36,962 bases of DNA from Erysipelotrichaceae bacterium (GTDB lineage: Bacteria > Bacillota_I > Bacilli_A > Erysipelotrichales > Coprobacillaceae), in the NCBI GenBank assembly GCA_021770925.1, contig JAETPY010000020.1, forward strand, positions 1-36,962, given 5' to 3'. Position 1 is the stretch's first letter; each line of letters starts with the position of its first letter. The notes beneath the pieces are model-generated. The model made no database searches and was not told the DNA's origin. It saw only the letters and a list, made by a program, of their open reading frames with translations. Both the position numbers and the translations under genes were made by a program. This document shows positions 1 through 36,962 of this stretch, one piece after another.

Positions 1-20
1 GGATCAAACTCTCCATTGTC
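1..20 (-). rRNA. 16S rRNA gene, 5' end only (partial)
   Basis: The minus strand ends here in AGAGTTTGATCC, the start of the universally conserved 27F site of bacterial 16S rRNA, preceded by TGG as in many Bacillota. The gene runs off the left edge, so only about 20 bases of mature rRNA are present. The mature 5' end is placed about 8 bases before AGAG by analogy with Bacillus and is approximate. A promoter about 120 bases upstream fits an rrn operon transcribed leftward. Confidence 0.9.
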
Positions 21-137
21 TTTATCCTTAACAATCTTTCGTTTGTTTAGCTCTTTCTTTTTTCTCTTTCTTTGACGTGTGTTTCTTAATTCTGTTTAGT
101 TTTCAATGATCTCTTCACTTCTCTCAAGTGCATTAAC
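21..137 (-). other. rrn operon leader (pre-16S spacer)
   Basis: Untranslated leader between the rrn promoter and 16S. It contains CATTGAAAACTAAACAG on the minus strand, resembling the ATTGAAAACT elements common in rrn leaders and spacers of Bacillota, which take part in antitermination and processing. The stretch just before 16S is purine-rich (AAAGAAAGAG repeats). No coding frame is seen. Confidence 0.6.
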
Positions 138-166
138 ATTTTATCACTATTATTGATGAATGTAAA
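138..166 (-). promoter_or_regulatory. rrn promoter
   Basis: On the minus strand TTTACA (161-166) and TAAAAT (138-143) are separated by exactly 17 bases. This is a good sigma-A promoter directed at the 16S gene. Only one promoter is obvious; tandem rrn promoters are common, but a second is not clear here. Confidence 0.65.
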
Positions 167-199
167 GAATTTTATTCATTTTTTTGTATTTTTGTTAAA

Positions 200-229
200 A
201 AAGGGCAAAGTCATGTAACTTTACCCTTT
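200..229 (-). terminator. nifJ intrinsic terminator
   Basis: Minus strand: AAGGGTAAAGT, loop TACATG, ACTTTGCCCTT, then a T-run. The 11-bp stem has one G-U or A-C position. It begins 14 bases after the nifJ stop and lies before the rrn promoter, separating the two units. Confidence 0.8.
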
Positions 230-242
230 AAAACTGTATTTT

Positions 243-3200
243 TTAAATCATTCTGTCTAAACGTATACGACGTTTTTTAGCATCAGCTAAACATTTATCC
301 ATTAATTCATTAGCGTGATCTGGATTAACTTTAGATAACTGAGCAAAACGGTTTTCTGATAACAAGAAATCTTTAAATTTATCAAAATCAGGTTCTTTAG
401 AATCGATTTGTAGCGGATTCTTTCCTGCATCTTCTAAACGAGGATCATATCTTAACAAGTTGAAATATCCACAAGCTACAGCTTCTTTTTGTTGTCTTTG
501 ATGATTAGATAAACCACCTTTAATACCATGTTCCATACATGGAGAATAAGCAATGATTAATGATGGTCCATTGTATGATTCAGCTTCTTTAAATGCTTTG
601 ATAGTCTGTATTGGATTAGCCCCCATAGCAACTTGAGCAACATATACATGACCATATGCCATAGCAATTTGTGCTAAGTCTTTTTTAGCTACAGTTTTAC
701 CACCAGCAGTAAATTTAGCAATTGAACCTGCTTGTGATGATTTAGATGATTGTCCACCAGTATTTGAATATACTTCAGTATCCAATACTAAAATATTAAC
801 ATTTTGATCACTAGCTAAGACATGGTCAACACCGCCATAACCAATATCATATGCCCAACCGTCTCCACCAATAATCCATTGCGATTTACTTACTAAATCA
901 CCTTCTTGACTTAACAATTCTTTAATACCTTCATTTTTAGAAGCAACAATTAATGGTAACATTTTATCAACAATTGCTCTTTCTTGTTCACGATTACCTT
1001 TATTTGCAACATATTCATCCAATAATACTTGTAATTCAGGCTCACAATCTGCTTTATTAGTATCAATTACACTTAACAAATGATTAGTTTTATAATTTTC
1101 AGCAAGTTTCATTCCAAAACCATATTCAGCATTATCTTCAAATAATGAATTAGCCCATGCTGGCCCTTGTCCATTTTTATCAATATTACATGGTGTTGAA
1201 GGAGTAGAACCAGTATAGATAGAACTACATCCAGTTGCATTAGCAATCATCATATCTTTACCAAACAACTGTGAAGCTAAACGATAGTATGGAGTTTCAC
1301 CACATCCACCACAAGCTCCAGATACTTCAAAGTATGGTCTCATGAATCCAACACCCTTAACTGTAGTTAAAGGATATTTATCTGTTTTATAAGCAACATG
1401 CTCATACATATAATCTGCTAATTTAGCATGTTTTAATTCTTCTTTCACCGGTACCATTTCAAGCGCTTTTTCACCTTTTTTACCTGGACATTCAGTTACG
1501 CATAAACCACATCCTACACAGTTATCAGGTGATACTTGAATTCTATATACCAATCCATCAACATTTTTACCCATTGGTGTTAAAACATCATCACTGATAT
1601 TTTCTGGTAATTCAGCCATTTCTCCATCATCAATCAAGAAAGCTCTAACTGTTGCATGAGGACAAACCATCACGCAGTTATTACATTGAATACAGTTTTC
1701 TTTAATCCAGCGTGGTACTTCAGTTGCAATAGCACGTTTTTCTTTAATTGCAACTCCAGATTTCATTGAACCATCTAATTTATCCATAAATGCTGAAACT
1801 GGTAGATCATATCCATCTAATGTATTAATAATAGATACAAAACTATCAAAATGTTCATCACCAGTTCTTTCTCGATGATTAGTTACAGTTAAATCTTTCC
1901 AGCTTGGATCAACTTTAACTTCAACAATTGCATCTTTACCAGCATCAATTGCTTTATAATTTAATTCTACAATTGCATCACCTTTTTTACCATAAGTCTT
2001 TTTAGCCATTTCTTTCATATAAGTAATAGCTTCATCAATAGGTAAAATTTGTGGATTTAAGGCAAAGAAAGCTGATTGAAGAATTGTATTAGTTCTTCTA
2101 CCCATACCAATTTCATGAGCAATCTTATTAGCATTGATAATATAGAATTTGGCATCTAAATCTGCTAATTGTTTCTTTAATTTATTTGGTAAATAATCAA
2201 CTATTTCACTCTCATTAAATTCAGTGTTCAATAAGAAAGTTCCACCTTTTTTCAAGTTCTTTAACATATCATATTTTAAACAATAGTTATCTAGAGAACA
2301 AGAAATAAAGTCAGCATTATTAACATAATAAGTTGCTCTAATTGGACTATTTCCAAATCTTAAATTAGAACGTGTTGCTCCACCTGCTTTTTTACTATCG
2401 TAAGCAAAATATGCCTGTGAATATAAATCAGTATGATCACCAATGATTTTAATTGCTGATTTATTTGCTGAAACAGTTCCATCTGATCCTAAACCATAGA
2501 ATAAACATGCAGTATAATCCGCTTTAACATTAAAATCAGGATCTTCTTTCAACGATAAATTAGTTACATCATCATTGATTCCAATTGTAAATGATGTAAA
2601 TGGATCATCTTGTAACAAATGATCATACACTGCCTTAACTTGACGTGGGGTAGTATCTTTAGAACCCATTCCATAACGTCCACCAACAATAGTTTTAACA
2701 TGATCCACATCTTTTAAAACACTGCATACATCTAAGTATAATGGTTCACCTGTAGCCCCCATTTCTTTAGTACGATCTAATACAGCAACTTTCTCTACTG
2801 TATCAGGTAAGACATCCAATAAATACTTTGTAGAAAATGGACGATATAGATGTACTTTGATTAAACCTACACGATCTCCATTTCGACTCATTTCATCAAT
2901 TGTTTCTTTAATTGTTTCAGTTATAGAACCCATTGCAATAATTACTCTTGTTGCATCTGGAGCACCATAATATGTAAATGGTGCATATTCTCTTCCTGTA
3001 ATTTCAGAAATTTTCTTCATATAATCAGCAACGATTTCAACCACTGCTTCATAATGTTTGTTTTGAGCTTCCCGTCCCTGGAAATAAATGTCATCATTTT
3101 CTGCTCCACCACGTTCAATTGGGTTAGTATGTGGATTTAAAGCATTCTTTTTATATCTTGCAAGTGCTTCATAGTCTAATAAACTTGCAAGTACATCATA

Positions 3201-3761
3201 ATCCATAACTTCAACTTTTTGAATTTCATGTGATGTTCTAAATCCATCAAAGAAATGCATTACAGGAACTGACCCTTTAATCGCAGTTAAGTGAGCAATT
3301 CCTCCTAAATCCATAACTTCTTGAACAGAATGCGAACAAATCATTGGCATTCCAACTTGACGACAAGCATAAATATCTTGATGATCACCAAAAATATTTA
3401 ACGATCTAGTTGCAAGTGCACGAGCAGATACATGGAATACCCCTGGTAATAATTCACCTGCAATCTTATATAAATTAGGAATCATCAATAATAGTCCCTG
3501 TGACGCTGTGAAAGTAGTTGCTAACGCACCACCTTGTAAAGCCCCATGAACAGCACCTGCAGCCCCTGCTTCTGATTGCATTTCAATCACATTAACTGGT
3601 GAGCCAAAGATATTTTTCTTTCCTTGAGCAGCCCACGCCTCAGCATTTTCAGCCATCGGAGATGAAGGTGTAATAGGATAGATACTTGCTACTTCTGTAA
3701 ACGCATAAGCCACATGCGCAGCAGCAGTATTACCATCCATTGATAAAAACTTTTTAGCCAT
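243..3761 (-). CDS. nifJ: Pyruvate:ferredoxin (flavodoxin) oxidoreductase
   Basis: Homodimeric PFOR of 1172 residues, the usual full length. It oxidises pyruvate with CoA to acetyl-CoA and CO2 and passes electrons to ferredoxin or flavodoxin, the central step of anaerobic pyruvate use. The N-terminal part shows the alpha-chain signature YPITPSSPM near residue 28. Around residues 690-760 are two [4Fe-4S] ferredoxin motifs, CIQCNNCVMVCP and CVGCGLCVTECP. The TPP-binding domain has GDGWAYDIGYGG near residue 966 followed by YSNTGGQSS. Further cysteines (ACGGCGETPYY) fit the third cluster of single-chain PFORs. The start is set by AAGGAGG ten bases upstream of ATG. It is followed by its own terminator and is monocistronic or at the end of the upstream operon. 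No damage is seen. Confidence 0.97.
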   Translation of the reverse strand: MAKKFLSMDGNTAAAHVAYAFTEVASIYPITPSSPMAENAEAWAAQGKKNIFGSPVNVIEMQSEAGAAGAVHGALQGGALATTFTASQGLLLMIPNLYKIAGELLPGVFHVSARALATRSLNIFGDHQDIYACRQVGMPMICSHSVQEVMDLGGIAHLTAIKGSVPVMHFFDGFRTSHEIQKVEVMDYDVLASLLDYEALARYKKNALNPHTNPIERGGAENDDIYFQGREAQNKHYEAVVEIVADYMKKISEITGREYAPFTYYGAPDATRVIIAMGSITETIKETIDEMSRNGDRVGLIKVHLYRPFSTKYLLDVLPDTVEKVAVLDRTKEMGATGEPLYLDVCSVLKDVDHVKTIVGGRYGMGSKDTTPRQVKAVYDHLLQDDPFTSFTIGINDDVTNLSLKEDPDFNVKADYTACLFYGLGSDGTVSANKSAIKIIGDHTDLYSQAYFAYDSKKAGGATRSNLRFGNSPIRATYYVNNADFISCSLDNYCLKYDMLKNLKKGGTFLLNTEFNESEIVDYLPNKLKKQLADLDAKFYIINANKIAHEIGMGRRTNTILQSAFFALNPQILPIDEAITYMKEMAKKTYGKKGDAIVELNYKAIDAGKDAIVEVKVDPSWKDLTVTNHRERTGDEHFDSFVSIINTLDGYDLPVSAFMDKLDGSMKSGVAIKEKRAIATEVPRWIKENCIQCNNCVMVCPHATVRAFLIDDGEMAELPENISDDVLTPMGKNVDGLVYRIQVSPDNCVGCGLCVTECPGKKGEKALEMVPVKEELKHAKLADYMYEHVAYKTDKYPLTTVKGVGFMRPYFEVSGACGGCGETPYYRLASQLFGKDMMIANATGCSSIYTGSTPSTPCNIDKNGQGPAWANSLFEDNAEYGFGMKLAENYKTNHLLSVIDTNKADCEPELQVLLDEYVANKGNREQERAIVDKMLPLIVASKNEGIKELLSQEGDLVSKSQWIIGGDGWAYDIGYGGVDHVLASDQNVNILVLDTEVYSNTGGQSSKSSQAGSIAKFTAGGKTVAKKDLAQIAMAYGHVYVAQVAMGANPIQTIKAFKEAESYNGPSLIIAYSPCMEHGIKGGLSNHQRQQKEAVACGYFNLLRYDPRLEDAGKNPLQIDSKEPDFDKFKDFLLSENRFAQLSKVNPDHANELMDKCLADAKKRRIRLDRMI

Positions 3762-3790
3762 TTTTATAAATCCTCCTTTTGCATAAATAT

Positions 3791-3796
3791 ATTATA
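3791..3796 (-). promoter_or_regulatory. nifJ: nifJ -10 element
   Basis: A perfect TATAAT on the minus strand about 30 bases before the nifJ start. The -35 region 17 bases further up (TAGTAA) is weak, so this is a tentative promoter. No clear terminator separates nifJ from the upstream membrane-protein gene, so readthrough is possible. Confidence 0.4.
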
Positions 3797-3856
3797 CTAC
3801 GGCAATTATTTATTTACTAGTTATAATTACTAAAACCGTTATTCAATTAAAAAGTA

Positions 3857-4324
3857 TTAATCTTTCAAAGCTATATATGAAGCAATCGCTCCAAATAAAT
3901 ATATGATTGTATTTAAAAAATCACCTACAAACATATATCTTATGCAAAACACAAACATATCTATTAATATCTGAATATTAAAATATGGTAATATGATACA
4001 CGCATGAATAGTTTGCGCAAAAAGAATTCCTAAAACAAAAGTTACAGCCGAAATAACAGCCAGCTTTTCACCACTTTTGTTCAATATTTTTCTAATTGCC
4101 CGCGCTTGTAAAATTCCTACAACAATTGAAAAATACGAAAAATTAAAACCTGTGCCAGCTATTATCCATTCCATAATCATACCCAAAACAAATGTAACAA
4201 TTACTCCTACAGCTATAGCAATCAAATAATCTTTACCATAAATTTTTTCATTATTATGTCTATTAAAAAAGGCGCGTGCTTCTTTTCTTTCTTTATAATC
4301 ACTATATTTATCTTTGATATTCAT
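3857..4324 (-). CDS. Small integral membrane protein, function unknown
   Basis: 155 residues that I do not recognise. The first 33 residues are highly charged and likely cytoplasmic (KDKYSDYKERKEAR). Hydrophobic segments follow at roughly residues 34-57, 62-78, 88-112 and 128-152, giving about four membrane passes. There is no signal peptide and no catalytic motif. Its ATG overlaps the galU stop codon by one base (TAATG), and an AGGTAGAGAATA site precedes it, so it is translationally coupled to galU and closes the five-gene operon. A role at the cell envelope is suggested only by position. Confidence 0.8.
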   Translation of the reverse strand: MNIKDKYSDYKERKEARAFFNRHNNEKIYGKDYLIAIAVGVIVTFVLGMIMEWIIAGTGFNFSYFSIVVGILQARAIRKILNKSGEKLAVISAVTFVLGILFAQTIHACIILPYFNIQILIDMFVFCIRYMFVGDFLNTIIYLFGAIASYIALKD

Positions 4325-5223
4325 TATTCTCTACCTTTTACAATTGTCTCAATATATTCTTGAACTTTATCTTTTAAATCCTCACGCTTTAATGCAAAAT
4401 CAATCGTCGCCTTAATAAAACCAAATTTATCACCAACATCATACCTAATTCCTTCAAAATCATACGCATAAACAGCTTGAATATCCATCAAACGCTTAAT
4501 TGCGTCAGTTAATTGTATTTCACCACCAGCACCTTTTTCCTGAGTCTCTAACAATTCAAAAACTTTAGGTGTTAAAACGTATCGTCCTAACACTGCCATA
4601 TTACTAGGTGCTTTATCTATATCCGGCTTTTCAATCATGTCATTCAACTTTACTAATCGGCCATCACACTCGACTAAATGTGATTTAGAAGGACTAACAA
4701 TACCATATTTATTAACCTCATTATGATTAACTGTCTGTACCCCCACAACCGAAGCTTCTTTACTCATATAAGCATCAATCAATTGTTTTAAAGCTGGTTT
4801 GCCTCCTTCATTAACAACAATATCATCACCCAGCAATACCGCAAATGGTTCATCACCAATAAACGACTTAGCACATAACACCGCATGTCCTAATCCTTTT
4901 GGTTCTTTTTGACGAATATAATAGATATTTGCCATTTTAGCGATATTTTGAATCATCTTAACCTGCTCAGTTTTCCCTGATTCCATTAAACGTGCTTCTA
5001 ATTCATAAGATTTATCAAAATGATTTTCCATTGCATGCTTATTAGAATTTGTAATAATTAAAATTTCTTCTATCCCACTATCTACTGCTTCCTGAATAAT
5101 ATATTGAATCGTTGGCGTATCTACAATTGGCAGCATTTCCTTAGCCAGTGCTTTAGTAGCAGGCAAAAATCTTGTTCCTAATCCTGCTGCTGGAATAATT
5201 GCTTTTCTAACTCTTTGTTTCAT
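4324..5223 (-). CDS. galU: UTP-glucose-1-phosphate uridylyltransferase
   Basis: 299 residues, the normal GalU length. It makes UDP-glucose from UTP and glucose-1-phosphate for envelope glycolipids and polysaccharides in the cytoplasm. The nucleotidyltransferase signature AAGLGTRFLPATKA is at residues 12-25, followed by KEMLPIVDTPTIQY. Further conserved pieces are EPFAVLLGDD near residue 125 and a GGEIQLTDAI box near residue 233. AAGGAG lies six bases before the ATG. The rhomboid gene ends 36 bases upstream on the same strand, so the two are probably cotranscribed. Nothing is missing or unusual. Confidence 0.96.
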   Translation of the reverse strand: MKQRVRKAIIPAAGLGTRFLPATKALAKEMLPIVDTPTIQYIIQEAVDSGIEEILIITNSNKHAMENHFDKSYELEARLMESGKTEQVKMIQNIAKMANIYYIRQKEPKGLGHAVLCAKSFIGDEPFAVLLGDDIVVNEGGKPALKQLIDAYMSKEASVVGVQTVNHNEVNKYGIVSPSKSHLVECDGRLVKLNDMIEKPDIDKAPSNMAVLGRYVLTPKVFELLETQEKGAGGEIQLTDAIKRLMDIQAVYAYDFEGIRYDVGDKFGFIKATIDFALKREDLKDKVQEYIETIVKGRE

Positions 5224-5259
5224 TTTTTTCTCCTTTTATATCTATAAATTTGTTTTATT

Positions 5260-5901
5260 CTAATTAACATAATCATTATAACTTGTTGCTCTTTTTTTCC
5301 AAATATTTAAAGGCATAAACCGGATAATTAGCAGCATTGCAATAAACCCGCCAATCATCCCTGAAACATGTCCTGCTAATGAAATTGATGGCACTAAAAA
5401 CGAAATCAATAACATCAATAATACACTTGAAGAAATCTGTTTAAACAGATATGCATAAACATCCTTAAACTTTACCGCTAATGCGAGTAATGCTCCCATC
5501 AATCCAAATATTGCCCCAGAAATTCCACCCATCACACTATTGGCACCATTACCCGTAAAAAGAAAATATAAACAAGGCAATAGAGTTGTTGACGCTGCTG
5601 ATACTCCTAACACAATTCCATATCGCTTTTGACCTAATAAATATTCCATGACAGATCCTAAATTAATCAATGAATAGCAGTTACAAAAAATATGCATTAA
5701 ACCAAAATGGATAAAATTAGCTGTTATCAAACGATAATATTGTTTAAAATAAACTACCAAAATGGGATTAAATCCACCACTCTCAATTCCCTGCTGCCCA
5801 GTCATATCGAAACTGTATTTAAATGTTGTATAAATGTAAACTAAAATGCATACACTAACTACCACAGCTGTAACAGGATACTTTTTATAATCAAATTTCA
5901 T
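5260..5901 (-). CDS. Rhomboid-family intramembrane serine protease
   Basis: 213 residues, a minimal six-helix rhomboid core without cytosolic extensions. The catalytic serine sits in GGISGAIFG (S128) and the catalytic histidine in LAGHVSGM (H178). The oxyanion-helix motif HIFCN (H70, N74) is present, so all residues needed for intramembrane proteolysis are there. About six hydrophobic segments span residues 10-28, 57-82, 93-116, 119-143, 156-172 and 175-195. Start by AGGAG six bases before ATG. The stop of the DprA-like gene lies one base away from this start, indicating tight coupling. The substrate is unknown. Confidence 0.92.
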   Translation of the reverse strand: MKFDYKKYPVTAVVVSVCILVYIYTTFKYSFDMTGQQGIESGGFNPILVVYFKQYYRLITANFIHFGLMHIFCNCYSLINLGSVMEYLLGQKRYGIVLGVSAASTTLLPCLYFLFTGNGANSVMGGISGAIFGLMGALLALAVKFKDVYAYLFKQISSSVLLMLLISFLVPSISLAGHVSGMIGGFIAMLLIIRFMPLNIWKKRATSYNDYVN

Positions 5902-5902
5902 A

Positions 5903-6895
5903 CTATTCTCCTATAAATTCAAATATTGACATCTGATCAATATTTACCTCTGTATCATCTAAAATCTTTTTATTTTTTTCATATATCATATCAAATGAAA
6001 GGTCTGTTAAAATATCTTTTATATAAATTGGAGTAACTCCCATATCTAACAAACGATCGTTTCCTAAATACAATCCTTCAATAGCCAAAGGAATAGTCCA
6101 ATTATTATGAAGATTTTGCAAAGCTGTAAACCAGGTTGCTCCATTATTTATGCTGCTTGAAATAATAACTTGGTATTTAGAAAGTGCACAAACATAACTA
6201 TTACGATCAATAGCACTAGTAATATCAAAATAACTATTTGGATCCTCAGCGCTTAGCATCACTAACTGTCCCGATTTTATATATTTTTTATATTCACTTT
6301 GTTTTGCTGTCAATCTTTCGCAAACAAAATCAACACATTTACAACCATGCTGTAAAGCATAATGAAATGCAATTTCATCAATTCCTTTACTATCATTAGA
6401 AATATACATTAAACCATTTTCAATTACTTTATCAAGTAAGCGTTTAGTGTATGTACGATCTCTCTTAGTCACTTTTGTTAAACCCATTAATGAAATACCA
6501 TCTTTATCAATGTTGATATCACCACAATAAAACAAATACAATGGCACTCTTTTTCTCAGCTGTTTAACTAACCTAATTGGAAAATTATCTTCGTATTTAG
6601 TCGTAACATTAATACCATTACTTTCTAAATTATTTAAAACACTTAAAAAAATATTAACTGTCGCTAAACGCTTAACCATCTTATATGCAACAAATTCATT
6701 AATCTCCAAAATATCTTCCAATTCTCTTTGTGACATTGAAAGCAGACATGCAGGACCTTTCAAATCCTTTTTTTTAATAATCTTTTCAATCGTTAACCAT
6801 TCATCAGTAGTTAGAGGAACTTCTTTATATGCTTTCAAACGAGCACAAAACAGCATCATTGCGATACTATCTAAATTTAATCTAATTCGTTCCAT
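5903..6895 (-). CDS. Divergent DprA/Smf-like protein
   Basis: 330 residues. The layout resembles DprA, the RecA loader for incoming single-stranded DNA: an N-terminal helical region, then a Rossmann-like part with a YEDNFPIRL segment (typical: YP..L). A degenerate SNDSKGIDEIAFHYAL replaces SGGARGIDxxAH, and RNSYVCALSKYQVIIS replaces RNRIIAGLS...VVVEA. The GID and RN anchors survive, but the glycine-rich lead is lost and no C-terminal winged helix is evident. It ends in an acidic tail (SIFEFIGE). Start by AGGAGG eight bases before ATG. It follows the asparaginase gene by 14 bases. It may keep a DNA-binding role or be drifting; family call good, activity uncertain. Confidence 0.72.
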   Translation of the reverse strand: MERIRLNLDSIAMMLFCARLKAYKEVPLTTDEWLTIEKIIKKKDLKGPACLLSMSQRELEDILEINEFVAYKMVKRLATVNIFLSVLNNLESNGINVTTKYEDNFPIRLVKQLRKRVPLYLFYCGDINIDKDGISLMGLTKVTKRDRTYTKRLLDKVIENGLMYISNDSKGIDEIAFHYALQHGCKCVDFVCERLTAKQSEYKKYIKSGQLVMLSAEDPNSYFDITSAIDRNSYVCALSKYQVIISSSINNGATWFTALQNLHNNWTIPLAIEGLYLGNDRLLDMGVTPIYIKDILTDLSFDMIYEKNKKILDDTEVNIDQMSIFEFIGE

Positions 6896-6909
6896 GATAC
6901 TATCCTCCT

Positions 6910-7890
6910 CTAATACTCATCAAAAATTCTTTTAATTTCCTCGATATCTGCTGTTCTACTTAACGCCAGCATTAATAATACTCTTGCTTTTTGACCTGAA
7001 AGAGTATTTGAAGGAATGCAAACATTGTTAGGGTCAAATACATCACTTTTATAGACAATGCCTTGATTTACCCGTGAAGCACGAACAAATATAATACCCT
7101 CATTATTCAATCGTTCAATTTCCTGTAACCATCTCCTGCTGTAATTACCACTACCGCTACCAATAATTACGATCCCTTGATGTTCATCAGCCATCATTTT
7201 TAATAAACTAACTTTAGCTCCTGCATAATAATAAACAATTCCTACTGATGGTAATTTTTCTGGCAAATTTTCACTAAAAATTGATTGTAACGTATGCTTT
7301 TTGAAAGTTCTTGAAAACATCAGTACTTTATCATCATACATATATCCCAAACAGCCAAAATCTTTTTGATCAAAAGCATCAATTTTAAAATTACTTATTT
7401 TTTGAATATCTCTTCCTGAATAAATCGTACTCGAAAACAATGCCATTACTCCATGGCCTAAAGCTTCATCACTTGAAGCTAAACATACTGCTTGATATAA
7501 ATTCATCGGTCCATCAGCACTAGCTGCACTAGCTGGACGCATTGCTCCAGTTAAAACAACCGGCTTATATGTATGAACTGTTAAATTTAAAAAATATGCT
7601 GTTTCATCTAACGTATCTGTACCATGAGTAACCACAATACCATCAACATCATCATGATTTGCTAATTCATTGATTTTTTTCGTCAAACAGAGCCAGTGTT
7701 TCTCATCCATTTCGTTACTATCAACATTAAAAAGCTGAATTGCTCTTAAATTTGCAACTTCATTAATCATCGGAATTGAATCAACAATCTCTTTAATATC
7801 AATCTTACCAGCTTGATAATCTGTTGCCTTACCTATCTTCCCACTACCAGCAATCGTACCGCCGGTAGCTATAATAACTATATTTTTCAT
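6910..7890 (-). CDS. L-asparaginase (type II-like sequence, cytoplasmic)
   Basis: 326 residues, normal for the family. It hydrolyses asparagine to aspartate and ammonia. The first active-site threonine is in IATGGTIAGSGK (residues 7-18) and the second motif VVTHGTDTLDETAYF is near residue 85, carrying the Thr-Asp pair. A VVLTGAMRPA segment follows. The sequence resembles the bacterial type II group, but there is no signal peptide, so it should act inside the cell. GGTGAT lies just before the ATG. It is the first gene of the operon asparaginase-dprA-like-rhomboid-galU-membrane protein, with a promoter in the short gap to the ppdK terminator. Confidence 0.93.
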   Translation of the reverse strand: MKNIVIIATGGTIAGSGKIGKATDYQAGKIDIKEIVDSIPMINEVANLRAIQLFNVDSNEMDEKHWLCLTKKINELANHDDVDGIVVTHGTDTLDETAYFLNLTVHTYKPVVLTGAMRPASAASADGPMNLYQAVCLASSDEALGHGVMALFSSTIYSGRDIQKISNFKIDAFDQKDFGCLGYMYDDKVLMFSRTFKKHTLQSIFSENLPEKLPSVGIVYYYAGAKVSLLKMMADEHQGIVIIGSGSGNYSRRWLQEIERLNNEGIIFVRASRVNQGIVYKSDVFDPNNVCIPSNTLSGQKARVLLMLALSRTADIEEIKRIFDEY

Positions 7891-7897
7891 TTTATCA

Positions 7898-7930
7898 CCG
7901 TAATTATTATAGCAAATTTATTATAGCATA
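7898..7930 (-). promoter_or_regulatory. Asparaginase operon promoter with duplicated -10
   Basis: On the minus strand TGCTATAAT occurs twice, about 18 bases apart, upstream of the asparaginase start. Both are extended -10 elements (TGnTATAAT). Neither has a strong -35, which is usual for extended -10 promoters. The upstream copy abuts the T-run of the ppdK terminator. Confidence 0.55.
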
Positions 7931-7967
7931 AAAAGAAAAAACGTCTCTTTGTACTAAAGAGACGTTT
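7931..7967 (-). terminator. ppdK: ppdK intrinsic terminator
   Basis: Minus strand: AAACGTCTCTTT, loop AGTAC, AAAGAGACGTTT, then TTTCTTTT. A 12-bp perfect stem (7939-7967) with a T-run, starting 10 bases after the ppdK stop. Confidence 0.9.
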
Positions 7968-7976
7968 CCATAATTA

Positions 7977-10643
7977 TTATTTATCAGCTACTAATACTTT
8001 ATCAGTAGTATGTTCTAGAATAATTTCTTCAGCAGCAGCCTGAGCAGCAGCAAGACGAGCAATCAATACACGATATGGTGAACAAGAAACATATGTTAAT
8101 CCTGTCTTATGGCAGAATTTAATAGATTCTGGATCTCCACCATGTTCACCACAAATACCTAATTTAATATTAGGGCGAACACTACGTCCTTTAACAGCAG
8201 CCATTTCAACTAATTGACCTACACCACTTTGATCTAAAGATACAAATGGATCAACTTGGATTACTTTACGATTGATATATTCTGGTAAGAAACTTCCAAC
8301 ATCATCACGAGAGAAACCAAATGTCATTTGAGTTAAATCGTTTGTACCAAATGAGAAGAATTCTGCATGTTTAGCAATTTCGTCAGCTGTTAAAGCAGCT
8401 CTTGGAATTTCAATCATTGTACCAATCTTATATTCAATTTTAGCATTTTTAGCCATAATTGCTGCTTCAATTGCTTTTGTAACATTGTCTTTTACATAAA
8501 CAATTTCTGCTTCACTACCAATTAATGGTAACATGATTTCTGGTACGATAGTACATCCTAATTCTCTTTCAACATCAATAGCAGCATCAATAATAGCTTT
8601 GACTTGCATATTATAGATTTCTGGATAAGTAACAGCTAAACGAGAACCACGATGTCCTAACATTGGATTCGTTTCTTTTAAAGTAGCTCCTTTTGTTTTA
8701 ACTTCTTCTAATGTCTTACCTAATTTATCTGCAACTGCCTGATATTCTTCATCAGTATGTGGTAAGAATTCATGAAGAGGTGGATCTAATAAACGAACAG
8801 TTACTGGTAAACCTACCATTGCACGATAGATTCCTCTAAAGTCTTCAACTTGGAATTTGTATAATTCATCTAATGCTTTAATTCTTTCTTCAACGCTGTC
8901 AGATAAGATCATTTGTCTTACATATTCAATACGATCTCCTTCAAAGAACATATGTTCTGTACGACATAAACCAATACCTTCAGCTCCAAATTTAATCGCT
9001 ACAGCAGCATCACGAGGACTATCAGCATTAGCACGAACTTGTAATTTTTTGATTTCATCAGCCCATGACATTAATTCAGCAAAATCACCTGTTAATTCTG
9101 ATTCTTCAGAATCCAACACTCCTAAATACACTTTACCAGTAGAACCATCTAATGATAATTCTGTTCCTTCAGGATATGTTTTTCCATCAATTGTAAATGT
9201 TCCTGCTTCATAATCGATTGTTAATGCTTTAGCACCAACGATGCAGCATTTACCCATACCACGAGCAACTACAGCCGCATGGCTAGTCATACCACCTGTA
9301 GAAGTTAAAATACCTTCACAATCAACCATACCTTGAATATCTTCAGGAGAAGTTTCATGTCTTACTAAAATAACTTTTTCACCTGCAACAGCTTTTTCAT
9401 GAACTTTTTCAGCAGTTAAATATACTTTACCTGCACCAGCACCTGGTGAAGCAGGTAATCCTTCAACAACTGGATCAGCAGATTTTAAAGCTTCAGCAGT
9501 AAAGTTTGGATGTAATAATTGAGAAATTTGATCAGGTTCAACACGAGTCATTGCTTCATATTTATTAATTAAACCTTCATGTACTAGATCTACTGCAATT
9601 TTTAAAGCAGCTTTACCTGTACGTTTACCGTTACGAGTTTGTAAAATATATAACTTACCATTTTCAACAGTAAATTCACAGTCCTGCATATCTTTATAAT
9701 GTTTTTCTAATCCTTTAACAATGCTAACTAATTCTTTATAGATTTCAGGCATATCTTCTTCTAATTTAGCGATTTTTTGTGGTGTACGAATACCAGCAAC
9801 AACGTCTTCACCTTGAGCGTTAATTAAGTATTCACCATAAATATGATTATCACCATTAGCAGCATTACGAGTAAATAATACCCCAGTACCAGAATCATTT
9901 CCCATATTACCGAATACCATTTGCTGCACGTTTACAGCAGTTCCTAAATCATGAGGAATACCATTTAAATTACGATAGATGATTGCACGGTCATTATTCC
10001 AAGATCTAAATACAGCTAAAATAGCTCCCATTAACTGTTCTTTAGCTTCTTGTGGGAAATCTCTTCCTAATTGAGTTCTGAAAATTTCTTTATATTGAGG
10101 AATAATAGTATTTTCAAAATCATCAGCTGTAATATCTAAATCACTTTCATATCCATTTGCTGTTTTTAATTCAGTTAATTTAGCTTCAAATAATTCTTTG
10201 TCAACTTCACAAACAACATCAGAATACATTTGAATAAATCTACGATAACTGTCAAAAGCAAAACGACGATTGCCAGTTTGTTTAGCTACAACTTCAACAG
10301 TTTCATCATTCAAACCTAAATTAAGAATTGTATCCATCATTCCAGGCATAGAGAATTTTGCCCCTGAACGAACTGAAACTAATAGAGGGTTATCTAATCC
10401 ACCTAATTTTTTTCCAGCTAATTTTTCTAATCTTTCTAAACAATCATCAATTTGTTTTTTCATTTCATCATTGATGATCTTACCATCAGCATAATATTCA
10501 TTACATGCCTCTGTAGTAACAGTAAACCCTTGTGGTACTGGTAAACCTAAATTAACCATTGCAGCTAGGTTAGCACCTTTACCACCAAGAAGGTCACGCA
10601 TCATTTCGTTTCCTTCACTAAACATATAAACATATTTTTTCAT
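7977..10643 (-). CDS. ppdK: Pyruvate, phosphate dikinase
   Basis: 888 residues, the usual PPDK length. It interconverts pyruvate + ATP + Pi and PEP + AMP + PPi in the cytoplasm, often running in the glycolytic direction in anaerobes. The N-terminal ATP-grasp domain opens with GGKGANLAAMVNLGLPVP. The swivelling phosphohistidine domain has the signature GGMTSHAAVVARGMG near residues 448-462. The C-terminal PEP/pyruvate barrel carries GFSRDD, TNDLTQMTFG and GICGEHGGDP. Start by AAGGAGG upstream of ATG. It is monocistronic, with its own promoter and terminator. A cre-like site and a palindrome over the -10 suggest control by carbon status. No PPDK regulatory protein is in the window. Confidence 0.97.
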   Translation of the reverse strand: MKKYVYMFSEGNEMMRDLLGGKGANLAAMVNLGLPVPQGFTVTTEACNEYYADGKIINDEMKKQIDDCLERLEKLAGKKLGGLDNPLLVSVRSGAKFSMPGMMDTILNLGLNDETVEVVAKQTGNRRFAFDSYRRFIQMYSDVVCEVDKELFEAKLTELKTANGYESDLDITADDFENTIIPQYKEIFRTQLGRDFPQEAKEQLMGAILAVFRSWNNDRAIIYRNLNGIPHDLGTAVNVQQMVFGNMGNDSGTGVLFTRNAANGDNHIYGEYLINAQGEDVVAGIRTPQKIAKLEEDMPEIYKELVSIVKGLEKHYKDMQDCEFTVENGKLYILQTRNGKRTGKAALKIAVDLVHEGLINKYEAMTRVEPDQISQLLHPNFTAEALKSADPVVEGLPASPGAGAGKVYLTAEKVHEKAVAGEKVILVRHETSPEDIQGMVDCEGILTSTGGMTSHAAVVARGMGKCCIVGAKALTIDYEAGTFTIDGKTYPEGTELSLDGSTGKVYLGVLDSEESELTGDFAELMSWADEIKKLQVRANADSPRDAAVAIKFGAEGIGLCRTEHMFFEGDRIEYVRQMILSDSVEERIKALDELYKFQVEDFRGIYRAMVGLPVTVRLLDPPLHEFLPHTDEEYQAVADKLGKTLEEVKTKGATLKETNPMLGHRGSRLAVTYPEIYNMQVKAIIDAAIDVERELGCTIVPEIMLPLIGSEAEIVYVKDNVTKAIEAAIMAKNAKIEYKIGTMIEIPRAALTADEIAKHAEFFSFGTNDLTQMTFGFSRDDVGSFLPEYINRKVIQVDPFVSLDQSGVGQLVEMAAVKGRSVRPNIKLGICGEHGGDPESIKFCHKTGLTYVSCSPYRVLIARLAAAQAAAEEIILEHTTDKVLVADK

Positions 10644-10672
10644 TTAATATAATCCTCCTTAGAATTAATTCA

Positions 10673-10689
10673 TGTGTATATTATACACA
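10673..10689. promoter_or_regulatory. Palindrome covering the ppdK -10 (possible operator)
   Basis: TGTGTATA-T-TATACACA is a perfect 17-base palindrome centred on the ppdK -10 (TATAAT, 10680-10685 on the minus strand). A repressor bound here would block RNA polymerase. The regulator is unknown. Confidence 0.4.
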
Positions 10690-10708
10690 TCTTCCCCTCC
10701 TCATTCAA
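10680..10708 (-). promoter_or_regulatory. ppdK: ppdK promoter
   Basis: Minus strand TTGAAT (10703-10708), 17-base spacer, TATAAT (10680-10685). A near-consensus sigma-A promoter about 37 bases before the ppdK start. Confidence 0.75.
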
Positions 10709-10709
10709 G

Positions 10710-10723
10710 TGGAAGCGCTTTGA
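10710..10723. promoter_or_regulatory. cre-like site (CcpA type) upstream of ppdK
   Basis: TGGAAGCGCTTTGA matches the catabolite-responsive consensus TGWAANCGNTNWCA at all but two positions and contains the palindromic core AAGCGCTT. It lies directly upstream of the ppdK -35, a position compatible with CcpA activation. Confidence 0.45.
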
Positions 10724-10741
10724 AATTATCATATTTTGTTG

Positions 10742-10774
10742 CAAAGAAAAGATTGTATTATTAAAATACAATCT
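10742..10774 (-). terminator. DEAD-box helicase terminator
   Basis: Minus strand AGATTGTATT, loop TTAAT, AATACAATCT, then TTTCTTTGC. A 10-bp perfect stem 14 bases after the helicase stop. Confidence 0.7.
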
Positions 10775-10788
10775 AATTTCATCAATAC

Positions 10789-12384
10789 CTAGCGTTTATT
10801 TGCTATTTCAATTTCAATTTTGCGATTATTTATCTTTTGTTTATTACATTTTTTAACAACCTTATTAATTACTTTCTTATTAATATCAACAAATGTAAAC
10901 TTTCGTTTTATATCAATATCACCAATATCTTCTTTCCTAATCCCTGCTTTGCTAACGAAGAAATTAATGATTTGCGGAACTTTAATTCGATCCATTGAAC
11001 CAGCTGTGATAAAAATTCGTGTATAATCTTTATTATTTCGTCCTCTTTTTTCTTCTTTTACTTCTTGAATAATATCCCGTTTATAATCAAAACCCAATTG
11101 ATTTTGATAATTCATGTATAATAAAGCTGCTGTAAAATCTATCAACATAGTTGGATCAATTTCATTAACTAATTGTTTGAACTTTTTATGATTTCCAGCA
11201 AGAATAACATCTTCTACACCACTTATCAGCATTCCGATTTTAGCATCTGAAATTTCTTTAAGTGTCGGAATAGTATCTCTAGTAATTGTTGATTTAGTTA
11301 CTTTTTCAATCTGTTTTAAAAAGCTTTTTTCTCTTGGCGTAATAATAGAATAAGCGACTCCTTCTTTATCAGCCCGACCAGTACGCCCAATTCGATGTAC
11401 ATACGATTCAATATCCTGAGGCAGCTCATAATTAATTACGTGAGTAACATTTTCTACATCAATTCCTCTAGCTGCCACATCTGTAGCAATTAAAAAATTA
11501 ATAGTGCCTTTTTTAAATTTACGTAATGTATTCATTCGATGATTTTGACTTAAATCACCATGCATTGCTTCAACATTATAATTAGCCTGCTGCATCTGTT
11601 CGGTTACTTCATCTACACTTCGTTTAGTCCGACAAAAAATTATTCCAGTTTTAACATTAGCTACATCAATTAAACGACATAATGCTTCAAAACGATCTTT
11701 TTGTCTTACTTCATAATAAAATTGTTTTACAGATGTTGCTGTTGTCTGCTTCGATAACACTGCAACATGATTAAAATCATCATGCATATAATTTTGAGCA
11801 ATTTTTTTAATCCCTTCTGGCATTGTTGCTGAAAATAGAATCGTTTGACGACTATTATCAACTTTTTCCAAAATTGTCTCAATATCTTCAACAAATCCCA
11901 TGTTTAGCATTTCATCAGCTTCATCTAATACTACAAATTTTATATTTGTAAGTTTTAAAACTTTCCGACGCATTAAATCCATTATTCTCCCAGGAGTTCC
12001 GACAATTATATCAATACCTTTTTTTATTGTACGAATCTGTTTTTCAATGTCACTTCCACCATATACACAGGCAATTTTACTACCATTGTATTTGCCTATT
12101 CGATTCATTTCTTCATGAATTTGCATTGCCAATTCTCTAGTTGGAGAAAGAATTATCGCTTGTGGTAATTTATCATCAGATGGTGCTATCTTAGATAAAA
12201 GAACACTCCCAAATGCTAATGTCTTACCAGTTCCAGTTTGAGCCTGTCCAATCACATCAACTCCTGTAAGTAAAACTGGAATTGCTTTTTCTTGAATTTG
12301 TGATGGTTTAGAAAACCCCATATCCTCTATTGCTCTTAATACTTCATTACTTAATCCTAGTTGTCTAAATTTATTTTCAATCAT
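10789..12384 (-). CDS. DEAD-box ATP-dependent RNA helicase with DbpA-type C-terminal domain
   Basis: 531 residues. Helicase core: AQTGTGKT (48-55, Walker A), PTRELA (81-86), DEAD (154-157), SATMP (185-189), then HRIGRTGRADKEG in the second RecA domain. The last 75 or so residues (RIFITAGSMDRIKVPQIINF onward) fit the DbpA RNA-binding domain, an RRM-like module that directs such enzymes to 23S rRNA hairpin 92 during ribosome assembly. A very basic tail follows. The start is ATG at 12384 because AGAAAGG precedes it; a longer frame upstream runs through the promoter. Monocistronic. It could be annotated as DbpA- or CshA-like; the C-terminal domain favours DbpA. Confidence 0.93.
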   Translation of the reverse strand: MIENKFRQLGLSNEVLRAIEDMGFSKPSQIQEKAIPVLLTGVDVIGQAQTGTGKTLAFGSVLLSKIAPSDDKLPQAIILSPTRELAMQIHEEMNRIGKYNGSKIACVYGGSDIEKQIRTIKKGIDIIVGTPGRIMDLMRRKVLKLTNIKFVVLDEADEMLNMGFVEDIETILEKVDNSRQTILFSATMPEGIKKIAQNYMHDDFNHVAVLSKQTTATSVKQFYYEVRQKDRFEALCRLIDVANVKTGIIFCRTKRSVDEVTEQMQQANYNVEAMHGDLSQNHRMNTLRKFKKGTINFLIATDVAARGIDVENVTHVINYELPQDIESYVHRIGRTGRADKEGVAYSIITPREKSFLKQIEKVTKSTITRDTIPTLKEISDAKIGMLISGVEDVILAGNHKKFKQLVNEIDPTMLIDFTAALLYMNYQNQLGFDYKRDIIQEVKEEKRGRNNKDYTRIFITAGSMDRIKVPQIINFFVSKAGIRKEDIGDIDIKRKFTFVDINKKVINKVVKKCNKQKINNRKIEIEIANKR

Positions 12385-12412
12385 TGTATATACCTTTCTA
12401 ATCACTTTGGTG

Positions 12413-12441
12413 AGTATAGCATAATTATTCATTATATACAA
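12413..12441 (-). promoter_or_regulatory. Helicase promoter
   Basis: Minus strand TTGTAT (12436-12441), 17-base spacer ending in TGC, then TATACT (12413-12418): a -35 with an extended -10, 28 bases before the helicase start. Confidence 0.6.
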
Positions 12442-12518
12442 ACTTATTTTTAAAAATTCAATCGATTTTTATACATAATAAGATTATTGTTATTATGCTA
12501 GTAATTATTTGGTATTAC

Positions 12519-12527
12519 TGTTATAAT
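12519..12527 (+). promoter_or_regulatory. Extended -10 of the PH-domain gene
   Basis: TGTTATAAT fits TGnTATAAT and lies 30 bases before the ATG. No convincing -35 is seen. Confidence 0.5.
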
Positions 12528-12557
12528 TTTGACAATAATCAAAATGGAGGAATTTTT

Positions 12558-12935
12558 ATGAATAATAAAATTATTTGGCATGATCGAAAACATTTCATGT
12601 GGTTCCCTTTTAGCTTCACTAAATATGAGATCAAAAATGAACGTTTATATCAACAAATCGGATTAATTAATACTCACTACGATGAGTTACTCTTATATCG
12701 TATTACTGATATATGTTTACAAAGAACTCTAGCTCAAAAAATCTTTGGTACAGGAACTATAGTTTTATACACTAAAGCCGATAGCAGTAAAGAAATTCAT
12801 TTAAAGAACATCAAAAATGCTCATGATGTAAAAAGTTTAATTTCTAATTTAGTTGAAGATGCTCGTGATAAAAAACAAATAGTTGGAAAAGAATTTTTTA
12901 ATGACGCTTATAATTTAGATGATCAGTTTGATTAA
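12558..12935 (+). CDS. Bacterial PH-domain (bPH2/YdbS-like) protein
   Basis: 125 residues. The pattern FTKYEIKNERLYQQIGLINTH, a central RITDICLQRTLAQKIFGTG and a strand ending KEIHLKNIKN match the bPH2 (DUF304) fold, where a YEIxxERL strand is followed by a GxIxxxxxxxxLxRI strand. Unlike most relatives it has no transmembrane segments, so it is a soluble single-domain form ending in an acidic helix. The ATG is chosen because GGAGG lies seven bases upstream; an earlier in-frame start would lie upstream of the promoter. It is divergent from the helicase and convergent with the next gene. The ligand is unknown. Confidence 0.75.
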   Translation: MNNKIIWHDRKHFMWFPFSFTKYEIKNERLYQQIGLINTHYDELLLYRITDICLQRTLAQKIFGTGTIVLYTKADSSKEIHLKNIKNAHDVKSLISNLVEDARDKKQIVGKEFFNDAYNLDDQFD

Positions 12936-12972
12936 AATAATATGTCATCCCGTTTAGGATGACATATTATTT
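12935..12972. terminator. Bidirectional terminator
   Basis: A perfect 16-bp stem: AAATAATATGTCATCC, loop CGTTTA, then its complement, flanked by A and T runs. It sits between two convergent genes and overlaps the last codons of the minus-strand gene, so it can serve both. Confidence 0.85.
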
Positions 12973-13797
12973 TACAATCCAATATTTACAACTAGCTATA
13001 TCATAAGCTAAATATTTATCATGACCAGCAAACAAACAATCTTCATCTATATCTTTAAACATATATATTAACCGATTTAATGCACTATAAATATATTCAA
13101 AATTATCATTTTTGATTGTATCATTTTCTCCGCACAATACAAAAATATTTCGATTAGCTCCCTGATATCCTTTAAAATAAGCACGATTCATACCATAAAA
13201 AGTAATCAAACAATTATAAGTACCATTTTTCAATTCTTCTACATTATTAAATAAATACAATTCATATTTATCATCCAGTATATAATAAATTAATTTTACA
13301 GTTAAATAATCTTCACCATTTTTTAAAAGGCAATAATGATATTCTCCTCCAAAATTAAGTTCTTTTAAAGAATCATAACAGTCTTTTAATACATTATCAA
13401 TAAATTTTCTTTGTTCTTTATTTAGATAATAAATTTGTTTAGGTTTAGCCTGATCCACTTTTTTCATTAACTGTACAAATTTTTTCATCACAGCATCATT
13501 AGCATCCAATATATAATCCCAAACAATTATCTCAACACTATAAGGATTAGCTTTTTTACCAGTATGATATATCAATTTTTGATCCAGTTCTAAATAATCT
13601 CTAATCTTAATATTATCTTTTCTATCTTCTACATCAATAACAGTATTATTATGTAGAAATTCATAATACTTACATTTATTTAATAGCATTTTTTCATTAA
13701 TCAGTTCACTCAATTCACTAAATGTTATATTTTCATCAACATCTAAAGTCACTTTATTTTCTTTATAAGATATCTTTAACCTATATTTATTAATCAT
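12967..13797 (-). CDS. Uncharacterised protein, possible remote pRiA4b ORF-3-like N-terminus
   Basis: 276 residues, not firmly recognised. Residues 1-80 look like a small beta-rich domain: LKISYKENKVTLDVDENITFS, then a helix SELSELINEKMLLNKCKYYEF, then IRDYLELDQKLIYHTG. This order (strand, LxxL helix, YEF, a 'yL..gqkliY' strand) recalls the plasmid pRiA4b ORF-3 family, but the resemblance is weak. The remainder is mixed with many Tyr/Asn/Asp residues. No signal peptide or catalytic motif is seen. ATG at 13797 is chosen for the GGGGGA before it; an upstream ATG at 13821 overlaps the exonuclease gene but lacks a ribosome site. It follows the exonuclease gene directly, so the two are probably cotranscribed and may act together. 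Confidence 0.6.
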   Translation of the reverse strand: MINKYRLKISYKENKVTLDVDENITFSELSELINEKMLLNKCKYYEFLHNNTVIDVEDRKDNIKIRDYLELDQKLIYHTGKKANPYSVEIIVWDYILDANDAVMKKFVQLMKKVDQAKPKQIYYLNKEQRKFIDNVLKDCYDSLKELNFGGEYHYCLLKNGEDYLTVKLIYYILDDKYELYLFNNVEELKNGTYNCLITFYGMNRAYFKGYQGANRNIFVLCGENDTIKNDNFEYIYSALNRLIYMFKDIDEDCLFAGHDKYLAYDIASCKYWIVK

Positions 13798-13813
13798 TTT
13801 ATCCCCCATAAAA

Positions 13814-14605
13814 CTACTCATTTACTTTAAAAAGAACAGCTGCCATATGCTTGCAGTTATTTCCCCCTGAAGCGTGAGGACAATCACACGCTATTTTTTT
13901 TATCTTATTTCCATCAATTTCGATTGAAACCATATACTTAACACTCCCATTTACTGAAGCTACAATACGCTGATCACTCTTATAAATAATATCAACCTTT
14001 TCGTTTTGAAAATACTTCATACCTCTTTCAATGATCCAAGATTTAAATAATGATTTCCAATTATTTACATATGGTAAATTCAAGTTATCTTTATTTATAT
14101 TATATGCTTCAATTTGTTCAAAACAAAACCTAGTTGCTTTTACATCCTCCAATGCATCATGAGCCGCAAATTGATAACCATAATACTTTGCACAAGCAGT
14201 TAATGATTTCCATTTATATTTACCACGACTTCCCATTTCACCATAAATAGGTGCAAATTCTTTCATTGGATCTCTAAATTTATATTTTTTTGTGTCTACG
14301 CCATAATTTTTTAATATTCCCTGTTCAAATGCAACATTATAACAAACAATAAATTCGCAATTATCAAAAATGTCTTTTATTACATCAATATAACTTTCAA
14401 AACTAAGTTTATCTTTAACATCCGATGGTGAAATACCGTGAATCCTTTGTGCATTAGGCCAGGAAAAATGTCTTTTAGGCTTACATAATTCATTAACCAA
14501 AATATCTTCATCCTGATTAATTATTGCCACTTGAACTACTTCATCATCATGATACATATTAATTCCAGTTGTTTCAAAATCTAGAACAACATACTTATTC
14601 TTCAT
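13814..14605 (-). CDS. DEDDh 3'-5' exonuclease fused to a SWIM zinc finger
   Basis: 263 residues. The exonuclease domain (about 1-165) has motif I VVLDFETTG (D9, E11), a changed motif II YNVAFEQ (E94 where D is usual) and motif III HDALEDV (H149, D154). This is a DnaQ/exonuclease III-epsilon type fold that would degrade DNA or RNA from the 3' end with two metal ions. Residues 222-262 form a SWIM finger: C240, C242, C251, H253 (CxC-x8-CxH), a DNA- or protein-binding module. Start by GAGGTG six bases before ATG. It begins 110 bases beyond the distal end of the CRISPR array, on the same strand. The D-to-E change in motif II may alter metal binding. A general repair role is equally possible. Confidence 0.8.
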   Translation of the reverse strand: MKNKYVVLDFETTGINMYHDDEVVQVAIINQDEDILVNELCKPKRHFSWPNAQRIHGISPSDVKDKLSFESYIDVIKDIFDNCEFIVCYNVAFEQGILKNYGVDTKKYKFRDPMKEFAPIYGEMGSRGKYKWKSLTACAKYYGYQFAAHDALEDVKATRFCFEQIEAYNINKDNLNLPYVNNWKSLFKSWIIERGMKYFQNEKVDIIYKSDQRIVASVNGSVKYMVSIEIDGNKIKKIACDCPHASGGNNCKHMAAVLFKVNE

Positions 14606-14715
14606 ATTTACACCTCATGCTCTAAAGTTTATCACAATTTATTAAATGATGCTATTCATATTATCAATTACTTCCTAAATATAGCATCTAATAAAGTATA
14701 AATACTTTAAATATA
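14606..14715 (-). other. Gap between exonuclease gene and CRISPR array, with hairpins
   Basis: Downstream of the array in its direction of transcription. A small hairpin AAAGTA-TTTA-TACTTT (14694-14709) follows the last repeat almost at once, and an 8-bp inverted repeat GATGCTAT/ATAGCATC (14648-14655 with 14681-14688) has a 25-base loop. Either could end array transcription, but neither has a strong T-run. A promoter for the exonuclease gene should be here, but only weak candidates are seen, so the gene may depend on readthrough. Confidence 0.4.
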
Positions 14716-14877
14716 ATTTCAATACATCTTATGTTGTTATTAAACTGGATCGGTGTAAATCTCAATTAATCTTTTCAACACGTTTCAATACATCTTATGT
14801 TGTTATTAAACATCCATTCTAGGATATTTTTTTGCGTTGACCCAATCGTTTCAATACATCTTATGTTGTTATTAAAC
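14716..14877 (-). CRISPR. CRISPR array, type I-B, 3 repeats and 2 spacers
   Basis: Three 30-base repeats at 14716-14745, 14782-14811 and 14848-14877, separated by two unrelated 36-base spacers (14746-14781, 14812-14847). On the minus strand the repeat starts GTTTAATAACAAC and ends GATGTATTGAAAC. The ATTGAAAC end is the usual 8-base 5' tag of type I-B crRNAs, so the array is read on the minus strand like the cas genes. The repeat at 14716 differs in its last base (minus strand ...GAAAT), as expected for the leader-distal end. The leader is thus on the cas2 side. Source of the spacers cannot be told here. Confidence 0.97.
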
Positions 14878-15051
14878 CCTAGTAAATAAGCCACTTTACA
14901 TATTCTATTATACCTCAAACCCTTTATATATCAACACTTTTCTATTTTTTTACCAGGCAGTTTTACTTTTTTGTTATTTCTAGATAAAATCACTTAAACT
15001 CTTACTCTCCCAACAGTTTTAAGGATTTACAAAGAACTTATACCTGGTAAA
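14878..15051 (-). promoter_or_regulatory. CRISPR leader
   Basis: 174 bases between cas2 and the first repeat. Near the array lies a promoter: minus strand TTGATA (14929-14934), 16-base spacer, TATAAT (14907-14912), so transcription would begin roughly 20-25 bases before the first repeat. Further up are a 9-base inverted repeat TTTACCAGG/CCTGGTAAA (14949-14957 and 15043-15051) and a direct repeat of CAGTTTTA (14958-14965 and 15014-15021, plus strand). These paired motifs could guide Cas1-Cas2 integration or act as a loose terminator for the cas operon. Confidence 0.7.
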
Positions 15052-15345
15052 TTATATAATTAAACTATCTTCATTTTCTACTTTTTGACTGCCTAAAATC
15101 TCTTCATCAAACGAATCTTCACTCTGTAATTTAATAATACTGACACAATCTTCTTCCTTATTTATAGCTTTTTGTAATTCTTTTTTCAATAAGATCAATT
15201 TTGAGGGAGTTATAGGTCCCTTAAATACAGAAAACTGGTAGTGAGAAAGATACTTTTTACAAATCTTAAATATTTTATTTACTCTTTTTTCACCAATATC
15301 ATAACAAACAATTACATAATTATAATTTTTTATTTTCATTAGCAT
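15052..15345 (-). CDS. cas2: CRISPR-associated endonuclease Cas2
   Basis: 97 residues, normal for Cas2. With Cas1 it forms the complex that inserts new spacers at the leader end. The ferredoxin-like fold starts with YVIVCYDIGEKRVNKIF, with the conserved aspartate at D16, and continues with HYQFSVFKGPITPSKL (the typical QxSVFxG strand). Two ATGs six bases apart are possible; the first is given, with AAAGG four bases upstream, while the second (15339) has a more usual spacing. It overlaps the end of cas1 by seven bases. Last gene of the cas operon, next to the leader. Confidence 0.95.
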   Translation of the reverse strand: MLMKIKNYNYVIVCYDIGEKRVNKIFKICKKYLSHYQFSVFKGPITPSKLILLKKELQKAINKEEDCVSIIKLQSEDSFDEEILGSQKVENEDSLII

Positions 15346-16337
15346 TTATCCTTTATCGAAAACGGTATAAAAGGCTTTCCTTCAAAAACTGTTTTAATCA
15401 ATTTATACCCATCATATTTAATTGCTGTTTTATATGATATTTTTCTTTTTAGTTTCGTATGTTGAAATTTAGTATCTAATCTATTTTCAAAAGCTTCAAT
15501 AAATATCTGCCTACCCTCTTCATTCAATAAACAGTAATTAGTTTTTTTATCGAAATGTTTTTCAACATTTAACTTTTTAGTATTTACTAATTCAAAAATA
15601 GTTTTGAAAACTATAACTGGCTTAAATACTTCACTTAAATCCAATGATAAAGAAAATCTTTGTTCTGTCGGTTCATGTAAAAACGAAATGCTTTGATTCA
15701 AATGAGTTTGATATATTGCCGAAATTGTTTTTGTATATAGCAATGTGTTTCCAAAAGAAATCAATGCATTGATTGGGTTATCCGGCGGTCTTTTAACCCT
15801 CTTGTTCATCATAAAATCTTCAGGTAATATATATTTAAAAGTACTATAAAACCTTTGCCATATTTCACCCTCAACCGCCATTATTTCTTTAATATTATTA
15901 GCATCTTGTAAACGTTTAAAAACCACCTTTCGAATCCAGTCCACAGTTTCTTTAACTTCTTTTTTACCATGTTTGTAATAATGATACAAAGTTTCATCAA
16001 TATTAACTGCTATTCCATTAACAATTGCTTTAGCAATTTCTTTTCTTTGATTGCTAAATGCTTCAACTTGTTTGATCAATAATTTACCACTAGTATATTT
16101 ATCTTTAGGATAAAAAGTTCCACTATACCCTTGATAATAATTAAAAAAATGAATAATTATATTTTTTGATGAAATAAAATCTAATAATTTAGTATTTAAC
16201 GATACTTCATTTAAACAATATATCTCTTTTACATTTTCTACTGGTAAATATATGTTTTTATTACCTTTTCTAAAACAAAGTGAATCATCTTTTCTCTTTA
16301 AATCACCCATACTAGTTATATATTTTGTACTCCCCAT
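15339..16337 (-). CDS. cas1: CRISPR-associated integrase Cas1
   Basis: 332 residues, normal for type I-B Cas1. It catalyses insertion of new spacers. The metal-binding triad is visible: E156 in MAVEGEIW, H221 in SFLHEP and E236 in DLSEVFKP. The N-terminal beta domain includes NIIIHFFNYYQGYSGTFYP, the usual dimer-interface region. The ATG at 16337 is chosen because AGGAGGTG precedes it; upstream in-frame codons overlap cas4 and are not needed. It follows cas4 by 13 bases. Confidence 0.96.
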   Translation of the reverse strand: MGSTKYITSMGDLKRKDDSLCFRKGNKNIYLPVENVKEIYCLNEVSLNTKLLDFISSKNIIIHFFNYYQGYSGTFYPKDKYTSGKLLIKQVEAFSNQRKEIAKAIVNGIAVNIDETLYHYYKHGKKEVKETVDWIRKVVFKRLQDANNIKEIMAVEGEIWQRFYSTFKYILPEDFMMNKRVKRPPDNPINALISFGNTLLYTKTISAIYQTHLNQSISFLHEPTEQRFSLSLDLSEVFKPVIVFKTIFELVNTKKLNVEKHFDKKTNYCLLNEEGRQIFIEAFENRLDTKFQHTKLKRKISYKTAIKYDGYKLIKTVFEGKPFIPFSIKDKC

Positions 16338-16350
16338 AATAACACCTCCT

Positions 16351-16845
16351 CTATATATAACAATAAGCATAATATGCACATTTTTTGCACTTGCTCTCAT
16401 TTAAAACTGGTGGTATTTGACCAGCTTCTAATAATTTCTTAATCTCTATAACCATTTTATTTAATTTTTGTTCTTCCAAGTCACTTAATTCTACTTCAAT
16501 AAAAGTTTTATTTTGTTTATTTTTTTCAATTACTTCTATTCTACCTTTTCTATTAATTCCTTTCGATTTTAATATCTTAAGATAATACAAAAGCTGCCAC
16601 TTAGCGGCTATCAAGTCAGCATCAGATTTTTTTGTTTCGATTAAGTATTTAGCCGTTAATTTATCTAATCTTACATTATCTATTGCTATTTCTGCATTTT
16701 TATTATCGCTATATTTTTGTTCATGCAAAGCTTTCCCAATTTTTACATCTTCACTTTCATCTTCTAAATTAAGACGATTACCATGTAAATAACATTGTCT
16801 TTTACAATGAAAATAATAATTTATCAATGTCCCATTTATTTGCAT
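16351..16845 (-). CDS. cas4: CRISPR-associated exonuclease Cas4
   Basis: 164 residues, normal Cas4 size. It trims prespacers and selects those with a correct PAM. RecB-family nuclease features: H41 in GKALHE, E70 and K72 in IETKKS, and a QLLYYL (Q84) helix. The Fe-S cluster cysteines are C14/C18 near the N-terminus and C153, C156, C162 at the end (CKKCAYYAYC). Its start is ATG at 16845, seven bases after AGGTGG; a GTG six bases upstream is too close to that site. The ribosome site overlaps the cas3 stop codon. Confidence 0.94.
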   Translation of the reverse strand: MQINGTLINYYFHCKRQCYLHGNRLNLEDESEDVKIGKALHEQKYSDNKNAEIAIDNVRLDKLTAKYLIETKKSDADLIAAKWQLLYYLKILKSKGINRKGRIEVIEKNKQNKTFIEVELSDLEEQKLNKMVIEIKKLLEAGQIPPVLNESKCKKCAYYAYCYI

Positions 16846-16856
16846 AATCACACCAC

Positions 16857-19349
16857 CTATATAAACAATTCATTTTCAGTTTCAAACAAACCAGTATTTA
16901 ATTTGCCATCTAAAATATAATTATCACCATCTTCAATATAGAAAATATCACCAATTTGCTCTTCATAATCAAATTGACAGTTACTATCAACTTGATACAT
17001 AAAATAATTCATTTTACTTTTTACAACCGATAATTGATAAATCTTTTTAGAATAATCCATTTCATTATCCTGCAATAATTCTACATACTGCTTCCATATC
17101 AAATTACCATCATATTCATGACCATCAAAATCCTTTATCTTTCGCCCTAAAAAAATCGTTACTCGATCTCTTGTATCTAAAATTAATTCCATCCGTTTAC
17201 TTACTTCTTTATAATTTAAGCAGGCAGCAGCCTCCCTAAAAAAGTCTCCAACATTACCATCATTATATTCTTTAGCCTTATGTTTTAAAACTGTGAGTAA
17301 TTTTTGATAATATTGATTAAAACTCTTATTTAATAATACAGCTTTCATTTCATCATTTAATAATGTTAAATTTTCGGCAACTCTTTCATCCTTTTTATAA
17401 ATATTTGCAGCTTTATTTAAATTAAAGAAATACACTACCCCATCTTTTAAACAAGAACGATTTATTCTCCCCATAAACTGTTCTTCACTATCTAGTTTTG
17501 AAATATCTTTATAACCAATATCCATATCAATATCAACACCCGCTTCAACTACCTGTGTTGCTACTAAAATAAGATGATTACAAGTATTAACCTTATCTAT
17601 TATTATTTCTCTTTCCAAAATACTGTCAAAACCGCTAATAAATAAAACTTCACAATCAAGATTTTCATTTTTAAGACGCCGATAAAATTTCTCAGCACTT
17701 CTTCTTACAATAAACTCTAACATAATTTTTTTCTTTAGTTTATTCATTTTCAAAACATGCTCAAATAACACTTCTTCAACATTTTTTACTTCCAACAAAC
17801 TATAATCAATCTTTACCCGTTCTTTAAAAATAGGATTTAAAAAATATTTTTTACAATCTTTAATTAATGATACCGAATTACTATCATCATTTGTAAGTAC
17901 TTCTAAATTAGGTAAAGTAGCTGACATAATAATTATTTTCATATTTAAGATTCTCGCGTATTCCTTTAAAAAGATAATTATTTCATTCCAGCGTTCAATT
18001 CGATAATTTTGGATTTCATCTAAAACAATGACAGTATTAACAAATTGATAAAAACCAAATGCTGATTCACGGTTATTGCCAAATAGTGTATCAAACAAAC
18101 TAACATGCGTAGTTAAAATAATTGGATAATTCAAAAACTGACGGTCTAATAAAGCCTTTTGATATTTATTAGGTTTATTTTCATCAATCTTAATTGGCGT
18201 TGTTGAATTAACAACTGCAACATTATTTAAAATACTGCTATGATCAAATATTTTATTAAGTGAAGCAATATTTTGTTCTACTAATGTATTAAAAGGATAA
18301 ACATAGACAATTTTGTTTAAATCATTATTTTTTTCAATTAAACGTAAACTTAAGTTTATCGCTGTATTGCTTTTACCACTGCCGGTTGGTGCTTCCAAAT
18401 AAAAAATATTTTTATCATAATTTTCTATTAGAGTTTTTTCTGCTTCTAAAAATATCTCAGTTCTTAATTCGTTGATACTATTTTCTAAAATCTGCTTTTT
18501 TCTAATTTTAGTTATCAGCTTGGTGTTATCATATTGTTTAATCAGTTCTTTAAAATCAAAATCATTTATCACATTAATGTCTTTTTGATTATTATAAAAT
18601 TCACTTGTTGCATAGTAATCGCATGTAACTAAAATAGAATATAAAAGTCTAACATAAGCATATAAATCAATTTGTTTATTAAGCTCACATTTTTTTAATT
18701 TTTTAAATAAACCATTTCTCCCATTCTTTTTTAAAGGAACAAAATTAAAATCTACATTAAACTGACTTACAAATTCATCGCTATTTACCCAATCTATAAT
18801 TCTTTTTTCTAATTTATCATCACTATCAAATTTATCAATAAAGTAAGTTCTAAAATCATCAATCTTACTATGATGCCTAGAAATTACAAAAGCATTTATA
18901 TAAGTAATTCTTTTCAATATTTTATAATCATTTTTATCGAGTGAACTTATTTTATTTAGAAAATATCCCAAATAAATATATGCTGATAATATCGAGTGTT
19001 TAGAATCTAAGTTTTGTGGCGGTGTCATATAATTCATAGCACGATTATTCATCTTATCATTTTGAAAAATAGGATTTATTTTACCATTATCATGGAAAAC
19101 AATCGTATTAATAAAAAGTTCATTAAACACTTCTTTTCCTTCATCAGATAAATCACTAACTAAATTATTTTTAAAAGATACCATTATTTTATCTAATCTT
19201 TTTAATTCAAAAATTTCTTTTAAATATTTTATACACAATTGAATATGTTCAACAATCGTCTCGTGCTGATCATCTTTAACATGTCCATAACAATTATTAA
19301 TATTTTTTATTAATTGTTCTAGTGACACCACATATTTATCAATATTCAT
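16857..19349 (-). CDS. cas3: CRISPR-associated helicase/nuclease Cas3 (HD + SF2)
   Basis: 830 residues. Cas3 is recruited by Cascade to unwind and degrade target DNA. The HD nuclease domain comes first (H35, then HD at 86-87 in VFHDNGK, with RHHSK near 168). The SF2 helicase follows: APTGSGKS near 318 (Walker A), DEIQ near 440 (a variant of DEAD/DEVH), SATLP, and an arginine-finger motif EEQFMGRINRS. HD plus helicase in one chain is the usual arrangement. The ATG at 19349 is chosen for AAGGAG before it; the longer frame overlaps an intergenic hairpin. A gap of 37 bases with a terminator-like hairpin parts it from cas5. Confidence 0.95.
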   Translation of the reverse strand: MNIDKYVVSLEQLIKNINNCYGHVKDDQHETIVEHIQLCIKYLKEIFELKRLDKIMVSFKNNLVSDLSDEGKEVFNELFINTIVFHDNGKINPIFQNDKMNNRAMNYMTPPQNLDSKHSILSAYIYLGYFLNKISSLDKNDYKILKRITYINAFVISRHHSKIDDFRTYFIDKFDSDDKLEKRIIDWVNSDEFVSQFNVDFNFVPLKKNGRNGLFKKLKKCELNKQIDLYAYVRLLYSILVTCDYYATSEFYNNQKDINVINDFDFKELIKQYDNTKLITKIRKKQILENSINELRTEIFLEAEKTLIENYDKNIFYLEAPTGSGKSNTAINLSLRLIEKNNDLNKIVYVYPFNTLVEQNIASLNKIFDHSSILNNVAVVNSTTPIKIDENKPNKYQKALLDRQFLNYPIILTTHVSLFDTLFGNNRESAFGFYQFVNTVIVLDEIQNYRIERWNEIIIFLKEYARILNMKIIIMSATLPNLEVLTNDDSNSVSLIKDCKKYFLNPIFKERVKIDYSLLEVKNVEEVLFEHVLKMNKLKKKIMLEFIVRRSAEKFYRRLKNENLDCEVLFISGFDSILEREIIIDKVNTCNHLILVATQVVEAGVDIDMDIGYKDISKLDSEEQFMGRINRSCLKDGVVYFFNLNKAANIYKKDERVAENLTLLNDEMKAVLLNKSFNQYYQKLLTVLKHKAKEYNDGNVGDFFREAAACLNYKEVSKRMELILDTRDRVTIFLGRKIKDFDGHEYDGNLIWKQYVELLQDNEMDYSKKIYQLSVVKSKMNYFMYQVDSNCQFDYEEQIGDIFYIEDGDNYILDGKLNTGLFETENELFI

Positions 19350-19361
19350 AGTTTTCTCCTT

Positions 19362-19386
19362 CAATAAAACCCGCAATAAAGCGGGT
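19362..19386 (-). terminator. Weak terminator/attenuator inside the cas operon
   Basis: Minus strand ACCCGC, loop TTTATT, GCGGGT, then TTTATTG. The GC-rich 6-bp stem followed by a short T-run begins directly after the cas5 stop and ends before the cas3 ribosome site. It looks like a partial intrinsic terminator. Confidence 0.55.
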
Positions 19387-20088
19387 CTAATAAAATATTA
19401 TATTTTTACTATCAAAAGTATATACAGTTCCTTCATCCATCAGTAAATCCGTATGAATAAAAGTCATATATTCATATAATCCTGTTTTTTCATTTAATCC
19501 AATTGGTAAACTCTCCTGATACTTATAAAAATCCATATCAATATCCTCAGCTTCTTCAAAACTTTTCCTAGGAAACAAACAATCAATTCTTTCTTCATCA
19601 ATATTTCTTTCATCCAATTCAACGACACAAACATCGCTTATTACTGCAGGATGATCATTTTTTCCTAAATAAGGAATATAAATACACTTATGATTAATCA
19701 ATGAATCAGCAATTTTTTTAGCTTCCTCATTATCTAAAAGTACAATAATGTCCCATTTGGGATACTCTAACCACTGTTCTTTAACAATCAGATTTCCGCC
19801 CTGCTGTTTTGAAGCATATCCAACTGAATTATTAAAATACTGAATCTTTTTAGAAAAATAACCCTTTTTATTTAAAGGAATAATAGATACTTTTATATCT
19901 TTTAGTTTTCGATAAAACTCTGGAAGTTCTTTAGTATCGTTATAACCCTGATACCCTAAAACAGCCCCAAACATTCCTAGTAACGCTACTTTATGAATAT
20001 TACCAAATGTAAAATAATAATAGGTATTGACTTCAGGTCGCTTAAAAAAAGCTGTTTTACCACTTAAAGTAAATTTAAGTGCCTGCAT
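19387..20088 (-). CDS. cas5: Cascade subunit Cas5 (type I-B)
   Basis: 233 residues, normal for type I-B Cas5. It caps the 5' tag of the crRNA in Cascade. The N-terminal RRM strand MQALKFTLSGKTAFFKRPEV and the following YYYFTFGNIHKVALLGMFGAVLGY region are typical of Cas5 (conserved P/T.. and the 'HK..llGilGailG' helix). No catalytic residues are expected, as Cas6 is separate. GAGGTG six bases before ATG. Its start is three bases from the cas7 stop. Confidence 0.93.
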   Translation of the reverse strand: MQALKFTLSGKTAFFKRPEVNTYYYFTFGNIHKVALLGMFGAVLGYQGYNDTKELPEFYRKLKDIKVSIIPLNKKGYFSKKIQYFNNSVGYASKQQGGNLIVKEQWLEYPKWDIIVLLDNEEAKKIADSLINHKCIYIPYLGKNDHPAVISDVCVVELDERNIDEERIDCLFPRKSFEEAEDIDMDFYKYQESLPIGLNEKTGLYEYMTFIHTDLLMDEGTVYTFDSKNIIFY

Positions 20089-20091
20089 AAA

Positions 20092-21027
20092 TTACACCTC
20101 ATTTTTAGTAATAATATGATATATCTTAGCATTTTTTAAATTAGATTCCAAAACTGTTGTTTCAGGATTATAATATATTTCAATATTTAAGATATCATCA
20201 AGTTCATTTAACATATTACATTCAATTTTAATTTTGTTAATATCGGTTTTTTCAAAACTAATATATTCACTTAAATTTGGTAAATATGTATCTAATTTAG
20301 TTTCGACAAATAAAGCAAATTCATTTTCACACCCTTCTTTAGCATTAGAAGAAAATGAAGTAGCTGCTACTAAAGCTGTTCGTTTAAAATTTTGATAGTC
20401 TGCTTCGGTATACCCATCAGTTACCTTTAATGATACTAGTTCTTTATAGGCATTAGGATTGATTGAAAAAGGATAAAAATAATGCGCTTCATTACTAACG
20501 ATCTTCGTTCCTAATGTAGAATTTTTAGCTTCCTCATCTTTTTCTTTATCTTTAGAAGCATCTCTAAACGGTGATAAAATTTGCTGTTCTTCAGCAACGC
20601 TGCCATCGTATTTATTAATTCCCTGACCAAACTGAACAGCACCAGTAATTGAAATATTATTCTTAGCTTCCGCAAAAGTAGCTCCAAAGTTTTTAACATC
20701 TACCGCACTCATTAAATTAGTGAAAACTTCTTTAGCATCTTTACATTTTGATAAATCTTCAACATCAAATAACTTTTCATAACGTTCTTTTAATGAATTA
20801 GGTACTAATGTTACACTACCATCTTTTTGTGGTGAAAATTTCATTGATTTTATGTATAACACTTTTTTACCTTCACTATCCCACATCTTTTTCATTGGAT
20901 ATTTTAAAGCTTTGTCACTGCCAAAAACCGTTCCATCTGATAAACTCTTAGGATAACCGGAAAAATCCGCATTCCAATTAGCCATTATTGAGGCAATTCC
21001 AATAACTCCATATACTCTTTTATCCAT
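20092..21027 (-). CDS. cas7: Cascade backbone subunit Cas7 (type I-B, Csh2/DevR-like)
   Basis: 311 residues. Several copies form the helical crRNA-binding backbone of Cascade. The opening RVYGVIGIASIMANWNADF with GSDKALKYPMKKMW is the characteristic Cas7 RRM entry and thumb region. A lysine/glutamate-rich insertion (ASKDKEKDEEAKN, about residues 158-170) interrupts the core and is probably a flexible loop. ATG at 21027 is chosen for AAAGGGG before it; a start 21 bases upstream has no ribosome site. It overlaps cas8b by eight bases. Confidence 0.94.
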   Translation of the reverse strand: MDKRVYGVIGIASIMANWNADFSGYPKSLSDGTVFGSDKALKYPMKKMWDSEGKKVLYIKSMKFSPQKDGSVTLVPNSLKERYEKLFDVEDLSKCKDAKEVFTNLMSAVDVKNFGATFAEAKNNISITGAVQFGQGINKYDGSVAEEQQILSPFRDASKDKEKDEEAKNSTLGTKIVSNEAHYFYPFSINPNAYKELVSLKVTDGYTEADYQNFKRTALVAATSFSSNAKEGCENEFALFVETKLDTYLPNLSEYISFEKTDINKIKIECNMLNELDDILNIEIYYNPETTVLESNLKNAKIYHIITKNEV

Positions 21028-22738
21028 TTTCTTTTTCCCCTTTTTCATAAATTAAATTTTCACCAAGATAACCTGCCATCAACATACTTTGATCGATTTT
21101 CTTGACATCCATATATTCCATGACCATTGCAAATAAATAATTAAAGCGCGTTTTCCCTACAAATAGATCATAATTATAACGACGATAAAATTGTTCCAGC
21201 TTGATTTTCAAAACCTTATCATTTCTAATAACGATAAATTGATTAATAATATCCTGGGTTTTATTCTTTGTTTTACTTTTTGATTGCAAGTAAGCAATAG
21301 CTTGGCCAACAGCAAAACTATATTCCAAATCATCTTCAATTTTCATTTGATGTTCGGCATTTATCTTAGTTCGTAAAACATCTCGTATATCTTCCATATC
21401 ATTCTCCTTTTGACTAAAATACTTATTTAACGCAAAATATAAATTCATTTGTTTCTTCGCACTGTTTAGATAACCCATTTTGATTGAATATTTAGTTATA
21501 TCCAAGGCAGCTTTTAACAAAACATTTCCAATATTTTCAACTTTTCCTGCATATACCCAAGCATGAATTGCTTCCCTACAAGCCAAAAGATTCTTTTTAT
21601 AAATACTATCAACGCCTTTGAGATCATCAGGAGCTGTAAAATAATTATTTTTTAAATATTTAGAAAATAATATCTCATTAATAAGATTTTCAACATCTGT
21701 TCTTTTTTCATATTCTTTATAACATTCATCATCCAAAGAACCAATAACATTTCTATAATTAAATAAAGGTTTTAAAAAAACTTTATAATCCGTAACAACA
21801 TCCATATAATGAATTTCTAATTCTTTACCTTTTTTTGTTTTAACAACGATCCCATCAAAACCTTTTTCTATATTTTTAATATTATTTAAACAATAAATTC
21901 TTTTATCATCATCTTCATCACTACTAAAATAAATATTAGTCTTACCTGCATTTGCCTGATTCATCAAAAAATCAAAAAAATGTTTTTCAAGTAAAGCTTC
22001 TTTTAAAGATAACATGTAAGGAATCTTATTCATTCTCGTTTTATTTTCCAAAAATGGTTTTTTAGAATTTAACTGCATATTATAATTCGGTAAGCCATAA
22101 ACATCATTACCATCATAAATATTATAATCATTACAATTAAATATCTTCGTTAAAGTATAACGATTTCCCTCATTAATATATAACTGATCATCATCCTCAA
22201 AAAAGACCTTTAAATAATCTTTTTCACTATAATCAACTTTATCTAAATTATATACATTTTCAATCAACCATTGTTTATTTCTTAGTAACTTCTCCTGATC
22301 AATTTCACCAATATCATCAGCTACAAAATTATACATTTGTAAGTCTTTACCTTTATATTTCTCCTGGGGATTCTCTAAAGACTTAAAATATTTTTCAGTT
22401 GCTTCATTTATTCTATCTTTATCATTTAATTTTTCTTTTTTTACAAAGTATGATAAATAATTATTTGAAAGAATTAATCTAAATGGCAAATCTAAAGTTT
22501 TTTGTGTATTTATTATTTGACTTTGATAATCATAAAAACATAATTTTCGATATGTTTCATCATCAGGCTTTTCAATCAAACAATGATCCTTTTTTGAATA
22601 CTTGATTTTTTCAACCTGATAACTGCCATCACTATGTACCAAAACATAATCACCATTAGTTAAAACCATCGTCTCCAAAATCAAATTTGGGTTATTTTTA
22701 AGTTCCTGACTAAAAATTTCTAGACACTCCTCCAGCAT
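21020..22738 (-). CDS. cas8b: Cascade large subunit Cas8b (Csh1-like)
   Basis: 572 residues. Large subunit that reads the PAM and recruits Cas3. The segment RLILSNNYLSYFVKKEKL near residues 87-104 matches the Csh1/Cas8b signature (SNNYLSxFVKK), and ENPQEKYKG follows. The long C-terminal helical part (from about 400) is like the small-subunit region carried by Cas8b. No zinc-finger CxxC pairs are seen, unlike Cst1-type Cas8. Start: ATG at 22738, seven bases after AGGAGG; a GTG one codon upstream is nearer. Translationally linked to cas7 by overlap. Confidence 0.92.
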   Translation of the reverse strand: MLEECLEIFSQELKNNPNLILETMVLTNGDYVLVHSDGSYQVEKIKYSKKDHCLIEKPDDETYRKLCFYDYQSQIINTQKTLDLPFRLILSNNYLSYFVKKEKLNDKDRINEATEKYFKSLENPQEKYKGKDLQMYNFVADDIGEIDQEKLLRNKQWLIENVYNLDKVDYSEKDYLKVFFEDDDQLYINEGNRYTLTKIFNCNDYNIYDGNDVYGLPNYNMQLNSKKPFLENKTRMNKIPYMLSLKEALLEKHFFDFLMNQANAGKTNIYFSSDEDDDKRIYCLNNIKNIEKGFDGIVVKTKKGKELEIHYMDVVTDYKVFLKPLFNYRNVIGSLDDECYKEYEKRTDVENLINEILFSKYLKNNYFTAPDDLKGVDSIYKKNLLACREAIHAWVYAGKVENIGNVLLKAALDITKYSIKMGYLNSAKKQMNLYFALNKYFSQKENDMEDIRDVLRTKINAEHQMKIEDDLEYSFAVGQAIAYLQSKSKTKNKTQDIINQFIVIRNDKVLKIKLEQFYRRYNYDLFVGKTRFNYLFAMVMEYMDVKKIDQSMLMAGYLGENLIYEKGEKENG

Positions 22739-22752
22739 CACATTACCTCCTT

Positions 22753-23445
22753 TTAATAATAGGAATAATTAACAAATCCAAAACCCCGCGCATTCATCTC
22801 TAAAAGTCCAGCTCCAATGGCCAGCATCGCTAATTTTTGAGCATTTTCATTTTCAGCAATCTCTAGTTCAATCATGTCTCCTAGTATTTTAATCCCCTTG
22901 TACATACGAGAAACAGGAACTTTATTTTTAAAATTGATATGATAATATAACTGAAAATCTTCATTCATCTTACCACCAGTAATATCATTATATTTTTTAA
23001 TTAAATTAATTTTTAAACGCTTTTCAAATTCTTCTACTTTGATACTATTTTTCCAATAACCATGTTCAGTTTTTAAAATTATTGGTGTTAAGGTATATAA
23101 TTTTTTAACTATTTTAGGTTTTATGATCTTGACTTCTCCTGTTAATCCTTGTATTTCTTTAGTACGATTTTTCACTAACGTTTCATACAAATATTCCGCC
23201 AGCTTATAATCAACAGTTCTAATTCTAAACACATAAGCATTATCCTTTCGATATATTCCATTTTTGGCCAGCGGATAAAGACTATCAAAAGTATAAAATT
23301 TGTACATATTTGCTTCATGAATATTTAAAAATTCATTTTCTTTTACCAAAACACTATCTATGAAATACGCAAGATAACTTTGTATTTCTTCTATTTTTAT
23401 ATCTTCTAATAAATATACTTTTATTTTCAATTCATATACATTCAT
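22753..23445 (-). CDS. cas6: CRISPR RNA endoribonuclease Cas6
   Basis: 230 residues. It cuts the array transcript within repeats to give crRNAs that start with ATTGAAAC. The C-terminal glycine-rich loop is clear: AIGAGLLEMNARGFGFVNY, ending four residues before the C-terminus. H43 (NIHEAN) is a candidate catalytic histidine, in the usual position for Cas6. ATG at 23445 is chosen because GGGGAG precedes it; a TTG 15 bases upstream lies in that ribosome site. First gene of the operon, 15 bases before cas8b. Confidence 0.93.
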   Translation of the reverse strand: MNVYELKIKVYLLEDIKIEEIQSYLAYFIDSVLVKENEFLNIHEANMYKFYTFDSLYPLAKNGIYRKDNAYVFRIRTVDYKLAEYLYETLVKNRTKEIQGLTGEVKIIKPKIVKKLYTLTPIILKTEHGYWKNSIKVEEFEKRLKINLIKKYNDITGGKMNEDFQLYYHINFKNKVPVSRMYKGIKILGDMIELEIAENENAQKLAMLAIGAGLLEMNARGFGFVNYSYY

Positions 23446-23478
23446 TCCTGTGCTCCCCAATCTATTTCTATAAGAATT

Positions 23479-23507
23479 ATTATAACTTATTCCAAAACCA
23501 CATGCAA
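23479..23507 (-). promoter_or_regulatory. cas operon promoter
   Basis: Minus strand TTGCAT (23502-23507), 17-base spacer, TATAAT (23479-23484). Transcription should begin near 23472, about 27 bases before cas6. It is the only strong promoter seen for the eight cas genes. Confidence 0.75.
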
Positions 23508-23518
23508 AAGCGCTTACA
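23505..23518. promoter_or_regulatory. cre-like site overlapping the cas -35
   Basis: Minus strand TGTAAGCGCTTTTG matches TGWAANCGNTNWCA at all but the last two positions. It overlaps the -35 of the cas promoter, so a bound CcpA-like regulator could block it. Confidence 0.45.
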
Positions 23519-23807
23519 TTAATAACAGTAAAAATTAATCATTAATATTTTTTATCCAAAATATTTTTATTATCCTATCCCATAAAGATTGTTTTTTTGG
23601 GATTTCTAAAAAATTTATATTTATATTAACACCATTCTTTTGATTAATTTCATTGTCTTAAATCATGCCATCGTAAAATAATAATAACATCTTTAATAAT
23701 TATTGAATTGTTAAAATATTTTTATTTAGTTTTGTTATTTTATATCCATAACAATCTTATTCTATCAAAATACCTAATAATAACATTTTTATTATAATAA
23801 TCACAAA
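23519..23807. other. Intergenic region with possible decayed coding remnant
   Basis: Very AT-rich. On the minus strand an open stretch of 40 codons (23535-23657) reads like protein, including FLEIPKKQSLWDRIIKIFW, but has no start codon or ribosome site. An adjacent 23-codon stretch in another frame (about 23657-23730, containing ILRWHDLRQ) could join it through one frameshift. This may be the remnant of a small gene. No RNA gene or mobile element is recognised. Confidence 0.25.
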
Positions 23808-23828
23808 ATACATAGATTATCTATGTAT
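23808..23828. promoter_or_regulatory. Palindrome upstream of the peptidase promoter (possible operator)
   Basis: ATACATAGA-TTA-TCTATGTAT: 9-base perfect arms, ending two bases before the -35 of the plus-strand promoter. A likely dimeric regulator site of unknown identity. Confidence 0.35.
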
Positions 23829-23830
23829 AA

Positions 23831-23858
23831 TTGATTTTTTAATATATTATGTTATAAT
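23831..23858 (+). promoter_or_regulatory. Promoter of the broken peptidase gene, with cre-like core downstream
   Basis: TTGATT (23831-23836), 16-base spacer ending TGT, TATAAT (23853-23858). Just downstream (23871-23878) is the core AAGCGCTT, in the initially transcribed region where CcpA sites often repress; the full 14-base match to cre has three mismatches. Confidence 0.6.
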
Positions 23859-23888
23859 ACAAATTATAGAAAGCGCTTTTTATAATAA

Positions 23889-24959
23889 ATAATAAGAAAA
23901 ATAAAAAAACTTCTGTTATTTACATTAACATTTTGTTTAGCTTGTTGTATGGTGACAATCCAAAATGTTAATGCATCAACTGTTTTACCTAATAGCTATT
24001 TAAATGATATTAAAGAACAGGTTTGTCTTCTAAATGAAGAAATCAATATCTCTAAATTAAATTTTAAAGATTACAAAATACTTTTAGATATTGAAAATAA
24101 TGAATCCTATGCATTAATTGTTACTGATAATGATGGCTATATTATTTCTGGAATTAAAAACAAAACAATTTCTGAGTGTTCACTAACTCAAAATTCAAAT
24201 CCTTATAAAAATAATATGAGTAATACATTATTATATTATGGTCCAATGAATTATCTTTATAAAAACAATGAATCGATTGTAGATATTTATTCTAATCAAA
24301 TAATTTCTTCTAATCTTCGTATGAGCAATGCAACCGATAATGATATAGAAAATTTGAAAAAATTAAATTCTGAATTCTTAAATAATTGTACGCCTATTTC
24401 TGTGAAAACCCATGCATCTGAAAGCTGGATTGGTGCACCCGCATCAAGATTTTCTAGATACAATGGTTCATCTTGGCGTAACGAAAAAAGTGTTTGTGGA
24501 CCAATTGCTGCCGCTATTATGTTTGCATATTTTGACGATTATGTTAGATTTGATGTAATCCCTGATAATGTACGTAAACAAAACAGCAGCTCACCAGGAA
24601 CACTTATTACAAAAATGGTAGCAGAAACCCCTCTTGCTACAACTACAGTACCTTCAACTCTTGCCACTGGAATATGAGGTTTTATTCAAAAATATAGTCC
24701 TAATAAATCTATCAAAGCAACAAGTATGAGTACAAATCCTTTTTCTACAGTTAAAAACAGCTGTAATTCAAGTCGCCCAATTTGTGTAGGATTATTAGAT
24801 TCGCTTGGTTCATCTTATAAAAACCATTGAGTTACTGCATATCAATATAAAGAAACAGGTGTATTTGTAGGATATTATAAATGCATTGATAATTGGGGTA
24901 ATTATAATAAAGAAATCACTAGTTCCTGGGCCATGGGTGCAGTATCTATCGGATATTAA
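23889..24959 (+). pseudogene. Secreted papain/C39-like cysteine peptidase, interrupted by two in-frame UGA codons
   Basis: One reading frame runs from about 23889 to TAA at 24957-24959 with only two stops, TGA at 24675-24677 and 24828-24830. The first residues (RKIKKLLLFTLTF, then NVNAS) form a signal peptide, but the frame there begins with ATA codons and lacks ATG and ribosome site; the first ATG (23949) lies inside the signal peptide. The catalytic cysteine is in SVCGPIAAAIMFAYF near 24497, the histidine in KNH-(TGA)-VTAYQY, and a papain-like Asn-Trp-Gly in IDNWGNY. Homologues usually read HWV at the second site, so TGA stands where Trp is expected; the first, GI-(TGA)-GF, also suits Trp. 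Four other Trp codons here are TGG. Most simply a decayed gene (three G-to-A changes); UGA readthrough is the alternative. Confidence 0.7.
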
Positions 24960-25004
24960 AATTAATTAAAATTTATGGAATTGAATAAACAAGGAAAATC
25001 ATTT

Positions 25005-25064
25005 AGAAAGGAGATTACAATTCCGCTGCATATATCAATGACAGTTTCCTTGTCAAAAAAATGA
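25005..25064 (+). promoter_or_regulatory. Orphan ribosome site and short leader frame before the lipoprotein gene
   Basis: GAAAGGAG at 25006-25013 is a strong ribosome site but lies 48 bases before the lipoprotein ATG, which has no such site of its own. A short frame from ATG at 25038 ends in TGA overlapping that ATG (ATGA at 25061-25064), which would allow translational coupling. Confidence 0.35.
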
Positions 25065-25642
25065 AAAAGATAAACAAAATTAGTATTGTTATAATACTTT
25101 TAATTCTATGTTCAGCATGCGGTAGACCTCCTGGATTAACTGCTAGAATGGGTCGTAATATTAATTGTGAATCTGAATTAGGGAATTTTTCAAAATATAT
25201 AAAATTGGATAAACTTCCAACTGCTATGGATAATGAAATAAAAGTCCATGGCAAAAAGGTTGGTATACATTGTGGTAATATGTTTACAATAACTAGTGAG
25301 CTGACAGATTACTATACTAATTATAGAATGGTTAATGCTGCAGGTACTTTAGGAGATACTTTTGAGTATGGCGCATATACTGTTAATATAAAATATTATT
25401 TATATGATGATATGTTAATTATCGATAGTGATACTGACATGCCAAAAGACGTAGCGAGTTCTGGCCTAATGGCAGAATATTACATAAAAATTGACGATAA
25501 GTATCTAAGTGGTTTTGAGCATGGTTTTGGTCTAAAAAAAAGATACAAGAATTTCAACAAGTTATCTAAAACATACTTGGAAAAAATGAACTTATTAATA
25601 ATTGAAGAACTTGATACTTATACTAATCTTAAAACTATTTAA
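25061..25642 (+). CDS. Putative lipoprotein, function unknown
   Basis: 193 residues. A basic start (MKKINK), a hydrophobic core (ISIVIILLILC) and a lipobox-like CSAC ending at C20 indicate export and lipid attachment; the residue three before the cysteine is Cys instead of the usual Leu, so the lipobox is not ideal. The mature part is polar with mixed strands (FEYGAYTVNIKYYLYDDMLIIDSD) and matches no family I know. It follows the broken peptidase gene by about 100 bases on the same strand and may share its transcript. The start lacks a close ribosome site. A terminator follows about 90 bases downstream. Confidence 0.65.
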   Translation: MKKINKISIVIILLILCSACGRPPGLTARMGRNINCESELGNFSKYIKLDKLPTAMDNEIKVHGKKVGIHCGNMFTITSELTDYYTNYRMVNAAGTLGDTFEYGAYTVNIKYYLYDDMLIIDSDTDMPKDVASSGLMAEYYIKIDDKYLSGFEHGFGLKKRYKNFNKLSKTYLEKMNLLIIEELDTYTNLKTI

Positions 25643-25731
25643 TATCAATAAATCAATTATAAATAATAAAAATGAGAAGTTTTAGAATTCATCATATTTA
25701 CCAATAGGCAAAATAACTTGAGAATTTAAAT

Positions 25732-25792
25732 AAAGAGACTATTAAAACATGAGGTGCTATTGACCCCACGTTATTAGAATAGTCTCTTTTTT
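25732..25792 (+). terminator. Terminator downstream of the lipoprotein gene
   Basis: AAAGAGACTATT (25732-25743) pairs with AATAGTCTCTTT (25778-25789), followed by TTT. The 34-base interior can fold weakly further (AACATG against CACGTT). The long interior is unusual for an intrinsic terminator. Confidence 0.55.
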
Positions 25793-25877
25793 AGAATCTA
25801 ATATCATCATTTGTTATTTCATGCCAGCTGTAAATAATGATATATTTAATTTATCTATAACAATCACTTATATAAAT
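25793..25877. other. Spacer between convergent genes
   Basis: AT-rich stretch between the plus-strand terminator and the jetD terminator. No gene or motif is seen. Confidence 0.4.
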
Positions 25878-25906
25878 AAGGTGTTCAAACTAATCTTGAA
25901 CACCTT
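25878..25906 (-). terminator. Wadjet operon terminator
   Basis: Minus strand AAGGTGTTCAA, 7-base loop, TTGAACACCTT, then ATTTATAT. An 11-bp perfect stem a few bases after the jetD stop; the T-run is weak. Confidence 0.6.
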
Positions 25907-25910
25907 TATA

Positions 25911-27110
25911 TCAATAATCAATAGTATGCAGTTCAACGATCTCCTGCTCTAATTTACAGTCATTTTCCAACATATAATCAATGACTTTATCATGAAACCG
26001 TTCTTTTAATTTAATTAATCTTTTTCGATCATTAGCAGTCAATCTTTTTGTATATTCTTGATACTTTTGTAATATATCTATATTCATGGCAATGGTTTTA
26101 AAAGGAATACTGGTCTTTTCAATTAAATGCAAATAAATATAAAATCCCCCAGCATCAATATCGCCAAAATGATAATAATTAAGATTCGTTTTAAATTGAT
26201 AGATTTTCAACAGCAGCTCTCTTCTTAATGCGTTATGATAACCACCTAAATAGATTATTAAAGTATTGTCAACAGCAGTATCATAAAATGAAGTTAAGTT
26301 TTCAATCGTTAAAACATTAACATCTCTAATTTCTAAAATTTTTAATAATTTAATATTTTCAGTAGTTAAAGAAAAGGGACTATTAAGTTTACCAATATCA
26401 ATAATCTGATCATTTAAACTGATTTTGATTTGACCGTTTAAATATATAAAACCAGGATTTTTAATAACATTAAAATGTCCAAACATTTCATCTTCATTTT
26501 GAAAGCTTTCACTATGATAATCAGTAACAATATTGACAAGCTTACTTTTTATATTTTCTAATCGTTTCGAATCTTTCAAGACCATTAAAGAAAACTTACG
26601 AAATGAGATTTCTTTCTTTTGGTTTACAAGTGCTTGTAAGACAATAAATATATCTTTAATCTCTTTAATATTTTCAATATTTAAATATCTGCTTATTGAT
26701 TGATAGTTTTCTATCCTTTTTATCATTTCATTTTTAAAACGATCCAGCCAGTCTATTGAAAATGAAATCTTTTTTAAATAATCGACTGTTTCTAAGCGAT
26801 AATCAGCTAAATAAATTCGATTTATTAACCGATATGCCTCTTTTATATAATTATCATCTAATACTAGTGCTATTTCATCAATTTCCTCATCATTAATAGT
26901 AATATCAAGGATATGTAAGTTATTTAAATCATGGCAAGCTTCATCAATCAATAAACGCTGTGAATAATAATCACTATTATCATATTTTGGAAAAAGCTTT
27001 CGCAATTTAACTTTTATCTGCAGGTTTAAACAAGAACCTTGTTTAGATAAAACACTGCGCTCATACTTTTCCAAAAGATTAGTTAATATCTTTGTTGCAT
27101 ATTTATTCAT
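25911..27110 (-). CDS. jetD: Wadjet subunit JetD (TOPRIM nuclease)
   Basis: 399 residues. JetD is the DNA-cutting subunit of Wadjet: once JetABC has extruded a small circular DNA, JetD cleaves it. The C-terminal TOPRIM domain is visible: LTIENLTSFYD with E270, the IIYLGGYHN strand and turn, and the metal-binding HFGDIDAGGFY with D317 and D319. The N-terminal 250 residues are a helical arm/winged-helix region that docks JetC. The ATG at 27110 overlaps jetC by eight bases, with GAGG nine bases upstream. It ends in TGA, the only clear TGA stop in the window, with TAG six sense codons further on. Confidence 0.88.
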   Translation of the reverse strand: MNKYATKILTNLLEKYERSVLSKQGSCLNLQIKVKLRKLFPKYDNSDYYSQRLLIDEACHDLNNLHILDITINDEEIDEIALVLDDNYIKEAYRLINRIYLADYRLETVDYLKKISFSIDWLDRFKNEMIKRIENYQSISRYLNIENIKEIKDIFIVLQALVNQKKEISFRKFSLMVLKDSKRLENIKSKLVNIVTDYHSESFQNEDEMFGHFNVIKNPGFIYLNGQIKISLNDQIIDIGKLNSPFSLTTENIKLLKILEIRDVNVLTIENLTSFYDTAVDNTLIIYLGGYHNALRRELLLKIYQFKTNLNYYHFGDIDAGGFYIYLHLIEKTSIPFKTIAMNIDILQKYQEYTKRLTANDRKRLIKLKERFHDKVIDYMLENDCKLEQEIVELHTIDY

Positions 27111-30100
27111 GAATAATAGCCTCAACAAAAGAATTATCTCCAGATTTAATAATTGCTAGTGTGGTATCAACATAAGGCATGATAGTACTAGCACGATCCG
27201 GTGGTGCCGCTAAAATAATCTGCACATTAAGTTCATTATAAAATCTCATCATTGCCTGGATTCTCGTTTCATCCATATTATTAAAAGCTTCATCAAACAA
27301 AACAACGCAGCCTGAATCTTCATTAAGACGATTTTTAATTAACTGTTCAAAACTTGAGGCAATGACAACATAAAATGGAGTTTGTGTTTCCCCGCCCGAT
27401 TTTTCACGATTGACTTTAGAAAATTTAGTAAAATCCCCATTTTCATGCAAAATTTTAATATCATAATCCAAATACTCACGATAATCAGTATATTTTTGTA
27501 ATAACTTTTCACCACTTTCATCTTCGCCTAATAAAGCTATTTGATCAAACAGTTCATCCATTACAGCACGATTTTCTTTTGACAAAGTCGTTACAAATAA
27601 ATCATCACTGTTATACTGCTGATTAGAAGCAATAATATCATAATAACGTCGATAATCTTTACGTCTGCTAGGATTAACCTCGAATTCATAACTATCACCA
27701 TTAAAGTTTTTATTTTGAAGGCCCTTGTTTAATTCTTTAATGTCTTTTTTAGCCTGATTGATTTTTTCATACAATCTCGATATAAATGACTCTTGAAATG
27801 TCTGTTCACATTTTCTTCTGGCATTTCGAACATCATCTTGGCGTTTAACAATTTCAATATCTCTTAATTTATAGTATAACTGCAAATAAACATCAATATT
27901 ATCAATTGTTTCTCCATAACCAACTTTAAATTCATGATTAAAAGCTTTCATTGCCCATTCAATATTCGTACTTTCCTTATTAGTCTGTCCATCTAATTCA
28001 CGAATTTTCATAACTAAGCTGTTTTGGATCGATGTATAATTATGACCAAAGCGTTTATAATATCTTTTTTTAATTGTCATAATTGCTTCATCAATAATTT
28101 CTGGTGCCTTAGGTAGTTTTTCTAATTCAGTTTCAATTTCTCTTTTAGTTTTATTATTTTGGTCAATACTTGCTTTTTCATTGATAAGATTGCGCTGTTT
28201 TAAATCATAGTTATCTTGTGCTTTTTGATATCTTTGTTTAACTTGATCTAACTGCTGAATAATGGCAATAATTGAATCATCTTGGATAATTTCCTTTAAA
28301 CGTTTTTCAATCTCATTAATATTATTTTGTAAATCATGATATTCATCGATTAAACTAGTAGAACCAACCAAAAAATCTATTTGTGATTTATCCAAAATCT
28401 TTAGATTCCGATTTATTTCATGATATTGTTTACTTTTGACTTTGATTTCATCTTGAATTTGATTTAATTGTTCTTCAATCATTCCTATTTGAATCTTCAA
28501 AGCTTCTAATCCAATATATGGCTGTTGATACACCTTAGGATTAAGCGCTCTAACAGTATAATTATTATAAACCATACAAGTTTTTGTAATTGCTGTTTTA
28601 TGCATTGGCAGCTGTTCAACTGTATCGACACACTTAACTCGATTTAACAGCATATTAGCATATCTTTTAGCATAACTGTTAAAACTTGTAACAAAATTAG
28701 CTAGACTATCTTCTAAAGTATCTTGATATTTATCTAACTTAGCAACATCAACGATCCCAACACCAAAAATCCCATGACTATTTTTATACTGTTCATATAT
28801 TTGCATTGCTTTTGTAAAATATTCAGGATCAATAATAATATCAAAGCGCTGGGTATTTAAATATCCTTCGATTGCATTACGCCATGATTCATCGGTTATC
28901 TCTAAATATTCACAAAGGGGCTTTACATCTATTTTCTTTTGATAATAATTAGCTAACTGTTCTTTTAAAATTTTAATAAGCTCGGTTATTTCTTTACGAT
29001 AAAAAAAGCGATTACTTGAAAGAAGATTATGTTGATCAACTAATTCATTTTGTTTAGCCTGCATCTTTTTTAAATCCTGCTCTAAAAGAATTTTCTTCTC
29101 ACTAAAATCTGCTCGTTTACTTACTAAATCATTTTTTATTTCAAAAAGATGTTCATTTAAATATTCACTATCATAATCATTATTATTAATATTATTGATA
29201 AAAGTTTCTTTGATTCGAAGTTGTTTTAAAACTGTTGTTTCTTGTTTTAATTTATTAACATAATCGCGATATCTAATTTCAAGCTGTTTTAATTGAGTCT
29301 GCTTAGTTTTTAAATTGCTTTCAAGTTCTTTCTTTAAACGATATCCTTCATTATTGTCTAAAATATTTTCTAAACTAAGAACTTCCTTTTGAAGACTTTC
29401 ACTCTTTTCTTTAGCACTAATCAATAACTGCTCTAAATCTTTAACAACTAATTCACTTTTTAAAACAGCTTTTTCAATCACATCTCTTTGATAATACAAA
29501 CTATCAAGATAAATATGATCTTTAGCATCCTGATGATTCTTTAGTTGAATAACTATTTTTTGATAATTTTGATAAAAAACATCTATCTTTTCTAAAGCTG
29601 CCAATCGATTTTGCTGATCTTTCAAAACATTACCTAAATTACGATATGCTCGTATATTATTACGAAGATCATCAATCTTAACAGGATCTTCATTCAAAAG
29701 AAAGTCGAAAATAAAGTTATACACATGATTGATTGGTTTAAAAGCCAATGCTCGTGGAATCAATTCAAAGTATTTTTTTGATACTCCTAAAGCCTGACGA
29801 AATAAGCCTGGCACTTTACTTTTTTTATCAGCAAAATTAGCTTGAATCTTTTTACTAGTTAAAAAGCGCCTAAATTCATTACGATTATAAACATGATTTC
29901 CTTTAATAAATAAATCATCATCTATTTTTTGATCAATCACTTGAAAAAATAATTCCTTTTTTATATTTGATTTACTTAACTCCAAAACAACCCCTAATAA
30001 TTGACTCCGTTTTGTCGCTTCATCAAAATATTCCAAAACAATATATGAAACCACATCACCCATTCTTAAATATTCTTTTCCTTCACGCCCTAATTTACCG

Positions 30101-30312
30101 CGAATATAACCCTCAATATTTCTTTTACCTGAATCATTGGCTGCACTATTAAACTTAGCTTTTCCAGCTGTTAAAATATACTGTAAAGCATCTAGTAATG
30201 TTGATTTACCAGTTCCATTTTCACCAGTAATAACTACATTATTTTTAATTTCGATTGTTTGATTATTAAATAAATGCCAATTAATTATCTTCATCTTGAC
30301 TAGCTTTTTCAC
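27103..30312 (-). CDS. jetC: Wadjet SMC-like ATPase JetC (MukB-like)
   Basis: About 1069 residues. An SMC/MukB-like loop-extruding ATPase, the motor of the plasmid-cleaving Wadjet complex. Walker A is GENGTGKST (30-38); the C-terminal head has the signature SGGETQTPFYVVIASS and Walker B CVVLFDEAFNNMDE. Between them lie long coiled-coil stretches (about 230-470 and 640-900) around a hinge-like globular part near 480-620. The start is taken as GTG at 30312 because GGGGTGA lies upstream and MKKLVKMKIINW fits the family N-terminus; ATG at 30294 is an alternative. It overlaps jetB by 32 bases. Confidence 0.9.
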   Translation of the reverse strand: MKKLVKMKIINWHLFNNQTIEIKNNVVITGENGTGKSTLLDALQYILTAGKAKFNSAANDSGKRNIEGYIRGKLGREGKEYLRMGDVVSYIVLEYFDEATKRSQLLGVVLELSKSNIKKELFFQVIDQKIDDDLFIKGNHVYNRNEFRRFLTSKKIQANFADKKSKVPGLFRQALGVSKKYFELIPRALAFKPINHVYNFIFDFLLNEDPVKIDDLRNNIRAYRNLGNVLKDQQNRLAALEKIDVFYQNYQKIVIQLKNHQDAKDHIYLDSLYYQRDVIEKAVLKSELVVKDLEQLLISAKEKSESLQKEVLSLENILDNNEGYRLKKELESNLKTKQTQLKQLEIRYRDYVNKLKQETTVLKQLRIKETFINNINNNDYDSEYLNEHLFEIKNDLVSKRADFSEKKILLEQDLKKMQAKQNELVDQHNLLSSNRFFYRKEITELIKILKEQLANYYQKKIDVKPLCEYLEITDESWRNAIEGYLNTQRFDIIIDPEYFTKAMQIYEQYKNSHGIFGVGIVDVAKLDKYQDTLEDSLANFVTSFNSYAKRYANMLLNRVKCVDTVEQLPMHKTAITKTCMVYNNYTVRALNPKVYQQPYIGLEALKIQIGMIEEQLNQIQDEIKVKSKQYHEINRNLKILDKSQIDFLVGSTSLIDEYHDLQNNINEIEKRLKEIIQDDSIIAIIQQLDQVKQRYQKAQDNYDLKQRNLINEKASIDQNNKTKREIETELEKLPKAPEIIDEAIMTIKKRYYKRFGHNYTSIQNSLVMKIRELDGQTNKESTNIEWAMKAFNHEFKVGYGETIDNIDVYLQLYYKLRDIEIVKRQDDVRNARRKCEQTFQESFISRLYEKINQAKKDIKELNKGLQNKNFNGDSYEFEVNPSRRKDYRRYYDIIASNQQYNSDDLFVTTLSKENRAVMDELFDQIALLGEDESGEKLLQKYTDYREYLDYDIKILHENGDFTKFSKVNREKSGGETQTPFYVVIASSFEQLIKNRLNEDSGCVVLFDEAFNNMDETRIQAMMRFYNELNVQIILAAPPDRASTIMPYVDTTLAIIKSGDNSFVEAIIHE

Positions 30313-30922
30313 TACTATCACCCCGCTTTTGATAATCTAGCAAAATATTATCAATTTGTTCTAATCGTTCAACTGGTAAGACATATGTAATAGTAGGATA
30401 AATAATAATAACTGCATTATCATCATCACTATTACCAGTTAAATCTATAATATTATATCTTTTTAAAACCCTAAACACTTCCTTAAGTTCACTTTTATTG
30501 ATTCGTTTATCAAAAATACCAGTTGCATTAATAGCATCATGAAGCTGTTGTAAAGTAACTGTAATATTATCAAGTAAAGATACTTCCTGCATTTTTTGAT
30601 AATAAAATCGCCGTAACAATAACAAAATAACTGACTCATTTTTTTTAAAAGAATAGCGATTGTAATTTTGTAAATTATATAAATTTAATACTTTATCAAC
30701 ATTATGATTTTCCAAGACATAATCCATCAAAGCAAAATAACTAGCATAAACCTCAAAATCAGCAATAATTTTATAATAATCATCAAGATCACGGGGCCGA
30801 CTGGCACAAATATAATTATAACTTAATAGTTTATTAGTTAATCTTGAAAATTCTTCTTTTTTACTATCACTTAAACGAATATATTTATTGTAAAAAGTTG
30901 TTGCCCTCTGGTATTTATCCAT
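30281..30922 (-). CDS. jetB: Wadjet kleisin-partner subunit JetB
   Basis: 213 residues. Position between jetA and jetC, size and helical/winged-helix composition match JetB, the MukE-like (KITE) subunit that binds the JetA kleisin. A mid-part YSFKKNESVILLLLRRFYYQ followed by LHDAINATGIFDKRINKSELKEVFRVLKRYNII resembles the tandem winged helices of these proteins. It ends in an acidic tail. AAAGGAG lies seven bases before ATG, which overlaps the jetA stop by eight bases. The call depends mainly on operon context. Confidence 0.8.
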   Translation of the reverse strand: MDKYQRATTFYNKYIRLSDSKKEEFSRLTNKLLSYNYICASRPRDLDDYYKIIADFEVYASYFALMDYVLENHNVDKVLNLYNLQNYNRYSFKKNESVILLLLRRFYYQKMQEVSLLDNITVTLQQLHDAINATGIFDKRINKSELKEVFRVLKRYNIIDLTGNSDDDNAVIIIYPTITYVLPVERLEQIDNILLDYQKRGDSSEKASQDEDN

Positions 30923-32273
30923 CTGCTTTCTCCTTTACTCTAAAATCTTTGAAACGATAATTATTAACTATTACTTCATTATCTAATGGTTCAACTTCAT
31001 ATTTTGTCCCATATGTAAAGCCATATAAATAAATTAATACTAAAGTCGCTAAATCTTCATTACTGTTAATTGGCAATGAGGACCCTAAAAAACTTCCCTT
31101 CTGTTTTAACAGCATTAAAACCTTATCTTCAATATATTTGTGTGAATAGTTTTTAGATTTTATAATTTGTTTTAGAGCCTTTTCTTTTAAAGTTTCGTCA
31201 AGAACTGCTGGCTTTTCTAATTGTGACTTAACCGAACTAGTATAATTACGAGGAACATATAAAGAATCTCTAGATATAAAACTATTTAAATACAAATTTC
31301 CCAATTCACTTACATCTTTACCGCTAGCAATTGCTTTAATAATATCATTGATCTTTCCTTCAATATCTTTTTGATTATTTAACAAAAAAGTAATCCGATT
31401 AATTGCTGATTCTATAAACCTATTATTTTTACTATCAATTTCCTGCATTATTTCTTCAATATGTTCAAAAGCATTAATAATATAATCCTTTTGATTCAAC
31501 AGCAGCTCTAAAGCCTCCTGGTATCCAAGATCCTTACGTTCCATAATATTACGAACAATTATATCAAGATACTTTTCATTACTAATAATATTTTCAATGT
31601 TATTAATAATTCGCTGGCGATACTTGGAAGGATTATCGTAAGTAGTAAGATTATAATAAGCTCGATCAACTATTTTAGTTTGATAATCTTGTAACAATGA
31701 GCTTAACAACGCCTCTAAATCATCTTTAATTCCTTCGTCTAATAAATTTTGAATATATTTCTTTATATTAGAATTCAAATTTTTTAATTTATTGGCTAGA
31801 TCTTTAGTATTTTCATATCCCGTTTCAAAAACCAAATCTCCACGATTAACATCAAAAGTATTGAATGACATAAAAATATTATAAATCAAACCAGAATATT
31901 CCCCATTATCACTACCGCCATCAAGACTGAATAAATTTTCTAAAACCCTAATACTATAATCTTCAAAAGTGATAAATATATCATAATTTTCACCAGTTTC
32001 TTCGTTAACCCATCCACATTCCTTTAACCTTTTTAAAATATATAAAGCTTTATCACGAGAATTGTTCAAATCCTCATCGCTTTTTAAAAAGGTAACATGA
32101 TTTTCAAAATAATCCTGAAAAATCAATAAAACTTGTTCTTTAGTAGATGAAAAAGATAAATCACTTTTAAACGAATGATAAACTAAATATAAACAATCAG
32201 AGATTATCCGCTTATTATCTCCAATAAAAATATTAAAAAAATTATTAGGTAAGATATCAAAAATATTATACAT
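30915..32273 (-). CDS. jetA: Wadjet kleisin subunit JetA
   Basis: 452 residues, first gene of the Wadjet operon. JetA is the MukF-like kleisin linking the JetC heads. The N-terminal MYNIFDILPNNFFNIFIGDNK and a long helical middle match, to my recollection, the JetA family found in Clostridia-type (type III) Wadjet loci; the subtype is not verified. A winged-helix-like segment is near residues 360-400 (LKEKALKQIIKSKNYSHKYIE). The ATG at 32273 is chosen because AAAGGA precedes it; a longer frame would include the promoter. Confidence 0.82.
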   Translation of the reverse strand: MYNIFDILPNNFFNIFIGDNKRIISDCLYLVYHSFKSDLSFSSTKEQVLLIFQDYFENHVTFLKSDEDLNNSRDKALYILKRLKECGWVNEETGENYDIFITFEDYSIRVLENLFSLDGGSDNGEYSGLIYNIFMSFNTFDVNRGDLVFETGYENTKDLANKLKNLNSNIKKYIQNLLDEGIKDDLEALLSSLLQDYQTKIVDRAYYNLTTYDNPSKYRQRIINNIENIISNEKYLDIIVRNIMERKDLGYQEALELLLNQKDYIINAFEHIEEIMQEIDSKNNRFIESAINRITFLLNNQKDIEGKINDIIKAIASGKDVSELGNLYLNSFISRDSLYVPRNYTSSVKSQLEKPAVLDETLKEKALKQIIKSKNYSHKYIEDKVLMLLKQKGSFLGSSLPINSNEDLATLVLIYLYGFTYGTKYEVEPLDNEVIVNNYRFKDFRVKEKADG

Positions 32274-32300
32274 TATCTCTATCCTTTCAACAAAAGTACC

Positions 32301-32309
32301 CTTATTATA
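32301..32309 (-). promoter_or_regulatory. Wadjet operon promoter (extended -10)
   Basis: Minus strand TGTTATAAT fits the extended -10 (TATAAT at 32304-32309), about 31 bases before jetA. The -35 region is poor. Confidence 0.5.
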
Positions 32310-32315
32310 ACACAT

Positions 32316-32778
32316 AATTTAAATTTCAGTAAAAAAGATATGAAATAATATCAACTGTTTACAAATCTTTTAAAAACAAATTTATCCAATCTTTAAAATA
32401 AAAAGTTTTTACACACAGCACCAATTATCAAAATTGATGCTTACTTCTATTAATCTTAATAATCCATATTACAATTAGACAAAGCTGCAATACCATCAAT
32501 ATGATACACATTTTTTACTGCATAATTATACTATTTCCATTCGATATTCTATTAAATAACCGCTAATTAACAGTTATCATGCTGAATTCATATATTAAAA
32601 TTATTTTGTCTTTTAGATTGCAGTATTTATTTAATACGCCTAATTACTAATTTAATGTTTTTAAGTCCTGATTTTATTATTGCCTTCTCTATTTTGTATT
32701 TTACAATATAAAACTAGTAAGTCACCAATCATGCTCTTAAAAGATTTTATTTCAACTATATGATATGTTCATTATGAA
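32316..32778. other. Long intergenic region
   Basis: About 460 AT-rich bases between the defence island and the sugar locus. No convincing gene, RNA or mobile element is seen. One short minus-strand frame (32428-32511, 27 codons) would give a hydrophobic peptide with a basic tail, MCIILMVLQ...INRSK, but has no ribosome site. Confidence 0.4.
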
Positions 32779-32811
32779 AACAGGTAAAAACTATAATAGT
32801 TTTTACCTGTT
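32779..32811 (-). terminator. Mannosidase operon terminator
   Basis: Minus strand AACAGGTAAAAACT, loop ATTAT, AGTTTTTACCTGTT, then TTC. A 14-bp perfect stem seven bases after the mannosidase stop, with a short T-run. Confidence 0.75.
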
Positions 32812-32817
32812 AATAAT

Positions 32818-35544
32818 TTAACCAACATATATTGTTATAAATTTACAATGAGAAATCGGTTTGATCTTGATAATATTATTTTCAAAATCAATTTTTTCAA
32901 TTTTTTCTTCTTTTAAATTAGTATAATAAGCTTCTTTAATATTGAATTTAAAAGATATTCTATCACTTACATCTAAATGATCTTTACCATTAAATAAACG
33001 AATTATGTATCCTTTATCATCTTCACTTTTTTTAATTGCACTTACTACAAGCTTATTTTCTGTTTCAAATAATGAAATTGACGAAGATAATGTTTGTTCA
33101 ACATCTTCTTGAGCAAAAATCAGTCTTCCATTTAAGAAATCTGCATATTCATAAACTTCAATTGGAGTATTGTATCCTTTTGCTAATATATCTATATCCG
33201 CATCATTAATATTTGAAGAAAAAGTAGTAAACCCAAGACTAAAGTCCATTTCCTTTAATAATTGGGCTGCCGGTGTGGCGATAATTCGTTCTCCTGATGC
33301 TCTTCCAGGACGATAAACTAAATTTTCTTTACCCATAAAACCATATGTTCTAAATAATGTTAATCTAATTTGATTTCCTTTTTCCCCAATAATTTCATAT
33401 TCACGAACACCTTGAGGAATAAGCGCAATTCCTCTATTTTCATTAGCAAGACTTACATAACTTTGAGTTGGCTCAATTGAAATTGGTGGTTCCTGCCATG
33501 AAGACTGATCATTAGCCCAATTTGCTAATTCAATAATTTTAGGTTTTTCAATTTTTTCTTTATTACCTAAACCTTCAAGATACAATTCCATTTCTTTTGT
33601 ATATTCATTTGGTCGTTTAATTGATCCAAACTGTTGATCAGCGTAATTAAATTTAGTTGCTAAAGCACTATCAAAAAGAATACATAAACGATGTGATAAT
33701 CCCTGGTTATCAACATGAATATTCAAATCAATTACTTTAGAGCCTTTCCTTAATACTACTTCTAAAGTTACTGGTAATTTAACACTTATATGCTGATTAG
33801 CACGTTCTTGTAAATTAGCCGGGATAAGCATTTCATAATTAATCGTTGTTTTTTGATATAGACTAGAGCCAGACATCTGATAATCAAATTTACCACTGGT
33901 AGAAAATATTTCTAAATCCTGACGTGGAGGTGAATAATTGAAACTATCTCCATCATCACCATTTTCTACTAAAACTGCTTGATTTTGATAATGAAAATCA
34001 GCTATTTTATCATAGATATCTAAACTCCCTTTTTCATTGACTTTAATTTGATAATATTCATTTTCCATAATATCTATTTTTTGAATATCATCATTAGAAC
34101 AATCATCTAAATCAATTGTATATTGAACATACCCTAAAGCTGGCACATTACTTGCTTCAATAGCAATTTTAGCCTGATAAACTTTAGCTGGTAAATAACT
34201 TTTTTTACTTGGATTTAATCTAATAGTTTGTGATAAAACATAGTCGGTTAAATCTCTTTGTTCAATAATTGTATATTTAACTAAATTACCAAAATTATCT
34301 TTAATTGCAAATTTGTCACCTGGTAAATAGGTTTCAAATACGATCGTATCATTACGTTTTTTAGGTAAAGTATTAAATAATGTAAGTGTAATTGCATTAT
34401 TTGTTTCGTTTTTGATTTTGGTTGCCATTAAACGTGAATGTAATTCTACTAAATTAACAGCAATGTCTCGAGCCTGTTTATAACGCATATAAACATCTTC
34501 ATTTGCTGTATCTGAAATACAGGAACCAATTGAATCGTGCGCTGCATTTTCAAATAACAATTTCCAAATTTCATCAACAGCAGCATGTGGATAATCGTTC
34601 CCTAAATGATATGATAATGTTAAGATTGGTTCTAAGATATTTGTTACATAGTTTTGTACTTGAGTATTTAAAACCTTTAAATCACTACGTGATGAAAAAA
34701 TTGATTTATGAATTCGCATATGTTTAGCAATCACAAGTTCACCGCTTACTTCTTCTAAATCAGGATTTTCATTTTTTACATCCTTAATATAATCTTCGAC
34801 ACAACTAATTACATATTCATTATTAGGATCTTTTTTGTTTCTTTCATCAATTAAATCAGGCAAATTTTTACGAATCGGAGCTTGATCAAAACCATTAGGA
34901 AAATAAATATGTTTGGTAGCACTTCTACTTCCAGCTTTTTCAAAACATTCCTTTTGCCAAAACTCCTCGCTATCTTCATTATCTTCAGGAATATTACCAC
35001 CAATATAATAACCAAACGGAATTTGTGTTGCAAAAACTACACTTCCATCATCACCACGCCAATTATAATCAGTATGTTTAACCATGTCATCACTTACTCC
35101 ACGCCAAAATAATGTATCCTCAATACCAAATTGACGATAAATCTGAGGCATATTTCCGGCTTGTCCAAATGAATCAGGAACATATCCAACATTCATATAA
35201 CCGCCAAAAGTTTCACAGCGTTTCATTCCATAATACATATTTCTCACAATACTTTCACCTGAAATTACCAGCTGATCACTTTGAGTATACCATGGACCAA
35301 TGATTAACTTTTTAGCCTTAACCAATCTTTCAATTCTTTTTTTATCTTGAGGCATCCATTTAATATAATCATCTAATAATGATCCTTGAGCATCAAGCAT
35401 AAAATATTTAAAATCTTTATTTGTCTCTAAAGTATCTAAAACATCTTTTAAATCTTTCATCAAATATACTTTTGATCTCGATGTTGTAAAATACCATTCA
35501 CGATCCCAATGTGAATGTGGGATTACATGCACTTTTCTTTTCAT
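32818..35544 (-). CDS. GH38 alpha-mannosidase (MngB-like)
   Basis: 908 residues, near the usual length of MngB-type GH38 enzymes. It cleaves alpha-mannosides, probably a phosphorylated one brought in by the adjacent PTS. The zinc-binding start PHSHWDREWY gives H10, H12 and D14, and the nucleophile motif YVPDSFGQAGNMPQI gives D124. ENAAHDSIGSCISD near residue 335 is the second metal-binding region. No signal peptide, so cytoplasmic. AAAGGAG before ATG. EIIC ends 42 bases upstream on the same strand, as in mannosylglycerate operons; the actual substrate is not fixed by sequence. Confidence 0.92.
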   Translation of the reverse strand: MKRKVHVIPHSHWDREWYFTTSRSKVYLMKDLKDVLDTLETNKDFKYFMLDAQGSLLDDYIKWMPQDKKRIERLVKAKKLIIGPWYTQSDQLVISGESIVRNMYYGMKRCETFGGYMNVGYVPDSFGQAGNMPQIYRQFGIEDTLFWRGVSDDMVKHTDYNWRGDDGSVVFATQIPFGYYIGGNIPEDNEDSEEFWQKECFEKAGSRSATKHIYFPNGFDQAPIRKNLPDLIDERNKKDPNNEYVISCVEDYIKDVKNENPDLEEVSGELVIAKHMRIHKSIFSSRSDLKVLNTQVQNYVTNILEPILTLSYHLGNDYPHAAVDEIWKLLFENAAHDSIGSCISDTANEDVYMRYKQARDIAVNLVELHSRLMATKIKNETNNAITLTLFNTLPKKRNDTIVFETYLPGDKFAIKDNFGNLVKYTIIEQRDLTDYVLSQTIRLNPSKKSYLPAKVYQAKIAIEASNVPALGYVQYTIDLDDCSNDDIQKIDIMENEYYQIKVNEKGSLDIYDKIADFHYQNQAVLVENGDDGDSFNYSPPRQDLEIFSTSGKFDYQMSGSSLYQKTTINYEMLIPANLQERANQHISVKLPVTLEVVLRKGSKVIDLNIHVDNQGLSHRLCILFDSALATKFNYADQQFGSIKRPNEYTKEMELYLEGLGNKEKIEKPKIIELANWANDQSSWQEPPISIEPTQSYVSLANENRGIALIPQGVREYEIIGEKGNQIRLTLFRTYGFMGKENLVYRPGRASGERIIATPAAQLLKEMDFSLGFTTFSSNINDADIDILAKGYNTPIEVYEYADFLNGRLIFAQEDVEQTLSSSISLFETENKLVVSAIKKSEDDKGYIIRLFNGKDHLDVSDRISFKFNIKEAYYTNLKEEKIEKIDFENNIIKIKPISHCKFITIYVG

Positions 35545-35561
35545 ATTAACTCCTTTATAAC

Positions 35562-35587
35562 AATAGGAAGATTTTCATCTTCCTATT
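35562..35587. other. Intercistronic hairpin between EIIC and mannosidase
   Basis: AATAGGAAGAT, loop TTTC, ATCTTCCTATT: an 11-bp perfect stem overlapping the EIIC stop, with no T-run on the minus strand. More likely an mRNA-stabilising or processing hairpin than a terminator. Confidence 0.5.
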
Positions 35588-36686
35588 AAATTTCTATTTC
35601 TATTTCAATATCATCTTCAGATAATTCATCTACTTTTTCACTACTATCATTAAAATCAACTACCATTGGTGCAACAACAGCAATAAACAATGCTCCGGCA
35701 ATAATTCCTACAAGATATGCCCAACCACCAGTAATTGATACAAATCCATACATTCCACCTACTGGAGGAATATTGGCAGTTGCTCCAAGTAAGCAGGCAA
35801 TTCCAGCTCCGATAGCTCCACCAATCATATTGATTGGTACTAAACGACTAGCTTTTACAAGGGTAAAAGGAATAGCTCCTTCAGTAATCCCTATAAATCC
35901 CATTACCCAGTTACCTTTACCAGCTTCTTGAAAACTTGGTGAAAAACGTTTTTTCTTAATTACAGTAGCAATTGCATAAGCTAATGGTGGGATACAAATT
36001 GCACAGTTAATATAAACATTTGGTTGGTAAATTCCTTCTGTCATTAAAACATTTCCAGCCATCCATGCTGATTTATTAATTGGTCCACCCATATCCGAAG
36101 CAATCATTGCCCCTAAAATTAAAGATAAAACTAACTGACTTGTTCCACTGCTGCACATATCTCTTAACCATGATACTAATGAATCATTGATATAAGCTAA
36201 CGGCTGTGCTAATACAACTCCCATAATAATTGCAACTGCACCTGTTGCTAAAAAGGGTGTAATAACTAATGGCATCATTTGCTGCATTGAATCTGGTAAA
36301 TGTATATGTTCTTTACACCATTTAACCACATATCCAGCAATAAAAGCAGCAACTACAGCTCCTAAAAAACCAGCTTTGGTATTGCTTGCAAGCGCTCCAC
36401 CAATCAAACCTGCTCCAATTGCTGGCTTATCACCAATTGAAAAAGCAATAAAACCACCTAAAACAGTATTAACTAAACCAATTCCAGTCCATCCAACTTG
36501 TTCTAATAAATATAAAATATGTAATAATCCATCTTTGTCAGCATAAACATCTAAACTATTGATCCCCATTGCAACACCAATTAACTTTGGAATTGCAACA
36601 ACTAATGATGCTCCAATAATCAATGGCAGCATATAGCCAATTCCAGTCATTAAATGACCTTTAGCATCTTTAAAAAACTTCTTCAT
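35586..36686 (-). CDS. PTS fructose-family EIIC permease
   Basis: 366 residues, normal for a stand-alone EIIC. Membrane channel of a sugar phosphotransferase system; the sugar is phosphorylated by EIIB during import. About nine hydrophobic segments; the family segment MIASDMGGPINKSAWM and the later GITEGAIPF (substrate loop) are clear. The C-terminus is a soluble acidic tail (EKVDELSEDDIEIEIEI). The ATG at 36686 is chosen for AGAGG nine bases upstream; the longer frame covers a regulatory-looking gap. With EIIB and the mannosidase it forms a sugar operon, but EIIA is not in the window. Confidence 0.93.
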   Translation of the reverse strand: MKKFFKDAKGHLMTGIGYMLPLIIGASLVVAIPKLIGVAMGINSLDVYADKDGLLHILYLLEQVGWTGIGLVNTVLGGFIAFSIGDKPAIGAGLIGGALASNTKAGFLGAVVAAFIAGYVVKWCKEHIHLPDSMQQMMPLVITPFLATGAVAIIMGVVLAQPLAYINDSLVSWLRDMCSSGTSQLVLSLILGAMIASDMGGPINKSAWMAGNVLMTEGIYQPNVYINCAICIPPLAYAIATVIKKKRFSPSFQEAGKGNWVMGFIGITEGAIPFTLVKASRLVPINMIGGAIGAGIACLLGATANIPPVGGMYGFVSITGGWAYLVGIIAGALFIAVVAPMVVDFNDSSEKVDELSEDDIEIEIEI

Positions 36687-36714
36687 CTTTTTTACCTCTC
36701 TTTTTATTTGTGTT

Positions 36715-36741
36715 ATAATGAGAGTGCACACTACTCATTAT
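36715..36741. promoter_or_regulatory. Palindrome between EIIB and EIIC (possible operator)
   Basis: ATAATGAG, 11-base centre containing GTGCAC, CTCATTAT: 8-base perfect arms upstream of EIIC. Could be an operator or an mRNA hairpin. Confidence 0.3.
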
Positions 36742-36751
36742 GGTCTTGTGT

Positions 36752-36783
36752 AAGCAGTTTAACTCCGCCAAGTTAAATTGCTT
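36752..36783 (+). other. Hairpin after EIIB, terminator-like on the plus strand
   Basis: AAGCAGTTTAACT, loop CCGCCA, AGTTAAATTGCTT, with one G-U pair, followed on the plus strand by TTATTTTTTTT. On the sense (minus) strand it has no T-run, and the plus-strand T-run is simply the AAA-rich end of EIIB. It could still affect EIIB/EIIC mRNA ratios. Confidence 0.35.
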
Positions 36784-36962
36784 TTATTTTTTTTCAATTG
36801 CTTTAACACATTTTTTTATCACCGCTTCTGGGGCTTTAATACATGTTGTAATATCAACACGAATAACTGGTTTCCCTTCAAAACGTTCCATTCCTATAAT
36901 TTTTTGATCTGAAGCTATGATTACAAAATCACATTTCTTAGCTTCCTCATCGCTAATTGTGT
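36784..36962 (-). CDS. PTS fructose-family EIIB, C-terminal part (partial)
   Basis: 59 codons remain; the gene runs off the right edge. The frame reads TISDEEAKKCDFVIIASDQK, then MERFEGKPVIRVDITTCIKA, matching the end of fructose-type EIIB (an 'AD.VI.A.D' strand, then 'RF.GKPV'). The phosphorylated cysteine lies outside the window. It would pass phosphate to the sugar carried by the EIIC next to it. TAA is followed by a 97-base gap with hairpins before EIIC. Confidence 0.85.
   Translation of the reverse strand, partial: TISDEEAKKCDFVIIASDQKIIGMERFEGKPVIRVDITTCIKAPEAVIKKCVKAIEKK

Follow-up and report, generated by a model that had tools for sequence, protein, structure and literature searches.

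A TGA-interrupted frame in a Thomasclavelia species as a very probable recent pseudogene of a secreted cysteine peptidase

The frame at positions 23889-24959 (+ strand) of the DNA analyzed here, a whole contig of 36,962 nucleotides ("the window"), is very probably the remnant of a gene for a secreted, papain-like (C39-like) cysteine peptidase, a pseudogene that was inactivated recently; the bacterium is a species of Thomasclavelia. The contig is one of 176 in a draft genome of 2.88 Mb that is 89% complete. An earlier note on this DNA had left three readings of the frame and its two in-frame TGA codons side by side: recent decay, arrival of the gene from an organism in which UGA encodes Trp, or reading of UGA as Trp in the bacterium itself. 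Only the first is supported. The frame is an ordinary pseudogene rather than a variant-code gene, and relatives have lost the same gene by other routes. Homology, synteny, the lesions, and the differing lesions in relatives are all documented; the window's own lesions are known from one genome of the species.

The frame and its intact orthologue

Direct reading gives a frame of 357 codons with TGA at 24675 and 24828 (codons 263 and 314), as had been reported. The N-terminus resembles a signal peptide and opens with ATA ATA, directly downstream of a TAA; the first ATG does not occur before codon 21. Alignment confirms that the Cys, His, and Asn-Trp-Gly motifs are present in that order, and the catalytic residues C203 and H313 are invariant across the 10 aligned sequences. 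This conservation of the motifs and of most of the frame fits recent decay, but it would also fit a gene in use.

A scan of genome contigs located a full 356-codon gene at 1143-2213 of a MAG contig, L048, that is closely related to T. cocleata. This gene opens with ATG behind an AAAGGG ribosome site and runs without an internal stop. Because the window frame is collinear with it without gaps and 79% identical over the whole protein length, the frame is evidently genuine by homology and not a product of chance. One syntenic intact copy of this sort settles a case in which a TGA-interrupted frame mimics recoding.

The intact orthologue passes the cut-off of the Pfam family Peptidase_C39_2 (PF13529) with 29.1 bits (cut-off 24), and the order of its motifs (Cys-Gly, His-Trp-Val, Asp/Asn-Trp-Gly) is that of the family. 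In contrast, the window copy cannot be translated whole, and when its TGA codons are taken as Trp it scores 16.4 bits, below the cut-off. Modeled with AlphaFold (pLDDT 75.7), the intact protein bears a weak resemblance to papain-like proteases; its best PDB matches, themselves weak, are to cathepsin S, with an E of 2.5e-3, and to staphopain, with a TM of 0.55 when scaled by target length. The ancestral protein would probably have been an active peptidase. Elsewhere in the window's genome lies an intact, distant peptidase paralogue of 25% identity, L002 (G000:C51:15081-15860, - strand).

Lesions in the window and in its relatives

The first lesion is the loss of the translation start (23875..23903, + strand). 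Alignments and a codon table show that the region holding the relative's ribosome site is absent, and that each of its three Met codons is either absent or Ile. Where the window reads ATA ATA ... ATA, both T. cocleata-type copies, L048 and that of the type strain DSM 1551, read ATG ATG ... ATG behind a ribosome site, while the window is without one. The ATA ATA of the window is accordingly no start, and these copies bear out the suggestion that ATG had become ATA in a gene without a ribosome site. Since another relative, G007, keeps an ATG with GGG ahead of it, the loss would most simply fall on the branch leading to the window.

The two internal stops differ in what they replace. At the first (24675..24677, + strand), an alignment of 10 sequences shows Trp in none of the nine homologues, which carry Arg, Asn, or Leu instead; at the second (24828..24830, + strand), directly after the catalytic His, Trp is found in all nine. 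The expectation of Trp at the second site was therefore sound, and homologues are without Trp at the first position only. The codon in relatives is TGG at the second site and, in both T. cocleata-type copies, CGA at the first, a C/T difference. Since the first TGA stands opposite CGA, it did not arise by a change of TGG to TGA, which removes both one of the two supposed "Trp" sites and the idea that all three changes were G-to-A. The nucleotide differences that separate the window from L048 (unpolarised) are of mixed types.

Errors of sequencing or assembly might be suspected in a draft of 176 contigs that is 89% complete. However, at least four separate disabling differences (the start, the ribosome site, and the two stops) would all need to be wrong, and the neighboring genes are intact; this explanation is very unlikely.

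The same locus has been broken by lesions of other kinds in relatives. In T. cocleata DSM 1551 the syntenic gene has suffered a net deletion of 5 bases, which throws it out of frame near codon 55; because of this gap, a protein search in T. cocleata returned the gene in two pieces. In G007, whose flanks are 87-93% identical to those of the window, the peptidase gene is reduced to its two ends, and the remnant has a TAA at another Trp position. In G006 the downstream lipoprotein gene follows a similar upstream element with no peptidase gene in between. Loss of the gene is tolerated, and the gene is dispensable in the genus Thomasclavelia.

Comparison of the window with the intact L048 copy gives a dN/dS of 0.24 for the peptidase frame and 0.40 for the neighboring lipoprotein gene. 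Over the last 38 codons, the 3' part that G007 has kept, there is a single window-specific change, which is silent, as against 16 specific to G007. Given both results, most of the divergence accumulated under selection and the window copy decayed late, although the event is not exactly dated.

The following history is proposed. An ancestral peptidase gene would have lain upstream of the small lipoprotein gene, probably within one operon. In the lineage of the window the start region would then have been lost and two sense codons turned into TGA, so that peptidase would no longer be made. Recency of the decay, together with a position between a shared promoter and an intact lipoprotein gene, is the probable reason why the stretch is still there.

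The reading of UGA in this genome

If UGA were read at least partly as Trp here, the peptidase gene might be functional, and two observations speak for such reading: the invariant Trp at the second site, and a mismatch in the only tRNA-Trp(CCA) found, of a type that is reported to increase readthrough of UGA in E. coli (PMC13092985). However, the first site is not a Trp position (its nearest copies encode Arg with CGA), and the start and the ribosome site are gone. The release factor gene prfB (RF2), which the earlier note had proposed to check together with the tRNAs, is intact (496.8 bits; cut-off 370). Among the tRNA genes found in this 89% complete genome, the sole tRNA-Trp has the anticodon CCA, and none has UCA.

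TGA is also used as an ordinary stop. Within an 865-kb sample of the 2.88-Mb genome, it ends 50 of the 552 open reading frames of at least 150 codons (~9%). Past these terminal TGA codons the next stop follows at a median of 4 codons, and no run of 60 or more open codons is present (0/50). TGA stop usage in an earlier 396-kb sample agrees; there, the longest open run after a TGA stop (51 codons) is a fragment of the pseudogene itself. The tRNA mismatch, moreover, is found throughout the genus and in much of the family, and this feature occurs in thousands of standard-code genomes (PMC13092985). Taken together, reading of UGA as Trp in a functional peptidase gene is highly improbable.

Nine other TGA-split frames were found in the 865 kb, none of which supports Trp. 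Seven shadow longer genes of the opposite strand, and L050:6878-7627 looks like two unrelated frames. The ninth, L067:13703-14428 (G000:C51, - strand), is a truncated tyrosine recombinase; at the position of its TGA, homologues carry Tyr or Arg instead of Trp.

Published screens have found UGA=Trp in the Mycoplasmatales, the Entomoplasmatales, and some symbionts, including insect symbionts (PMC8629427). The frame resembles such code 4 genes in its low GC content, in its two in-frame TGA codons, and in having TGA opposite Trp at one of the two sites, which might suggest a gene acquired from a Mycoplasma-like donor. It differs in that the genome keeps RF2, the tRNA genes found include no tRNA-Trp(UCA), TGA is a stop, the first site is not Trp, and the start is lost; in addition, the frame itself contains four TGG codons and only two TGA. 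Acquisition from a code 4 organism is refuted, to the point that its probability is negligible, because syntenic orthologues exist in the same genus: the nearest copies occupy the same locus, with TGG and CGA at the TGA sites. Selenocysteine would account for in-frame stops that are exclusively TGA. However, homologues are without Cys at either site, and no Rfam match to tRNA-Sec over the cut-off was found in the genome, where the sub-threshold matches that were typed are ordinary tRNAs. The chance that the frame encodes a selenoprotein is thus minute. An ordinary pseudogene remains the preferred reading.

A separate matter is whether UGA leaks at a low level. The tRNA-Trp(CCA) gene at L018:1498-1571 (G000:C1:17048-17121, - strand) has a mismatch, C27.U43, at the top pair of the anticodon stem (positions counted by hand), and the tRNA was recovered from eight members of the genus, always identical and with C27.U43. 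Most of the other genomes examined likewise have a mismatch at this position (C.U, U.U, A.C, or U.C), and four have A-U or G.U. A 2026 study reports such 4-bp anticodon stems in ~9% of the tRNA-Trp(CCA) genes of bacteria and as the sole form in ~6.5% of standard-code genomes, and associates them with lower use of UGA; overexpression of a 4-bp-stem tRNA-Trp raises UGA readthrough in E. coli, with C27.U43 cited as competent (PMC13092985). The tRNA of the window's genome thus carries a mismatch that is reported to permit readthrough in E. coli. It differs from the published case in having A24, which that study sets apart (PMC13092985), paired with U11, and in being genus-wide, and nothing in this genome points to reassignment of UGA. 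By analogy, the family's mismatched-stem tRNA might allow some UGA codons to be read as Trp at a low level, which is unlikely. Such leakage would soften new TGA mutations throughout the genus. It could not rescue the peptidase gene, which would still be dead, because there is no start and the first site is not a Trp position. A family in which tRNA-Trp(CCA) stems are mostly mismatched, yet UGA stops are normal, provides a test bed for the leakage claim.

The neighborhood of the pseudogene

A candidate promoter, TTGATT-16-TATAAT with TG before the second hexamer, can be proposed at 23831..23858 (+ strand), in a scan that found such sites no more often than chance; by eye, G006 has a similar promoter-like element, there ahead of only the lipoprotein gene. 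The small lipoprotein-like gene (25061..25642, + strand) is an intact open frame, conserved in T. cocleata, G006, and G007, and is the probable operon partner of the peptidase gene. Between the two (24976-25063) is a short frame whose terminal TGA overlaps the lipoprotein ATG, and within the same interval a ribosome-site-like AAAGGAG falls in the loop that is closed by a conserved pairing of GGAATTG with CAATTCC. In L048 the short frame continues into the lipoprotein. The short frame is possibly a leader that couples translation. No Rfam match to an RNA element was obtained in or around the peptidase gene.

Since a complete Wadjet (JetABCD) anti-plasmid system is present at 25911-32315 and a CRISPR-cas locus on the other side, the pseudogene is flanked by two defense systems. 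The type I-B cas set of the latter (15052-23460: Cas2, Cas1, Cas3, Cas5b, Cas7b, Cas8b, and Cas6) adjoins a repeat unit at 14715-14877 that consists of three 31-nt copies with a spacing of 66.
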